The notes beneath the pieces were generated by a model. That model ran no database searches. It saw only the letters and a list, made by a program, of their open reading frames with translations, and had not been told where the DNA came from. A DNA stretch of 64,000 nt. Source: Streptomonospora salina. GTDB taxonomy: Bacteria; Actinomycetota; Actinomycetes; Streptosporangiales; Streptosporangiaceae. This document shows positions 1 through 64,000 of the stretch, in pieces. Each line of letters begins with the position of its first letter. Positions within the stretch are counted from its first letter, which is position 1. The stretch covers positions 1,891,001 to 1,955,000 of the forward strand of contig NZ_JACHLY010000001.1 of assembly GCF_014204715.1 (NCBI RefSeq). Reading direction: 5' to 3'. A program made the translations under genes and the position numbers.

Positions 1-79
1 CCCTCCCAGTGAGGGTGTCCGGCGCATCCAGCCGTACACGGATGTCCGTTTCGCGATGAACACTGTCGCTCTTGCGCGA

Positions 80-109
80 TTGCACACAGAGCGCGCACCC
101 GTCTAACTT
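80..109 (+). promoter_or_regulatory. Putative sigma-70-type promoter of the siderophore uptake operon
   Basis: A TTGCAC -35-like hexamer (80-85) and a TAACTT -10-like hexamer (104-109) are 18 bp apart. They lie about 165 bp upstream of the lipoprotein start at 274. The -10 abuts and slightly overlaps an iron box, which is the usual geometry for repression by an iron-loaded DtxR-family regulator. Read by eye only. Confidence 0.4.
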
Positions 110-126
110 CGGCTAGGCAAACCTAA
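108..126 (+). promoter_or_regulatory. Iron box (IdeR/DmdR1-type operator)
   Basis: The 19-mer TTCGGCTAGGCAAACCTAA matches the actinobacterial iron-box consensus TTAGGTTAGGCTAACCTAA at 16 of 19 positions. It overlaps a plausible -10 element and precedes three siderophore-uptake genes. Iron-loaded IdeR/DmdR1 binding here would repress them in iron sufficiency. Confidence 0.7.
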
Positions 127-273
127 GTCCGCCCCTGCGGCCGTGGGCGCGTGCTCGGCGCATACCGAACCGGACGTCCCCGCCGACCGGCGCCCGACCC
201 GCGCGGGCCGACAGACGGCGAACAGGCCGGCCCCGAGGCCGACCGATCGGCTCGCCACAACCGAAGGGAAACC

Positions 274-1299
274 ATGCCCCGCGTTTCAAGGCTGGTCGCA
301 CTCTCCACAGCTGCACTGCTCACCGCCGGTACCGCGGCCTGCTCCCCAGCACCGTCGAGCGACGAGGACGGCGGCTCCGGCGACTGGAGCACCGTCACCG
401 TCGAGCACGCGCTCGGCACGACGAAGATCGAGTCCGAGCCCGAGCGCGTGGCGACCGTCAACTGGGCCAACCACGAAGTCCCGCTGGCTCTGGGCGTCGT
501 ACCGGTCGGTATGGCCGAGGCCAATTTCGGCGACGACGACGGCGACGGCGTACTCCCCTGGGTCGAGGAGCGGCTCGACGAGCTCGACGCCGACACCCCC
601 GTGCTGTTCGACGAGACCGACGGCATCGACTTCGAAGCCGTCGCCGATACCCGTCCCGACGTGATCCTCGCCGCGTACTCCGGGCTGACCCAGGAGGACT
701 ACGACACGCTGAGCGAGATCGCCCCCGTCGTCGCCTACCCCGAGACCGCCTGGGGGACGCCGTGGCGGGAGATGATCGAGCTGAACAGCACGGCCCTGGG
801 CATGGCGGAGGAGGGCGCACGACTCGTCACCGACATCGAAGGGCGGATCGAGGAGGCGGTCGCCGAGTACCCGGCGATCGAAGGCGACTCGGCGATGTTC
901 CTCACGCACGTGGACACCACCGACCTCAGCGAAGTCAGCTTCTACACCACCCACGACACCCGCACCCGGTTTTTCGCCGACCTCGGCCTCACGGCGCCGG
1001 AGAGCGTCGCGAGCGCGTCCGCCGAAACCGGGGAGTTCTCCCTGACCCGCAGCGCCGAGCGGGCCGACTCCTTCGACGACGTCGACATCATCGTCACCTA
1101 CGGCAGTGCGGAGCTCGTCGAAGCGCTGGAAGGCGACCCGCTGCTGTCGCAGATGCCGGCGGTGGACGACGGCGCGATCGTCAGCCTCCCCGGCGACGCC
1201 CCTCTGGGCACGGCCGCGAACCCGACCCCGCTGTCGATCTCGTGGGTCCTCGACGACTACCTGTCGCTGCTGGCCGAAGCCGCTGACGGCCAGCAGTGA
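274..1299 (+). CDS. Iron-siderophore ABC transporter substrate-binding lipoprotein
   Basis: Extracytoplasmic binding protein (about 341 aa) that captures ferric siderophores for the two permeases encoded downstream. The ATG at 274 was chosen because GAAGGGA lies just upstream. It gives a short basic N-terminus, a hydrophobic stretch and a lipobox ending at Cys23 (TAAC), so the mature protein should be lipid-anchored to the outer face of the membrane. The rest reads as a FepB/FecB-type periplasmic binding fold, with phrases such as RVATVNWANHEVPLALGVVP and RPDVILAAYSGL. Its stop overlaps the GTG of the next gene (GTGA). Substrate specificity cannot be read from the sequence. Confidence 0.93.
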   Translation: MPRVSRLVALSTAALLTAGTAACSPAPSSDEDGGSGDWSTVTVEHALGTTKIESEPERVATVNWANHEVPLALGVVPVGMAEANFGDDDGDGVLPWVEERLDELDADTPVLFDETDGIDFEAVADTRPDVILAAYSGLTQEDYDTLSEIAPVVAYPETAWGTPWREMIELNSTALGMAEEGARLVTDIEGRIEEAVAEYPAIEGDSAMFLTHVDTTDLSEVSFYTTHDTRTRFFADLGLTAPESVASASAETGEFSLTRSAERADSFDDVDIIVTYGSAELVEALEGDPLLSQMPAVDDGAIVSLPGDAPLGTAANPTPLSISWVLDDYLSLLAEAADGQQ

Positions 1300-2348
1300 C
1301 ACCGCACGCCGCACCGCCCGCACCGCCCGCGCCGGACACCGCCGGCCAGCGGCGCCCGGCGCGGGGCAGGGCCCTGTGGCTGGCAGTACTGCTGGGAGTG
1401 CTGGCCGCGCTCGTGTGGGCCTCGATCACCATCGGCTCCCGCGACGTCCCGTGGGCCGACGTCCTGGCGGCCCTGGGCGGCTCGACCGACGGCTTCGACC
1501 GGGCGGCGGTCGCCAAGCGGATCCCCCGCACCCTGCTCGCCCTCCTGGCGGGTTCCGCCCTCGCCGTATCGGGCGCCGTCATGCAGGGCGTGACCCGCAA
1601 CCCGCTGGCCGACCCGGGGATCCTGGGCGTGAACATGGGCGCCTCGCTCGCCGTCGCCGCCGGTATCGCCTACTTCGGGCTCGCCTCGGCGACCGGCTTC
1701 GTATGGGTGGCTATCGCCGGTGCGGGCGCAACCGCGGTGTTCGTCTACATGATCGGCTCGCTGGGGCGCGGCGGCGCGTCACCGCTCAAGCTCGCCCTGG
1801 CCGGCGCGGCGACCTCGGCGGCGCTCGCATCGTCCATCAGTGCGGTCGTGCTCCCGCGCGGCGACATCGCCGACGGGGTCCGCTCCTGGCAGATCGGCGG
1901 GGTCGGGGGCGGGACGTTCGACGACATCGCGCAGGTGCTCCCGTTCCTCGCGGTCGGCCTGCTCCTCGGCCTGCTGTCGGCGCGCGGGCTCAACCTCCTG
2001 GCCCTGGGTGACGACCTCGCCGCCGGACTGGGAGAACGCGTCGCGGCCGCGCGGACGACCGCCTCGGCGGCAGCCGTCGTGCTGTGCGGGGCCACCACCG
2101 CCGCCACCGGCCCGATCGGCTTCGTCGGTCTCGTCGTCCCGCACGTGTTCCGCCTCCTCGTCGGTGTCGACCACCGGTGGCTGCTCCCGTTCTCGGCGCT
2201 GGGTGGAGCCGCCCTGCTCACGGCGGCGGACATCCTCGGCCGCGTCGTGGCGCGCCCCGGCGAGATCGACGTCGGGATCGTGACCGCGCTGATCGGCGGC
2301 CCCTTCTTCATCTACATCGTCCGCCGTCAGAAGGTTCGTGACCTGTGA
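1296..2348 (+). CDS. FecCD-family siderophore ABC transporter permease, subunit 1
   Basis: Integral membrane permease of about 350 aa with multiple hydrophobic segments. FecCD hallmarks are visible: an AVMQGVTRNPLADPGILGVN loop in the first third and GFVGLVVPHVFRLLVG near the C-terminus, the coupling region for the ATPase. The GTG start overlaps the stop of the binding protein by four bases, and its own stop overlaps the next GTG in the same way, so translation of the operon is coupled. It should pair with the next permease to form the transmembrane pore. Confidence 0.94.
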   Translation: MTPHAAPPAPPAPDTAGQRRPARGRALWLAVLLGVLAALVWASITIGSRDVPWADVLAALGGSTDGFDRAAVAKRIPRTLLALLAGSALAVSGAVMQGVTRNPLADPGILGVNMGASLAVAAGIAYFGLASATGFVWVAIAGAGATAVFVYMIGSLGRGGASPLKLALAGAATSAALASSISAVVLPRGDIADGVRSWQIGGVGGGTFDDIAQVLPFLAVGLLLGLLSARGLNLLALGDDLAAGLGERVAAARTTASAAAVVLCGATTAATGPIGFVGLVVPHVFRLLVGVDHRWLLPFSALGGAALLTAADILGRVVARPGEIDVGIVTALIGGPFFIYIVRRQKVRDL

Positions 2349-3424
2349 GCACCTCCACGGCCGCTACCGTCGGCACAGCCGGATCCACCCTGGCCTCCGG
2401 GGCCTCCGGGGCCGCGCGCGCCGAGCGGAAGCGCCGCGTGCGCCGGCGCCGCACCGTGACCGCCGTCCTCGCCGCGCTGATCGTCCTCGTGTTCGCCGCG
2501 ACCCTGATGGTCGGGCGGACCTTCTACCCGCCCGGCGACGTCGCGGCGGTGATCCTCGGGCAGGACGTGCCGGGCGCATCGTTCACCGTGGGGCGGCTGC
2601 GGCTGCCGCGCGCCGTACTGGCGGTGGCGGCCGGACTGTGCTTCGGTCTCGCCGGAGTCACGTTCCAGACCATGCTGCGCAACCCGCTCGCCAGCCCGGA
2701 CATCATCGGCATCAGTTCGGGAGCCGGCGCGGCCGCGACCTTCGCGATCGTGGTGCTCTCGCTCGGCGGCACCGGGGTGTCGGTGTTCGCGATCGCGGCG
2801 GGACTGGCCGTGTCGCTGATCGTGTACGCACTGGCGTTCAAGCGCGGTACAGCCGGGACCCGGCTGATCCTGATCGGTATCGGCATCGCGGCGATGCTGG
2901 ACAGCGTCACCGCATACGTACTCGACCGGGCCGCCCAGTGGGACCTCCAGGAGGCGATGCGGTGGCTGACCGGCAGCCTCAACGGGGCCGGCTGGGGCGA
3001 CGCCGTCCCGGTCGCGGCAGCGCTGCTTGCGATCGGCCCCCTGCTGCTGTGGACGTCGCCCGACGTGGACGCGCTTCGGCTGGGCGACGAGACGGCGGCG
3101 GCCCTCGGCGTCCGGGTCGACCGGACCCGGCTCGTGGCATCCACCGGGGCGGTCGGACTCATCGCCTTCGCGATCGCCGCAACAGGACCGATCGCGTTCG
3201 TCGCCTTCCTCTCCGGCCCGATCGCCGCGCGCATCCTGGGGCCGAACGGCTCCCTGCTGGTTCCCGCCGCGCTGGTGGGCGCCCTGCTCGTGCTGGTCGC
3301 CGACCTCTGCGGCCAGTTCGCCTTCGGAACCCGCTACCCGGTCGGGGTCGTCACCGGCGTGTTGGGGGCGCCCTATCTCGTGTACCTGATCGTGCGCACC
3401 AACCGGGCGGGAGGCTCCCTGTGA
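2345..3424 (+). CDS. FecCD-family siderophore ABC transporter permease, subunit 2
   Basis: Second FecCD permease (359 aa) with an Ala/Arg-rich cytoplasmic N-terminus before the first membrane helix. Family motifs are FQTMLRNPLASPDIIGISSG and GPIAFVAFLSGPIAARILG. A GTGA overlap joins it to subunit 1. Its stop is again part of a GTGA preceded by GGGAGG, exactly where an ATPase gene would begin, but no ATPase follows. The system therefore has to use an ATPase encoded elsewhere or is impaired. Confidence 0.94.
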   Translation: MSTSTAATVGTAGSTLASGASGAARAERKRRVRRRRTVTAVLAALIVLVFAATLMVGRTFYPPGDVAAVILGQDVPGASFTVGRLRLPRAVLAVAAGLCFGLAGVTFQTMLRNPLASPDIIGISSGAGAAATFAIVVLSLGGTGVSVFAIAAGLAVSLIVYALAFKRGTAGTRLILIGIGIAAMLDSVTAYVLDRAAQWDLQEAMRWLTGSLNGAGWGDAVPVAAALLAIGPLLLWTSPDVDALRLGDETAAALGVRVDRTRLVASTGAVGLIAFAIAATGPIAFVAFLSGPIAARILGPNGSLLVPAALVGALLVLVADLCGQFAFGTRYPVGVVTGVLGAPYLVYLIVRTNRAGGSL

Positions 3425-3494
3425 GCCCACGCCCGCACCCGATGCGGCCGCGATCGGCGGCGCGTTCGTCGTCTGCCCGGTCGACCGGCCCTGA
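3421..3494 (+). other. Possible remnant of a lost siderophore-transport ATPase gene
   Basis: A GTG at 3421 overlaps the permease stop and has a good GGGAGG ribosome site, but its reading frame shows no ATPase motifs. The alternative frame from 3423 to a TGA at 3492-3494 has strongly G/C-biased third codon positions (24 codons, ending FVVCPVDRP) and looks like a leftover coding tail. The rest of the 306 bp up to the next gene holds only a terminator hairpin. A large internal deletion of a fecE/fepC-type gene would explain this; it is inference. Confidence 0.3.
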
Positions 3495-3561
3495 AGCTCC
3501 CCGAGAGCGGCAGGCGTGCCCCGGCCGTTCCCGCGTCCGGCAGCGCGGACGCCGAAGTAGC

Positions 3562-3589
3562 AGCACCGGCCGCGGAAGGGGCCGGTGCT
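3562..3589 (+). terminator. Terminator of the siderophore uptake operon
   Basis: Perfect 10-bp stem (AGCACCGGCC / GGCCGGTGCT) with an 8-nt loop, 137 bp after the last permease stop. Confidence 0.6.
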
Positions 3590-3790
3590 TCCGGCGGTGC
3601 GGGGCTCGACGGCGGCGGGGCCGGCCTCCCGGCCGGTCACGATGTCCAGTCTGCTGCACATCCCGGGCCCCGCCTGCGGGCGGGTGGAGCGGGCAGTCTG
3701 CGCCGCTGTCCGCGAGGGCCCGGTCTCCTAATGTCGTCTCCAGTCAGCACAGCCCCCGGAAGACGACCGAAACGACGAGGAGACGGCTCC

Positions 3791-5767
3791 GTGCCACCAC
3801 GAATCCACCCCCTGCTCTCCCTCTGCGCGGCGACGGCACTGGCCGTCGCCGTCGCCGCACCGTCGGCTCCGGCAGCCGCCGACGACGACGCCGCATCGGC
3901 CCCCGCGGCCGACCCCACCGCCGCCGAGGTCGAGACCTTCCTGAACGAGCGCGTCCCCGAACTGCTGAAGGAGAACGAGGTCCCCGGCGCCGCCGTGTCG
4001 GTCGTCGACGGCGGACAGCGGGTCTACGCGGGCGGGTACGGCGACGCCGACGCCGCCGAGGGCACGCCGGTCGACCCCGCCGAGACGTCGTTCCCGATGG
4101 CGTCGGTGAGCAAATCCTTCACCGCGACCGCGGTCATGCAGCTCGCGGAGTCCGGCGAGGTCGACCTGGACACCGACGTCAACGAGTATCTGCCCGGCGG
4201 CGCGCAGCTCCCCGACACCTACCCGGGCGACCCGGTGACGCTGCACCACCTGCTCACCCACACCGCCGGGTTCGAGGAGAGCGTGGTCGGGATGGCCACC
4301 GACTCCGCCGAAACCATGCTGCCGCTGAAGGGCTACCTTTCGACCTATCAGCCTGAGCGTGTCCACCCGCCCGGCCGGTTCGTCTCCTACTCCAACTACG
4401 GCACCTCACTGGTCGGCCTGGTCGTGCAAGAGGTATCCGGAGTGCCCTTCGCGGATTACCTCGACGAGAACGTCTTCGGGCCGCTGGGCATGGAGCACAG
4501 CGGCTTCATGCCCCCCGATCAGGCCGCCGAGCGATTCACGGTGCCCACGCTCCACGGCGCGACCCCGGAAACCGTTTCGGAGCCGCTGTTCGTCAACCAG
4601 AGCCCGGCCGGCGCCGGCTACGCCACGGCGACCGACATGTCGGACTTCATGCTCGCCATGCTCGGCGACGGCGCCTATGACGGCGCCCGTGTCCTCTCCG
4701 CGGAGAGCACTCAGGCGATGCTGACCAAGCAGGAGAGCCTCCACCCCGGGGTGGCGGGTGCCGGCTACGGCACGTGGGACAAGTCCCGCCAGGGCCCCCG
4801 GACCGTCGGGCACAGCGGCGACCTGCACGGCGCGCACACCGAGTGGGCCGTGGTCCCCGAGCTCGGCTTCGGCGTCTACGTCGCGGTGAACGGCGACGGC
4901 ACCTCCGCGAATCCGCTGAAGGACGCCCGCGCGCAGATCCTGGACGCGGTGCTCGACGAGTTCGCCGGGCCCGATACCGCCTCGGGCGGCGCCGGCGTGG
5001 CAGACGACGGCAGCGATCAGGCGGCAAGCGCCGCCGACGGCCCGCTGGACCGCTACGCCGGCACCTACGTCTCCACTCGCAACAGCGAGAACGACGCCTC
5101 CGCGGCCCTGGAAGTCCAGGACCAGACCTCCGTCTCGGTGACCGGCGCCGGCACGCTGCACACGTCCAACAGCTACCTCGGCGAGACCGACTGGACGTCC
5201 GTGGAACCGGGGCTGTTCGTCTCCGACGGCGGGGAGCGTCTGGCCTTCGACGAGGCCGGCGGCGAGGTCATCGGCCTGTCCTTCGGCTCGCTGGCGCCCC
5301 AGGCCTACGAGAAGGTCGCCTGGTACGACGCGCCGAACCTGCGCTTCGCCGGGGCCGGTGCGGCGCTGCTGGTCATGTGCTCGCTGCTCGCGTGGCCGGT
5401 GATCGCTCTGGTGCGACGGATCCGCGGCACGTCCCGGCAGCGCTCGGCCGGCACCCGCACCGCGGCGGCGCTGGCAGCGGCAGCACTGGCGATCTGCGCC
5501 GGCTACCTCGGATTCTTGATCACGCTGCTGGGCGACAGCGACCTGCTGGAGAACCTGTTGTTCACCGGGTCGCCGCTGCTGACCCTGCCGCTGACCGCGG
5601 CCGGGCTCGTCGCGGTGGCGATGGTGGTCGCCGCGGCCCTGTCCTGGTTCCGCCGCTGGTGGAACCTCGCGGGCCGGATCCACTACACGCTGGTGACCCT
5701 TGCGCTGTGCCAGTTCGTGAACGTCGCCGCCGCCTACAACCTGGTCTGGCTGCCTCCGGCGGCCTGA
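3791..5767 (+). CDS. Secreted/membrane-anchored serine hydrolase of the beta-lactamase (class C/AmpH-like) family
   Basis: About 658 aa. The GTG at 3791 was chosen over an ATG at 3731 because GAGGAG precedes it and it begins directly with a signal peptide (cleavage near APAAADDD). The catalytic motifs of penicillin-recognising serine hydrolases are all present: SVSK (Ser105, Lys108), YSN (Tyr200, Asn202) and HSG (His341 to Gly343, the KTG equivalent). After the hydrolase domain and a spacer come four hydrophobic helices in the last ~150 residues, so the enzyme domain is tethered outside the membrane. Members act as D-aminopeptidases, esterases or carboxypeptidases; the substrate here is unknown. 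It stands alone, followed by a strong terminator. Confidence 0.88.
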   Translation: MPPRIHPLLSLCAATALAVAVAAPSAPAAADDDAASAPAADPTAAEVETFLNERVPELLKENEVPGAAVSVVDGGQRVYAGGYGDADAAEGTPVDPAETSFPMASVSKSFTATAVMQLAESGEVDLDTDVNEYLPGGAQLPDTYPGDPVTLHHLLTHTAGFEESVVGMATDSAETMLPLKGYLSTYQPERVHPPGRFVSYSNYGTSLVGLVVQEVSGVPFADYLDENVFGPLGMEHSGFMPPDQAAERFTVPTLHGATPETVSEPLFVNQSPAGAGYATATDMSDFMLAMLGDGAYDGARVLSAESTQAMLTKQESLHPGVAGAGYGTWDKSRQGPRTVGHSGDLHGAHTEWAVVPELGFGVYVAVNGDGTSANPLKDARAQILDAVLDEFAGPDTASGGAGVADDGSDQAASAADGPLDRYAGTYVSTRNSENDASAALEVQDQTSVSVTGAGTLHTSNSYLGETDWTSVEPGLFVSDGGERLAFDEAGGEVIGLSFGSLAPQAYEKVAWYDAPNLRFAGAGAALLVMCSLLAWPVIALVRRIRGTSRQRSAGTRTAAALAAAALAICAGYLGFLITLLGDSDLLENLLFTGSPLLTLPLTAAGLVAVAMVVAAALSWFRRWWNLAGRIHYTLVTLALCQFVNVAAAYNLVWLPPAA

Positions 5768-5787
5768 CTGCGAAGCGCCGTCCCTAC

Positions 5788-5825
5788 CGTGTGGGCACGC
5801 CGGAGCGCCCCGGCGTGCCCACACG
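5788..5825. terminator. Strong bidirectional terminator between convergent genes
   Basis: Perfect 15-bp stem (5788-5802 with 5811-5825) and an 8-nt loop. It lies 20 bp after the serine hydrolase stop and about 100 bp after the stop of the convergent SUKH gene. Confidence 0.75.
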
Positions 5826-5922
5826 ATCGTCAGCGCACCCGCGCCGGCACCCGGGCTTGATCCCCGTCCGACAGGCCGTTCCGGTCATCCGCCGGCTCCC
5901 GGACGCCACCCGCCCCGCCCGG

Positions 5923-6456
5923 TCACGCGAACGACTCCGAATACAACTCGTCCTGCTGCTCGTGATCTGTTTCGAGACAGCCGTCACCTCGAACATAAAA
6001 GGCGCCGGCCGAATAGCATCTGTTGAAGAACGAAACCATCCGCCCCAAGCTTGGAAATTCGACTTCGGTCGGCTCGCCCTTGAGAACGCCCGCCACCGCC
6101 GGCGCCCCGCCCGGCTCCCACACAGCCGCATACATATCCGCCCCGCCGCCGACGAGAACCGGCACCCAGTGTTCGCCTAGGACCGGATCTCCTGCATACG
6201 CCGGTTTCAAGCCGACCGCCTCGTCCAATGAAACCGGGGCGTATCCTGGGATCATATTTGTACTGCCTTGGTCCTGCCCGGGATGGATCTCGATCCCGCC
6301 ACACCAGCCGAACCACGTCACGACTTCTTCCGGGACCTGTGGCCCAAGGTGTTCTGCAACCCGGGAAGAGCTGCTTCCCGGGGCGATCCACCGGGCCACC
6401 GGACGCTCCAGCTCGTTCAACGCACCTAGGAGTGCACCGAGCTCGCGCGAAAGCAT
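5923..6456 (-). CDS. SMI1/KNR4 (SUKH) family protein
   Basis: 177 aa. The WFGWCGGIEIHPG segment, the SLDEAVGL helix and the HWVPVLVGGGADMYAAVW strand are typical of the SUKH superfamily, many of which are immunity proteins against contact-dependent or polymorphic toxins. The ATG at 6456 has AAGGGG four bases upstream. Base composition is visibly less GC-rich than its neighbours, especially at the C-terminal end, suggesting horizontal acquisition. No toxin gene is adjacent, so its partner, if any, is not in this window. The immunity role is a family-level inference only. Confidence 0.72.
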   Translation of the reverse strand: MLSRELGALLGALNELERPVARWIAPGSSSSRVAEHLGPQVPEEVVTWFGWCGGIEIHPGQDQGSTNMIPGYAPVSLDEAVGLKPAYAGDPVLGEHWVPVLVGGGADMYAAVWEPGGAPAVAGVLKGEPTEVEFPSLGRMVSFFNRCYSAGAFYVRGDGCLETDHEQQDELYSESFA

Positions 6457-6509
6457 TCAACCCCTTCAACAGGACCTCGTCCGATGCACCGGGACCGTCT
6501 CCGCGAAGC

Positions 6510-7169
6510 TCAGGCGCGGGCCACTCCCACGGGGCAGGTGGCGCCGGTCTCGCCGAGACCGCAGTAGCCGTTGGGGTTCTTGGCGTCGGAGAGGTACTGC
6601 TGGTGGTAGCCCTCCGCGAAGTAGAACGGGCCGGCCGGGGCGATCTCGGTGGTGATCGCGCCGTAGCCCGCCTCGGTCAGGACCCGCTGGAACGCGTCGC
6701 GGGAGGACTCCGCCGCCTGCCTCTGGGTCTCGCCGTGGCAGAGGACGGCCGAGCGGTACTGGGTTCCCGTGTCGTTGCCCTGGCGCATGCCCTGGGTGGG
6801 GTCGTGGTTCTCCCAGAAGACCTTGAGCAGGTCGGTGTAGGAGATGACGGCGGGATCGAAGACCACCCGCACGGCCTCGGTGTGGCCCGTGCGGCCGCTG
6901 CACACCTCTTCGTAGGTGGGGTTGGGGGTGTAGCCGCCGGCGTAGCCCACGGCCGTGGCGACGATGCCGCCGCCGGCGCCGATCTCCCAGAACGCGCGTT
7001 CGGCGCCCCAGAAGCAGCCCATGCCGAATTCGGCGATCTCGCTGCCCTCGGGGTAGGGCGGGGCCAGAGGCGTGCCGAGCACCTCGTGGCGCTCGGGTAC
7101 CGGCATCGTGGCGTCCCGGCCGGGCAGTGCCTGCTCCGGCGTGACCATGGTCATCTGCGTACCGAACAT
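6510..7169 (-). CDS. msrA: Peptide-methionine (S)-S-oxide reductase MsrA
   Basis: Repairs oxidised methionine (S epimer) in proteins using thioredoxin. 219 aa, the usual bacterial length. The active-site motif GCFWG with catalytic Cys52 is present, followed by the expected GYAGG and [12 protein letters not shown] blocks and YHQQYL near the C-terminus. The ATG at 7169 has GGAGG very close; starts at 7154 or 7148 are possible. It is divergent from rarD (103 bp apart). Confidence 0.96.
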
Positions 7170-7272
7170 GCCTCCAGGCTACCCGGCGGGCCAAGCGCCC
7201 TCCGGGCCGCTACCGCCGAGCGGAGGCGAAAACGAATAGTCATGGGATGAATCGTGGCTTACGCTTGCCCGC

Positions 7273-8211
7273 GTGCCTGAATCCAACCGCGGTGTGCTCC
7301 TGGGCGCCGGCGCATACCTGATGTGGGGCCTGTCCACTCTCTACTGGCCGCTCGTATCCGCCGCCGGAGCCGGCGAGGTGATCGCCCACCGCATGGTCTG
7401 GTCCCTGCTGGCCGTGCTCGCGGTACTCGCACTGCGCGCGCACTGGCGGTGGTTCCTGCCGCTGCTGCGCCGACCGCGCCGCCTGGCGATGCTGGCCGGG
7501 GCCGCAGCGGTGATCTCGGTGAACTGGGGCCTGTTCGTCTACACCGTCAACAGCGGACAGACCAGCCAGGCGGCCCTGGGCTACTTCATCAATCCGCTGG
7601 TGAGCGTGCTGGTCGGGGTGGTGTTCTTCGCCGAACGGCTGCGCCGCGCCCAGGCGGTGGCGGTGACGCTGGGCGCCGTCGCCGTCGCGGTGCTGAGCGT
7701 GGCCTACGGCGGCGTGCCGTGGCTGTCGCTGGGGATGGCGTTCTCCTTCGCCACCTACGGCGCGCTGAAGAAGCTCGTCGGGCTGGACGGGGTGGAGAGC
7801 CTCGCGGCCGAGACCCTGCTGCTGTTCCTGCCGGCCGGCGCCTACATCGTGTTCCTGCAGGCCGCCGGCGCGGGCACGTTCGTCGAGGTCTCGCCTTGGC
7901 ACACCGCGGCGCTGGTGGGATCGGGGCTCGTCACCGCCATGCCGCTGCTGGCGTTCGGCGCCGCGGCCAGCCGCATCCCGCTGAGCATGCTGGGACTGCT
8001 GCAGTTCATCGTCCCGGTGATGCAGTTCCTGTTCGCTTGGCTCGTGTTCGAGGAAGCGATGCCGCTCAGCCGGTGGGCCGGTTTCGCGATCGTCTGGTGC
8101 GCGCTCGTGGTGTTCGTGACCGACATGCTCCGGCACAACTCCCGCACGCGCCACGCCGCACGGGCGGCGGAACCCGACCCGTCCCCGGACGGACACGCGC
8201 CGCGGAGGTGA
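7273..8211 (+). CDS. rarD: RarD-type EamA/DMT-superfamily transporter
   Basis: 312-aa membrane protein with about ten hydrophobic helices. The opening GVLLGAGAYLMWGLSTLYW and the EVIAHRMVWS motif are diagnostic of the RarD subgroup of drug/metabolite transporters. Substrate is not established for the family. The GTG at 7273 has no clear ribosome site and may be translated from a very short leader. The tail ends in a basic, Pro-rich stretch. Confidence 0.9.
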   Translation: MPESNRGVLLGAGAYLMWGLSTLYWPLVSAAGAGEVIAHRMVWSLLAVLAVLALRAHWRWFLPLLRRPRRLAMLAGAAAVISVNWGLFVYTVNSGQTSQAALGYFINPLVSVLVGVVFFAERLRRAQAVAVTLGAVAVAVLSVAYGGVPWLSLGMAFSFATYGALKKLVGLDGVESLAAETLLLFLPAGAYIVFLQAAGAGTFVEVSPWHTAALVGSGLVTAMPLLAFGAAASRIPLSMLGLLQFIVPVMQFLFAWLVFEEAMPLSRWAGFAIVWCALVVFVTDMLRHNSRTRHAARAAEPDPSPDGHAPRR

Positions 8212-8274
8212 GAGCGGCGCTGCGGACACCGCGGGCGTCCCGCGACGGCCGCCGCCGACACGCGCGTCCCGGCC

Positions 8275-8292
8275 CCGGCCCGCACGGGCCGG
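8275..8292. terminator. Hairpin between convergent rarD and PRC-barrel genes
   Basis: 8-bp perfect inverted repeat (CCGGCCCG / CGGGCCGG) with a minimal loop, in the 91-bp gap between two convergent stops. Very GC-rich, so formation is plausible, but no U-tract follows. Confidence 0.4.
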
Positions 8293-8302
8293 CACGCCGT
8301 CT

Positions 8303-8851
8303 TCAGGCGCCGCCGGGGCGGTCCCGGTGGTGCTGGCTGCCGCCCTCCCAGAACCAGTCGCCCTCGGCCTGCGCCGGTTGCGGCCCGTCGTCCGCGGGCT
8401 CCCAGATCGGCCCCGTTTCGGATCGGTGCCGGCGACCGGCCGCGGCCGGGACCCCCGCCGACTGCGGCCCGTCCGGCTCGGGGCGCGCGTGCCGACCGCG
8501 CGGGCGGGCCGCCTCCTCGGGGACGCGCTGTCCCGGGACCTCGGGATTCAGACCGTAGTGCGCATAGACGCGGTCCTCCTGCTCGACCGAGATGTGCTGG
8601 TCCACGTCGAAGCTCGGCGCGTCCTTGATCCTGCTGCGGGACCAGGGCACCTGCAGCGAGTCGTCAGCCATCTCCGCGCCGACCAGCGGAACGAGGTTCT
8701 CGCGCGAGCCGAACAGGCCCGTGCGCACCGTGATCCACGTGGCCGCATCGGTCCGGTCGTCGTAGAAGACCTGACCGATCTTGCCGACGGCCGCGCCGTC
8801 CTTGTCGACCAGGCGGTGCCCGATCATCCGCTGGGTCTCCATCGCTGCCAC
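8303..8851 (-). CDS. PRC-barrel domain protein
   Basis: 182 aa. The N-terminal ~100 residues form a PRC-barrel (IGHRLVDKDGAAVGKIGQVF, then WITVRTGLFGSRENLVPL), a small beta-barrel found in RNA-processing and stress-associated proteins. The C-terminal ~80 residues are charged, Pro/Arg-rich and apparently disordered. Translation could start at the ATG at 8851 or three codons later. Such proteins are common in actinobacteria and are often stress-induced; no specific partner is visible. The 204 bp upstream (8852-9055) shows no gene. Confidence 0.85.
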   Translation of the reverse strand: MAAMETQRMIGHRLVDKDGAAVGKIGQVFYDDRTDAATWITVRTGLFGSRENLVPLVGAEMADDSLQVPWSRSRIKDAPSFDVDQHISVEQEDRVYAHYGLNPEVPGQRVPEEAARPRGRHARPEPDGPQSAGVPAAAGRRHRSETGPIWEPADDGPQPAQAEGDWFWEGGSQHHRDRPGGA

Positions 8852-9055
8852 GGCGACTCACTTCCCCCCGTATCGCCTGCGCGCCGGTCCGGCCGGTCCC
8901 GGAAGCGCTCGGGGCGCGCCGGGCCGCCAGTCGGCAGATTCCCGCAGGTGGAAGGGGGCATGCGGCGGCCGGAGCGACCTTGCCGCCCGATGGCCGATTC
9001 GTTCCCCGCGCTTTAACCGGGACCGGGCCGTAGGGCGCGGCCGGCACGGACGCGG

Positions 9056-10093
9056 TCAGCCGCTGCGCAGCACCGCGTAGTCGCAGAGGGCCTCGAAGGC
9101 TTCGCGCGGCGGGCCGTGCGGCAGGGTGGCCAGCTCCGCGCGCGCCTGTTCCGCCCACTGGCGGGTGGTTTCGCGCGCCTCGTCCACGGCTCCGTGGGAG
9201 CGCAGCAGCGACAGCGCCTCGTCGGTTTCGGCGTCGTCGAGCGGGCGGCCCAGCAGTTCGCGCAGCCGGCCGTCGGCGCCGCCGCCGTCGACCGGCCGCA
9301 GCGCATACAGCATCGGCAGGGTCAGGACACCTTCGCGCAGGTCGGTGCCTGGAACCTTGCCCGACTCGCTGGAGGTGCCGGCCACGTCCAGGATGTCGTC
9401 GGCGAGTTGGAACGCCATGCCCAGCGCGTCGCAGGCGCGGGTGATCGTGCGGGTGATGTGCGTTCCGGCTCCGGAGAACATGGCGCCGAACTCGGCGGAG
9501 GAGGCGATCAACGACGCGGTCTTGTCGGAGATCACTCGCAGGTAGTGCTCCAGCGGGTCCGCGCCGTCCTGAGGGCCGGCGGTCTCCAGGATCTGGCCCT
9601 GGACCAGCCGCCCGAAGGTGCGGGCCTGCATCCGCACCGCGTCGGTGCCCAGGTCGGCCAGGATCTCCGAGGCGCGCGCGAACACGTAGTCGCCGGTGAG
9701 GATCGCGACGCTGTTGCCCCACCGCTGGTTGGCGCTGGGCTCGCCGCGGCGCAGCGCGGCCTCGTCCATCACGTCGTCGTGGTAGAGCGTGGCGACGTGG
9801 GTGAGCTCGACCACGGCCGCCGCCCGCACCAGCTCGGGCGCCGTCGGGTCGCCGAAGTGCGACGCGAGCAGTACGAGCGTGGCCCGGAACCGCTTCCCGC
9901 CTGCCGAGAGCAGGTGCGAGGCGGCGTCGTTGATCGAGGGGTCGCTGGCGGAGACCGACTCGCGCAGCAGGCTCTCGACGTCGTCCAGAGCTTCCTGGAC
10001 CCCTTTGGCGAGACCCGCGTCGATACTCGGCAGAGCGAGGAAATCGCTCGGGACAGCACCGCTCACCTGGAAGCTCCACACGTCAGCAGGCAC
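9056..10093 (-). CDS. Long-chain trans-polyprenyl diphosphate synthase
   Basis: 345 aa. It condenses isopentenyl diphosphate onto an allylic primer to build the polyprenyl tail, here most likely for menaquinone. Both aspartate-rich motifs are present: HDDVMD at 105-110 and DDILD at 232-236, with the GGKRFR motif near residue 66. Chain length cannot be assigned by eye; heptaprenyl or nonaprenyl is usual in this setting. It lies 111 bp downstream of nuoN on the same strand. With menG and the reductase upstream of nuoA it frames complex I with quinone-synthesis genes. Confidence 0.93.
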   Translation of the reverse strand: MPADVWSFQVSGAVPSDFLALPSIDAGLAKGVQEALDDVESLLRESVSASDPSINDAASHLLSAGGKRFRATLVLLASHFGDPTAPELVRAAAVVELTHVATLYHDDVMDEAALRRGEPSANQRWGNSVAILTGDYVFARASEILADLGTDAVRMQARTFGRLVQGQILETAGPQDGADPLEHYLRVISDKTASLIASSAEFGAMFSGAGTHITRTITRACDALGMAFQLADDILDVAGTSSESGKVPGTDLREGVLTLPMLYALRPVDGGGADGRLRELLGRPLDDAETDEALSLLRSHGAVDEARETTRQWAEQARAELATLPHGPPREAFEALCDYAVLRSG

Positions 10094-10204
10094 GCGATAC
10101 CCCCGAAACCGGACATATCGCGCGCACTCGGGATGAACAAAACCGATTAGCCAAGTTATCTGACCCTGAATCGGCTGCCAAAGCCACCCACCGCGTGGCC
10201 CCGG

Positions 10205-11848
10205 CTACCGCTCGCCTCCCACCGCCGACAGCAGGGACTCGCTCTGCTCCTGCCCGGGCTGGGGAACCAGGTTGTCCAACACCGGTGAAGGGAAGACCCC
10301 CAGCAGGAACGTCGCCGCCACCCCGATCACGATCGCCGAGCCCGTGAAGACTCCGGCGCGTGCCACGAACGGACCGCCGTCGTCCGGTTCGGAGAAGAAC
10401 ATCAGCACGATGATGCGCACATAGAAGAACGCCGTCACCGCGCTGCTGAGCACGCCGACCACCACCAGCGGGGTCGCCCCCGCCGCCATCGCTGCCTCGA
10501 ATACCGCGAACTTGCCGATGAAACCGCTCGTCAGCGGAATGCCGGCGAACGCCAGCAGGAACAGCGCCAGCGCCCCCGCCAGCAGCGGCGACGTGCGGCC
10601 CAGCCCGGCCCACTGCGACAGCTCGTTGGCCTCGGGGCCGTTCTCGTGCGTGCGCACCAGGGTCACGACGGCGAAGGCACCGATGGTGGTGAACCCGTAG
10701 GCGGCCAGGTAGAACATCGCCCCGGCAAGGCCCGCGGAGCTGGCCGCCACGACCGCGGTCAGCACGAACCCGGCGTGCACGACCGAGGAGTAGGCCAGCA
10801 GCCGCTTGATGTCGCGCTGGGTCACGGCGATCACCGCGGCCAGCACCATCGTCAGTACGGCCACCACCCACAGCATCGGCGCCCAGTCGCTCGCCGAAGG
10901 GCCGAAGGGGACGTAGAAGACCCGCAGCAGCGCACCGAAGGCCGCGACGAGTGTGCACGAGGCCATCAGCGCGGTGATGGGGGTGGGAGCGCCCTGGTAG
11001 ACGTCGGGCTTCCAGTTGTGGAAGGGCACCGCCCCGACCTTGAACAGCAGGCCCACGGAGACCAGCGCGATCCCCAGCAGCAGGAGCGGACGCCCGCCCC
11101 CGTCGGGGAACAGGGGCCCGCCGCCCTCCTGGGCGGCCGCCGCCACGTCGGCGAAGCTCACCGAACCGGCGTAGCCGTAGACCAGCGCGATGCCGAACAG
11201 GAAGAACGCCGAGGAGAACGCCCCCAGCAGGAAGTACTTCACGGCCGCCTCCTGGGAGAACAGCCGCCGCCGGCGGGCGATCCCGCACAGCAGGTACAGC
11301 GGCAGGCTCATGACCTCCAGTGCGATGAACATCGTCAGGAAGTCGCCGGAGGCCGGGAACAGCTGCATCCCCAGCAGGGCGAACAGCACGAGCGGGTAGA
11401 CCTCGGTGTGCTGGGAGCCGGCCAGTACGTGCTCGCGCTCCTCCTCGCTTCCGGGGACCGCGGCCGCCTGCGCGGCGAACGCGCTCTCGCCGCTGCGGTT
11501 CTCCGCGATCAGCAGCAGGCTGATGAATCCCAGGACCAGCACCGTCCCCTGAAGGAACACCGACACCGGGTCCACGGCGACGCTGCCGAAGGCCACGCCC
11601 ACGCCCGCCGCACCCTCGGGCAGCGATCCGGTGATCAGGACGGTGAGCACGAACGCCGCACCGACGGCGGCCAGCGCCAGGGTCAGCTGCACCGCGCGGC
11701 GCCGCGCCGCGGGGGCGAACGCCTCGATCAGCACCCCGATGACGGCGGCGCCGAAGACCACCAGCATCGGCGACAGCAGCCAGTAGTCGATCTCGGGCGG
11801 GTTCTGCGTGATGGCCGGAGCCGCCATCACCTGCGCGGACGACATCAT
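10205..11848 (-). CDS. nuoN: NADH-quinone oxidoreductase subunit N
   Basis: 547-aa antiporter-like membrane subunit of complex I, one of three proton-pumping modules. The ATG at 11848 was chosen because AAGGAG precedes it by five bases. The proton-translocation module reads well, including KVGAVPFHNWKPDVYQGAPTP and the lysine-bearing transmembrane segments. It is the last nuo gene. A 151-bp spacer separates it from nuoM, unlike most junctions in this operon. Confidence 0.96.
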   Translation of the reverse strand: MMSSAQVMAAPAITQNPPEIDYWLLSPMLVVFGAAVIGVLIEAFAPAARRRAVQLTLALAAVGAAFVLTVLITGSLPEGAAGVGVAFGSVAVDPVSVFLQGTVLVLGFISLLLIAENRSGESAFAAQAAAVPGSEEEREHVLAGSQHTEVYPLVLFALLGMQLFPASGDFLTMFIALEVMSLPLYLLCGIARRRRLFSQEAAVKYFLLGAFSSAFFLFGIALVYGYAGSVSFADVAAAAQEGGGPLFPDGGGRPLLLLGIALVSVGLLFKVGAVPFHNWKPDVYQGAPTPITALMASCTLVAAFGALLRVFYVPFGPSASDWAPMLWVVAVLTMVLAAVIAVTQRDIKRLLAYSSVVHAGFVLTAVVAASSAGLAGAMFYLAAYGFTTIGAFAVVTLVRTHENGPEANELSQWAGLGRTSPLLAGALALFLLAFAGIPLTSGFIGKFAVFEAAMAAGATPLVVVGVLSSAVTAFFYVRIIVLMFFSEPDDGGPFVARAGVFTGSAIVIGVAATFLLGVFPSPVLDNLVPQPGQEQSESLLSAVGGER

Positions 11849-12003
11849 GCGTGCTCCTTCATCTCGATCGCCGCCGCCCGCGCGTTGCGCGGACGGCCCA
11901 CGCCGGCCGCGCACCGACGCCGACCGCGCCGCTCACTCGTCGGGCTCACAAGGCCCACAGGGGTGGCCGGGGTGGTCGGGGTGGCCGGGGTCGCTCGCCT
12001 CAC
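11845..12003 (-). other. Intercistronic 52-codon open frame linking nuoM to nuoN
   Basis: GTG at 12003 overlaps the nuoM stop (GTGA). The frame runs through the spacer, with an Ala-Thr-Pro repeat near its start, to a TGA at 11845-11847 that overlaps the nuoN ATG (ATGA). No known domain. It may be a translated coupling peptide or a chance open frame in GC-rich DNA. Confidence 0.25.
11960..11986. repeat. 9-bp tandem repeat in the nuoM-nuoN spacer
   Basis: Three copies of GGGGTGGYC in a row with a partial fourth. In the intercistronic frame it encodes ATP/TTP-type tripeptides. Confidence 0.7.
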
Positions 12004-13550
12004 TCGTGGTCCCCTTCCGCAGCCGTCTCGGCCCCGCCGATCTCCGGCTCGGGGTCGGTGGCGCCGACGGACCGCATGGTGGCCTCGACGGCGGGGTTGA
12101 CGACGTCCAGCAGCGGCTGGGGGTACACCCCGAAGACGACCAGCAGCGCGATCAGCGGCGCCACGGCGAGGGTCTCCCTGCGGGACAGGTCGCGCAGGCG
12201 CGACAGCTTTTCGGGAAGCGGACCGGTCATGGTGCGCTGGTACATCCACAGGATGTAGAGCGCGGCCAGCACCACGCCGACGGAGGCGATGATCGCCGGG
12301 ACCGGGTGGAAGGCGTAAGTGCCGACGAACACCAGGAACTCGCTGACGAACGGCGACAACCCCGGCAGCGCCAGTCCGGCGAGCCCGGACACCAGGAACA
12401 CGCCCGCCAGCACCGGCGCCCTGCTCTGCACGCCCCGGTAGTCGGCGATCGCCGTGGAGCCCTGGCGGGCGACGAGGAACCCGACCACCAGGAACAGCGC
12501 ACCGGTGGCGAAACCGTGGTTGACCATGTACAGCGCCGCGCCCGACTGCCCCTGCGTGGTCATGACGAACACGCCCAGAGTGATGAAGCCGAAGTGCGAC
12601 ACCGAGGTGTAGGCGATCAACCGCATCATGTCGCTCTGGGCGATCGCCAGGACAGCGCCGTAGACGATGCTGACCAGGCTGAGTACCACCACGGGCCAGA
12701 TGAACCAGGTGGCGGCGCCGGGGAACATCTCCAGGCAGTAGCGCAGCATGCCGTAGGTGCCGACCTTGTCCAGCACGCCCACCAGCAGCACCGCGGTGCC
12801 CGGGCGCGACGATCCGGCCGCCGAGGGCAGCCAGGTGTGCACCGGCCACATCGGCGCCTTGATCGCGAACGCCACGAAGAAGCCGAGGAACAGCCAGCGC
12901 GCGGTCGCCGGGTCGATTCCGGCCAGGGCACTGTCGGAGCCGACCAGATCGCTCCACAGGAACGTGCCGCCGTAGACGTAGACGCCGATCACCGAGACCA
13001 GCATCAGCAGCCCGCCCAGCAGGCTGAAGAGCAGGAACTTGACAGCAGCCGCGCGCCGCCCGTCTCCGCGGCCGTAGCGCCCGATCATGAAGTAGACCGG
13101 GATCAGCATGGCCTCGAAGAAGACGTAGAACAGGAACACGTCTGTGGCCGCGAACACGCCGATCATCATCGCTTCGAGCACGAGGATCAGCGCGAAGTAG
13201 CCTTTGCCGCCGTCGGGCGCGTCGTCGTTCTCCCGCCAGGCGGCCAGCACCACGAGCGGCACCAGCACCGCCGCCATCAGGATCAGCACGAGCGCGATGC
13301 CGTCGACCCCGACCGCGTAGTTGACCCCGAAGCGCGGGATCCACGGGTAGACCTCGGTGAACTGCAGGCGCTCGGCGCCGGCGGGCGTGAACTGCGCGGC
13401 CATGGCGGCGACCACCAGCAGGGTCGCGACGGTGGCGCCCAGGGTCGCACGCTTGGCCGATTCGATCCGCTCACGCGGGAGCAGTGCCACCAGCGCCGCG
13501 CCCACGGCGGGCAGCGCGATGGCCAGGGTGAGCCAGGGAAAGTCGGTCAT
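12000..13550 (-). CDS. nuoM: NADH-quinone oxidoreductase subunit M
   Basis: 516-aa antiporter-like membrane subunit of complex I. Typical NuoM text includes YFMIGRYG, AFAIKAPMWPVHTWLPSA with the conserved lysines, and SHFGFITLG. The ATG at 13550 follows directly on the nuoL TAG (13551-13553) with no spacer, so reinitiation is likely. The acidic tail ends at 12000. Confidence 0.97.
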   Translation of the reverse strand: MTDFPWLTLAIALPAVGAALVALLPRERIESAKRATLGATVATLLVVAAMAAQFTPAGAERLQFTEVYPWIPRFGVNYAVGVDGIALVLILMAAVLVPLVVLAAWRENDDAPDGGKGYFALILVLEAMMIGVFAATDVFLFYVFFEAMLIPVYFMIGRYGRGDGRRAAAVKFLLFSLLGGLLMLVSVIGVYVYGGTFLWSDLVGSDSALAGIDPATARWLFLGFFVAFAIKAPMWPVHTWLPSAAGSSRPGTAVLLVGVLDKVGTYGMLRYCLEMFPGAATWFIWPVVVLSLVSIVYGAVLAIAQSDMMRLIAYTSVSHFGFITLGVFVMTTQGQSGAALYMVNHGFATGALFLVVGFLVARQGSTAIADYRGVQSRAPVLAGVFLVSGLAGLALPGLSPFVSEFLVFVGTYAFHPVPAIIASVGVVLAALYILWMYQRTMTGPLPEKLSRLRDLSRRETLAVAPLIALLVVFGVYPQPLLDVVNPAVEATMRSVGATDPEPEIGGAETAAEGDHE

Positions 13551-15512
13551 CTAGAACCTCACAGCCAGCGTTGCGACGACGATGGCGGCGCCGAACAGCA
13601 TCGTCAGCGCGTAGGTGCGGGCGAAGCCCGTCTGCGCGCCGCGCAGCCCGCGGGAGCTGTCGCGCACGCCCGTGCCGACCCCGTCGACCAGGCCGTCGAC
13701 CACCTTGGTGTCGAAGGCCGACAGCGCCGCGGCGACGGCGTTCCCCGGACGCATGAGCAGCCCTTCGTTGAGGGCGTTGCCGTAGAGCTCGTTGCGGGCG
13801 AAGGCGGTGACCGGTCCCGGCCGCGGCGCGGTGGCGGGCACCTCGCGGCGGCCGTACATGAACCAGGCCACGGCCGCGCCGGCCACCAGCATCCCCAGCG
13901 CCGCCAGGCTCGGCGGGCTGGTGAACATGGCCGCCAGGTGGAACTCGTGGGCTTCTTCGGGCGCGCCCACGGCGGGCTCCAGGAAGTGCGCGAAGCGGTA
14001 GCCGAACACCAGGACCGCGCCGAGGAACACCGACCCCGCGGCCAGGACGATCATCGGGACCGTCATGGAACGGGGCGACTCGTGCGGGTGCGCGCCTTCG
14101 GCCCAGCGGCGCTCGCCGAAGAAGGTCAGGATCATCACGCGGGTCATGTAGAACGCGGTGAGCCCCGCGCCGACCAGGGCGGCCGCGCCGAGCGCGGTAC
14201 CCGTCGCCCCGCCGGAGGAGAACGCGGCCTCGATGATGCCCTCCTTGGTCCACCATCCCGACAGCAGCGGGAACCCGATGATGGCCAGGTAGCCGAGTCC
14301 GAACGTCGCGAAGGTGATCGGCATGGCCTTCCGCAGACCGCCGAAGCGGCGCATGTCGACCTCGTCGTCCATGCCGTGCATGACCGAGCCGGCGCCCAGG
14401 AACAGCCCGGCCTTGAAGAAGCCGTGCGTGATCAGGTGGGCGATCGCGGCGGCGTAGCCGACCGGGCCCAGCCCGGCGGCCAGCGTCATGTAGCCGATCT
14501 GGCTCATCGTGGAGCCGGCCAGCGCCTTCTTGATGTCGTCCTTGGCGCACCCGATGACCGCACCGGCCAGCAGAGTGGCGGCGCCGACCACGGCGACGGT
14601 CGTCTGGGCGGCGGGGGCGGCCTCGAAGACCGGCCCGGCGCGCACGATCAGGTAGACGCCGGCGGTCACCATCGTCGCGGCGTGGATCAGCGCCGAGACC
14701 GGTGTGGGGCCCTCCATCGCGTCCAGCAGCCACGACTGCAGCGGCAGCTGTGCGGACTTGCCGCAGGCGCCCAGGAGCAGCAGCAGGCCGAGCGCGGTCA
14801 CCAGGGCTTCGTCCGCCTGGCCGACGGCGTCGAAGACACCGCTGAACGCGACGGTGCCGAAGGTGGTGAACATGATCATCACCGCGATGAGCAGGCCCAT
14901 GTCGCCGACCCGGTTGACCAGGAACGCCTTCTTCGCGGCGACGGCCGCCGAGTCCTTGTGCTGCCAGAACCCGATCAGCAGGTAGGAAGCCAGCCCGACC
15001 CCCTCCCAGCCCAGGAACAGCAGCACGAAGTTGTCGGCGAGCACAAGAACGAGCATCGCCGCGACGAACAGGTTCAGGTAGGCGAAGAACCGCCGGCGCC
15101 GCTCGTCGTGGGCCATGTAGCCCACCGAGTAGATGTGGATGAGCGAGCCGACACCGGTGATCAGCAGGGCGAAGCTGAGCGAGAGGGGATCGAGCAGCAG
15201 CCCGACCTCGGCGTCGAACCCGCCGGCGGAGAACCACGTGTAGACGGGCACCGCGAAGCTGCGCTCCTCGGGTGCGGCGGCCAGGATCTCGAACAGGGCC
15301 GCGACCGCCCAGCCGAAGCTCGCCAGCGGCAGGGCGGTGCCCAGCCAGTGGCCCCAACTGTCGGTGCGTCGGCCGCCCAGCAGCAGAATGACGGCGCCGA
15401 CCAGCGGAAACGCGATCAGCAACCAGGCGTTGGACAGGACCGCCCCGCTGGCCTGGGAGGTGACAGCGGTCGCGTGCTGCTCGGCGGCGAGGGTTATCTC
15501 AGACACAGCCAC
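13551..15512 (-). CDS. nuoL: NADH-quinone oxidoreductase subunit L
   Basis: About 653 aa, the distal antiporter-like proton-pumping subunit with the long lateral helix. Conserved segments include [49 protein letters not shown] and the C-terminal helices. GTG at 15512 (AAGG four bases upstream) or GTG at 15506 are both possible starts. The nuoK stop is eight bases upstream. Confidence 0.96.
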
Positions 15513-15520
15513 GTCGCCTT

Positions 15521-15820
15521 CTAGTGCTTGAGCAGGTTCGCGTCGTCCAGCGACGCCGACCTGCGGGTCCGGAAGATCTGCATGATGATCGCCAGGCCCA
15601 CCACGACCTCGGCCGCGGCCACGATCATCACGAAGAACGCGATGACCTGGCCCTCGATATCGCCGAGCATGCGGGCGAAGGCGACGAACGCCAGGTTGCA
15701 GGCGTTGAGCATGAGCTCGACGCACATGAACACGATGATGGCGTTGCGCCGCACGAGCACGCCGACGGCACCGATCGTGAACACGATCGCGGCCAGCACG
15801 ATGTAGTTCATCGGGTCCAT
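15521..15820 (-). CDS. nuoK: NADH-quinone oxidoreductase subunit K
   Basis: 99-aa, three-helix membrane subunit of complex I, standard length. The conserved [17 protein letters not shown] and [17 protein letters not shown] segments carry the glutamates of the proton path. The ATG at 15820 lies inside the end of nuoJ (13-base overlap). Confidence 0.97.
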
Positions 15821-16785
15821 GTGCGCTCGGCCTCCTGTCCGTTGGCGCCGCCGCCGGCGGGCGTGTCGGGATCCCCGCCGGACTCCCCGGACTCCTCGGA
15901 CTCGCCGGAGCCGGCGGAATCGGCGGAATCGGCGGAATCGGCGACGCCCAGCGGGTCGGCCTCCTGGGACGCGGCGGAGTCGGAGGCGCCGCCGGCCTCG
16001 GGGATGGACCCCAGCTGGAAGTCCTTGGGTACGCCCGACTGCATGCTCGGGTCGCGTGCGGTCAGCACCGCGTTGAGCGACAGTGCCGACACCGACCCGT
16101 CGGGCAGCAGCGCGGGCATGTCGATGGCGTTGTGCCGCGCGTAGGTGCCCGGGCCCGGCATCGGGGTGGGGTGGTCGCCGCGGATGCGCTCGCGCTGCAG
16201 CGTCCGCTGGGTGCGCCGCTTCTTGATGCGGTTGACGTGGGCGAACACCAGCGCGCCCAGCACCGCGGTGATCAGCAGCGCGCCGGTGGCCTCGAAGGCG
16301 ATGATGTAGCGGTAGATCACTTCGGCGGCGATCCAGGGGACGGTTCCGCCCGCCGCGGCCGCTCCGGCGCCCAGGCCGAGGGGGTCGGCGGCGGTGATGC
16401 GGGTGAGCCCGGTCGCCAGCGCGCCCAGGAAGCACAGCGCTACGACCGCCGTCATCACCCGCTGCCCGCGCAGCGTCTCCACCAGCGAGTCCGCCGAGCT
16501 GACGCCCACGAGCATCAGCACGAACAGGAACAGCATCAGCACGGCGCCGGTGTAGACGACGATCTGCACGATCATCAGGAACGGCGCCTCGTTCATGCCG
16601 TAGAAGCAGGCGAGGCCGAGCATGACCACCGCCATCAGCACCGCCGAGTGCACGGCCTTGCGGCTGAACACCACGCCTACGGCGCCGAGGACGATCACCG
16701 TCGCCAGGATCCAGAAGGCGGTGGCCTCCCCGCCTGAGATGGGCGTGCCCGGCGCCGCGGCGCCGGCGAGCATGTCGGCGCTCAC
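15808..16785 (-). CDS. nuoJ: NADH-quinone oxidoreductase subunit J with long acidic C-terminal extension
   Basis: 325 aa. Residues 1 to about 190 are a normal NuoJ with five membrane helices ([22 protein letters not shown] is the conserved core). After the basic stretch following the last helix comes an extension of over 120 residues, rich in Ser, Asp, Glu and Ala and repetitive ([12 protein letters not shown]). The E. coli protein is about 184 aa. GTG at 16785 overlaps the nuoI stop (GTGA). The tail should lie at the membrane surface; its role is unknown. Confidence 0.94.
15913..15939. repeat. 9-bp tandem repeat inside the nuoJ tail
   Basis: Three perfect copies of GGCGGAATC, encoding Ala-Asp-Ser repeats on the minus strand in the NuoJ extension. 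Confidence 0.8.
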
Positions 16786-17333
16786 CTTGTCGCCTCGCCC
16801 TCGGGCCGGGGCGCCTCGGCGGCTTGGGCCGGGGTGGCGCCCTCGCGGTAGTACTCTTCCTCGGTCTCGCCCAGGCGCATGGGGTGCGGGGGCGCCTCCA
16901 TGTCCTCCAGCAGCGGCGCGAGCAGCTGCTCCTTGGTCCAGATGAGGCTCTCGCGCTCGTCGTCGGCGATCTCGTACTCGTTGGTCATGGTCAGCGCCCG
17001 GGTGGGGCAGGCCTCGACGCAGAGTCCGCACAGGATGCAGCGCAGATAGTTGATCTGGTAGACGCGGCCGTAGCGCTCACCCGGGGAGTAGCGCTCCTGC
17101 TCGGTGTTGTCGCCGGCCTCCACGTAGATGGCGTCGGCCGGGCAGGCCCAGGCGCACAGTTCGCACCCGATGCACTTCTCCAGGCCGTCGGCCCAGCGGT
17201 TGAGCTGGTGCCGGCCGTGGAAGCGGGGCGCGGTCGCGCGCTTGACTTCGGGATAGTTGGTGGTCGGCACCTTCGTGAACATGGTGTGGAAGGTGACGCC
17301 GAACCCCTTCACGGGGTTGAGCCAGTCAAGCAC
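16782..17333 (-). CDS. nuoI: NADH-quinone oxidoreductase subunit I (2x[4Fe-4S])
   Basis: 183-aa ferredoxin-like subunit carrying clusters N6a and N6b. Two full motifs are visible: Cys54/57/60/64 ([12 protein letters not shown]) and Cys99/102/105/109 ([12 protein letters not shown]). The GTG at 17333 was chosen because AGGAGG lies six bases upstream; it overlaps the end of nuoH by eight bases. It passes electrons from NuoG towards NuoB at the quinone site. Confidence 0.97.
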
Positions 17334-18690
17334 CGGTAACCTCCTCACGCTTGTCGTCGGGGGCACGGGGCACGTAGCGCGGCCCCTCGGCCGGCACGCT
17401 GCTGCCGTAGTGGGGGGCGCTGGCCGGTGGCACGGGGAATCCTCCGTAGGCGGGGTCTTCACGCATGAGCCGCAACTCCTCCCGGCGTTCGGCGGCTTCG
17501 GCGTCGCGGCTGCGCCGCGCCGAGCGCACCCAGGCCGCCAGTACGGCCACGGTGGCGACGGCGAACGCCGCGACGACGGCGGCCACGGCGGCGGCCGGCG
17601 CGCCCTCGTTGACGAGGAGGCGCACGGTGGCCACCGCGGTGATCCACACGAGCTGCACCGGGATGAGGATCTTCCAGCCGAGCTGCATCAGCTGGTCGTA
17701 GCGGACCCGCGGCACCGATCCGCGCAGCCAGATGAACAGGAACATGACGAACATGAACTTCAGCAGCCACCACAGGACCGGCCACCAGCCCGCGCTCGCG
17801 CCCGCCCAGAACAGGGTCAGCGGCGGAGGTGCGAGGTAGCCGCCGAGGAAGAAGGTGACCGACACCGCGGCGACGGTCACCATGTTCACGTACTCGGCCA
17901 GGAAGAACATGGTGAACTTCATCGACCCGTACTCGGTCATGAACCCGCCGACGAGCTCGCCTTCGCCTTCGGCGAGGTCGAAGGGCAGCCGGTTGGTCTC
18001 ACCGACCATCGTGACGAGGTAGATGAGGAACGACGGGAGCAGGATCACCGCGAACCACAGCGGGCGCTGGGCTTCGACGATGCCGGAGGTGGTCAGGGTT
18101 CCGGAGTACATGAACACCGCGACGACCGACAGGCCCATCGCGATCTCGTAGCTGATGACCTGCGCCGATGCGCGCAACCCGCCCAGCAGGGCATACGGCG
18201 ACTGGGAGGCCCAGCCGCCCAGCACGATCCCGTAGACCCCCACCGCCGCGGTGCCCAGCACCACCAGTGCGGCGATGGGCAGGTCGGTCAGCTGCAGCGG
18301 TGTCTGCACGCCGAACAGCGAGACCTCGGGCCCGATCGGAATCACCGAGAACGCCATGAAGGCGGGTACCGCGGCGATCATGGGAGCGGCGATGTAGATC
18401 GGCCGGTCCACGCCGCGGGGGATCACGTCCTCCTTCAGGGACAGTTTCACCCCGTCGGCCAGGGATTGCAGCAGCCCCAGCGGACCGAACCGGTTGGGGC
18501 CGTGGCGCTGCTGCATGCGGCCCATGACCTTGCGGTCGGCCATGATCATCATCAGCACGCAGACCATGAGGAAGACGAAGATCGCCAGCGCCTTGATCAG
18601 CGTGATCCACCAGGGATCGGAGCCGAAGGCGTCCAAATGGGCCTCGGCGGCCACGGGCACCGCCGCGCCGGCCTGCGCCGTCGCAATCAC
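17326..18690 (-). CDS. nuoH: NADH-quinone oxidoreductase subunit H
   Basis: About 454 aa, the membrane subunit that forms much of the quinone-binding chamber. Conserved loops [18 protein letters not shown] and [20 protein letters not shown] are intact. GTG at 18690 overlaps the nuoG stop (GTGA). The C-terminal ~60 residues are hydrophilic and Pro/Arg-rich, as in other actinobacteria. Confidence 0.97.
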
Positions 18691-21215
18691 AGGTCGCTCC
18701 CCGCACTCGTCGCGGTCATTTTCGCTTTGGAGAAGCCGGTTTCGTCGTCGGCACCGGCGCCGGTTTCCGATCCGGCGGCGATCGACACGACCGCGCCGCC
18801 GGCGGCTCCCAGATCGCGGCGGACGTCGCAGTCGCGGGCGTTCTCCGGCAGCCACACCACCCGGTCGGGCATCGCGGCCACGGCCACAGGCACGCTCACC
18901 GCGCCGGCCGGGCCGCCGACGCGCAGCCGGCCGCCGTCGGCCACGCCGATCTCGGCGGCGGTGGCGGCCGAGAGCCGGGCCAGAGCCGGGCGGGCCGTAC
19001 CGGCCAAGTAGGGCTCGCCGTCCTCCATCCGCCCGTTGCCCAGCAGCTGGCGCCACGTCGACAGCACCGCTTCGCCCTCGGCCGGCTCGGGGCGCCGGGC
19101 GGGACGCGTCAGCGGGTCGGGGACGCGCTCCCCCGACCAGGAACCGAGCTCGTCGAGCTCGCGCGCCGCGGCGGCGTCGTCGGGAAGCCCCAGGTGCACG
19201 TCCATCTCGTCGGCGAGCGCGGACAGCGCCCGCAGATCCGACAGCAGGCCGGGCTTCTTCAGCGCGTCGCCGAAGGGGCGGCGCCGCCCCTCCCAGTCGA
19301 CGAACGTGCCGCTCTTCTCGGACACGGCCGCCACCGGCAGCACCACGTCGGCCCGGTCGGTGACGTTGCTCGCCCGCATTTCGAGGCTGACGACGAAGGG
19401 CACGCGCGCCAGCGCGGCCCGCGCCGCCTCGGGGTCGGGCAGGTCGTCGAGGTCGACGCCGGCGATGAGCAGCGCCTCCAGCTCGCCGGAGGCCGCCGCC
19501 TCGACGATCTCGGCCGTGGAGCGGCCCTCGCGCTCGGGCAGCGACCCCACGTTCCATATCCGGGCCACCTCGGTGCGGGCGGTGGCGTCGGCCACCGGGC
19601 GCCCGCCGGGCAGCAGGTTGGGCAGGGCTCCGGCGTCGGCGGCACCGCGCTCACCGGCCCGCCGCGGCACCCACGCCAAGCGCGCACCGGTGCGGTCGGC
19701 CAGCCGCGCGGCGGCCGACAGCGCGCCGGGGACCGCTCCGAGGCGTTCGCCCACCAGGATGACCGCTCCGGTCCGGCGGAGCTGTTCGAGCGCTTCGCCG
19801 TCGGCGTCGCCCAGCTCGCCGAGCACCTCGGGCTCGGATCCGGGCGCGGTGGGGATCAGCCGCCCGCCGGCCTTGGTCAGACCCCGGGTTTCGTGCGATG
19901 CGACGGCGTAGACGCCGGTGCCGTTCTTGCGGCGGGCCTTGCGCAACCGCAGGAACACCACCGGGGATTCGTCCTCGGGTTCGAAGCCCGCCAGCAGTAC
20001 CGCGGGGGCGTTCTCCACATCGGCGTAGGTGACCCCGAGGCCGGTGCCGGCCACGCGGGAGGCCAGGAAGTCCGCCTCCTCCTCGGAGTTCGGGCGGGCC
20101 CGCATGTCGACGCTGTTGGTGCGCAGCGCCACCCGCGAGAACTTGGCGTAGGCGTAGGCGTCCTCCAGCGTCAGCCGCCCGCCGGTGAGTACGCCGACAC
20201 GGCCGCCGCGGTCGCGCGCCCGGGCCAGCCCTTGCGCGGCCAGGGTCACGGCCTCCGGCCAGGAGGCGGTCTCCAGGGAGCGGCTGTCCTCGTCGCGCAC
20301 CAGCGGGTGGGTGAGGCGGTCGGGCCGGCTGGCGTAGGTGAACGCCCACCGGCCCTTGTCGCAGTTCCACTCCTCGTTGACCTCGGGATCGTCGCCGGCC
20401 AGGCGCCGGGTGACCTTCCCGCGCCGATGGTCGGTGCGCTGGGCGCACCCGGCCGAGCAGTGCTCGCACACGCTGGGGGTGCTGACCAGGTCGAAGGGCC
20501 GGGACCGGAACCGGTAGGCGGCGCCGGTGAGCGCGCCGACCGGGCAGATCTGCACCGTGTTTCCGGAGAAGTAGGACTGGAAGGGCTCGCCCTCGGCGGT
20601 GCCGACCTGCTCGTCGGCGCCGCGCTCCAGCAGTTCGATGAAGGGATCGCCGGCGATCTGCGCGGAGAAGCGGGTGCAGCGGGCGCACTGGATGCAGCGC
20701 TCGCGGTCCAGCAGCACCTGGGTGGACAGCGCGACGGGTTTGGGGAACGTGCGCTTGGTGTCCAGGAAACGGGTCTCGCCGCCGCCGTTGGCCATGGCCT
20801 GGTTCTGCAGGGGGCACTCGCCGCCCTTGTCGCAGACCGGGCAGTCCAGCGGGTGGTTGATCAGCAGGAACTCCATGATCCCGCGCTGGGCCTTGTCCGC
20901 GACCTCGGAGGTCAGCTGGGTCTTGACGACCATGCCTTCCATCACGGCGATGGTGCAGGAGGCCTGCGGCTTGGGCATGGCCCGCCCGTTCCCGGCGTCG
21001 GGGACCTCCACCAGGCACTGGCGGCAGGCGCCCACGGGGTCGAGCAGCGGATGGTCGCAAAAGCGCGGGATCTGGATTCCCAGCAGCTCGGCCGCGCGAA
21101 TGACCAGCGTTCCCTTGGGCACCTGGATCTGGAAGCCGTCGATGGTGACGGTGACGAGCTCCTCGGGCTCTGCGGCAGGGGTGCCGCCCGAGGCGCTGTT
21201 GGTCGTGACGGTCAC
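18687..21215 (-). CDS. nuoG: NADH-quinone oxidoreductase subunit G
   Basis: 842-aa iron-sulfur subunit of the peripheral arm. N-terminal [2Fe-2S] ligands lie in [13 protein letters not shown]. The [17 protein letters not shown] and [12 protein letters not shown] motifs supply clusters N4/N5. A further VCEHCSAGC motif with a downstream Cys suggests the extra N7 cluster is kept. The rest is a molybdopterin-oxidoreductase-like fold. GTG at 21215 has GGAGGAG upstream, 70 bp after the nuoF stop. Confidence 0.96.
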
Positions 21216-21285
21216 TGCTCCTCCTCTCCTGCCGGCTCCGCCGGCCCTGCTGCCGCCGGCGGAGCGGCCGTGCCGGTCGTGCGGA

Positions 21286-21289
<4 letters not shown>
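21212..21289 (-). other. Intercistronic 25-codon open frame linking nuoF to nuoG
   Basis: ATG at 21289 overlaps the nuoF stop (ATGA). The frame ends with a TGA at 21212-21214 overlapping the nuoG GTG (GTGA). The peptide is Ala/Pro/Glu-rich (starts [11 protein letters not shown]) with no domain. It may be a coupling ORF or chance. Confidence 0.3.
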
Positions 21290-22580
<1,291 letters not shown>

Positions 22581-22584
<4 letters not shown>

Positions 22585-23285
22585 TGGTCGCTCCCTTCGT
22601 CGCCGGTGCCGTCGACGGTCGCGCCGCGCTCCGGGGCGGTCCAGCCGCGCTCGCGCGCCAGGCGCAGGCCCTGCAGGGAGGGCTCGCCCGCCTGGGTGCC
22701 TTCGCCGCCGCGGTCGTCGGAGAACCCCGCGAGGATGCGGCCGGCCTCCTTGAAGGTGCACAACCGCTCGGGGCCGCGGGTGGGGCGCACGTCCTCGCCC
22801 GTCCGCAGGTCGTCGACGAGTCGTTTGGCCGACTCGGGAGTCTGGTTGTCGAAGAACTCCCAGTTGACCATCACGACCGGCGCGAAGTCGCAGGCGGCGT
22901 TGCACTCGACGTGCTCGACGGAGACCCGGCCGTCCTCGGTCGCCTCGTCGTCGCCCACGCCGAGGTGCTCCTTGAGGCCGGCCAGGATCTCGTCGCCGCC
23001 CATGACCGCGCACAGGGTGTTGGTGCACACTCCGACGTGGTAGTCGCCGACGGGACGGCGCTTGTACATGGTGTAGAAGGTCACCACGGCGGTGACCTCG
23101 GCCTTGGTCAGGCCCAGTCGCTCGGCGCAGAACCCGATGCCGGCCTGGGAGACGTAGCCCTCCTCGGCCTGCACCAGGTGCAGAAGCGGCAGCAGGGCCG
23201 AGCGCTCGTGCGGATAGCGGGCGATGACGTCCTTGGCGTCGACGTCCAGCCGCGCGCGGACGTCCTCGCTGAAGGTGCTGCTCAC
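22581..23285 (-). CDS. nuoE: NADH-quinone oxidoreductase subunit E
   Basis: 234-aa [2Fe-2S] subunit (cluster N1a). Ligands Cys87, Cys92, Cys128 and Cys132 are in place (VCTNTLC and CNAACDFAP). It is longer than the E. coli protein (166 aa) by a charged C-terminal tail of about 70 residues after [15 protein letters not shown] at 23285 overlaps the nuoD stop. Confidence 0.97.
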
Positions 23286-24583
23286 CTGTCCACCCCTCCC
23301 ATCACGGGGTCGATACTGGCCACCGCGGCGATCACGTCGGCCACGGAACCGCCTTCGCACATGGCCGCGACCGACTGCAGGTGCGTGAACGAAGGGTCGC
23401 GGAAGTGCACGCGGTAGGGGCGGGTGCCGCCGTCGCTGACGGCGTGGCAGCCCAGTTCGCCCTTGGCGCCCTCCACCGCGGCGTAGGCCTGGCCGGCCGG
23501 CACCCGGAATCCCTCGGTCACCAGCTTGAAGTGGTGGATGAGCGCCTCCATGGAGCCGCCCATGATGTGGGCGATGTGCTCGGACGAGTTGCCCAGGCCG
23601 TCGCCGCCCAGCTCCAGGCGGGCGGGCCAGCCGATCTTGGCGTCGTCGACCATGATCGGGCCGGGGCGCAGCCGGTCCAGGCACTGTTCGACGATGCGCA
23701 GGCTCTGCTCCAGTTCGGCCATGCGCACCCGGTAGCGGGCGTAGACGTCGCCGCCGTCGGAGACGGGAATGTCGAATTCGTAGTTCTCGTAGCCGCAGTA
23801 GGGCTTGGCCTTGCGCAGATCCCAGGCCAGACCCGAGGCCCGCAGCATGGGACCGGTGGAACCCAGCGCCATGCACCCGGCCAGATCCATGTGCGCAACG
23901 TCGCGGGTGCGCGCCAGGTACATGGGGCTGGCGTCCAGGAGCTTGCGCATGGTGGTGATGCGTTTGGGCATCTCCGTGAGCAGCTCGCGGATCCGGTCCA
24001 CCGCGCCGTCGGGCAGGTCCTGGGAGACGCCGCCGGGGCGGATGTAGGCGTGGTTCATCCGCAGGCCGGTGATGAGCTCGAAGATGTCGAGCACCATCTC
24101 GCGCTCACGGAAGCCGTTGGTCATGACGGTGGTGGCGCCCAGCTCCATGCCGAACGTCGCCATCGCCACGAAGTGCGAGGACATCCGGTTGAGCTCCATC
24201 ATGAGCACCCGGATGACGTTGGCGCGCTCGGGGATGCGGTCGGTGATGTCCAGCAGCCGCTCGACCGCCAGGCAGTAGGCCGTCTCGTTGAAGATCGGCG
24301 TGAGGTAGTCCATGCGGGTCACGAACGTGGTGCCCTGCGTCCACGTCCGGAACTCCATGTTCTTCTCGATGCCGGTGTGCAGGTAGCCGATGCCGACCCG
24401 CGCCTCGGTGCACGTCTCGCCGTCGAGGGTGAGGATGAGCCGCAGCACTCCGTGGGTGGAGGGGTGCTGGGGGCCCATGTTGATCACGAGGCGTTCGGCA
24501 CCGCTGCTCTGCGCCTTGGCGACGACTTCTTCCCAGTCGCCGCCAGAGGCGTCGATGTAGTCCTCGGTGACGTTCGTCGTCAT
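23282..24583 (-). CDS. nuoD: NADH-quinone oxidoreductase subunit D
   Basis: 433 aa, the 49-kDa-type subunit that forms the quinone headgroup site with Nuo[16 protein letters not shown] (quinone-site His) and [12 protein letters not shown] are conserved. It is a separate gene from nuoC. The ATG at 24583 overlaps the nuoC stop (ATGA). Confidence 0.97.
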
Positions 24584-25353
24584 TGGTATGACCTCCGCTC
24601 GTCCGGCGGCGGGATAGTGGCACCGCGGTATTCGACCGGGATCCCGCCGAGCGGGTAGTCCTTGCGCTGCGGGTGGCCGTGCCAGTCGTCGGGCATTTCG
24701 ATGCGGGTCAGCGACGGGTGCCCGTCGAAGACGATCCCGAAGAAGTCCCAGGCCTCGCGTTCGTGCCAGTCGTTGGTGGGATAGACCCCGACGATCGAAG
24801 GGACGTGCGGGTCGCTGTCGGGGCAGGCCGTCTCGATCCGGATCTCGTAGTTGTGCGTGAGCGAGCGCAAGTGGTTGACGGCGTGCAACTCGTGACCGGT
24901 GTCGTCGGGGTAGTGCACGCCGCTGACCCCGGTGCACAGCTCGAAGCGCAGGTCGGGGTCGTCGCGCAGCAGGCGGGCGACCTCGCGCAGGTGCTCGCGG
25001 TGCACGTGGAACGTGATCTCGCCGCGGTCGACCAGCACCCGCTCGATCGCCTGCACGCCGGGGGCGCCTTCGCTCCGGAGCGCGCGCTCCAGGGCGTCGG
25101 CGATCGCGTCGAACGAGGCGGTGCGGGGGTCGTCGGGGTCGGTGAAGGGCCGCTCCGACGCTTGCGGCGGTGTCGTACGCACCAGCAGCCGACCGTAGCC
25201 GGACGTGTCTCCGGTGGTCTTGGCGCCGAACATGCCGGTCCGGGCGACCGGGGCGGCAAGCCGCTCTTCGCCGGCGCGGGCCGGGAGGTTCTCCTCCTGC
25301 CCGGGCTGCTCGCCGCCGTGGTCGGGGCCGTTCCCGTTGGCGTTGGCACTCAC
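24580..25353 (-). CDS. nuoC: NADH-quinone oxidoreductase subunit C
   Basis: 257 aa, the 30-kDa-type subunit. The diagnostic [34 protein letters not shown]-type block is at the C-terminal end, with ERE(A)WD just before it. About 70 extra residues, polar and Gly/Asn/Glu-rich, precede the core domain. GTG at 25353 overlaps the nuoB stop. Confidence 0.96.
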
Positions 25354-25910
25354 CGGCTCGACACCTCGCTCACGTCCACGAGCGGGAGCTCGCGGCGCAG
25401 CCGGCGCTCCTCCTCTTCCTCGATCTCGCGCTTGCGGTGCGCGCCGAGCTTCTCGTTCTGCACCTTGTCGTGCAGCTTGAGCACCGCGTCGAAGAACATC
25501 TCCGGACGCGGCGGGCAGCCGGGCAGGTACATGTCCACCGGGACGATGTGGTCGACGCCCTGCACGATCGCGTAGTTGTTGAACATGCCGCCGCTGGAGG
25601 CGCAGACGCCCATGGCGATGACCCACTTGGGCTCGGGCATCTGGTCGTAGATCTGGCGCAGGACGGGGGCCATCTTCTGGCTGACCCGGCCGGCCACGAC
25701 CATCAGGTCGGCCTGGCGCGGCGTGGCCCCGAACTTCTCCATCCCGTACCTGGCGACGTCGTAGTGCGGTCCGCCCGCCGACATCATCTCGATGGCGCAG
25801 CAGGCCAGTCCGAACGTGGCCGGCCACATCGAGCTCTTGCGCATCAGACCGGCGGCCTGCTCGACCGTCGTCAGCATGATGCCGCTCGGCAGCTTCTCCT
25901 CAATCCCCAT
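25350..25910 (-). CDS. nuoB: NADH-quinone oxidoreductase subunit B
   Basis: 186 aa, carrying the terminal cluster N2 next to the quinone site. All four ligands are visible: Cys37 and Cys38 (tandem), Cys103 and Cys132. The charged Glu/Arg tail is typical of actinobacterial NuoB. The ATG at 25910 lies 87 bp after the nuoA stop. Confidence 0.97.
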
Positions 25911-26001
25911 CCGGCGAACCCCCTTTCCCGTGCGTGGTCTGGTGCCTGGTCCGTCGTCGATCGCTCGCCCGGTGTCCGCACGGGCCCATCCCGGCGCTCA
26001 C
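25900..26001 (-). other. Intercistronic open frame bridging nuoA and nuoB
   Basis: GTG at 26001 overlaps the nuoA stop (GTGA). A 33-residue frame reads through the whole 87-bp gap and ends at 25900-25902, inside the start of nuoB (11-base overlap). Basic, His/Arg-rich, no domain. Weak candidate for a coupling ORF. Confidence 0.2.
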
Positions 26002-26357
26002 TCCCACTCCAGTCCGCCGCGGCGCCATTCGTAGGCGTAGGCGATGGACACGTTCACCAGGAACAGCACCATCGCGATCAGCCCGAAGACGCCGAGTTCG
26101 TCGAAGTGCACCGCCCACGGGTAGAGAAAGATGATCTCGATGTCGAAGACGATGAACAGCATCGCGGTGAGGTAGTACTTGATCGTGAACCGCCCGCCGC
26201 CGGCCGGCTGGGGAGTGGGCTCGATGCCGCACTCGTAGGACTGCAACTTGGCGCGGTTGTAGCGCTTGGGCCCGGCGATGGACCCCACGACCATCGAGAC
26301 CGCGACGAACGCGGCGCCGATGCCGGCGAGAACGAAGACGGGTGCGTACAGCTCCAT
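25998..26357 (-). CDS. nuoA: NADH-quinone oxidoreductase subunit A
   Basis: 119-aa three-helix membrane subunit, first gene of the nuo operon. KLQSYECGIEP with the redox-switch Cys, and FDIEIIFLYPWA, are the family signatures. A Rex-type operator lies 80 bp upstream, in the 152-bp gap after the reductase gene. Confidence 0.97.
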   Translation of the reverse strand: MELYAPVFVLAGIGAAFVAVSMVVGSIAGPKRYNRAKLQSYECGIEPTPQPAGGGRFTIKYYLTAMLFIVFDIEIIFLYPWAVHFDELGVFGLIAMVLFLVNVSIAYAYEWRRGGLEWE

Positions 26358-26436
26358 GGCTAGGCGTTCCCCTCAGTGCCGGTCGGGCGTGTGCGCGCCG
26401 GCGCCCGGCGGGCGGGCGCGGCCGCTGCACGCGCGC

Positions 26437-26454
26437 TTGTGAATGTGTTCACGT
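26437..26454 (-). promoter_or_regulatory. Rex-type operator upstream of nuoA
   Basis: TTGTGAATGTGTTCACGT matches the actinobacterial Rex consensus TTGTGAANNNNTTCACAA at 12 of its 14 fixed positions, the two misses being at one end. It sits 80-97 bp upstream of the nuoA start. Rex derepresses when NADH is high; nuoA-N is a known Rex target in Streptomyces coelicolor. Confidence 0.7.
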
Positions 26455-26509
26455 GCCAGTGCGGGCGGTGGTGCGGTCGAACGGTGTTCATGTTTCTGCC
26501 CTTTCGCCC

Positions 26510-27814
26510 TCAGGCCTTCGGCGCCATCTTGGACAGGCCGTTGATCACCCGGTCCATGGCGTCGCCGCGGCTGGGCTCGGTGAGGTTCGCGAGCATCTTC
26601 AGCGCGAACTGCATCAGGGTGCGCTGCGGCAATCCGTACTTGGTCGCGTACTTCATCAGGTCCGGATTGCCGATCATCTGCACGAAGGCGCGGCCCAGCG
26701 TGTAGTAGCCGCCGTAGGCCTCGGAGAGGATGCGCGGATAGCTCAGCAGGGTGCGCTCCCGGGACTGCGGGGTGGGGCGGGCGTGGGCCTGGGCGATGAC
26801 GTCGGCGGCGATGTGGCCGGCCTCCATCGCGTAGGCGATGCCCTCACCGTTGAACGGGTTGATCATGCCGCCGGCGTCGCCGACGAGCAGCAGCCCGCGC
26901 GTGTAGTGGGGGACGCGGTTGAACCCCATGGGCAGCGCGGAGCCGCGGATCTTGCCCTGCTGGTTCTCCTCGGTGAAACCCCATTCGGTGGGCATGCTCT
27001 CGGTCCAGCGGCGCAGCAGCGCGCGGTAGTCGACCCCTTGGAAGGAGGAGGTCGAGTTGAGGATGCCCAGCCCGACGTTGCTGGTGCCGTCGCCGACGCC
27101 GAACACCCAGCCGTAGCCCGGCAGCAGGACGTCGCGGCCCTGGCTCTTGTCCCACAGCTCCAGCCACGACTCCAGGTAGTCGTCGTCGTGGCGCGGGCTG
27201 GTGAAGTAGGTGCGTACGGCCACGCCCATGGGGCGGTCGTCGCGTTTGCGGATGCCCATGCCCACCGACAGCCGCGAGGAGTTGCCGTCCGCGGCGACCA
27301 CCAGGGGTGCGCGGTAGGTGACGGGCTCGCGGTCGGAGTCGGTGGCGGTGACACCGACGACGCGGTTGCTGCGGGGGTCGATGACGGGCCCGGTGACGTT
27401 GGTCCGCTCCAGCATCCGGGCTCCGGCGGAGACGGCGCGCTGAGCCAGGATCCAATCGAAGTCCTCGCGCGTGCGCACGAGGCCGAACCCGGGGTATTCC
27501 GCCAGGTCGGGCCAGGGAAGTTCGATCCGCACGCCGCCGCCGACGATGCGCAGCCCGTGGTTTCGGATCCAGCCCTTGTCGTCCAGGGAGACCCCCATTG
27601 CCGTGAGCTGTTTCACAGCGCGGGGCGTCAGGCCGTCCCCGCAGACCTTTTCGCGGGGGAATGCGGTCTTCTCCAGCAGCAGGACGTCGAGTCCGGCCTG
27701 CGCCAGGTAGTAGGCGGCCGTGGATCCCGACGGGCCTGCGCCGACGACGATGACGTCGGCCTCGGCCTCCGGGCGGCTCCGACCGGACTGGGGGGCGGGT
27801 GCTGTCTCGCTCAC
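26510..27814 (-). CDS. Geranylgeranyl reductase-family FAD oxidoreductase (menaquinone tail reductase-like)
   Basis: About 434 aa. FAD-binding Rossmann motif DVIVVGAGPSGSTAAYYLAQ is at the N-terminus, followed by PREKVCGDGLTPRAVKQL and the second FAD motif GDAGGMINPFNGEGIAYAMEAG. The family saturates isoprenoid double bonds. The setting between menG and nuoA points to partial reduction of the menaquinone tail, as for mycobacterial MenJ; this is inference. The GTG at 27814 was chosen for its AAGGA; an ATG at 27835 is possible. A perfect Rex operator lies 107 bp upstream. Confidence 0.9.
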   Translation of the reverse strand: MSETAPAPQSGRSRPEAEADVIVVGAGPSGSTAAYYLAQAGLDVLLLEKTAFPREKVCGDGLTPRAVKQLTAMGVSLDDKGWIRNHGLRIVGGGVRIELPWPDLAEYPGFGLVRTREDFDWILAQRAVSAGARMLERTNVTGPVIDPRSNRVVGVTATDSDREPVTYRAPLVVAADGNSSRLSVGMGIRKRDDRPMGVAVRTYFTSPRHDDDYLESWLELWDKSQGRDVLLPGYGWVFGVGDGTSNVGLGILNSTSSFQGVDYRALLRRWTESMPTEWGFTEENQQGKIRGSALPMGFNRVPHYTRGLLLVGDAGGMINPFNGEGIAYAMEAGHIAADVIAQAHARPTPQSRERTLLSYPRILSEAYGGYYTLGRAFVQMIGNPDLMKYATKYGLPQRTLMQFALKMLANLTEPSRGDAMDRVINGLSKMAPKA

Positions 27815-27920
27815 GCGTTGGTCCTTGGCATGCATGGCGCTGTAGCGCCTCGGGGGTGCGCCGTACGGCACTTGCAGCTGACTTGTGGCTGGTCAGGAGT
27901 GTTAATTACGACTCCCAGGC

Positions 27921-27938
27921 TTGTGAAGGTCTTCACAA
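27921..27938 (-). promoter_or_regulatory. Perfect Rex-type operator upstream of the menaquinone reductase-like gene
   Basis: TTGTGAAGGTCTTCACAA is an exact match to TTGTGAANNNNTTCACAA and an 8-2-8 perfect palindrome. The only gene it can serve downstream on the minus strand is the reductase (GTG 27814), and through it possibly nuo. No sigma hexamers are assigned with confidence. Confidence 0.75.
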
Positions 27939-28050
27939 ACCCGTGGGATCCAAAGTCTAGACCTTTACCGCTGCCGGGGCGACCCCCAGGACCCATTCAT
28001 CTTGTTTTGCCGCTTTCGGCGACAAACCAGACACCGACCCGCCATTCAAG

Positions 28051-28069
28051 TAAAGCAAGGCAAACCTAA
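28051..28069. promoter_or_regulatory. Degenerate iron-box-like sequence
   Basis: TAAAGCAAGGCAAACCTAA matches the iron-box consensus at 14 of 19 positions, with one half-site (AAACCTAA) well kept. No iron-related gene follows on either strand; it lies 237 bp upstream of the reductase start and beside apparent gene debris. It may be a relic. Confidence 0.35.
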
Positions 28070-28143
28070 TTGCTACCGGAATTCGGCGTGTTCATTCCCC
28101 GCCGTGCGGTGAGCAGGCGCCGGGGGCCGCTCGCGACCGAACG

Positions 28144-28290
28144 TGTATGCGCGCCGAGAGTGGCCCCAGGAACGCCCTCGGCGAAGTGGTCGGTGCCGGT
28201 GTGAAGAACCTCGACGATCGGAACTCCATCCGGGACCGCCAACCCCTCGGCCTCGCTGCGGCTGGGCATGCGCCCGCCGATCCTGACGCG
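28144..28290 (-). pseudogene. Fragment resembling the C-terminal (UTRA) part of a GntR-family regulator
   Basis: A minus-strand frame reads RIGGRMPSRSEAEGLAVPDG followed by VPIVEVLHTGTD. This resembles the ligand-binding domain text of GntR/HutC-type regulators (xRMPTPEEAxxLxxPxGVPVxxVxRT). No DNA-binding domain or complete gene is present. It sits in a 640-bp gap between the reductase and menG. Read as debris of a lost gene; recognition is by eye only. Confidence 0.35.
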
Positions 28291-28336
28291 GCCAACCGGC
28301 CGAGCTGTCCCGCATCGCCTCCACGCCGACCACCGC

Positions 28337-28429
28337 TCAGCCCGCGCGATCAACCGCCCGTTCGGCGACGGCCGGGCCTCGGCCCGCGTCGCCGACCTCG
28401 CCGAGTTGATCGCCGCCACCGCGGCCCGG
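28337..28429 (+). pseudogene. Fragment resembling the C-terminus of UDP-GlcNAc 2-epimerase
   Basis: A plus-strand frame with strongly G/C-biased third positions reads SARAINRPFGDGRASARVAD. This resembles the last helix of WecB-type UDP-N-acetylglucosamine 2-epimerases (NPYGDGxAAERI). Nothing upstream continues the enzyme. It overlaps no other gene and fits with the neighbouring GntR-like fragment as decayed DNA. Confidence 0.3.
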
Positions 28430-28454
28430 CCAGGCACAAGCGCGCCCGCGCACC

Positions 28455-29165
28455 TCAGCTCCTGCGGTACCCCCGGTGCAGCGCGACCACGCCGAAGCTG
28501 AGGTTGCGCCAGGCCACCGACTCCCAGCCGGCGGCGATCAGTCGCCGGGCCAGCGCCCGCTGGTCGGGCCAGTCCATGATCGACTCGGAGAGGTACTCGT
28601 AAGGTTCGGTCTTGTCGGTGACCAGCCGCGCGACCCGGGGCAGCGCGCCCATCAGATAGGTGCCGTAGAGGCGGTCCAGCGCGCCGACGGGGATATGGCT
28701 GAACTCGCAGATCACCAGGCGGCCGCCCACCTTGGTCACCCGGTGCAGCTCCTGCAGGGCCTGGTCGGAGTCGTTGGTGTTGCGCAGTCCGAACGACACG
28801 GTCACGGCGTCGAAGGTCTGGTCGGCGAACGGCAGGGCCAGCGCGTCGCCGGCCGCGAAGGTGACCCCCGCGCGTGAAGCGCCGCCGCGGCGGCGGGCGC
28901 CCACCTGCAGCATCCCCTGGGAGAAGTCGCAGGCGATGACGCGCGCGCCCTTTCCGGTGAACGACTCCGAGGACGTTCCGGTGCCCGCGGCCAGGTCGAG
29001 GACGAGCTCGCCGCTGTAGGCGTCGACGGCCTGCACGGTGGCGCGCCGCCAGAGGCGGTCCTGGCCCAGGGAGATGACGTCGTTGACGAGGTCGTAGCGG
29101 TCGGCGATGCCGTCGAACATGCTCGCGACGTCGGCGGGCCGCTTGTCGAGCTCAGCGCGGGTCAT
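28455..29165 (-). CDS. menG: Demethylmenaquinone methyltransferase
   Basis: 236 aa. It adds the ring methyl of menaquinone using SAM. SAM motif I is [11 protein letters not shown]; the UbiE/MenG signatures [18 protein letters not shown] and [20 protein letters not shown] are clear, as is the [10 protein letters not shown] block near the end. It lies upstream of the tail reductase and complex I on the same strand, though separated by 640 bp. Confidence 0.95.
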
Positions 29166-29368
29166 GGAACCACTCTAGGGCGCAGGGCGGAGTGCGCGGG
29201 CACGCGTCGCGGCACGCGGCCGCCGCGAACCGCCGATGAATCACACTGAGTGACGATAGGATGACTTTTCGTGTCGATCGGTCGATGCGCCGGTCCCCGC
29301 GGCGCGTCCGCAGGCATACGCGGACCGCCGCAACTCCCGCGTCCGCAGCCGCACCTGGAGGCAGTTCC

Positions 29369-30724
29369 GTGTCCACCGACCGCCGTAGCGGCGGGGCCGT
29401 GCCGCGCCGCCCGCTCCCCTTCGCCCGCCGCCGACGGCCCCGCACCGCGTTGAGCGCCGCGCTGGCGGCGGCCGCGCTCGCCGCACCGGCGGTTCTGGCC
29501 CAGCCCGCGGCCTGGGCGGCGGACGTGCGCCACGCCCAGGTCGTCGACGATCGTCCGGCCGCCTCGACGCCGCACGTGCTCGACGGCCGGGTGAAGGCCG
29601 TCGTGCCGGTGGGCGACGTGGTCGTGGTGGCCGGCCGGTTCGACCGGGTCGCCCCACCCGGCCGCGACGCGACCGTCGAACGGCACAACGTCTTCGCCTT
29701 CGACCGCGGCACCGGCCGGATCAGCGACGGCTTCGCACCCGAGGTCGACGGCACCGTCACCAGCGCGGTCCCGGGCCCGCGCGGCGGCACCGTGCACATC
29801 GCGGGCCACTTCGACCGGGTCGGGGGCGCGGACCTGCCCGGCGTCGCGCTGCTGTCCGTTCGCGACGGCGACCCGGTCGCCTCGTTCGACGCCGGGGTGG
29901 AAGGGGGCTCGGTCTACCGGGCCGACGCCTACGGCAACCACCTCTACCTCGGCGGCAGCTTCGACAGCGTCGGCGGGGTCCGGCGCGGCGGGCTGGCCCG
30001 TGTCGACGCCCGGACCGGCGCGCCCGACCCCGGCTTCGACGTCTCCCCCGCCGAGGCCCGGCGCGGCGGCCTGCGGGTGCAGGAGCTGGCCGTCTCCCCC
30101 CGCGGCGACCGCCTGGTGGTCGCGGGAACCTTCACCCGGATCGAGGACCGGCGCCGCTACCAGATCGCGGTGATCGACACCGCCGCACGGCCCGCCGCGC
30201 CGGCCGACTGGTCGACCGAGTCCTACGCGGCCCCGTGCGACTACGGCGCCATCCACACCTACATGCGCGGGATCGACTTCGCTCCGGACGGCTCCTACTT
30301 CACGGTGGTCACCGCGGGCGGGCCCAAGGCCGAGCCCGGGCTGTGCAAAACCGCGGCCCGGTGGGAGACCTATGCCGGCGCGGACGCCGAACCGACCTGG
30401 GTCAACCACACCGGCGGCGACTCGCTGTACGCGGTCGAGGCCACGGGCCCAGCGGTCTACGTCGGCGGCCACCAGCGCTGGATGGACAACCCCGAGGGCG
30501 ATCACGACGCCGGCCCGGGCGCCGTGGAGCGCAGCGGGATCGCCGCGCTCGACCCGCGCACCGGGCGTGCGCTGGCCTGGAATCCGGGCCGTACGCGGGG
30601 CCACGGAGCGGAGGCGCTGACCTCCGCTCCCGAAGGGCTCTACGTCGGCAGCGACACCACCCGGCTGGCGGGAACCTACCGGGGGCGGCTGGGGCTGTTC
30701 CCGGTGCCGTCCGGCCGGCTCTGA
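29369..30724 (+). CDS. Secreted repeat (beta-propeller-like) protein
   Basis: About 451 aa. GTG at 29369 (GGAGG eight bases upstream) gives an arginine-rich n-region and a long Ala-rich hydrophobic core ending near AQPAAWAADV, i.e. a Sec or possibly Tat signal. The mature part repeats a motif of the kind VVVAGRFDRV / VHIAGHFDRVGG / LYLGGSFDSVGGVRRGGLARV, typical of delta-60/propeller-type repeats. Function unknown; likely cell-surface or secreted. It is divergent from menG (203 bp). Confidence 0.7.
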   Translation: MSTDRRSGGAVPRRPLPFARRRRPRTALSAALAAAALAAPAVLAQPAAWAADVRHAQVVDDRPAASTPHVLDGRVKAVVPVGDVVVVAGRFDRVAPPGRDATVERHNVFAFDRGTGRISDGFAPEVDGTVTSAVPGPRGGTVHIAGHFDRVGGADLPGVALLSVRDGDPVASFDAGVEGGSVYRADAYGNHLYLGGSFDSVGGVRRGGLARVDARTGAPDPGFDVSPAEARRGGLRVQELAVSPRGDRLVVAGTFTRIEDRRRYQIAVIDTAARPAAPADWSTESYAAPCDYGAIHTYMRGIDFAPDGSYFTVVTAGGPKAEPGLCKTAARWETYAGADAEPTWVNHTGGDSLYAVEATGPAVYVGGHQRWMDNPEGDHDAGPGAVERSGIAALDPRTGRALAWNPGRTRGHGAEALTSAPEGLYVGSDTTRLAGTYRGRLGLFPVPSGRL

Positions 30725-30745
30725 CGGGGAACCGTCCCGGGAGGG

Positions 30746-31177
30746 TCAGCGTGCCTCTTCGGGGGTGCCGGAGCGGGGCCCGTCCCCGCTCCCGCCCTCG
30801 CCCGAGGGCGACTCGGCCTGCGGCTCAGGCGGCCCGTCCGGTGCGTCCGGTGCGGCTCGGCCGTCCTGCCCTGCCTGTCCGGCCGCATCCTGCGGGGCGG
30901 CGCCGGCGTCGGGGGCGGCGAACGGCCGGGCGTCGTCCTCCTTGGCCGCACCGGCCTCCAGGCGCGCCCGCACTCCCCTCATCCGGGCCATGCCGCCGGC
31001 GACCGACGCCGACATCGCGTCGCGCCGGGCGGACAGCAGCACGTAGCTCAGCAGGCCGCTGACCATCACCGCGATCGCTGCGGCGAGCAGGCCCCGGGCG
31101 CCCAGCAGATAGAGCACGGCGAAGGCCACCGCGAAGAGCAGCAGGCGCGCCGCGGTATAAGCGAGGACGCTACGCAT
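30746..31177 (-). CDS. DUF4229 small membrane protein
   Basis: 143 aa. The N-terminal ~50 residues form two membrane helices (VLAYTAARLLLFAVAFAVLY and LLAAAIAVMVSGLLSYVLLS) followed by SARRDAMS, the DUF4229 signature. The rest is an acidic, Pro/Gly/Ala-rich cytoplasmic tail. The ATG at 31177 was chosen because it begins right at the first helix. The function of the family is not known. It is convergent with the secreted protein gene, only 21 bp apart. Confidence 0.8.
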   Translation of the reverse strand: MRSVLAYTAARLLLFAVAFAVLYLLGARGLLAAAIAVMVSGLLSYVLLSARRDAMSASVAGGMARMRGVRARLEAGAAKEDDARPFAAPDAGAAPQDAAGQAGQDGRAAPDAPDGPPEPQAESPSGEGGSGDGPRSGTPEEAR

Positions 31178-31553
31178 GAAAACCGCCTCACAACGGATCA
31201 TTCGGCAATAGGTTGAGGGGTGGGAGGAGCAGCCGGGGTCGCCCGGCACCCGGGACCGGCGTGCGCGCAGGCACGCGGTCGGCTCGGCTCCAGGGTACGG
31301 GCCGGGTTCCGGCCCGGGACCGCACCCCCGGTGCGTCGGCGCTGCGGGTGCCCGGCTGCGAAGCGAGCCCCGTACCGGGGGCGGCTGGATGCGGACTCCG
31401 AATCGGAGGTTACGTTCCGATCACATATCGGGTGCGCGCCCCCAGTTCATCTCTATTTTTACGAAAACTAGGGATGAAACACACCCACTCATGCACACTA
31501 GGGGATCAAACGCCCGCCGCCCCCAAGTCGACTGGCGGGCCCGAAGGGGGATT
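31178..31553. other. Intergenic region between DUF4229 and bldC
   Basis: 376 bp between divergent genes. No conserved coding frame was recognised. The part nearest bldC (about 31420-31510) is more AT-rich and probably holds the bldC promoter, but no hexamers are assigned. Confidence 0.4.
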
Positions 31554-31754
31554 GTGAAGGTGGAAAGAGGAAGCGAACGCTTGCTGACCCCGGGAGAGGT
31601 TGCCTCCCTCTTCCGAGTCGACCCCAAGACGGTGACTCGGTGGGCCGCGTCCGGGCGGATCAGCAGCATCCGCACCCCCGGCGGCCACCGGCGCTTCCGG
31701 GAGTCCGAAGTCCGCGCCCTGCTGCACGGAGAGCCGACCGAGTCCACGCCCTAA
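31554..31754 (+). CDS. bldC: BldC-family MerR-like developmental regulator
   Basis: 66 aa, nearly the length of Streptomyces BldC (68 aa). The whole protein is one winged HTH with the diagnostic LLTPGEVASLFRVDPKTVTR / WAASGRISSIRTPGGHRRFR text. BldC binds DNA cooperatively as asymmetric head-to-tail arrays and holds off differentiation. The GTG at 31554 was chosen for GAAGGGGG just upstream; GTG at 31560 is an alternative. Frames extending further upstream lack family similarity. Confidence 0.9.
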   Translation: MKVERGSERLLTPGEVASLFRVDPKTVTRWAASGRISSIRTPGGHRRFRESEVRALLHGEPTESTP

Positions 31755-31880
31755 AAACCCGCCACGAACGCCCGAAACCCGCAGCGTCGCCTCGGAGCCC
31801 TCTGGCGGTCCCGCTCCCGCCGGGGACCGGCTCCCCCGACAGACGGCGCGCATATAGGCCATCCCGGATAGGCTGAAACC

Positions 31881-32231
31881 ATGGTGTGGCTCGCTGGCCT
31901 AATCTCGCTGCTTACGATCGCGGTCTGGGTGTACGCGTTCTTCGACGCACTCACCACTCCCGCTAGCGAAGTACGCAATCTGCCCAAGATCCTCTGGCTG
32001 ATCGTCATCGCGCTCTTCACGCCGGTCGGCCCTCTGCTCTGGCTGTTCCTGGGCCGCCCCCGGGAAGCGGACGCTCCCGAGCCTGCGGCGCAATCCGCCG
32101 ACAGCACATCGCTGGACCACCTCGATCCCGCGGACTTCAACCAGGCCTCCGACAGCGATCGTCCGCTCGGCCCCGACGACGACCCGGAGTTCCTGCGGAA
32201 ACTGAACCGGCGCATCAACCCCGAGGACTGA
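31881..32231 (+). CDS. PLDc_N-domain small membrane protein
   Basis: 116 aa. Two hydrophobic helices (WLAGLISLLTIAVWVYAFFD and LPKILWLIVIALFTPVGPLLWL) make up the PLDc_N domain (phospholipase D-nuclease N-terminal), here without any nuclease domain. A polar acidic tail follows. Such solo proteins are widespread in actinobacteria and uncharacterised. Confidence 0.85.
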   Translation: MVWLAGLISLLTIAVWVYAFFDALTTPASEVRNLPKILWLIVIALFTPVGPLLWLFLGRPREADAPEPAAQSADSTSLDHLDPADFNQASDSDRPLGPDDDPEFLRKLNRRINPED

Positions 32232-32245
32232 TCAGCCGGTCGGCA

Positions 32246-32295
32246 CGGAGCGAGTGTGCGGCTGCGCCGGTCGGGGCGGTCCCGCACTCGCTCCG
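32246..32295 (+). terminator. Hairpin after the PLDc_N gene
   Basis: 11-bp perfect stem (CGGAGCGAGTG with CACTCGCTCCG) around a 28-nt loop, starting 15 bp after the stop. Confidence 0.45.
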
Positions 32296-32345
32296 CCGGG
32301 GCCCGGAGCGGGCACCCCGACGTCCTGCCTCGCGGGCCGTCGGAG

Positions 32346-32381
32346 CCGGTCCGCGCCCGCAGGGGGCGCGGCCGGGACCGG
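32346..32381 (-). terminator. Hairpin after ccsB
   Basis: Nested inverted repeats CCGGTCC/GGACCGG and CGCGCCC/GGGCGCG, immediately beyond the ccsB stop. Confidence 0.5.
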
Positions 32382-32382
32382 T

Positions 32383-33465
32383 TCAGGCGTAGCTGTGCAG
32401 CCCGCTGAAGATGAAGTTCACGGCGAAGAAGTTGAACATCAGGCAGGTGAATCCGAGCAGCCCGATCCAGGTGGCCTTGGTGCCCCGCCAGCCCGCCGTA
32501 GCGCGCGCGTGCAGGTAGGCCGCGTAGACCACCCAGGTGATGAAGGACCACACCTCCTTGGGGTCCCACCCCCAGAACCGGCCCCACGCCTCGTCGGCCC
32601 ATACGGCGCCAGCGATGATCGCGAACGTCCACAGCGGGAACGCCAGCACGATGAAGCGGTGCGAGACCCGGTCGAGCAGCTCGGAGTCGGGCAGTTTGGC
32701 GGCGACGCCCGCGACCTGCCGCCCCGCCGCGCGCTGGATCTCGGCGCGGCGCGCCATCAGATGGGCCGCTGCGGCCGCGCCCGCCACCATGAACCCGCCG
32801 GTGGCGATGATGGCCGCCGACACGTGGATCGCGATCCAGTAGGAGTGCAGCGCCGGGATCACCGGGCCCGCTTCGCTGTAGAGCCACCGCGCCGCGATCC
32901 CCAGTAGCAGCACGACCGGCACCAGGACGAACGTGCCCAGGAAACGGGCCTGGTAGCGCAGGGCGGCGAAGAGGAACGCGGCGACGCTGCACAAGCAGAT
33001 CGCCACCACGAACTCGAACATGTTGCCCCAGGGCCAGCGGTCGGCGGCCAGGCCCCGGGTGGTGATCTGAGCGGCGTTGAGCAGGAAGCCCAGCACCGTC
33101 ACCACCAGTGCGACGTTGCCCACCGCGTGCCGGGCGGCAGCGGCCTCGGGCTCCGCACGGCGCACGCTGACGGACAGGTCGTCGCCGCCTCCGGTCGCCT
33201 CGGCGGCATCCAGATCCAGGCTCCGTCCCCCCTGCGCCGCGCCTTCAGCCGGAGCCGCCGACGAATCCGCCGACGCGCCCGCCGATCCGACGGCGGCCGG
33301 CATGAGCCTGTTGGCGCGCAGCCCCCGGCGGCGCCCGTAGGCGGCCTCGACCGCGAAGAGGAACAGCGCGATCGCATAGGCCACGATCATCGCGATGATC
33401 AGTCCGTCGCTGATCGAGGACAGCGAACCGTCCGCGCTCATGTCAGCGGCGATCATGTGCACCAC
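32383..33465 (-). CDS. ccsB: System II cytochrome c biogenesis protein CcsB (CcsA/ResC type)
   Basis: 360-aa multi-helix protein that, with ResB, exports haem and attaches it to apocytochromes outside the membrane. The tryptophan-rich WGRFWGWDPKEVWSFITWVVY motif and conserved helix histidines identify it. GTG at 33465 has AAGGAG six bases upstream and directly follows the resB stop. About 60 residues of polar sequence lie between helices 1 and 2. Last gene of the tlpA-ccdA-resB-ccsB operon. Confidence 0.93.
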   Translation of the reverse strand: MVHMIAADMSADGSLSSISDGLIIAMIVAYAIALFLFAVEAAYGRRRGLRANRLMPAAVGSAGASADSSAAPAEGAAQGGRSLDLDAAEATGGGDDLSVSVRRAEPEAAAARHAVGNVALVVTVLGFLLNAAQITTRGLAADRWPWGNMFEFVVAICLCSVAAFLFAALRYQARFLGTFVLVPVVLLLGIAARWLYSEAGPVIPALHSYWIAIHVSAAIIATGGFMVAGAAAAAHLMARRAEIQRAAGRQVAGVAAKLPDSELLDRVSHRFIVLAFPLWTFAIIAGAVWADEAWGRFWGWDPKEVWSFITWVVYAAYLHARATAGWRGTKATWIGLLGFTCLMFNFFAVNFIFSGLHSYA

Positions 33466-33468
33466 CGG

Positions 33469-35091
33469 CTACTCCTTCGTGCCTGTGTCGACGGCGGGTC
33501 CGTCCCGCAGTCGGTCTCTCAGCGAGGTGGCGAAACTGTGGAAGTCCGCGGTCAGCACCGCGTTCTCGGTCTTGCCCAGGCCGGCCACCTCGACGGCCGT
33601 GCGTCCGTCCCCGCGCCGCCGCGCCCGGACCCACACCCGGCGCGGCCGCACGAACAGTGTCGCCAGCAGACCCAGCACCGCCGTCGACGCCGCCAGCAGC
33701 GCGGGCACGCGGGAGGGGTCGCTGTTGACCTGCATGCTGATGTAGTCGCTGTAGCCGGTGAAGGTCAGCGTGCCCGCTCCGTCGGGCAGCTCCCAGGAGT
33801 CGCCGGGCCGCAGCTCCGGCGAGTCCCCCAGTTCGGTCATGTCGTCGGTGTGCAGCTGATACACCGACTGCGAACCCGTGTCCAGGCCCAAGTCGCCCCG
33901 GTAGCCGGTCAGCGTGACCACCGGGTCGCGCGGCGCCGGGAAGTCGGAGACGAGGCCGCCCTCGGGGCCTTCGGCGGCCGAGGGCAGGAAGACCCCGCTG
34001 AAACCCAGTTGCCGCCCGCCCGCGTCGGGGACCTTGATCACGCCGTCGGAGGTGAAGTTGCCTTCTTCGCGGGTGATGAAGGGAACCGGCTGGTCGAACA
34101 CCGTGTCGCCGTCGGGGGTGTCCACCCGGAACCGGGGGGCGTAGCCGTGGCCGAGCAGGTAGACCTGCGCGCCGTCGACCGACAGCGGGTGGTTGACCTC
34201 CAGCGTGTGGTCGCGCTCGGGTGCCTCGGGCGACGCGCGGTAGGCCAGGTCGGCGGAGTAGGAGGCGGCCTGGCCGCTCATCCGCCCGTCCTCGACGAAG
34301 GACGCCTGGAAGTCCTCCAGGGTGAAGGAGAACGGCTGGAGGTCGTCCTGGTCGACCGCGGTTCCGGGGAAGTAGGAGTCGTAGGAGGTGACGGTGTTGG
34401 CGAAGCCGTCGCCCTCGACCACCAGCATGTTGCCGCGGTAGCCCAGGAAGGACCCGGTCGCCAGCGCGACCAGCAGTCCCAGCAGAGCCAGGTGGAACAG
34501 CACGTTGCCGGTCTCGCGCAAGTAGCCGGTCTCGGCCGACAGCGCCGCGGTACCGGTGTCGGCATCGGTCTCGGTACGGGTGCGGTGGCGCCGCAGCAGC
34601 GCGCGGGCGCCGGCGAGCACCCGGTCGGGCGGGGCGTCGGTGGTGAACTCCGCCGAATAGGGCATCCGGCCCAGATTGCGCGGGGTGCGCGGTGGCCGGG
34701 CCCGCATGGCGCGGTAGTGCGCCAGAGCGCGCGGCAGCACGCACCCGGTCAAGGACACGAACAGCAGCAGGTAGATCGCCGCGTACCAGGGCGACGAGTA
34801 GACGTCGAAGAGGTAGAGGCGGTCCAGCCAGGGAGCGAGGTCGGGATTGTCCGAGAAGTAGTTGCTCACCTGCTCGGTGCTGACTCCGCGCTGCGGCAGC
34901 ATCGACCCCGGGATGGCCCCCACCGCCAGCAGGAACAGCAGGATCAGCGCCGTGCGCATCGAGGTCAGGGTGCGCCATGTCCAGCGCGCCCACCCCAGCG
35001 CGGACATCCGTCCGGGCGCGGGCGGCGCCGGGTCGGCGGGGCGGCCGTGCTCTCCGGCCCGGGCCTGTGTGTCGGTGCGTTCGGAAGCCAC
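33469..35091 (-). CDS. resB: Cytochrome c biogenesis protein ResB
   Basis: 540 aa. Helices near the N-terminus (LTSMRTALILLFLLAVGAIPGSMLPQ is the family opening), a third helix pair, then a large extracytoplasmic domain and a last helix before a basic tail. It is the partner of CcsB in System II. GTG at 35091 lies two bases after the ccdA TAG. The E-T-G-Y-L-R-E-T-G-N-V-L-F-H-L segment carries the conserved haem-interacting His. Confidence 0.93.
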   Translation of the reverse strand: MASERTDTQARAGEHGRPADPAPPAPGRMSALGWARWTWRTLTSMRTALILLFLLAVGAIPGSMLPQRGVSTEQVSNYFSDNPDLAPWLDRLYLFDVYSSPWYAAIYLLLFVSLTGCVLPRALAHYRAMRARPPRTPRNLGRMPYSAEFTTDAPPDRVLAGARALLRRHRTRTETDADTGTAALSAETGYLRETGNVLFHLALLGLLVALATGSFLGYRGNMLVVEGDGFANTVTSYDSYFPGTAVDQDDLQPFSFTLEDFQASFVEDGRMSGQAASYSADLAYRASPEAPERDHTLEVNHPLSVDGAQVYLLGHGYAPRFRVDTPDGDTVFDQPVPFITREEGNFTSDGVIKVPDAGGRQLGFSGVFLPSAAEGPEGGLVSDFPAPRDPVVTLTGYRGDLGLDTGSQSVYQLHTDDMTELGDSPELRPGDSWELPDGAGTLTFTGYSDYISMQVNSDPSRVPALLAASTAVLGLLATLFVRPRRVWVRARRRGDGRTAVEVAGLGKTENAVLTADFHSFATSLRDRLRDGPAVDTGTKE

Positions 35092-35093
35092 TG

Positions 35094-35942
35094 CTATATC
35101 ACCGTCGAGTAGTCGCCCACCCACCGCTGCATGTACGCGGTGATGTCGGTCCACACCCCGGTGGCCAGGAGGAGTCCCACGACCACGAGCATCGCGCCGC
35201 CGGCCACGGTAATGGCGCGGTAGTGGCGCTTGAGGCGGTCGAAAGCGCCCAGCGCGCGCCGGTAGAGCAGGGACGCCGCGACGAACGGCAGGCCCAGCCC
35301 CAGGCAGTAGACCAGCGACAGGAGCGCGCCGCGCCCGGCGCTTCCCTCGCTGAAGGCCAAGGCCTGCACGGCCGCCAGGGTCGGTCCGATGCACGGGGTC
35401 CAGCCCAGGCCGAAGACCACGCCCAGCAGCGGCGCGCCGGCCAGGCCCGCTCCGGGGGTGCGGTGGATGCGGATTTCGCGGTTGAGTCCGGGCACCAGGC
35501 CCATGAACATCAGCCCGAGCACGACGGTCACCGCGCCCAGCACGCGGGTGATCGGCTCGGCGTAGTCGAGCAGGAGTCCGCCGATCCCGCCGACGAAGAC
35601 GCCGACGGCGACGAACACCGCGCTGAATCCGGCGATGAACAGCAGGCTCCCGGCGAGCATGGTGCCGCGGCGGCGCGCCAGGACCGCGTCGACGGACTCG
35701 GCCGGCTCCGCCGGGCTCTCGGCCGGGCCCTCTGCGGCGCCGCGGTCCCGACCGCCGGCCGGTGCGGCCGCGCGGGCGCGGCGCCGGGCCGCCGCGTCGG
35801 CGCCGCCGAGCCCGGTGACATAGGAGAGGTAGCCGGGCACCAGCGGCAGTACGCACGGGGACACGAACGACACCAGGCCGGCCGCCAGTGCCAGCGGCAC
35901 GGCCAGCAGCAGGGAACCGCTCTGGACGGTTTCGGCGATCAT
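35094..35942 (-). CDS. ccdA: CcdA-type thiol-disulfide electron transporter
   Basis: 282-aa, six-helix DsbD/CcdA-family protein that carries reducing equivalents across the membrane to the TlpA-like thioredoxin. The two redox cysteines are Cys30 ([18 protein letters not shown]) and the one in [13 protein letters not shown] ~50-residue Ala/Glu-rich insertion follows the first helix. The ATG overlaps the tlpA stop (ATGA). Confidence 0.93.
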
Positions 35943-36604
35943 GCCGGACCCGCGTCGCCACCGGTGCCGGCTGTGCCCGCAGCCGAGCCGCCGTCCTCGG
36001 CGACGACGGTCTCGACCAGGCCGCTGAGCTCGTTGTAGCCGGTCTCGCCGATCACCCGTGCGGCGATGCGGCCCTGGCGGTCGAGGACCAGCGTGCTGGG
36101 GATCGCGGCGGGCGGCACGGTCTCGCGGAAGGCCTGGGGGACCCGGCCGGGCTGATCGAAGAGACTGGGGTACTCCACGCCCTGGTTCTCCTCGAAGGCC
36201 TCGGCCGCGGTGGTGTTGTCCTTGATGTTGACGCCGAGGAAGTCGACACCGGCGTCCTTGTTCTCGGCGTAGACCTCGTTGAGGACGGGGACTTCGGAAC
36301 GGCACGGGCCGCACCAGCTCGCCCAGAAGTTCAGGACCAGGACGTCTCCGCGGTAGTCGGCCAGGCTGACGGACTCGCCGTCGAGCGTCTCGCCGCCGAC
36401 CTCGGGGGCGCCGTCGCGCTCACCGGGCGCGAAGGCGGTGCTGGAGCCGTCGCCTTCGACGTAGCGGTTCTCCTGGCTGTCGCCGCCGTCGGCTCCCGAG
36501 GCTTGCGAGGCCGCCTGCTCGGCGCAGCCGGACACGGCGACCGCGACTGCGGCCACTGCCGCAGCGGCTGCCGGGAGGACCCGGACACGGCTCTTCCTGG
36601 GCAT
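35939..36604 (-). CDS. TlpA/ResA-like thioredoxin lipoprotein
   Basis: 221 aa. Lipobox ends at Cys27 (VSGC), so it is tethered outside the membrane. The thioredoxin-like fold has the redox motif WCGPC (Cys98, Cys101) and the cis-Pro region [13 protein letters not shown]. It keeps apocytochrome c cysteines reduced for haem attachment and receives electrons from CcdA, encoded next. The ATG at 36604 has TGAGG upstream. First gene of the four-gene operon. Confidence 0.93.
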
Positions 36605-36646
36605 CGGCGGAACCTCAGTCGGGGTGGAGGCGGGGTGGCAGGTGCA

Positions 36647-36667
36647 TCGACGACAAAGTGTAGTAGA
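36647..36667 (-). promoter_or_regulatory. Candidate BlaI/CopY-like operator upstream of the tlpA-like gene
   Basis: A 9-3-9 dyad, TCGACGACA-AAG-TGTAGTAGA, with 7 of 9 paired positions, ends 43 bp upstream of the ATG. Half-sites TGTAGTA/TACTACA are those used by BlaI/MecI/CopY-type repressors, although the spacing there is usually 2 bp. Unverified. Confidence 0.3.
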
Positions 36668-36797
36668 TGCTCCGGCGTCCCGACCGGCACCCCGGCCCCA
36701 GTTCAGGCCGGTGCCCTGGCGACGCGCACCCGCGGGGCGGTGGGCGTGTGACACCGCCCCCTACGGGTGACGCCGCCGGCTGTCAGGCGACTGGTGC

Positions 36798-37001
36798 CTA
36801 GCCCGCTTCGACGAACGCCTCGCGGAGGTAGTCCTGCACGGCGCGTTCGGGCACACGGTAGGAGCGCCCCACGCGGATCGCGGGGAGCACACCCGAATGG
36901 ACCATTCGGTAGACGGTCATCTTGGACACTCGCATGACCGAGGCGACTTCCGCCACGGTCAGGAACCGGACCTCGTCGAGAGGAGCCTTACTCCCGTTCA
37001 T
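36798..37001 (-). CDS. Excisionase/BldC-like HTH DNA-binding protein
   Basis: 67 aa, a single MerR-type winged helix: FLTVAEVASVMRVSKMTVYRMVHSGVLPAIRVGRSYRVPERAVQDYL-like text. Annotated in many actinobacteria as an excisionase-family protein, but there is no integrase nearby, so it is more likely a chromosomal regulator. It lies upstream of the cytochrome c maturation operon with a 193-bp gap. The 237 bp upstream of its start shows no gene. Confidence 0.88.
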   Translation of the reverse strand: MNGSKAPLDEVRFLTVAEVASVMRVSKMTVYRMVHSGVLPAIRVGRSYRVPERAVQDYLREAFVEAG

Positions 37002-37238
37002 CTTCCGACGCCCTCACTTCCGGACGTGAGCGTGGATGTCCCTGCCTCTTCCATCCGGCCGCGGCGACCCCATCACCGCGCCGGCGTGTCGTTCGGTAAC
37101 TGCTTGCACGTCCGCTTTCAGGGTAGATCCGGCTTCACCGCATTGAAAGGTCGGTTTTGCTGTCTCTGCAGCTACATGAGGGTCGGGGGTCGTGTGAGGT
37201 TTGGGGGATGGGTATCCACGGCGCCGCCGCGGGAACGA

Positions 37239-38036
37239 TCACGCGAGTCCCGCTCTCTCCAGCACGTATTCGGCCAGCGGCCGGTACTCCGGCGGTGCGT
37301 AGCCGTCGTCGAGGGGCACGGTGGTCGCCAGCTTGCCCTCGTATTCGGCCAAGAACAAAGCGGGATCGTTGCAATCCGCAATCCCGATCGTCGGCACACC
37401 CGCCTCACCCGCCGCACCGGCGAACCCGTGGTCGGCGATGACCAACTGCGGCCAATCCCGCCGCTCCTCGGCCAGCGTCTGCAGCACAGCGCGCATGGCG
37501 AAGGGGTGGTGGCTGTGCCGCGGGTTGCCGCCGTCCATCACGAAGCCCACACCGTCGTTCCACACCAGGACGCGCCGGTTGGGCGGGTGCTCGGTGGCGA
37601 CCTCGTAGGCGAAGCCGGCCGCGGCGGTGACGACCTCGCAGCCGTGCCCTTCCAGAGCCGACTTCCAGGTGCGGTAGGTCTCGGCGAGGTTCTTCGGGTG
37701 GCCGGTGGCGAACACGACCCGCTCGCGCCGCTCGGCCGCCTGGGCGAAGCGGTCGGCCACGGCGTCCAGCGCCTCGACGGTGCGGTCGGGGTCGATGGTG
37801 TCGACGCCCCACCGGTGGGACTCGTCGGCGACGACACCGCACCGCTTGGCCATCAGTTCGAGTACTTCGTCGAACTGCCACTCGTGCTCGAACGTGAGCC
37901 CGAACTGGTGGTAGGGGTCCTTGTGGCACAGCCGCCGGTAGTGCCGCAGGTTGTTCTGCCGCGGTGTATCGACATGCCCGGCGATGCCGGTACGCACGAG
38001 ATGGGCGACGAGCTCTGCGCGCGAAGGCGGCGTCAC
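37239..38036 (-). CDS. Conserved actinobacterial phosphatase-like protein
   Basis: 265 aa. GTG at 38036 was chosen because the upstream frame's first codons are themselves the ribosome site AAGGGAAGGGGA. The protein has no motif I can tie to a mechanism; conserved-looking blocks are HKDPYHQFGLTFEHEWQFDE, VFATGHPKN and VIADHGFAGAAGEAGVPTIG. From memory, relatives in actinobacteria are labelled phosphatase and lie next to acuC, as here. Treat the activity as unproven. Confidence 0.65.
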   Translation of the reverse strand: MTPPSRAELVAHLVRTGIAGHVDTPRQNNLRHYRRLCHKDPYHQFGLTFEHEWQFDEVLELMAKRCGVVADESHRWGVDTIDPDRTVEALDAVADRFAQAAERRERVVFATGHPKNLAETYRTWKSALEGHGCEVVTAAAGFAYEVATEHPPNRRVLVWNDGVGFVMDGGNPRHSHHPFAMRAVLQTLAEERRDWPQLVIADHGFAGAAGEAGVPTIGIADCNDPALFLAEYEGKLATTVPLDDGYAPPEYRPLAEYVLERAGLA

Positions 38037-38133
38037 TGCTGCTCCCCTTCCCTTCACCCGGCAGTCCGGTGGACCGCCGGTGGAGGCGACGCCCCCTGCC
38101 CGTGGGCGGACGGAGGCCGTGCACGGTTCCGGT

Positions 38134-38154
38134 AAAGGGGCGTCCTACCCCTTT
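38134..38154 (-). terminator. Small hairpin downstream of acuC
   Basis: 7-bp stem AAAGGGG/CCCCTTT with a 7-nt loop, followed by TTTACC on the minus strand, in the 260-bp gap before the phosphatase-like gene. Confidence 0.4.
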
Positions 38155-38296
38155 CGTCGGCTATTCACCTTTGTGCCCTGCGGGCGACGGAGGCCGGCGG
38201 CGTTCCCGACCGGCCCTCCGCACCGGTTTCCGGTCCGGGCGCACCGATGCATCCGAAACGTCTGGACCCCACCGATACGCCCGCAGCGCAACGGAC

Positions 38297-39475
38297 CTAC
38301 AAGCTGGGGTCCATCCCGTGGCTGGGGAACACCTCGCGCCGGGTGGCCTGGATGGCCTGATCGACGGGGTCGTCAGGGTCGAACCCGGACTCGAACGGCG
38401 TGAACTCGACGGTGCGGCCGTCGGTCATGTACAGCGGCGGGACCTCTCCGGTGCGCTCGCGCACGAGATCGCGCCAGGCCTGCGGCGTGTCGAGTGAAGG
38501 ATCGAGCGCTTCCCCGGACGCCTCGGCCAGCAGGTGCGTCCAGGCCCGCGGCACCACCTGCACCAGCTCGTAACCGCCGCCGCCCAGCACCACCCAGCGG
38601 CCGCCCGCGGTCTCCTTCGCCAGACGGTGCAGCTCGCTGTAGATCCGGCGCTGGCCGTCGATGCTGAGCATCAGATTCGCCAGCGGGTCCAGCGCGTGGG
38701 CGTCGGCGCCGTGCTGGGTCACCAGCACCTCGGGCTGGAACTCGCGCAGCAGCGGCGGCACGACCGCATCGAAGGCGCGCAGCCAGCGGGAGTCGTTGGT
38801 GCCGGCGGGGAGGGCGACGTTCACGGAGTACCCCTCGGCCCCCGGGCCGCCGGCCTCGCCCGGTCGGCCCGTGCCCGGGAACAGGGTCGCCGGCGACTCG
38901 TGCATGCTGATCGTCAGCACCCGCGGGTCGTCGTAGAACATGGTCTGCACGCCGTCGCCGTGGTGGACGTCGACGTCGACGTAGGCGACGCGCTTGGCCC
39001 CCTGCTCCAGCAGCCAGGACACGGCCAGGGCCGCATCGTTGTACACGCAGAAGCCCCAGGCGTTGCCCGGCATCGCGTGGTGCAGCCCGCCGGCGACGTT
39101 CGCGGCGTGCTCGGACTCGCCGTTCCACACCGACGACGCCGCCCGCACCGACGCGCCGGCCACCAGCGCCGAGGCGTCGTGCATGTCGGGGAAAACGGGG
39201 TTGTCGGGCGTACCCAGGCAGTAGGGGTCGTCGGGCTCCAGGGTCACGCCCGCCTTTTTGACCGCCTCGATGTAGTCCGGCCGGTGGATCGTCGCCAACA
39301 GGTCGTCGGAGGCCGGCTCGATCGCGCTCAGCGCTACGTTGGAGCGGTCGAACAGGCCGAACTCGCGGCTCAGCGCCATCGTCAGTTCCACCCGCACCGG
39401 TGCCAGCGGATGCTGCGGACCGAAGTTGTAGGACGTCAGCCCGTCATCCCAGGCAACGTGCAGCGAACAGGACAT
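38297..39475 (-). CDS. acuC: Acetoin utilisation protein AcuC (class I HDAC-like deacetylase)
   Basis: 392 aa. The histone-deacetylase fold carries the Zn/catalytic motifs HHAMPGNAWGFCVYND, DVDVHHGDGVQTMFY and GGGGYELVQV. In Bacillus, AcuC deacetylates and thereby activates acetyl-CoA synthetase; here no acu partner genes are adjacent. The ATG at 39475 has GGGAGGGG just upstream. Confidence 0.93.
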   Translation of the reverse strand: MSCSLHVAWDDGLTSYNFGPQHPLAPVRVELTMALSREFGLFDRSNVALSAIEPASDDLLATIHRPDYIEAVKKAGVTLEPDDPYCLGTPDNPVFPDMHDASALVAGASVRAASSVWNGESEHAANVAGGLHHAMPGNAWGFCVYNDAALAVSWLLEQGAKRVAYVDVDVHHGDGVQTMFYDDPRVLTISMHESPATLFPGTGRPGEAGGPGAEGYSVNVALPAGTNDSRWLRAFDAVVPPLLREFQPEVLVTQHGADAHALDPLANLMLSIDGQRRIYSELHRLAKETAGGRWVVLGGGGYELVQVVPRAWTHLLAEASGEALDPSLDTPQAWRDLVRERTGEVPPLYMTDGRTVEFTPFESGFDPDDPVDQAIQATRREVFPSHGMDPSL

Positions 39476-39605
39476 GTGCCCCTCCCGCCGAGCGGATCGT
39501 GTCTGCGCGGATGTGCGAGGTATCACCCGCTTGTTTCCAGCCTATTCAACAACCGGGCGGGCGCGGGGCAGCGGGGCGGGCGCAGGACCCGCGCGCACCC
39601 CGCGG

Positions 39606-40400
39606 TCAGCCCTCCGACAGTTCGCGGCTGCGCTCCCGCGCGGCCTCGATGGCGTCGGTGAACGCGGTCCGCACGCCGTGGCGCTCCAGCTCCCGGACGG
39701 CGGCGGCGGTGGTACCGCCGGGCGAGGTGACGGCCTCGCGCAGCACGACCGGATGCGCACCGGGGTCGCCCAGCATCGCGGCGGCGCCGCCGATGGTCTG
39801 GGTGACCAGCTTCTTGGCCGCGGCGCGGGTCATGCCCATGGCCACGCCCGCTTCGATCATGGTCTCGGCGATGAAGTAGAAATAAGCCGGCCCGCTGCCG
39901 GAGATGGCGGTGACGGTGTCGACGTGGCGCTCGGACACCCGCACGACCTCGCCCACCGACCGCAGCAGGGACTCGGCGTGGTCGAGCTGGCCGTCGCCGG
40001 TGTGGGCGCCCCCGGCTACAGCGGTCATGCCGCGGCCCACCAGCGCCGGGGTGTTGGGCATCGCCCGGACGACGGCGACGTCGCCGGAGAGATGCTTCTC
40101 CAGCAGCGACGTGGTGATCCCCGCCGCGATCGAGACGACCAGGGTGTCGGAGCCGAGGTCGCCGTCGATCCGGTCGAGCAGTTCGACCATGTCCTGCGGT
40201 TTGACCGCCAGGATCACGGTGCCGGCGCGGCTCGCGGAATCGGCCGGCGGCACGACCGCCACGCCGTAGCGCGCATGCAGCTCCTCGGCCCGCTCCCGGT
40301 TGGGTTCGGTGACCAGGAGCTGGTCGGCTTCGTAGCCGGTGGCCAGTAGGCCGGCGAGCAGCGCCTCGCCCATCTTGCCGCCGCCGATGATCGCGATCAT
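39606..40400 (-). CDS. proC: Pyrroline-5-carboxylate reductase
   Basis: 264 aa. It makes proline from pyrroline-5-carboxylate with NAD(P)H. The N-terminal Rossmann motif IAIIGGGKMGEALLAGL, VKPQDM, and the C-terminal SGSGPAYFYFIAE and TSPGGTT signatures are complete. The ATG at 40400 has AGGTGA upstream. Proline dehydrogenase, the opposing catabolic enzyme, lies 604 bp upstream on the same strand. Confidence 0.96.
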   Translation of the reverse strand: MIAIIGGGKMGEALLAGLLATGYEADQLLVTEPNRERAEELHARYGVAVVPPADSASRAGTVILAVKPQDMVELLDRIDGDLGSDTLVVSIAAGITTSLLEKHLSGDVAVVRAMPNTPALVGRGMTAVAGGAHTGDGQLDHAESLLRSVGEVVRVSERHVDTVTAISGSGPAYFYFIAETMIEAGVAMGMTRAAAKKLVTQTIGGAAAMLGDPGAHPVVLREAVTSPGGTTAAAVRELERHGVRTAFTDAIEAARERSRELSEG

Positions 40401-41004
40401 GAGTTCACCTCGTAGCGTTCCGTTTTCCTCAACGCTACCGAGATCGTCGGCGGGGCTCCGCCGTTCACGGCGGAGGTGACGCCGACTCCCCCGCGCAGCG
40501 GGGCGGAAAAAGGCCGATCCGCCGCCGGGCGGACCGGCGTCCAGCGGCTCGGACGGGGCGGTTCCGCTGTCGGATGTATCGCCGCACCGCGGTCGACGGG
40601 GCGCCGCCGGCCGGGCCGGCGCAGGAGAAGCCCGGCCGGAGCCGCTCGCCCGCGCCGGAAGCGGCGGACACGCCCGCAGAACTCCCGGCGCTACCGGCGC
40701 GGGGACACGTCCGTGCGGCTGGTGACCGGTGTGGAGACCGCGGCGTCGGGCGGGAGGTGCACCGGCGGGTGCACGCGCTCGCCCGCGCCGTCGAACACCG
40801 CCGGATCGGCCGCGGAGTCCGCGCACCGCGTGCATGATCTCCTCCATGCGGTGCGGGCGGACGTCGGAGGAATCCCCGGCTTTTAGCCCGGGGAGCGGAA
40901 GTCAACGAGGCCCGGATCCCTACAGCACCCGCGGGCTCTGCGGCCGCTGGGCCACGACAGGTCGTCCGGGCCCGTACGGGAAGCCGGGACCCCCGCGCGG
41001 CCGC
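40401..41004. other. Intergenic region with decayed transposon sequence
   Basis: 604 bp between proC and proline dehydrogenase. From about 40700 a plus-strand frame with coding-like third positions runs into the IS200/IS605-type right end and stops at TAG in the hairpin (40884-40886), ending GGIPGF. This is how actinobacterial tnpB genes commonly end. The rest (40401-40700) shows only short GC-rich inverted repeats. Confidence 0.4.
40866..40905 (+). mobile_element. IS200/IS605-type right-end relic (possible omegaRNA 3' end)
   Basis: The segment has the order GGAGGAAT, CCCCGG stem (40874-40879), TTTTAG-containing loop, CCGGGG stem (40888-40893), and terminal GGAAGTCAA. This is the layout of right ends of actinobacterial IS200/IS605-family elements, where the hairpin also forms the 3' end of the TnpB guide RNA. 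No intact tnpA or tnpB is present, so it is a solo end or remnant. Recognition is from memory of family ends. Confidence 0.5.
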
Positions 41005-41940
41005 TCATCCGCGGCGCAGCACCGTCCGGGCGGCGAAGGCGGCGTTGGCGGGGCGTTCGGCCATGCGGCGGACCAGGTAGCCGTACCAGTCGCGGCCGTA
41101 GGGGACATAGACCCGCACCCGCGCGCCCAGGTCGGCGAGGCGGCGCTGCTCCTCGGGGCGGGCGCCGTAGAGCATCTGGTATTCGAAGCCGTCGTAGGTG
41201 CGGCCGAAGCGCCGGGCCAGGGTGGTGGCGATATCGATCAGCCGGGGGTCGTGCGTGGCCACCATCGGGTAGGTCTCGCTGTCCATCAGCCGGCGCAGCT
41301 GGCGGACGTAGGCGGCGTCGACGTCGCGGCGCTGGGGGTAGCCGGTGGCCGGGTCGGAGGCGTAGGCCCCCTTGCACAGCCGCACCCGGGCGCCGGGCTC
41401 GGAGGCCATGGCGGCGGTGTCGCCGTCGGTTCTGCGCAGATAGGACTGCAGCACGCAGCCCAGCCAGGGGTAGTCGCCGCGCAGCGAGGCGACGAGCCGC
41501 AGCGTGGGGCCGACGTAGCGCTCGTTCTCCATGTCGACGGTGACGGTGGTTCCGGCCGCGGCGGCCGCGGCGCAGATGCGGGCGAGGTTCCCGGCGGCCA
41601 GCTGCGGCCCTTCGTCTCCCAGGGCCAGACCGATGGCGGTGGGCTTCACCGACACCTCGGCCGAGGAGGTCAGGCCGGCGCGCTCCAGTAGCCGCAGCAG
41701 GTGCAGATAGCCCGCCGTGATGTCCTCGGCCTGCTCGGGGTGCCCGGTGTCCTCGCCGAGGTGGTCGACGGAGGACGCCACGCCCTGCTCGGCCAGCTCC
41801 TCGGCCGTGCGCACGGCGTCCTCGGCGTGCTCGCCCGCCACGAACCGGTCGACGACCCCGCGGGTGAGCCGGGACCCCGACGCGGCGGAGCGCAGCCGGT
41901 CGCTGCCGGCGGCCGCCAGTAGTGTCTTCCGCAGAACCAT
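41005..41940 (-). CDS. Proline dehydrogenase (monofunctional)
   Basis: 311 aa. FAD-dependent oxidation of proline to pyrroline-5-carboxylate, passing electrons to the quinone pool. The TIM-barrel signatures KGAYAS and the C-terminal RVYVPYGRDWYGYLVRRMAERPAN (substrate-binding arginines) are intact. No pyrroline-5-carboxylate dehydrogenase is adjacent. The ATG at 41940 has GGAG upstream. The upstream gap shared with purC holds a long palindromic repeat. Confidence 0.94.
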   Translation of the reverse strand: MVLRKTLLAAAGSDRLRSAASGSRLTRGVVDRFVAGEHAEDAVRTAEELAEQGVASSVDHLGEDTGHPEQAEDITAGYLHLLRLLERAGLTSSAEVSVKPTAIGLALGDEGPQLAAGNLARICAAAAAAGTTVTVDMENERYVGPTLRLVASLRGDYPWLGCVLQSYLRRTDGDTAAMASEPGARVRLCKGAYASDPATGYPQRRDVDAAYVRQLRRLMDSETYPMVATHDPRLIDIATTLARRFGRTYDGFEYQMLYGARPEEQRRLADLGARVRVYVPYGRDWYGYLVRRMAERPANAAFAARTVLRRG

Positions 41941-42007
41941 CCCGCGCTCCTCACTCGCCGCACTCGACTGCGCCCACCGGTCCCCTGCCCGCGTCCGTCG
42001 GCCACAG

Positions 42008-42076
42008 CACCGTCGATCTTGTAGCCACAGTGAGTGAAAACGTTTTACCGTGACCGTAGCTACAAGATCCACGGTG
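42008..42076. repeat. Long palindromic repeat, copy 1 (between proline dehydrogenase and purC)
   Basis: Outer arms of 18 bp pair with one mismatch (42008-42025 with 42059-42076); both contain GATCTTGTAGC. The 33-bp centre holds a second, smaller palindrome around GAAAACGTTTT. A second copy of the GATCTTGTAGC...GCTACAAGATC element lies just after purC. Position between divergent genes argues against a plain terminator. Confidence 0.85.
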
Positions 42077-42241
42077 GCATAGCCGGGGCGTCCACCGGAG
42101 CGGCCCCGGGCCCGCGCCCAAGGCACCGGGCAGCGGGATGGAGTAGGGTTTGGCTCCGTTGAGCCGAGCGGCGTGCGGGCCGCACGACCTGCGGCGGCTC
42201 CCGGCGCTCGCCGATCCAGAGCAAGGACGGCAGGCAACCCC

Positions 42242-43075
42242 ATGGAACTCGTCCACTCCGGGAAGGTCCGCGACGTCTACTCCGACGGCGACGACCTGAT
42301 CCTCGTGGCCTCCGACCGTGTCAGCGTCTACGACGTGGTGCTCCCGACGCCGATCCCCGACAAGGGCCGGATCCTGACCCGGCTCTCGCTGTGGTGGTTC
42401 GAGCGCCTCGCCGACATCATGCCCAACCACGTCGTCTCCGACAGCGACGTACCCGCCGAGTGGGCGGGCCGTGCCATCCGGTGCCGGCGGCTGGACATGG
42501 TGCCCGTCGAGTTCATCGCGCGCGGCTACCTCGCCGGTTCGGTGGTCGGGGAGTACACCAAGCACAAGGCGATCTCGGGTGTCGAGCTTCCCGACGGTCT
42601 GACCGAGGCGTCGCAGCTGCCCGAGCCCGTCTTCACCCCCACCACGAAGGCGTCCGAGGGCCACGACGAGGCGGTCACCTTCGACGAGGTCGCCGCGGAG
42701 ATCGGCACGGAGACCGCGGAGCGGCTGCGCGACGCCACCCTGCGGATCTACGCGCGCGGCGCCGAGCTGGCCGCTGAGCGGGGCATCCTCATCGCCGACA
42801 CCAAGGTGGAGTTCGGGCGTGCGCCCGACGGCACCCTCGTCCTCGCCGACGAGGTACTCACCCCGGACTCCTCGCGGTTCTGGCCCGCCGACCAGTGGCG
42901 CCCGGGCCGCGCGCAGAACTCGCTGGACAAGCAGTTCGTGCGGGACTGGAGCAGCACGATCGCCGGGTGGGACCGCACTCCCCCGGGGCCGGAGATCCCC
43001 GAGGACATCGTCGAGGCCACCCGCGCCCGCTACGTGGAGTGCTACGAGCGCCTCACCGGCCGCCGCTGGCAGTAG
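42242..43075 (+). CDS. purC: SAICAR synthetase (phosphoribosylaminoimidazole-succinocarboxamide synthase)
   Basis: 277 aa. It couples aspartate to CAIR with ATP in purine synthesis. SGKVRDVYSDGDDLILVASDRVS is the family start, with PVEFIARGYLAGS and LADEVLTPDSSRFW downstream. The ATG at 42242 was chosen by length and homology; the ribosome site is weak. It stands alone, without other pur genes, flanked on both sides by copies of the same palindrome. Confidence 0.96.
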   Translation: MELVHSGKVRDVYSDGDDLILVASDRVSVYDVVLPTPIPDKGRILTRLSLWWFERLADIMPNHVVSDSDVPAEWAGRAIRCRRLDMVPVEFIARGYLAGSVVGEYTKHKAISGVELPDGLTEASQLPEPVFTPTTKASEGHDEAVTFDEVAAEIGTETAERLRDATLRIYARGAELAAERGILIADTKVEFGRAPDGTLVLADEVLTPDSSRFWPADQWRPGRAQNSLDKQFVRDWSSTIAGWDRTPPGPEIPEDIVEATRARYVECYERLTGRRWQ

Positions 43076-43113
43076 GCCCGTCGCCCGTCAGGCCGTCCGC
43101 CCGTCAGACCCGT

Positions 43114-43168
43114 GATCTTGTAGCTACCGTCACGGGAAATCGCTTTCACGCACCGTAGCTACAAGATC
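43114..43168. repeat. Long palindromic repeat, copy 2 (after purC)
   Basis: Perfect 14-bp arms GATCTTGTAGCTAC (43114-43127) and GTAGCTACAAGATC (43155-43168) with a 27-bp centre that includes GAAATCGCTTTC. Right arm and inner flank (ACCGTAGCTACAAGATC) are identical to copy 1, 1.1 kb away. Confidence 0.85.
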
Positions 43169-43192
43169 GGCGGTATTCGGGGGAGCGGCTGA

Positions 43193-43227
43193 ACGGGGCG
43201 GGCGCCCGCTGCGGGCGCCCGCCCCGT
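43193..43227. terminator. Strong hairpin between convergent purC and LPXTG gene
   Basis: 17-bp perfect inverted repeat (43193-43209 with 43211-43227), 117 bp after purC and 38 bp beyond the stop of the facing gene. Confidence 0.65.
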
Positions 43228-43264
43228 CGCCGCGCGCTGGACGCCCGCGCGGTGGTGCCGGTGC

Positions 43265-44143
43265 CTACTCGCCGGCGTGCTCGGCCTTCTTCCTGCGACC
43301 GAAGTACACGGCGGTGCCGCCACCCGCGACCGCGGCGACGCCGACCGCGACGAGGCCGGTCAGGGCCGCGCCGGTGACCGGCAGGCCTTCGTCGGAGCCC
43401 TCGCCAGCGGGCGGCGCGGCGTCGCCGCCCTCGGGGGGCTCGGACTCGCCGCCGGGTCCGGGCGTCTGGCCGTCGTCCGGCGCAGGCGCAGTCCCCTCGT
43501 CGTCCTCAGGCGGGGGCGTCTGGCCGTCGTCCGGCGGAGGCGACGTCTCGCCCTCCTCGGGCGGAGGCGTGGTCTCGTCGCCGTCCGGCGGAGGCGTGGT
43601 CTCGTCGCCGTCCGGCGGAGGCGTGGTCTCGTCGCCGTCCGGCGGAGGCGTGGTCTCGTCGCCGTCCGGCGGAGGCGGCGTCTCGCCGTCCCCGCACTCG
43701 ACCCACAGCATCTTGTGCTTCGTGCCCGTGAGCTGGTCCTTGCCCTCGAACTCCCACGTGACCCTGTAGTGCCCGTCGGGCAGTTCGATGTCGTCGGTGC
43801 GGCCGTGGCCGCCGTCGTCGAGGACGAGGGAGCCCTCGGCGGCGACGGTCCCCTTGTCGCCCGTGGGCTTCCACTCCAGAACCTGCCAGGAGACCTCCTG
43901 CGCCGCGTCGAACTTGCGGCCGACGATGTAGAACTCGCAGACCTTGGGCTCGTTCTTGCTCAGCCACTCTTCGGTGGCGGCGTCGTGGACCTTGACCGAC
44001 CCGTTGTTGCCCTTCTTCTTGTCACCGTGGGAAGCGGTGGCGTCGGCGGCGGCTGTACCGCCCAGGGCGAGCGATACGGATCCGATCAGCAGTGCGCCTC
44101 CGGCGAGGCGTGCGGTGTTCTTCAGCCAATGGCCGTGTGACAA
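43265..44143 (-). CDS. LPXTG-anchored surface protein with Pro/Asp/Thr repeat stalk
   Basis: About 292 aa. Signal peptide, a ~120-residue globular domain (KVCEFYIVGRKFD, HYRVTWEFEGKDQ), then a stalk with four DGDETTPPP repeats plus related ones. It ends in a complete sorting signal: LPVTG, hydrophobic helix, basic GRRKKAEHAGE tail. A sortase should link it to peptidoglycan; none is in the window. Start uncertain: TTG at 44143 has AAGAGG seven bases upstream, whereas TTG at 44161 has no ribosome site. Ligand unknown. Confidence 0.85.
   Translation of the reverse strand: MSHGHWLKNTARLAGGALLIGSVSLALGGTAAADATASHGDKKKGNNGSVKVHDAATEEWLSKNEPKVCEFYIVGRKFDAAQEVSWQVLEWKPTGDKGTVAAEGSLVLDDGGHGRTDDIELPDGHYRVTWEFEGKDQLTGTKHKMLWVECGDGETPPPPDGDETTPPPDGDETTPPPDGDETTPPPDGDETTPPPEEGETSPPPDDGQTPPPEDDEGTAPAPDDGQTPGPGGESEPPEGGDAAPPAGEGSDEGLPVTGAALTGLVAVGVAAVAGGGTAVYFGRRKKAEHAGE
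43571..43678. repeat. 27-bp tandem repeat (x4) coding for the LPXTG protein stalk
   Basis: Four head-to-tail 27-bp units beginning GGTCTCGTCGCCGTC, near-identical, each encoding DGDETTPPP on the minus strand. The last unit diverges at its end. Such exact repeats are likely to vary in copy number between strains. Confidence 0.9.
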
Positions 44144-44409
44144 GGGGGAACCTCTTCGCAAGAGTGCAATGACGGTTGTGACTGTCGCGACTCACACGTC
44201 TCCGCCCGAAGGGCGGCAGCGGGGGACGGGGGCGACCTCTCCAGCGAAGATATCGCCGGACGGATGTTTCGGACACCCGCAATGATCACATCTACACAAC
44301 GCTCGGCACCCGATACTCGGCCGCAGATCCTCTCTCACCTGCGATCACAGCGGACCGCGCTGACAACCCCACCCGGGACGCCCGACAGGACCGGGTTTCG
44401 GACGGTCGC

Positions 44410-45339
44410 TCAGCCCGTCCGGTCCACGGTCCCTTCGGAGGACACCGCGAAAGTGCGCCGGGGCTCCGGCTCGCTCGTCTCACGCAGGAGCGTGGCGCGT
44501 TCGCGGCGATGGCCGCCGTCCGCGGCGGGATCGGTGCTGACCCCGGCGAAGTGCAGCCGCGTGAAGGCCAGTGCCTCGGCGAGCTCCAAGTGGCGGGTCT
44601 CGGAGTCCGCGGCCTTGCGCGTGTTGACCTCCAGCACGATCTGCCCGCCGTAGCCGGTCGTGGCCAGGTGCTCCAGAAGTTCGGCGCAGGGCTGGGTGCC
44701 GCGACCGGGAATCAAGTGCTCGTCGAGGTTCTGCGTACCGGTGCCGTCGGTCAGGTGCACGTGCGACAGCCGGTCGCCGAGCCGTTTGGCCATCTCCAGC
44801 CCGTCGGAGTGGGACATGGCCGCGTGCGACAGGTCGAGTGTGACGTCGGGGTAGTCGCGCTCGATCGGGTTCCAACTCGGGGCGTAGGGGACGACCTCGC
44901 GGTCGCGCATCCGCACCGGGTACATGTTCTCGACCGCGAAGACGACGTCGGTCTCCTCCTGCATGCGGCTGATCCCGGTCTCGAAATCGCGGGCGTAGTC
45001 GCGCTGCCAGCGGAAGGCCGGGTGCACCACGACGGTCCGCGCTCCCAGCGCCTCGGCCATCTCCTTGGACCTGATCAGCTTGCCCCACGGCTCACGGCCC
45101 CATACCCACTGGGTGAAGATCAGGCACGGAGCGTGCACCGCGAGGATGGGCACGCCGTGGTAGTCCGACAGCCGCCGGAGCATGTCGACGTCCTGGCTGG
45201 CGGGATCGGTCGAAACGAGCACTTCGATGCCGTCGTAGCCGAGCTTGGCGGCGATCTCGAATGCGGCGGGCGTCTTCTCCGGGTAGACCGACGCCGTAGA
45301 CAGCACGACCGGCGCGTCTGGGACCTGGACGGAACTCAC
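44410..45339 (-). CDS. Sugar phosphate isomerase/epimerase-like TIM-barrel protein
   Basis: 309 aa of the xylose-isomerase-like (AP endonuclease family 2) TIM barrel. Metal-site residues are visible in [32 protein letters not shown] and LEVNTR. Substrate cannot be predicted. GTG at 45339. The 266 bp between its stop and the LPXTG gene start shows no gene. It is divergent from the methyltransferase. Confidence 0.85.
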
Positions 45340-45452
45340 GCCACCAAGATATGCGCTGTGGCGGCCGCGTGGATCGCTACCCGCCGCGAGAGGGCGCGGC
45401 GAATCCGGGGCGGGCCGTGCGCCCCGCCCGCCGGGTCCCTAGCCTGGCCCGG

Positions 45453-46151
45453 GTGAGAGCAGCACTGGCGGGGGCCGTACCCAGCCCCAACATCTGGCAG
45501 TACCCGCACGTCTACGAGCTGGAGAACGCGGCGGCCGACCCCGACGGCGTCGTCGGCGCGGCGATGCGCGCCGTGCGCGGCATGTCCGGCGCGCACGTGC
45601 TCGACATCGGCTGCGGTGACGGCTACCACCTGCCCGGTTTCGCGCGGGAGGCCGGACGCGTGACCGGGGTCGAGCCGCACGCCCGGCTGGCCCGGGCGGC
45701 GCGGGCGCGCACGGCGGACCTCGCGGGTGTGGAGGTGCGCACCGGCGTCGCCCAGCGCCTGCCCGTCCCCGGCGCCTCGGTCGACGTCGCCCATGCGCGC
45801 CTGGCGTACTTCTTCGGCCCCGGCTGCGAACCGGGGCTGGCCGAGCTGCGACGGGTCGTGCGGCGTGGCGGCGTCGCGTTCGTGATCGACAACGACGCCA
45901 CCCGCAGCACCTTCGGCGGGTGGTTCCGCCGCTCCCTGCCCGAATACGACCCCGGGCGGGTGGAGCGGTTCTGGTTCCGGCAGGGTTTCCAGCGCACCCC
46001 CTTGACGATCCGCTGGTCCTTCGCGACCCGGGCCCGCTTCGAGGCGGTGGTGCGCATCGAGCTGGCGCCGCGGGTGGCCGATGCGGTCGTCGCCGAGCAT
46101 CCGGGGCGAGAGGTCGACTACGCCCTCAACCTGTGGTGGCGCGAGTACTGA
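45453..46151 (+). CDS. Class I SAM-dependent methyltransferase
   Basis: 232 aa. Motif I VLDIGCGDGYHLPGFA and the following acidic motif VTGVEPH mark a UbiE/Methyltransf_11-type Rossmann fold. The GTG at 45453 starts just before the SPNIWQYPHVYE block; frames upstream are Arg/Pro-rich and unlike coding sequence. Substrate unknown. Confidence 0.85.
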   Translation: MRAALAGAVPSPNIWQYPHVYELENAAADPDGVVGAAMRAVRGMSGAHVLDIGCGDGYHLPGFAREAGRVTGVEPHARLARAARARTADLAGVEVRTGVAQRLPVPGASVDVAHARLAYFFGPGCEPGLAELRRVVRRGGVAFVIDNDATRSTFGGWFRRSLPEYDPGRVERFWFRQGFQRTPLTIRWSFATRARFEAVVRIELAPRVADAVVAEHPGREVDYALNLWWREY

Positions 46152-46166
46152 CCCGTACCGCCCCGT

Positions 46167-46189
46167 CCCCGCCGCGCCGGGCCGCGGGG
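46167..46189. terminator. Hairpin between convergent methyltransferase and lipase genes
   Basis: CCCCGC/GCGGGG inverted repeat in a 46-bp gap between two stops; further GC pairs can extend it. Confidence 0.35.
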
Positions 46190-46197
46190 GCGGCGGC

Positions 46198-47118
46198 TCA
46201 GACCTGCGGGCTGTCCCGGCGCACCCCCAGGGCCTCCAGCACCCGGTCCCCCACCTCGGTCATGCCGGCGGCGTTGGGGTGGACGGGGGCCGCGGGGCGG
46301 TTGGGGAAGACGCCTTCGACCCACCGGCGCCCGGAGGGCGCGCACATGTCGTGGCCGGGATCGGAGGTGTCGACGAACACGGCCCCCGCGTCGGCGGCCT
46401 CCTTCTCCAGCACCGCGTTGAGCTCCGCCCAGACGCCGTAGAGGTATTCGACGTCGTCGTCGGCGAACGGGGCCTGAAGGCAGCCGTCCTCGCGCGGGAG
46501 CAACTCCAGGTAGCCCACGACCGCGACCGTCGCGTCGGGGCTGCGCCGGCCCACGGCCTCCAGCACCCCGCCGACGTTCTCGCCCACCTCGGGCAGGCGC
46601 TCACGGATCTCGTCGCCGCCGGGTCCGGTGTAGTGGTCGCGGCAGGGGGCGCCGTCGGGATCGGTGGCGGCCAGTGCCAGGCACGTGAGCGCCAGTTCGG
46701 AGTAGCCGAGATCGTTGCCCCCGACACCCAGGGTGACCAGTGTGGTCTCGGGGGTCAGTGCGTCCAGCTGGGCCGGGTTGGTGGCCAGACCCAGCCCTTG
46801 GGGCTCGGCCATGTCTCCGGTCTCGGCGCCGATGCAGCTGGCGTCGGTGAATTCGTCCGCGCCCGCCGCTTCGGCCACCCGGTTGGGGTAGTTGGAGCGC
46901 GAGCGCAGGCACAGCGCGGGGTCGCCGTAGGGCGGCGGAATGAACGGGCCGGCGGTGAACGAGTCGCCCAGAGCGACGTACTCGTCGGCGATTCCGCCTG
47001 CAGGGCCGTCGGCGTCGGTGTCGGCTCCGGCCGGGGCGGCGGTGGCGGTGAGGACGAGCGCCCCGGCGAGCGCGAAGGCCGGGGCGCCGCGGCGGTTGAA
47101 GACACAGGCTGCGGACAC
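46198..47118 (-). CDS. Secreted SGNH/GDSL-family lipase/esterase
   Basis: 306 aa with a signal peptide (cleavage near TAAPAGADT). SGNH blocks are complete: YVALGDSFTAG (nucleophile Ser), GVGGND (Asn) and PVHPNAAG (catalytic His, Asp/Val context). Cysteine pairs suggest disulfides as in Streptomyces lipases. GTG at 47118 has AGGAG six bases upstream. Confidence 0.93.
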   Translation of the reverse strand: MSAACVFNRRGAPAFALAGALVLTATAAPAGADTDADGPAGGIADEYVALGDSFTAGPFIPPPYGDPALCLRSRSNYPNRVAEAAGADEFTDASCIGAETGDMAEPQGLGLATNPAQLDALTPETTLVTLGVGGNDLGYSELALTCLALAATDPDGAPCRDHYTGPGGDEIRERLPEVGENVGGVLEAVGRRSPDATVAVVGYLELLPREDGCLQAPFADDDVEYLYGVWAELNAVLEKEAADAGAVFVDTSDPGHDMCAPSGRRWVEGVFPNRPAAPVHPNAAGMTEVGDRVLEALGVRRDSPQV

Positions 47119-47295
47119 GGGCGACTCCTGAGTACGGGCGGGGCTTCGGGGGGCGGTCTCCCGCCCGGCACCGGGCGGCGCATCGACGACGTTCCGCAAA
47201 TGAACATAACGCAGAGTGCTCGCTAGGGTCGGCGTTTTCCACAGGCGCGCCAGGAGCGGGTCGGCGCTGTCTGCGGCGGGCGCTACGGTGCAGCC

Positions 47296-48657
47296 ATGGC
47301 CAAGGCTGCGAAGACCACGTTCCGCTGCGGTGAATGCGGCTGGACCACCCTCAAATGGGTCGGGCGCTGCGGTGAGTGCCAAGCCTGGGGCACCGTCGAG
47401 GAGGCCGGAGCGGCCGCCTCCACCGTGATCGCCCCGGCGCGGGTCACCAGTGCCGCCCGCCCCATCACCGAGATCGGCGTCGAATCCGCCCACGCCGTCC
47501 CCACCGGCCTGGACGAGCTCGACCGCGTCCTGGGCGGCGGGGTGGTGCCCGGCGGCGTACTGCTGTTCGCGGGCGAACCCGGTGTCGGAAAGTCCACGCT
47601 GCTGCTGGAGGTCGCGGCGCTGTGCGCCGATTCCGCGCCGGTGCTGTACGTCACCGGCGAGGAGTCCACCGGCCAGGTGCGGCTGCGCGCCGACCGGCTG
47701 GGCGCCCTGTCGCCGGAGCTGTACCTGGCTTCGGAGACCTCGGTCGCCTCGCTGGTCAGCCACGTCGACACGGTCGCGCCGTCCATGCTGATCGTCGACT
47801 CGGTGCAGACCATGAGCTCGCCCGACGTCGCCGGCGTGCCCGGCGGCGTCAGCCAGGTCCGCGAGGTCGCCGGCGCGCTGATCCGGCTGGCCAAGGAGCG
47901 CGACATCCCCACGGTGCTCGTCGGCCACGTCACCAAGGACGGCTCCATCGCCGGTCCCCGCCTGCTGGAGCACCTCGTGGACGTCGTGCTGCAGTTCGAG
48001 GGCGACCGCCACTCGCAGCTGCGCATGCTGCGCGCGGTGAAGAACCGCTACGGCCCCACCGACGAGATCGGCTGCTTCGAGCTCACCGACTCCGGAATCC
48101 TCGGCCTGCCCGACCCCAGCGGCCTGTTCCTGACCCGCCGCAACGAGCCCGTCCCCGGCACCTGCGTCACCGTCACGCTTGAGGGCCGGCGTCCGCTGAT
48201 CGCCGAAGTGCAGGCGCTGGTGGCCTCCTCCAACCTGCCCCAGCCCCGCCGGGCCAACTCCGGGCTCGACTCGGCGCGCGTGAACATGGTGATGGCGGTA
48301 CTGGAGCGGCGCGCGCGGGTGCGCATCGCCAATTCCGACGTCTACGCCTCCACCGTCGGCGGCGTGCGGCTGGGCGAACCCTCGGTCGACCTCGCGCTCG
48401 CGCTGGCGGTGGCGGGGTCGGTGCGCGACGAGGCGCTTCCCAAGGGCGTGGTGGCCATAGGCGAGGTCGGGCTGGCCGGCGACGTCCGGGCCGTCACCGG
48501 GGTGCAGCGGCGGCTGGTCGAAGCCCAGCGGCTGGGGTTCACCCGGGCGATCGTGCCGCGCAACAGCGAGGAGCCGATCGACGGCCTGGAGGTCGTGGGC
48601 GTCGACGATGTCGGCGCCGCGCTGCGCTCGGCGTTCACCGTTCCGCAGCCGAGCTGA
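47296..48657 (+). CDS. radA: DNA repair protein RadA
   Basis: 453-aa RecA-like ATPase that drives branch migration of recombination intermediates. N-terminal zinc finger Cys11/14/25/28, Walker A GEPGVGKST near residue 93-101, the RadA-specific KNRYG motif at 249-253 and a C-terminal Lon-protease-like domain are all present. In mycobacteria disA follows radA; here it does not. Confidence 0.97.
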   Translation: MAKAAKTTFRCGECGWTTLKWVGRCGECQAWGTVEEAGAAASTVIAPARVTSAARPITEIGVESAHAVPTGLDELDRVLGGGVVPGGVLLFAGEPGVGKSTLLLEVAALCADSAPVLYVTGEESTGQVRLRADRLGALSPELYLASETSVASLVSHVDTVAPSMLIVDSVQTMSSPDVAGVPGGVSQVREVAGALIRLAKERDIPTVLVGHVTKDGSIAGPRLLEHLVDVVLQFEGDRHSQLRMLRAVKNRYGPTDEIGCFELTDSGILGLPDPSGLFLTRRNEPVPGTCVTVTLEGRRPLIAEVQALVASSNLPQPRRANSGLDSARVNMVMAVLERRARVRIANSDVYASTVGGVRLGEPSVDLALALAVAGSVRDEALPKGVVAIGEVGLAGDVRAVTGVQRRLVEAQRLGFTRAIVPRNSEEPIDGLEVVGVDDVGAALRSAFTVPQPS

Positions 48658-48705
48658 GGCCCGTCGGCGCGGCCGCACCCGCGGACCTGCACCGGGGCGG
48701 AAAGC

Positions 48706-48746
48706 GCCGCGAGCGCCGACCGGGCCCGCCGGTCGGCGCTCGCGGC
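48706..48746. terminator. Strong bidirectional terminator after radA
   Basis: 17-bp perfect stem (48706-48722 with 48730-48746) with a 7-nt loop in the gap between convergent radA and the following gene. Confidence 0.75.
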
Positions 48747-48757
48747 GGCATCGGGGA

Positions 48758-49570
48758 TCAGTTCAGCCGGAACACCTGGGGCTCGGCGCTCTGGTCGTAG
48801 TCGCTGTGCAGCCGGACCACGTAGGTCCCGGGCCGCTTGGCGTTGACGTTCCTGTCGGAGCAGTCCTTCCATGAGCGCTTGCGGTCCCAGGTGACGGTCG
48901 TGCTGTAGGGCACGCCGCGCTGGAGCTTCTGCTCGTCGGAGTCCGATCCGTCGGCGCAGTCGGCGGTGGAGAACACGCGGTCGTCACCGGAGGTGACACG
49001 CAGCTCCATGCTCGCGGGTCCCGCGTCGACGGTGCAGGTCTGGTCCTCGGTGTTGACGAGGGTCAGCTCGAACTCCGGCTGGCCGTCCCAGGCGTAGTCG
49101 CTCTTGTCGGTATCGAGGGTCACCACCACATCGGAGGGCCGGCAGGGGTCGCCGGGCTCCTCGGGTGCGGGGTGCTCGTCGGAGCCGCCGGATCCGCCGT
49201 CGGAGCCGCCGCCCGACTCGTCGCCGGAGTCGCCGGATCCGCCGCCGTCTCCGGAACCGCCGTCGGAACCGCCGTCGGACTCGTCGTCCGCGTCCTCGCC
49301 CTCGTCGCCGCCGCCGTCCTCGTCGGCGCCGGCGGAAGCGCTGGGAGAGTCCTCGGGGGACGCGGAAGGTGAGACACTGGGCGGCGACGACTCCTCAGGC
49401 GTCGGGTTCTCAGACGTGCCGGAGGCTTCGTCGCCGTTGCCCGCCGACGGCCGCGTGCACGCATAGGTGATCAGGGCTACGACGACGAAGAGCCCCACGA
49501 GCACGAAGACACGCCTTCTCCAATATGTCTCGGGACTCACCGGTCCCGGTTGTCCAGCACTTGACGCCAT
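48758..49570 (-). CDS. Membrane-anchored Ser/Gly/Asp-rich extracytoplasmic protein
   Basis: 270 aa. A basic YWRRR then one transmembrane helix (VFVLVGLFVVVALITYACT), a ~100-residue Ser/Asp/Glu/Gly low-complexity linker, and a C-terminal ~130-residue domain with four cysteines (SDVVVTLDTDKSDYAW, TTVTWDRKRSWKDCSDR, GTYVVRLHSDYD) that looks like a beta-sandwich. The ATG at 49570 was chosen over 49603 as the tighter start. The place between radA and mutY matches that of an uncharacterised membrane protein in mycobacteria (from memory). Confidence 0.72.
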   Translation of the reverse strand: MASSAGQPGPVSPETYWRRRVFVLVGLFVVVALITYACTRPSAGNGDEASGTSENPTPEESSPPSVSPSASPEDSPSASAGADEDGGGDEGEDADDESDGGSDGGSGDGGGSGDSGDESGGGSDGGSGGSDEHPAPEEPGDPCRPSDVVVTLDTDKSDYAWDGQPEFELTLVNTEDQTCTVDAGPASMELRVTSGDDRVFSTADCADGSDSDEQKLQRGVPYSTTVTWDRKRSWKDCSDRNVNAKRPGTYVVRLHSDYDQSAEPQVFRLN

Positions 49571-49636
49571 AGGCGCAGTATTCCGGGTTTCCGGGCGCCG
49601 CACATACTCAACCCGCCGATCCGCACATCGATTGAC

Positions 49637-50512
49637 ATGTTCGACAACCCTTACAGCACGGCCGTTCTCGCGTGGTACGAGACCAATGCCCGCGATCTGC
49701 CCTGGCGCCGCGACGGCGCCACCCCCTGGTCGATCCTGGTCAGCGAGATCATGCTGCAGCAGACCCCGGTATCACGGGTGCTACCCGCGTGGGAAGCGTG
49801 GATGGAGCGATGGCCGACTCCGGCCGATCTCGCCGCGGAGCCCTCGGGCGAGGCGGTGCGCATGTGGCACCGGCTGGGCTACCCGCGGCGCGCGCTGAAC
49901 CTGCACGCGGCCGCGTGCGCGATCGTCGAGCGGCACGGCGGCGACGTCCCCTCGGATCACACCGACCTGCTGGCGCTGCCGGGCGTGGGCGCCTACACCG
50001 CGGCCGCGGTGGCCAGTTTCGCCTTCGGTCAGCGCCACGCGGTACTCGACACCAATGTGCGGCGGGTGCTGGCGCGCGCCCACAGCGGTGTGCAGTACCC
50101 GCCCAAGGCCCAGACCAAGGCCGAGGCCCGGCTGGCGGGCTCGCTCGTGCCTCCGGATCCGGCCGTGGCCGCCCGGTGGGCGGTGGCGGTGATGGAGCTG
50201 GGGGCGCTGGTGTGCACGGCGCGCACCCCGGCGTGCGCCGACTGCCCCATCGCCGCGCAGTGCGCGTGGCGGCTGGCCGGCAAGCCCGCCTACGACGGAC
50301 CGCCGCGGCGCGGCCAGACCTATGCCGGTACCGACCGGCAGGTGCGCGGCCGGCTGCTGGCCGTGCTGAGGGAGTCGCCCGCGCCGGTGGCCAAGTCGGC
50401 ACTGGACGTGGTCTGGGACGAGCCGGTCCAGCGCGAGCGGGCGCTGGACGCCCTGGTGTCCGACGGACTGGTGGACCCGCTGGAGGACGGCACCTACGCC
50501 CTTCCGGGCTGA
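49637..50512 (+). CDS. mutY: Adenine DNA glycosylase MutY
   Basis: 291 aa. It removes adenine mispaired with 8-oxoguanine. Glu37 in SEIMLQQT and Asp138 in VLDTNV are the catalytic residues; the helix-hairpin-helix is LPGVGAYTAAAV; the [4Fe-4S] ligands are Cys193/200/203/209 (spacing 6-2-5). The C-terminal NUDIX-like 8-oxoG recognition domain of E. coli MutY (350 aa) is shortened to a small winged-helix-like tail, as in other actinobacteria. Confidence 0.95.
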   Translation: MFDNPYSTAVLAWYETNARDLPWRRDGATPWSILVSEIMLQQTPVSRVLPAWEAWMERWPTPADLAAEPSGEAVRMWHRLGYPRRALNLHAAACAIVERHGGDVPSDHTDLLALPGVGAYTAAAVASFAFGQRHAVLDTNVRRVLARAHSGVQYPPKAQTKAEARLAGSLVPPDPAVAARWAVAVMELGALVCTARTPACADCPIAAQCAWRLAGKPAYDGPPRRGQTYAGTDRQVRGRLLAVLRESPAPVAKSALDVVWDEPVQRERALDALVSDGLVDPLEDGTYALPG

Positions 50513-50521
50513 CCGGCCCGA

Positions 50522-50553
50522 CGGCGGGCCGCCGGACTGACGACGGCCCGCCG
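50522..50553. terminator. Hairpin between convergent mutY and DUF3105 gene
   Basis: 10-bp perfect stem (CGGCGGGCCG / CGGCCCGCCG) with a 12-nt loop, 10 bp after the mutY stop. Confidence 0.65.
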
Positions 50554-50572
50554 GGACGGCCCCTCAGGCGCC

Positions 50573-51373
50573 TCAGGCGGTCTTCACGGTCGCGTCGGTG
50601 CCGCCGGTGCAGGGCGCCCCCGGCTCGGGGGTCTGCGGGCCCTGCACGTAGGTGGTGAGGAAGCCGGTCAGGTTCTGCCGATCGTCGACGACGAGCCGCT
50701 TCCCCCAGGCCGCCGCGACGACATCCGCCCGCTGGTCGGGGTGGGAAGGGCTGACGATGAGGTAGTCGCCCTGGCTGTAGAGCCGCTCCAGGTCCTCCAC
50801 CCGGTCGGAGGGCAGGTCGTCGCTGTAGCTGATCCACACGGCGCCGTGCTCCATGGCGTGGACGACGTGCTCGGCCATCAGCTGCTTCCGGTAGACGCCG
50901 CAGTTCTGCCACACCGGGTGGTGCCTGCCTCCCGGCGGCGGATACACGCCGTAGGACACGGGTTCCTCGGTGTGCTCGCGGGGGACGTCGTCGAAGGTCC
51001 GCACGCCGTCGATGTCGCCGGGCTCCTCCCGGCCGGGCGGGTCCCCGGCGGATTCGGCCGCGCCGGCGCCGCTGCCGCTGCCGCCGCCTACGCCGAACAG
51101 GAGATAGGCGCTCACGCCGCCGGCGGTCACGACCAGCACCAGCACGAGCGCCGCGGCGCCCAGAAGCCACCACACGGCGGCCGAGGATCCCTTCCCTGCG
51201 CCCCCGCCGCCGGCCGGCGGCGGGGGCGGATAGCCGCCGGAGGGCGGCGGACCGTACTGGCCGGGCGGACCGTACTGGCCGCCGTACTGGCCGGGCGGCG
51301 CGCCTGCCTGCGGGGGCTCCCCGCCGCCGGAGGGAGGGTGCTCGTGCGGAGGACCGCCTTCAGGAGAAACCAC
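50573..51373 (-). CDS. DUF3105 membrane-anchored protein with Pro/Gly/Tyr-rich N-terminus
   Basis: 266 aa. Residues 1-60 are Pro/Gly/Gln/Tyr-rich, cytoplasmic and disordered; one helix follows (VWWLLGAAALVLVLVVTAGGVSAYLLF). The extracytoplasmic DUF3105 domain carries VSYGVYPPPGGRHHPVWQNC and the HVVHAMEHGAVWISY signature with conserved His residues. Function unknown. It lies downstream of clpC but is separated by a strong terminator. Confidence 0.85.
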   Translation of the reverse strand: MVSPEGGPPHEHPPSGGGEPPQAGAPPGQYGGQYGPPGQYGPPPSGGYPPPPPAGGGGAGKGSSAAVWWLLGAAALVLVLVVTAGGVSAYLLFGVGGGSGSGAGAAESAGDPPGREEPGDIDGVRTFDDVPREHTEEPVSYGVYPPPGGRHHPVWQNCGVYRKQLMAEHVVHAMEHGAVWISYSDDLPSDRVEDLERLYSQGDYLIVSPSHPDQRADVVAAAWGKRLVVDDRQNLTGFLTTYVQGPQTPEPGAPCTGGTDATVKTA

Positions 51374-51463
51374 AGCCGAACCTTATCGGCCCAGCGCCGC
51401 ACACGGCAGCGGGCGCACGGCGCCCACAGCGCACCGGCCGTTCGACCGGCGGGTCCGGACACA

Positions 51464-51497
51464 CCACGGGGGCGGCCCCGAAGGACCGCCCCCGTGG
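51464..51497 (-). terminator. Terminator of clpC
   Basis: 12-bp perfect stem (51464-51475 with 51486-51497) and a 10-nt loop, about 50 bp beyond the clpC stop. Confidence 0.75.
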
Positions 51498-51543
51498 TTG
51501 CCGTTCGCGCTACGGCGCCGGGTTCAGCCGCCCGGCCCGGGTT

Positions 51544-54051
<2,508 letters not shown>

Positions 54052-54316
54052 GTCTCGTCGCTCCTCACAGAGCGGTCAGGCAGGGACGGAAGTTCCGACC
54101 CTCGCTTTCCGCATTTCGGCCCCTCAGGGGAAAGCCCCGTGGAGGCGCTGCCGCACCGGTCCACCAAGCGGCCGACCTCGCGGCGCGCCCGACGAACACA
54201 TCCGCACGGGAGGAAGCTGCCCGCCTCCCGTGCCGGAGACTTTCCCCGACGATAGGGCGTTCATCCTCATCCAACTACCTATCGGGGGGTCAGTGTTCCG
54301 GCTACGCCGCAAGCGA

Positions 54317-54357
54317 ACGGCCCGTGCACCCTGGTATATCGAGGGCACACGGGCCGT
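54317..54357 (-). terminator. Hairpin between lsr2 and clpC
   Basis: 10-bp outer stem ACGGCCCGTG/CACGGGCCGT with an inner CCCT/AGGG pairing. It lies 144 bp after the lsr2 stop and should terminate lsr2. It also lies downstream of the candidate ClgR site, so it could attenuate clpC. Confidence 0.55.
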
Positions 54358-54377
54358 GAACACGCATTCGCGCGCGG

Positions 54378-54395
54378 ATTTGCTCTGAGCGAACA
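54378..54395 (-). promoter_or_regulatory. Candidate ClgR operator upstream of clpC
   Basis: Minus strand TGTTCGCTCAGAGCAAAT fits the corynebacterial ClgR consensus WNNWCGCYNANRGCGWWS except at two fixed positions. It is 327 bp upstream of the clpC start, which is far, and the lsr2 hairpin lies between. Confidence 0.3.
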
Positions 54396-54500
54396 CCGGC
54401 CGCCGACGGCCGGCCCGGCAGTAATGGCCTTGCGCGGGTCTCCCGGGTCCGAAAGAGCTCCGCGCAACCGCCACTCGCACACCGGCGCCGGCCTGCGGGG

Positions 54501-54839
54501 TCAGCGCTGGGCTGCCTCGAACTCGGCGACGATCGCCGCCGGGATCCGGCCGCGCTCGTTGACCTGCTTTCCCGCTGCCTTCGCCCACGCGCGGATCTCG
54601 GCGCTGCGCTCACGGCTGGGGGCATTGCGCTGCTGACGCTTGCCGCCGCGCCCGGTCGTCTTGGACGGAGCCTTGCGGGCCGCCTCGACGTAGGGAGCCA
54701 GGGCCTCGCGCAGCTTGGTGGCGTTGTCGCCGCTGAGGTCGATTTCGTAGGAGGAACCGTCGACCCCGAACGAAACGGTCTCCTCGGCCTCCCCGCCGTC
54801 CAGATCGTCGACGAGAAGCACCTGAACCTTTTGTGCCAT
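54501..54839 (-). CDS. lsr2: Lsr2 nucleoid-associated silencer
   Basis: 112-aa H-NS-like protein that coats AT-rich, often foreign DNA. The N-terminal dimerisation part opens AQKVQVLLVDDLDGGEAEET, then a basic linker, and the C-terminal DNA-binding domain has AWAKAAGKQVNERGRIPAAI with the RGR AT-hook-like minor-groove motif. The ATG at 54839 follows AAAGG. A plausible promoter lies 46-74 bp upstream. Confidence 0.96.
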   Translation of the reverse strand: MAQKVQVLLVDDLDGGEAEETVSFGVDGSSYEIDLSGDNATKLREALAPYVEAARKAPSKTTGRGGKRQQRNAPSRERSAEIRAWAKAAGKQVNERGRIPAAIVAEFEAAQR

Positions 54840-54884
54840 AGATAGAACCTTTCCAGCAGAGCGGTGCGATGGCACCTGAATATA

Positions 54885-54913
54885 AAGCTATCCCGGAAGA
54901 ACGCTGAAGACAA
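54885..54913 (-). promoter_or_regulatory. Putative lsr2 promoter
   Basis: Minus strand TTGTCT (54913-54908), 17-bp spacer, TAGCTT (54890-54885). Predicted start about 40 nt before the ATG. Confidence 0.45.
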
Positions 54914-55063
54914 TTCTCCGCGCGACCGAAAACCCGGACACCCTATGCCCGGACCGCGAGCGGGCAGTAAATCCCGACTCGACGGCCGATACACACCGGC
55001 CGCCTGCCCGGAGCCCGTGCCGTTAACGCCCCGTACGCACCGCTTCCATTCGCGCGCAGCCGG

Positions 55064-55345
55064 TTAGCCGTCGGCCCGGTCCGTGCCATCGCCGGGAAGT
55101 TCCGGTCCAGAACCTTCTGCGCCCTTTGCCCTGTCTTCGGCCGCGGCGCCGTCCGTATCGGGACGCGACACGGCCGCGGTGCTCGCAGTTCCCCTGCCGG
55201 ATGCAGTACTCGCGTCAGCCTCGCTCACGAGTCGCCCGTCCGACGTTCTGGGCGCCATCTCCTTGCGAAGGAGCTTCACCACGAACGTGCAGAAGACGGC
55301 GGCGACCACGGCCGGGGGAAGCAGCGCCGCCAAAACGTCCCCCAT
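55064..55345 (-). CDS. Small single-pass membrane protein of unknown function
   Basis: 93 aa. The ATG at 55345 leads directly into a helix (GDVLAALLPPAVVAAVFCTFVVKLL) followed by RKEMAPRTSDGRL and a disordered Ser/Ala/Asp/Glu-rich tail. An upstream GTG at 55354 is also possible given GGAAGG. Not recognised as a named family. It lies upstream of lsr2 on the same strand, 224 bp away, with no coupling. Confidence 0.6.
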   Translation of the reverse strand: MGDVLAALLPPAVVAAVFCTFVVKLLRKEMAPRTSDGRLVSEADASTASGRGTASTAAVSRPDTDGAAAEDRAKGAEGSGPELPGDGTDRADG

Positions 55346-55928
55346 CGAGCGCACACCCTTCCTTGATGTCACTTTATGCAGCAATTACCCCACGGAGGGA
55401 CGCCGTCGACTGGGATCGGCGGCCGGCCGCGGTACCCGCTCTTTCGACGGGAGCTGACTCCGACATCATAGACACCGTTCGTACCTGCACGTCCCCTACC
55501 CCGCAGGATGGGTTTAACCGGTTCCGAAAGCCCGTCGCATAAGGGCTTCCGGGTGTGTCGCGGGCGCGGCGGAGCCCCGCGCCCGAGTCGGCCGCAACCG
55601 AATCGCCATTGAAAAGACGGCGCTTCGTGGCCCGGCGCCGCCGAGATTGGATCCGCCCGCGGAGCGGGCATATCGATCGACGCCCCGGGGAGCGAAGGCG
55701 GCGAAGAAGCCCTGGATACCGCCTCGGAGATCTCCCGCAATCCACACATTACCGGGCCCGATACGGCTCTCCCGCCCGGGTCCGCATACGCTTCGAAGGC
55801 GCGCGGGGTTTGTGGGACCGTGGCCCCCGACCGCGCGCGAGTCCGGCGTCGACGGCCGCGAGCCGGCGCAGCTCCCCCGCGTTTGCCTGCACGCGGACGG
55901 TCACTGTGGGCATTGAGAGGACCTCACC
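55346..55928. other. Intergenic region between the small membrane protein and the EndoQ-UvrD gene
   Basis: 583 bp between divergent genes. A perfect 9-bp hairpin (55561-55585) stands in the middle but no transcript obviously ends there. A TATGAT -10-like hexamer faces the small gene near 55465. No coding frame with recognisable similarity was seen; antisense open frames here are extensions of the shadow of the helicase gene. Confidence 0.35.
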
Positions 55929-58900
55929 GTGGAGTTCCACGCAGATCTGCATATTCACTCCAAGTACTCCCGGGCGTGCAGCAAGGATTGCGACCTGGAG
56001 CATCTGGCGTGGTGGGCCGCACGCAAGGGCATCGCAGTCGTCGGCACCGGTGATTTCACTCACCCCGCCTGGCGCGAGCAGCTGCGCACCAAACTCGTGC
56101 CCGCCGAGCCGGGGCTGTTCCGGTTGAGCCCGGATATCGAGGCCGAGGTCCTGCGCACTCTGCCGCCCGCCTGCCGGAATGCCGTGCGCTTCATGCTGTC
56201 CGTAGAGATCTCCACCATCTATAAGCGGGGCGAACGGACCCGAAAGGTGCACCATTTGCTCTACGCCCCCACGATGGAGGCGGCCGAGGCCATCACCGCC
56301 GATTTGGCCCGGATCGGCAATCTCGCCTCGGACGGGCGCCCCATCCTGGGCTTGGATTCGCGCGACCTGCTGGAGATCACCCTCGCCAGCGACCCGGCCA
56401 GCTATCTCGTGCCCGCCCACGTGTGGACCCCGTGGTTCGCCGTTCTCGGTTCCAAATCCGGATTCGACGCCGTCGGCGACTGCTACGCCGACCTGGCCGG
56501 CGACATCTTCGCCGTCGAGACCGGGCTCTCCAGCGACCCGGAGATGAACTGGACGGTGTCGTCGCTCGACGCCTACACCCAGGTCAGCAATTCCGACGCG
56601 CACTCGCCGCCGATGCTCGCCCGCGAGGCCACCCGCTTCGACACCGACCTCGACTACTACGCCGTACGCCGCGCCCTGGAGACCGGCGACGGATTCCGCG
56701 GCACCGTCGAGTTCTTCCCCGAGGAAGGCAAATACCACCTCGACGGCCACCGCAAATGCGGCGTGCGTCTGGAGCCCGACGCCACCCGCGAGCACGGCGG
56801 TCGCTGCCCGGCCTGCGGCAAGCCGCTGACGGTGGGGGTCTCCCACCGCGTCTTCGAACTCGCCGACCGGCCCGTCGGCCACCGCCCCGCCGGCGCCGCC
56901 GGATTCACGAGCCTGGTCCCGCTGCCCGAGATCGTCGGCGAGGTCGCCGGCGTGGGCCCCAAGAGCAAGCGCGTGCGTGGCGAAGTCGACCGCCTCGTGG
57001 GCGAACTGGGCTCCGAACTCGACATCCTGACCGCCGCACCCGCCGACGAGGTCGCCCGGGTCGGCGGCACGCTGCTGGGCGAGGCGGTCACCCGGCTTCG
57101 GGCGGGGGCCGTCGTGCGCGATGCCGGCTACGACGGCGAGTACGGCAGGATCCGCATGTTCGACCCCGGTGAACTGGCCACCGCCGGCTCCGCGCCCGCC
57201 CTGTTCGACGCCGGGGACCTGGCCGGACCGTCGCCGAAATCCCGCCCCGCCCCGACCGGCCCGGCCACCGGGACCGCGCCGGGGCACGGAGTCGCGGACC
57301 CGGACACGGGCGGGACCGCAGGCCGCGCAGCGGGCCCCGGGGACGAGGGCGGAGCCGACACTGCCGCCGCCGACGGCCACGACAGCCACGACAGCCACGA
57401 CAGCCACGACGATATCGGGGACGCGGACGGCCGGGGCGGTTCCCATACGGCGCGCGCCGCCGTCCCGGTTCCCGCCGGAACGGCCGCCGGATCCTCCGGA
57501 ATCGCCGGATCGGCGGTGGCTGCGGGGAGCGGTCCCGGCCCCGCAGCGGCCGGATCCGGAACCGGGGCGGCGGCCGCAGCACCGGCACGCACCCGGTCTC
57601 CCGCGACGCAGGACGCCGGCGCCCCCGCGCTGTTCCCCGACGGCGCCTGTACCGCCGCTGTCCCGGCACGCAGCGTCCTCGACGGGCTGGATCCCCAGCA
57701 GCGGGCCGCGGCCGAGGCGCCCGGCGGGCCGCTGCTGATCGTCGCCGGTCCGGGCACCGGCAAGACCCGCACGCTGACCCGGCGCATCGCCCACCTGGTG
57801 GCCGAACGGGGCGAATCCGCCGAGGGGTTCCTGGCGATCACCTTCACGCGCCGGGCCGCCGATGAGCTGTCCGAGCGGCTGGACGACCTGCTGGGCGAGC
57901 GGGCCCGCGACCTCACCGTCGCCACGTTCCACCGGCTGGGCCTGCTCATACTGCGCGAACAGCACGAGCGCGCCGGCCTTTCGGCCGATTTCGGCATCGC
58001 CGACACCGCCCGGCGGCTGGAGATCGCCGCCGGGGTCGCCGGCTCCGAGAAGGAGGGGCGGCGGCTGCTGGAGCGGCGCGACACCGGCGATGCGGCCGAG
58101 CGGGACGCCGCCTACGAGCAGCGGCTTCGGGAGCTCGACATGGTCGACTTCACCGATCTCCTCGCGCTGCCGGTGCGCCTGCTCGGCGCAGACGCCGACC
58201 TGGCCGCGCACTACCGGCGGCGCTGGCCCCGGATCAGCGTCGACGAGTACCAGGACGTCGACGACCGGCAGTACACACTGCTGCGGCTGCTCACCGCGCC
58301 CGGGGGCGACCTCACCGCCATCGGCGACCCGGACCAGGCCATCTACGGTTTCCGCGGCGCCGACGTGGGCTTCTTCCTGCGCTTCACCGCCGACTTCCCC
58401 GGCGCGGCAACGGTGCGGCTGGGCCGCAACTACCGCTCCAACAGCGCGATCGTCGACGCTGCGGTGCAGGCCATCGCCCCCGCCTCGCTGCTTCCGGGGC
58501 GGGAGTTGCGGGCGGTGGGCGACTTCAGCGACCCGCCGCGCATCGGGGTGCACACGGCCGCCGACGAGAAGGCCGAGGCCTCGTTCGTCGCCCGCTCGAT
58601 CGACCGGCTGCTGGGCGGGACCTCCTGGCACTCGCTGGACAGCGGCCGGGTGACCGGCGACGGCGACGGCGGCCTGTCCTTCAGCGACTTCTGCGTGCTC
58701 TACCGCACCGACGCCCAGAGCGAGGCGGTCATGCGCGCTCTCGACACCGCTGGCGTGCCTTACCAGAAGCGCTCGCACGACCGGCTGCTGTCCCGGCCGG
58801 GCGTGCGGATGGTCGCCGACGAGCTGTCCCGCCACGCCACGGGCACACCGGTCGAGCGGGTCCGTTCGGCGGTGGCGCTGCTGTGCGAGCGCCACTCCGG

Positions 58901-59387
58901 TGACGATGAGCTGTGCGCGCACCTGCGCACGGCCGGAGAGCTGGTGCGGCCGCTGGCCGCCGAGTGCGGCGACGACCCGTCCGAGCTCCTGTCGGCGCTG
59001 GCGATGGGCGCCGAGGTCGATGCGCTCGACCCGCGCGCCGACCGGGTGGCGCTGCTGACGCTGCACGCCGCCAAAGGGCTGGAGTTTCCGGTGGTGTTCC
59101 TGGTGGGCTGCGACGACGGGCTGCTGCCGTTCCGGTTTCCGGGCGAGGGGCGCGGCCCTGAGGGCTCCGGCGAGGCGGAAGAGCGGCGGCTGTTCTTCGT
59201 CGGGATCACCCGCGCCCAGCAGCGGCTCTACCTTTCGCGGGCGCGGCGGCGCACGCGGCGCGGCACGGCTGCGGACACCGCGCCGTCGCCGTTTTTGAAA
59301 GCCGTCGACACCGCTCTGACGATGCCCGTGGACGAGGAGTCGGCCGTGCGCAAACGCCCGCGCGACCGGCAGATGCGACTGCTGTGA
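55929..59387 (+). CDS. Fusion of EndoQ-like PHP endonuclease with UvrD/PcrA-type SF1 helicase
   Basis: 1152 aa. Residues 1 to ~430 are an Endonuclease Q (TIGR00375) module: PHP metal motifs (FHADLHIHSKYS, GTGDFTHP, KVHHLLYAP, VSNSDAHSP), a Zn-binding segment with Cys277/293/296, and a helix-hairpin-helix-like end. Residues ~430-580 are a Gly/Ala/Pro-rich linker with HDS repeats. Residues ~585-1140 are a UvrD-family helicase: DPQQ Q-motif, Walker A GPGTGKT (607-613), DEYQD (772-776), GDPDQAIYGFRGAD, GRNYRSN, TLHAAKGLEF and the GITRAQQRLYLSRARRR motif VI. EndoQ nicks 5' to deaminated bases; the fused helicase suggests unwinding from that nick. GTG start with GAGAGGA upstream. Confidence 0.93.
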   Translation: MEFHADLHIHSKYSRACSKDCDLEHLAWWAARKGIAVVGTGDFTHPAWREQLRTKLVPAEPGLFRLSPDIEAEVLRTLPPACRNAVRFMLSVEISTIYKRGERTRKVHHLLYAPTMEAAEAITADLARIGNLASDGRPILGLDSRDLLEITLASDPASYLVPAHVWTPWFAVLGSKSGFDAVGDCYADLAGDIFAVETGLSSDPEMNWTVSSLDAYTQVSNSDAHSPPMLAREATRFDTDLDYYAVRRALETGDGFRGTVEFFPEEGKYHLDGHRKCGVRLEPDATREHGGRCPACGKPLTVGVSHRVFELADRPVGHRPAGAAGFTSLVPLPEIVGEVAGVGPKSKRVRGEVDRLVGELGSELDILTAAPADEVARVGGTLLGEAVTRLRAGAVVRDAGYDGEYGRIRMFDPGELATAGSAPALFDAGDLAGPSPKSRPAPTGPATGTAPGHGVADPDTGGTAGRAAGPGDEGGADTAAADGHDSHDSHDSHDDIGDADGRGGSHTARAAVPVPAGTAAGSSGIAGSAVAAGSGPGPAAAGSGTGAAAAAPARTRSPATQDAGAPALFPDGACTAAVPARSVLDGLDPQQRAAAEAPGGPLLIVAGPGTGKTRTLTRRIAHLVAERGESAEGFLAITFTRRAADELSERLDDLLGERARDLTVATFHRLGLLILREQHERAGLSADFGIADTARRLEIAAGVAGSEKEGRRLLERRDTGDAAERDAAYEQRLRELDMVDFTDLLALPVRLLGADADLAAHYRRRWPRISVDEYQDVDDRQYTLLRLLTAPGGDLTAIGDPDQAIYGFRGADVGFFLRFTADFPGAATVRLGRNYRSNSAIVDAAVQAIAPASLLPGRELRAVGDFSDPPRIGVHTAADEKAEASFVARSIDRLLGGTSWHSLDSGRVTGDGDGGLSFSDFCVLYRTDAQSEAVMRALDTAGVPYQKRSHDRLLSRPGVRMVADELSRHATGTPVERVRSAVALLCERHSGDDELCAHLRTAGELVRPLAAECGDDPSELLSALAMGAEVDALDPRADRVALLTLHAAKGLEFPVVFLVGCDDGLLPFRFPGEGRGPEGSGEAEERRLFFVGITRAQQRLYLSRARRRTRRGTAADTAPSPFLKAVDTALTMPVDEESAVRKRPRDRQMRLL
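57375..57410. repeat. 9-bp tandem repeat in the EndoQ-UvrD linker
   Basis: GACAGCCAC is repeated three times plus flanking half-units, encoding His-Asp-Ser repeats in the domain linker. Confidence 0.8.
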
Positions 59388-59426
59388 GGCGGGGTCCGCG
59401 GCCGGGGACGCGGGACCCGCGGCGGC

Positions 59427-59972
59427 TCAACGGGAGCGCGGAATGCCGGGTTCGTTGAGGTGGACCAGCATCCGGGTGTTGCCCAGGGTGTTGGGTTTGA
59501 CCCGTTCCAGATCCAGGAATTCGGCCACGCCCTCGTCGTAGGAGCGCAGCAGCTCCTCGTAGACGCGCGGCGACACGGGCGCGCCCTGGATCGCCTCGAA
59601 GCCGTGCCGGGCGAAGAAGGAGGTCTCGAAAGTCAGGCAGAAGACGCGGCGTATGCCCAGTTCGCGGGCGCGGTCGAGCAGTGCGGCGACGATGCTGTGG
59701 CCGACGCCGCGGCCCTGGGCGACGGGGTCGACGACGACGGTGCGGACCTCGGCGAGGTCCTCCCACAGCACGTGCAGCGCACCGCAGCCGACGATGGAAC
59801 GTTCTCCGTCCTCGGCGAGCTCGGCGACGCAGAACTCTTGGACGTCCTCGTAGAGGTTGACGGTGCTCTTGGTGAGCACGCGGCGCTCGCCGCTGGAGGA
59901 GTCGACGAGACGGCGGATGTGCGCGACGTCGCGGGTGCGGGCGCGGCGGACGGTTACCTGGGGTGCGGACAT
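59427..59972 (-). CDS. argA: Amino-acid N-acetyltransferase (ArgA-type NAGS)
   Basis: 181-aa single GNAT domain that makes N-acetylglutamate for arginine synthesis. The acetyl-CoA P-loop VVDPVAQGRGVGHSIVAALL and the FARHGFEAI strand are typical of the short actinobacterial NAGS (as mycobacterial Rv2747), unlike the long two-domain E. coli enzyme. It is convergent with the EndoQ-UvrD gene (39-bp gap). Confidence 0.88.
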   Translation of the reverse strand: MSAPQVTVRRARTRDVAHIRRLVDSSSGERRVLTKSTVNLYEDVQEFCVAELAEDGERSIVGCGALHVLWEDLAEVRTVVVDPVAQGRGVGHSIVAALLDRARELGIRRVFCLTFETSFFARHGFEAIQGAPVSPRVYEELLRSYDEGVAEFLDLERVKPNTLGNTRMLVHLNEPGIPRSR

Positions 59973-60134
59973 GACCGCCTCAGACTACTGGTCCGCGGCG
60001 ACGCGGACGACGAAGCGCGGCCCACCGCCCCGACCGCGAGGGGCGGGAGGGCGGCGTGCCGCTTCATCGGTTCGTCCATCGGTTCGGCGAGGGGTGTTCA
60101 ACCGGATGGTGCGGTCGGATTCCTTGTTCGCTTG

Positions 60135-60440
60135 CTAGATCAGCTGCTTGCGCGCCGCCCAGACGACGGCCTCGATGGGCGTGTTGACCCCCAGCTCGTC
60201 GCAGATGGCGCGGAGACGGCGGCGCAGGGTGCGCGCGCTCAGCTCCAGCCGCCGCGCGGCGACGTCGGTCGTCACGCCCGTGGCGATCTCGGCGAGCAAC
60301 TGAAGTTCGTCGTCGGTCAAGTTGACCGGAAAGTTCTTCCCCCCGTCGGAGACCGAAACCGGGGCCGGCACGATCCCCTCACGCATCAGCGGGGTACCGG
60401 GGTCTTTCTCGGTACGACGTACGAGTGTGGCCTGTTCCAC
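60135..60440 (-). CDS. LuxR-type HTH transcriptional regulator, single-domain
   Basis: 101 aa. GTG at 60440 was chosen because GGGAGG lies five bases upstream; an ATG at 60455 has none. The C-terminal ~65 residues form a LuxR/GerE HTH (LTDDELQLLAEIATGVTTDV / AARRLELSARTLRRRLRAICDELGV). The N-terminal ~40 residues are polar with no receiver or sensor domain. Target genes unknown. It lies downstream of lysS with a 656-bp gap. Confidence 0.82.
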   Translation of the reverse strand: MEQATLVRRTEKDPGTPLMREGIVPAPVSVSDGGKNFPVNLTDDELQLLAEIATGVTTDVAARRLELSARTLRRRLRAICDELGVNTPIEAVVWAARKQLI

Positions 60441-61096
60441 TCCGTCCTCCCTCATCCGTGGTGAGTGCGGAACATCAACTCGTCGCCGCAGAGACCTCCG
60501 GACGGTCGGAGGCGCACACCTCTGGCGCGCGGACGCCGACGTTCCCCGGCACCGCCTCCCGGCTCCGGCGCGGCGCGCCCTTCTGGCACAAGGGCACGCG
60601 CCCCGGCGAGCTGGGAGTGCACGGCCCGGTCGGTGCGGTCTGGGACGGACAGACCGCACGTGGGCGCACACGGCCAAGGACGGTCCGAACCCGGTCGAGC
60701 CGAGCCCAGCCGTCCTCACTCACCGTCATGTCGATCCACTACGGCAAACCAGCGGAGCACAGCTCCGCTCGGATTGAAACGCTAGGCCGATGCGAACGGC
60801 CCGTCAAGGTCGATTCAACTACGCACCGTGCCCACCCGATGATCGCTGGTCACCGGGACACCCTCTGAGGAAACCTCATGAACAAGATCTGACCTGCGAA
60901 AAGAACCTTCATTCCGGTGCTTTCGCCGATCCCGGCCGAACATGAGGACCCCTCACGTACCACTCTTCGGCACATGCATCCTGACCTGGGGTTTCACGGA
61001 TCAGCCGAACATCACGATCCGGCAACGGGATTGCGGCGAAAGGCGCCCGATCGGGCGCCCGGCCGGCGCCCGGCCGCCGGCCGGGCGCCGCAGCGC
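60441..61096. other. Intergenic region between lysS and the LuxR-type gene
   Basis: 656 bp. It holds the lysS terminator hairpins (61042-61089) and an 8-bp stem-loop AGCGGAGC/GCTCCGCT (60751-60769). The central part (about 60775-60960) is less GC-rich and probably contains the promoter of the LuxR-type gene. No recognisable coding frame. Confidence 0.4.
61042..61089 (-). terminator. Tandem hairpins after lysS
   Basis: Two adjacent perfect palindromes: 61042-61059 (9+9 bp, no loop) and 61065-61089 (12-bp arms, 1-nt centre), starting just beyond the lysS stop. Confidence 0.6.
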
Positions 61097-62593
61097 TCAC
61101 TCCGGTTTCACCAGCGGGAAGAGCACCGTCTCGCGGATGTTGCGGCCCGTGAGCGCCATCAGCAGCCGGTCGACGCCCACACCGACACCCCCCGTCGGGG
61201 GCATGCCGTACTCCAGCGCCCGCAGGAAGTCCTCGTCGAGCTGCATCGCCTCGGGGTCGCCGCCGGCGGCCATCAGCGACTGCTCGGTCAACCGGCGCCG
61301 CTGCTCGACGGGGTCGACCAGCTCCGAGTACCCGGTGCCCAGCTCCATGCCGAACCCGATCAGGTCCCACTTCTCGGTGAGCAGCGGGTCGTCGCGGTGC
61401 CGGCGGGTCAGCGGGCTGGTCTCCAGGGGGAAGTCGCGTACGAACGTGGGCTGCTGCAGGGTGTGCTCGACCAGCTCCTCGAAGAGGTGCTCGGTCAGCT
61501 TGCCCTGCCCCCAGTCCGGACTCCACTCGACCCCGCGGGCGTCGGCGAGCTTGCGCACCGATTCCAGCGGCGTGCGCGGCGTGACCTCCTCGCCGACCGC
61601 CGCGGAAACCGCGTCGTACAGGCGCACGGACGGCCACGCGCCGCCGAGGTCGTACTCGGCGCCGTCGCGTTCGACCACCGTGCTGCCGAACGCGGCCCGC
61701 ACCGCCTCACGCAGCAGGCCGGCGGTGAGGTCGGCCATCACGTCGTAGTCGGCGTAGGCCTGGTAGAACTCCAGCATCGTGAACTCGGGGTTGTGCGTGG
61801 CGTCCGCGCCCTCGTTGCGGAAGTTCCGATTGACCTCGAAAACCTTCTCCATACCGCCCACGACCAGCCGCTTGAGGTACAGCTCCGGCGCGATCCGCAG
61901 GTACAGGTCGAGGTCGTAGGCGTTGATGTGGGTGGTGAAGGGGCGCGCGGTCGCACCGCCGTGCACGGGTTGCAGCATCGGGGTCTCGACCTCGGTGTAA
62001 CCGCGCTCGTGCAGCCCGTCGCGCAGTGCGCGGACGGCCGCGGCGCGGCTCTGCACCATGCCCCGGGCGTCGGGATTGACGATCAGGTCGACGTAGCGCC
62101 GGCGGACCCGCGCCTCGGGGTCGGTCAGGCCCTTGTGCTTCTCCGGCAGCGGCCGCAGGCACTTCGCCGTCAGGGACCAGGACTCGACCATCACCGACAG
62201 CTCACCGCGCCGGGAGGTGATGACCTCGCCTTCCACACCCACGTGGTCGCCCAGGTCGACGTCGCCCTTCCAGGCCGCCAGCGCGTCATCGCCCAGCCGG
62301 TCCAGCGACAGCATCACCTGCAGGTCGCCGGTGGAGTCGCGCAGCGTGGCGAAGCACAGCTTGCCGCCGGTGCGGTAGAGCATGACGCGCCCGGCGACGC
62401 CGACGCGCTCGCCGGTGCCCGAATCGGCGGCGAGGTCCCCGTGTTTCTCGCGGATCGCCGCCACCGTGGTGGTGCGCGGGAACCCGAGCGGGTAGGGGTC
62501 GACCCCCTCCGCGCGCAGGCGGTCCAGCTTCTCGCGCCGGACCCGCATCTGTTCGGGCAGGTCGTCGTAGGCTTCGTCCAGTCCTTCGCTCAC
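61097..62593 (-). CDS. lysS: Lysyl-tRNA synthetase, class II
   Basis: 498 aa. OB-fold anticodon domain (GRVMLYRTGGKLCFATLRDSTG), class II motif 1 region (YVDLIVNPDAR), motif 2 (FEVNRNFRNEGADATHNPEFTMLE) and motif 3 (GVGVGVDRLLMALTG) are all intact. Canonical housekeeping enzyme. It sits 55 bp downstream of coaX in the conserved nadC-coaX-lysS order. Confidence 0.97.
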   Translation of the reverse strand: MSEGLDEAYDDLPEQMRVRREKLDRLRAEGVDPYPLGFPRTTTVAAIREKHGDLAADSGTGERVGVAGRVMLYRTGGKLCFATLRDSTGDLQVMLSLDRLGDDALAAWKGDVDLGDHVGVEGEVITSRRGELSVMVESWSLTAKCLRPLPEKHKGLTDPEARVRRRYVDLIVNPDARGMVQSRAAAVRALRDGLHERGYTEVETPMLQPVHGGATARPFTTHINAYDLDLYLRIAPELYLKRLVVGGMEKVFEVNRNFRNEGADATHNPEFTMLEFYQAYADYDVMADLTAGLLREAVRAAFGSTVVERDGAEYDLGGAWPSVRLYDAVSAAVGEEVTPRTPLESVRKLADARGVEWSPDWGQGKLTEHLFEELVEHTLQQPTFVRDFPLETSPLTRRHRDDPLLTEKWDLIGFGMELGTGYSELVDPVEQRRRLTEQSLMAAGGDPEAMQLDEDFLRALEYGMPPTGGVGVGVDRLLMALTGRNIRETVLFPLVKPE

Positions 62594-62648
62594 GGTGGGA
62601 ATCCTATCGGCCCGGGGCGGGTGGCCCCGACGTGCGACGCCTCCGCCG

Positions 62649-63428
62649 TCAGGAGTTGCGCTGGTAGACCAGGCGCAGACCCACGAGCGTGAGCCAGGGC
62701 TCGTGCACGTCCACCGTCTCGCATTCGCCGACCACCATCGGCGCCAGGCCGCCCGTGGCCACCACGGTCACCTCGTCGACGTCGTCGGTCAGCTCCTGGG
62801 CCATGCGGTCGACGATGCCGTCGACCTGCCCGGCGAATCCGAAGACGATGCCCGAACGCAGCGCCTCCGTCGTATTCTTGGCCACCACCGAGCGGGGCTT
62901 GACCAGCTCCACCATGTGCAACTGGGCACCCCGCCGCGACAGCGCCTCCACCGAGATGTCGATACCGGGCGCGATCGCGCCGCCCACGTACTCGCCCTTG
63001 GCGCTGACGGCGTCGAAGGTCGTCGCGGTACCGAAGTCCACCACCACGGCCGGCCCGCCGTACTGCTGCACCGCCGCCAGCGCGTTGACGATGCGGTCGC
63101 TGCCGACCTCCTTGGGGTTGTCCATGCGCACAGGCACCCCGGTCTTCACCCCGGGCTCGACGATGACCGCCGCGACGTCGCCGAAGTGGCGGCGGAACAT
63201 CTCGCGCATCTCGTGCTGGACCGACGGCACCGAGCAGCACAGGGCGATGCCGTCGATCTGCCCGTCGCCGATGACGGAGCTGCCCCGGATCAGCCCGTGC
63301 AGTACGACGGCCCACTCGTCTGCGGTGCGGCGCGCCTCGGTGGAGACGCGCCAATGCTCGACCAGCAGCTCGCCGTCGAAGAGACCGAGAACCGTGTGCG
63401 AGTTGCCGACGTCGATCGCAAGGAGCAT
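62649..63428 (-). CDS. coaX: Type III pantothenate kinase
   Basis: 259 aa. First step of coenzyme A synthesis. ASKHA-type fold with the phosphate loop AIDVGNSHTVLGLFDG, the GSDRIVNALAA segment and DFGTATTFDAVS. The family is not feedback-inhibited by CoA. 32 bp after nadC. Confidence 0.96.
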   Translation of the reverse strand: MLLAIDVGNSHTVLGLFDGELLVEHWRVSTEARRTADEWAVVLHGLIRGSSVIGDGQIDGIALCCSVPSVQHEMREMFRRHFGDVAAVIVEPGVKTGVPVRMDNPKEVGSDRIVNALAAVQQYGGPAVVVDFGTATTFDAVSAKGEYVGGAIAPGIDISVEALSRRGAQLHMVELVKPRSVVAKNTTEALRSGIVFGFAGQVDGIVDRMAQELTDDVDEVTVVATGGLAPMVVGECETVDVHEPWLTLVGLRLVYQRNS

Positions 63429-63460
63429 CTAAGGCCTCTCCTGGTGGATTGTGCAGGATC

Positions 63461-64000
63461 TCAGCGAATGTCCCGGAGATCGAGCGCGATGTCCAGCGCT
63501 GGGCTGGAATGGGTCAGCGCCCCTACCGCCAGATAGTCGACTCCCGTCGCGGCGACCTCCGCGGCGTCGGCGAACCGCAGTCCGCCGCTGGACTCCAGCC
63601 GCGCGCGCCCGGCCACCAGGGCCACGGCCGCGCGCAGCTCGCCGACCGTGAAGTTGTCCAGCAGGATCTCCTCGGCGCCCGCGGACAGGGCCGGCTCGAT
63701 CTGGTCGATCCGGTCGACCTCGACCTCCAGGGGGACGCCGGGGAACGCGCTGCGCACCGCGCGCACGGCCGCGGCCACGCCGCCGGCGGCCACCACGTGG
63801 TTGTCCTTGATCAGCGCCGCGTCCGCCAGACCGAAGCGGTGGTTGACACCGCCGCCGCAACGCACCGCGTACTTCTCCAGCGCGCGCAGGCCCGGGTGCG
63901 TCTTGCGGCTGTCGCGGACCCGCGCCCGCGTGCCCGCCGCCGCCTCGACCCACCGGGCCGTCGCCGTCGCGATCCCCGACAGGTGGGTGAGGATGTTCAG
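63461..64000 (-). CDS. nadC: Nicotinate-nucleotide diphosphorylase (quinolinate phosphoribosyltransferase), C-terminal part
   Basis: Partial: 179 residues, open at the window edge. It converts quinolinate and PRPP to nicotinate mononucleotide. Visible signatures are the LNILTHLSGIAT helix, DSRKTHPGLRALEKYAV, CGGGVNHRFGL, ALIKDNHV and ILLDNFTVGEL. Complete to its C-terminus; start lies beyond position 64000. Confidence 0.96.
   Translation of the reverse strand: MNILTHLSGIATATARWVEAAAGTRARVRDSRKTHPGLRALEKYAVRCGGGVNHRFGLADAALIKDNHVVAAGGVAAAVRAVRSAFPGVPLEVEVDRIDQIEPALSAGAEEILLDNFTVGELRAAVALVAGRARLESSGGLRFADAAEVAATGVDYLAVGALTHSSPALDIALDLRDIR

Follow-up and report, generated by a model that had tools for sequence, protein, structure and literature searches.

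The window analysed here, a stretch of 64,000 nucleotides from Streptomonospora salina, contains a gene that appears to join a lesion nuclease of the Endonuclease Q (EndoQ) type to a UvrD/PcrA-type helicase, which raises the questions of whether such a combination is genuine, how widely it occurs and what the two halves might accomplish together. These questions bear on EndoQ in general: in the passages drawn on here, the steps that follow the EndoQ cut, namely strand displacement, flap nuclease and ligase action, are only proposed (PMC4357722). An EndoQ that carries its own motor and a clamp-type tail would offer a concrete answer to the post-cut step, testable on one protein.

A nuclease and a helicase in one reading frame

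The gene is a single open frame without internal stops, laid out as follows:

55929–59387, plus strand: complete coding sequence, stop codon included; 1152 amino acids from a GTG start
55929–57188, plus strand: EndoQ half, residues 1–420
57189–57665, plus strand: disordered, low-complexity linker, residues 421–579; pLDDT under 50, fast-changing
57666–59348, plus strand: UvrD/PcrA-type helicase half, residues 580–1140

The preliminary description had called this fusion, had assigned the families and extents of both halves, and had named an internal stop or separate start around codon 580 as one observation that would speak against it. No stop or frame change is seen there, and profile, homology and structure matches agree with the assigned families and extents. 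Moreover, both halves lie in the same frame in 119 of the 125 fetched loci, and both show the codon-position G+C expected of coding DNA, with the linker giving a flatter profile. The uninterrupted frame, the same-frame halves across loci and the codon-position G+C rule out a gene-calling artefact; thus, the presence of an EndoQ half and a helicase half in one bacterial polypeptide is a real combination. In the predicted model of the fusion (pTM 0.56), the relative placement of the halves is unreliable and was left unused.

The EndoQ half aligns over residues 4–410 with PfuEndoQ (5zb8; E 8.2e-48), at about 30% identity, and displays the EndoQ fold in comparison with 5zb8_B (Z 42.9, 2.9 Å, 384 residues). 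Its key positions, with conservation across 102 aligned fusions, are:

55944–55961, plus strand: PHP motif D6-L-H8-I-H10-S; D6, H8 and H10 kept in 101/102
56205–56207, plus strand: E93, equivalent by alignment to PfuEndoQ E76 (metal ligand); 102/102
56250–56252, plus strand: H108, equivalent by alignment to PfuEndoQ H84 (metal ligand); 102/102
56418–56420, plus strand: H164, equivalent by alignment to PfuEndoQ H139 (metal ligand, pocket); 102/102
56523–56531, plus strand: G199-L-S201, equivalents of PfuEndoQ G169 and S171 (base pocket); G199 and S201 in 102/102
56592–56603, plus strand: SDAH motif S222-D223-A224-H225; D223 and H225 kept in 102/102
56748–56816, plus strand: zinc segment H274-x2-C277 ... 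C293-x2-C296, aligned to PfuEndoQ; 102/102

The roles of E76, H84 and H139 as ligands and of G169 and S171 in the pocket are those described for PfuEndoQ (PMC8307549). The one row that deviates at D6, H8 and H10 has gaps there and begins inside the gene. H274 takes the place of the first zinc cysteine of PfuEndoQ, which would still give a set of four ligands. The PHP metal motifs and the zinc segment noticed earlier are therefore kept across the aligned fusions, with no loss of PHP ligands. The domain search recommended at that stage gave a divided outcome: the UvrD domains were recovered, whereas TIGR00375 (an NCBI hypoth_equivalog) reached 150.7 bits, below its curated cut-off of 326.6, so that the protein is filed in the wider EndoQ superfamily only. 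Pfam assigns it neither a PHP nor an EndoQ domain.

In the helicase half, residues 577–1127 match UvrD1, PcrA and UvrD in three stretches, the fold match has a Z of 35.5 with 532 residues in common with the UvrD/PcrA-type fold, and the scores of PF00580 (213.2 bits; cut-off 23) and PF13361 (112.5; cut-off 25.6) place it among the UvrD/REP SF1A helicases. The scores against the individual equivalogs lie below the respective cut-offs: 350.7 versus 911.2 for PcrA, 286.7 versus 1144.45 for UvrD and 301.1 versus 951.45 for Rep. Given that both TIGR00375 and PcrA score below the curated cut-offs, the substrates of the fusion may differ from those of the named families. The SF1A motifs reported previously stand, the residues checked being kept in the 102 aligned fusions:

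57744–57767, plus strand: Walker A, A606-GPGTGK-T613; G611, K612 and T613 in 102/102
58242–58256, plus strand: Walker B (motif II), D772-E-Y-Q-D776; D772, E773, Q775 and D776 in 102/102
59064–59084, plus strand: motif V region, H1046-AAKGL-E1052; H1046, K1049, G1050 and E1052 in 102/102

A shortened 2B subdomain was considered as a special trait and dropped: by a crude motif-to-motif distance, the fusions span 107–194 residues where this is measurable, compared with 233 in UvrD1 and 130 in the likewise short UvrD2 of the same genome.

Spread and history of the fusion

Fusions were found in Actinomycetota, Planctomycetota, Binatota, a deltaproteobacterial group and others; the fusion is old and common to several bacterial phyla. 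Hence EndoQ, although described as confined to a small number of bacterial groups, is common in several lineages of bacteria in which generic profiles see mainly the helicase, with no PHP or EndoQ domain in Pfam and TIGR00375 below its cut-off. The impression that the fusion has received little study agrees with a limited search of the open-licence literature.

The 125 fetched loci are a sample biased to fusions, 80 of them being the best matches to the whole protein (77/80 fused), and include duplicates, the window itself appearing as L001 and L087. The exceptions to the one-frame arrangement are L069, L078 and L104, in which a stop or frame change separates the halves, the standalone EndoQ L076, L082, which ends at a contig end, and L085, which has neither half. 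A further round, which supplied the Planctomycetota fusions, comprised 33 loci, of which 10 have complete frames with a helicase half, the very diverged L243 included; L232 and L233 are cut and L244 has no helicase match. Standalone EndoQs were sampled in it by fetching 20 of about 26 such frames.

In a quick tree of the helicase halves, in which L243 is a long branch, the fusions form one branch (support 82). The survey of fused versus separate forms that had been called for also shows, in two quick EndoQ trees, standalone EndoQs nested among the fused forms; the first tree omitted fused rows at least 90% identical and L135–L137, and the second omitted L190, L219, L232 and L233 and has PfuEndoQ and L243 as long branches. 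This topology suggests repeated loss of the helicase with retention of EndoQ, implying that coupling would be dispensable in those lineages that appear to have lost the helicase.

Clamp-type motifs and a possible excision mechanism

Two short motifs of the fusion, both new relative to the preliminary description, resemble signals for the beta sliding clamp:

57195–57209, plus strand: post-EndoQ motif P-A-L-F-D (residues 423–427), a degenerate clamp-type motif situated where archaeal EndoQ has its PIP box
59370–59384, plus strand: C-terminal beta-clamp-type motif Q1148-M-R-L-L1152; family consensus QLRLL

The C-terminal motif, QLxL[F/L], lies within the last eight residues in 72/74 fusions (the window and 73 of the 125 loci, with a plus-strand match and a complete frame of more than 800 amino acids); alignment A1 comprises the window and 43 of these 73 loci, at less than 80% mutual identity and with frames above 1260 amino acids and L007 excluded. 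The two misses are L007, with an unrelated tail, and L065, in which QLSLL is followed by 12 more residues. Among held-out fusions (33 loci minus the duplicates L193, L198 and L205 and the contig-end-cut L189 and L199) the motif is present in 27/28, L186 having QLSLF followed by five residues, and in the complete Planctomycetota fusions it falls within the last 14 residues in 10/10. None of five other UvrD-family proteins of the genome ends in it. In the standalone EndoQs of the same round, the tail motif occurs in 5/10 near ones (46–61% identity; the incomplete L219 excluded) and in 0/9 distant ones. The post-EndoQ motif keeps [LMF]F in 82/83 actinobacterial rows, worn to xLF, and is an intact Q..[LMF]F in 13/19 rows outside Actinomycetota; 12 of these 19 belong to a single phylum, and two rows, L022 and L028, are near-copies. 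The shuffles behind these motif counts and the 102-row conservation ignore kinship among rows and do not represent probabilities.

The family-wide proximity of the tail to QL(S/D)LF marks the fusions as predicted beta-clamp clients. Docking on the clamp through these short motifs appears plausible because the tail motif is conserved, because the tail stays constant while the linker varies (between the window and L002 the tail is identical and the linker differs at 58 of 131 compared residues), and because archaeal EndoQ provides a precedent, binding PCNA via a C-terminal PIP box and being stimulated by it (PMC4858679).

We propose, with a probability of roughly 0.6, that the fusion is a clamp-docked single-polypeptide enzyme that nicks 5' of a deaminated base or abasic site and unwinds from the nick. 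The lesion, be it uracil, hypoxanthine, xanthine or an abasic site, would be flipped out by the EndoQ half, which would cut the backbone 5' of it, leaving a 3'-OH and a lesion-bearing 5' end; the helicase half, tethered by some 160 flexible linker residues, would start at the nick, track along the intact strand with 3'-to-5' polarity and peel away the lesion-bearing strand; a polymerase would extend the 3'-OH, and other enzymes would trim the flap and seal. The post-EndoQ and C-terminal motifs would dock the enzyme on the beta clamp, much as the archaeal PIP box does on PCNA. We favor a single enzyme because both halves are complete, the catalytic residues are conserved in 102 fusions and the folds match, and because the fusion is kept across phyla with helicase halves that form one branch. 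Nicking, unwinding and their coupling are predicted from homology, and we infer the substrates, polarity, order of steps and clamp binding likewise. Counting against the mechanism are the weak tail of the window (QMRLL, relative to the consensus QL(S/D)LF), its internal motif lacking the Gln, and helicase loss in several lineages. More tentatively, and with the odds somewhat against it, the two motifs could fill both pockets of the beta dimer and pass cut and displacement straight to the polymerase. If true, this would constitute an excision route without a glycosylase or separate helicase; archaea dock EndoQ on PCNA, and these bacteria would use a beta-clamp-type signal and an added motor.

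The order of steps could be reversed, with the motor opening or scanning DNA, for instance at forks, and handing single-stranded or distorted lesions to the EndoQ half for later cutting. PfuEndoQ cuts uracil and hypoxanthine in single-stranded DNA (PMC11354406), and clamp-type motifs would put the fusion at forks, but the cited passages have archaeal EndoQ dealing with duplex lesions without a helicase (PMC4357722) and the present results lend this order no support, so that we consider it unlikely. Unlikely, too, is the tethering of two activities in one clamp-docked protein for separate times and substrates; several losses of the helicase with EndoQ retained and the long, fast-changing linker would fit, but the retention of a one-frame fusion across several phyla, with helicase halves in one branch, counts weakly against it. 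A drift of the EndoQ half towards different lesions or structures, by which the protein would serve some other repair task as a nuclease-helicase, would accord with the low TIGR00375 score and the limited identity to PfuEndoQ; the metal ligands and the pocket positions G199 and S201, invariant in 102/102, make it distinctly improbable.

The seven neighbors checked are housekeeping-type genes, near relatives keep the position of the fusion gene, and no operon partner shared across clades was found; lsr2 is nearby in 19/80 loci and lysS in 12/80, and some loci do not extend far enough to reveal either. A phage collection yielded 139 matching records, none with a single stretch covering 80% of the query and, among the 20 matches listed, all to the helicase half only; among the 25 of 48 PADLOC matches listed, likewise only the helicase half is hit, and the GajA beside GajB that defines Gabija was not found. 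A role in defense against phages or plasmids whose DNA is modified or rich in uracil is very improbable: the helicase half matches GajB models and bacterial EndoQ has been suggested to act against viruses (PMC8307549), but neither this role nor a mobile element draws support from the plasmid search, which gave no matches, the housekeeping neighbors, the lack of a partner common across clades or the locus position kept in near relatives.

With respect to other repair genes, PF03167 (UDG) matches 296/296 genomes of the class, the source genome among them, which rules out the fusion as a UDG substitute. EndoV is present in the source genome, in 79/296 genomes of the class and in 25/35 genomes with an EndoQ frame of at least 1000 amino acids (G414 and G284 being weak matches), and there is no sign among the 296 genomes that the fusion substitutes for it. 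Given the presence of UDG and EndoV, the proposed excision enzyme would be an extra route, not the sole one.

Relation to known systems

Gabija pairs a nuclease (GajA) with a UvrD-like helicase (GajB) in a manner similar to the fusion; GajA and GajB are separate genes, and the nuclease is of another kind, whereas the fusion is one chromosomal gene with no defense setting. EndoMS/NucS of Actinobacteria is likewise a repair endonuclease; it has a beta-clamp motif at its C-terminus, as predicted in the fusion, and is stimulated by the clamp (PMC8228993), but it is RecB-like, acts on mismatches, makes double-strand breaks and has no helicase. With UvrD, PcrA and UvrD1 the fusion shares the fold over 532 residues and motifs I–VI; unlike them, it carries a lesion nuclease and falls short of the equivalog cut-offs for PcrA, UvrD and Rep. 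The closest parallels are with Endonuclease Q itself (PfuEndoQ, TkoEndoQ and Bacillus pumilus EndoQ), which has in common with the fusion the fold over 384 residues, the PHP ligands, the pocket residues, the zinc segment and a clamp-type motif behind the domain. These EndoQs are standalone proteins, to which the fusion adds a helicase, a C-terminal motif behind it, and a histidine in place of a zinc cysteine.

Anatomy and conservation of the fusion protein

The EndoQ-helicase gene has a GTG start and 1152 codons in one open frame, and a frame on the opposite strand overlaps it:

55929-59387, + strand: EndoQ-helicase fusion gene
55749-59066, - strand: 1105-aa open frame, antisense to the whole fusion gene, which most likely stays open simply because third codon positions in the sense frame are rich in G+C

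The preliminary description had claimed an EndoQ-like nuclease joined to an SF1A helicase, and both halves are borne out by alignment: the archaeal PfuEndoQ (5zb8) aligns end to end with residues 4-410 (E 8.2e-48), and residues 577-1127 align in three stretches with UvrD1, PcrA, UvrD and Rep. The domain search proposed there had a divided outcome, in that the UvrD profiles PF00580 and PF13361 exceed their gathering scores and the NCBIfam model TIGR00375 matches under its curated cut-off (150.7 against 326.6 bits). The NCBIfam PcrA model likewise scores 350.7 bits against a cut-off of 911.2 and, because of these scores, both halves are judged to be diverged members of their superfamilies. The fusion gene is the one TIGR00375 match in its genome, which encodes at least five further UvrD-family genes. 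Two other UvrD-family frames of this genome (L154 and L155, 637 and 704 aa) align with the helicase half only from residues 157 and 247, respectively, so that each carries an additional N-terminal part.

The claim that both active sites are intact also stands across 102 aligned fusions (73 loci of the first set, the present gene and 28 held-out fusions fetched later). Among the PHP metal ligands and the zinc segment, E93, H108 and H164 (by alignment, E76, H84 and H139 of PfuEndoQ), D223, H225, H274, C277, C293 and C296 are invariant, and D6, H8 and H10 are kept in 101 rows, the remaining row being gapped there; PfuEndoQ has Cys as the first zinc-segment residue, whereas the fusions have His (H274). 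Equally invariant are G199 and S201, whose PfuEndoQ counterparts help to keep out normal T and A (PMC8307549). In the helicase half, 20 of the 21 residues checked are invariant, and T1044 is replaced by Ser in three rows.

An AlphaFold2 model built from 44 aligned fusions is confident in both halves, with pLDDT below 50 in the linker (421-579) and low confidence at the C-terminal end (1139-1143, 1145-1152). The modeled EndoQ half superimposes on PfuEndoQ (Z 42.9, 384 residues, 2.9 A) and the helicase half on Deinococcus UvrD (Z 35.5, 532 residues, 3.1 A); structural neighbors were also searched with Foldseek. Given a pTM of 0.56, the relative placement of the halves is not read from the model.

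Distribution and history

A scan of genome contigs yielded at least 543 relatives, some possibly matching by the helicase only; among the best 80 of these, 77 are fused in one frame. The survey of fused and separate forms suggested earlier recovered both. The EndoQ half matches 47 of 296 genomes of the class which, by our own sorting of the match table, comprise 35 with an open frame of at least 1000 aa, eight with standalone EndoQ frames 455-560 aa long (one of them interrupted by a stop), two with broken frames (G353, G390) and two with weak fragments only. It also matches 28 of 60 relatives. Across 198 genomes of the phylum, the TIGR00375 model itself picks up just five, none of them above cut-off. 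Elsewhere, 15 of 40 genomes match in the phylum of a locus titled Deltaproteobacteria (14 in frames of at least 900 aa, one with an internal stop). In Planctomycetota 43 of 392 match, again by our own sorting as 14 frames of at least 900 aa (two by partial matches), about 26 standalones and three fragments; on reading the 14 long frames, the helicase half is present in 13. The EndoQ half had no match in the plasmid search, the viral-contig search gave no confirmed match to the fusion, and no record of the phage collection covered 80% of the query. Two phage-collection matches (H3 and H4, 98 and 582 kb) are titled as Salmonella enterica strains, contain DNA helicase II and look like bacterial contigs.

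In an EndoQ tree of 61 rows including actinobacterial standalones, standalone proteins nest among fused forms at two places, and in a wider tree of 67 rows the fused and standalone labels require six changes. In a tree of helicase halves, those of 41 fusions group as one branch (support 82) next to UvrD1 of this genome. The simplest story suggested by these trees is one old fusion followed by several losses of the helicase, although long branches and quick tree searches make the rooting, and which way some of the changes ran, uncertain. The 13-14 kb around ten actinobacterial standalones hold no helicase half of this kind. In four relatives the fusion is split, by one in-frame stop that separates the halves in Streptomyces specialis (L078) and by frame changes in L069, L104 and L135, which may reflect decay, true fission or sequencing error. 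A very diverged fusion (L243, in genome G565; about 30% EndoQ and 26% helicase identity) still ends in QLQLF, and its position in the wider EndoQ tree and in the helicase tree is unsure. The EndoQ halves of L022 and L028 are near-identical, the records being titled Gemmatimonadetes and Candidatus Latescibacterota; one label may be wrong.

Putative clamp-binding motifs

Most fusions end in QL[RSKDT]L[LFMI]. The pattern Q..[LFM][hydrophobic] lies within the last eight residues in 72 of 74 fusions (mean 0.8, maximum 6 when the last 30 residues were shuffled 2000 times) and in 27 of the 28 held-out fusions, fetched as a test (shuffles 0.37, maximum 4), the 28th having QLSLF five residues short of its end; in complete Planctomycetota fusions it lies at most 14 residues from the end in 10 of 10. 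Many tails outside Actinomycetota read QLSLF, QLKLF, QLDLF or QLNLF, which match or come close to the QL(S/D)LF consensus of beta-clamp partners (PMC9690074); others read QETLF or QPQLF. The present fusion ends in QMRLL. Compared with the Streptomonospora alba fusion (L002), its 22-residue tail is identical in amino acids, with four third-position changes in the DNA, whereas the linker differs at 58 of 131 compared residues. On visual inspection, five other UvrD-family proteins encoded in this genome all lack such an ending. Among standalones, L076 ends in QPRLF, and a similar tail occurs in five of ten near and none of nine distant Planctomycetota forms.

A second clamp-type site immediately follows the EndoQ half, at the position of the PIP box of archaeal EndoQ, through which TkoEndoQ binds PCNA (KD 55 nM) and which is required for its stimulation (PMC4858679). 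Outside Actinomycetota, 13 of 19 rows have Q..[LMF]F here (shuffles 0.5, maximum 4), as do four of ten complete Planctomycetota fusions; Actinomycetota keep the [LMF]F pair in 82 of 83 rows (shuffles 7.8, maximum 17) and the Q in only two of 83.

Proposed role and parallels

The neighbors checked on one side of the gene look like radA, mutY, clpC and lsr2 (the first three names are our own, from domains and sequence); those on the other side look like genes for a GNAT protein, lysyl-tRNA synthetase and type III pantothenate kinase, and this order recurs in only a part of the loci. A role as a stand-in for UDG or EndoV was rejected, UDG being present in 296 of 296 genomes and EndoV in this one.

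The anatomy of the protein suggests that it probably couples nicking, unwinding and clamp docking. UvrD-type motors move 3' to 5'. If the helicase half engaged the nick on the intact strand, it would displace the lesion-bearing strand, leaving the 3'-OH free for a polymerase; if it engaged the other strand, it would unwind the primer. Docking on the clamp would bring the fusion to where the extending polymerase works. EndoQ incision itself produces a 3'-OH and, on the side of the lesion, a 5'-phosphate (PMC4357722).

Our search of open-licence papers found none on this fusion, and excerpts of PMC11354406, PMC6202378, PMC4357722, PMC8307549 and PMC4858679 do not mention it. That bacterial EndoQs have beta-clamp consensus sequences in their C-terminal region was noted by Ishino and colleagues (PMC4858679); new here is that the fusion bears a putative motif of this type beyond the helicase, at the extreme C-terminus. 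A parallel is offered by EndoMS/NucS of Actinobacteria, a repair endonuclease turned on by the beta clamp via its C-terminus (PMC8228993).
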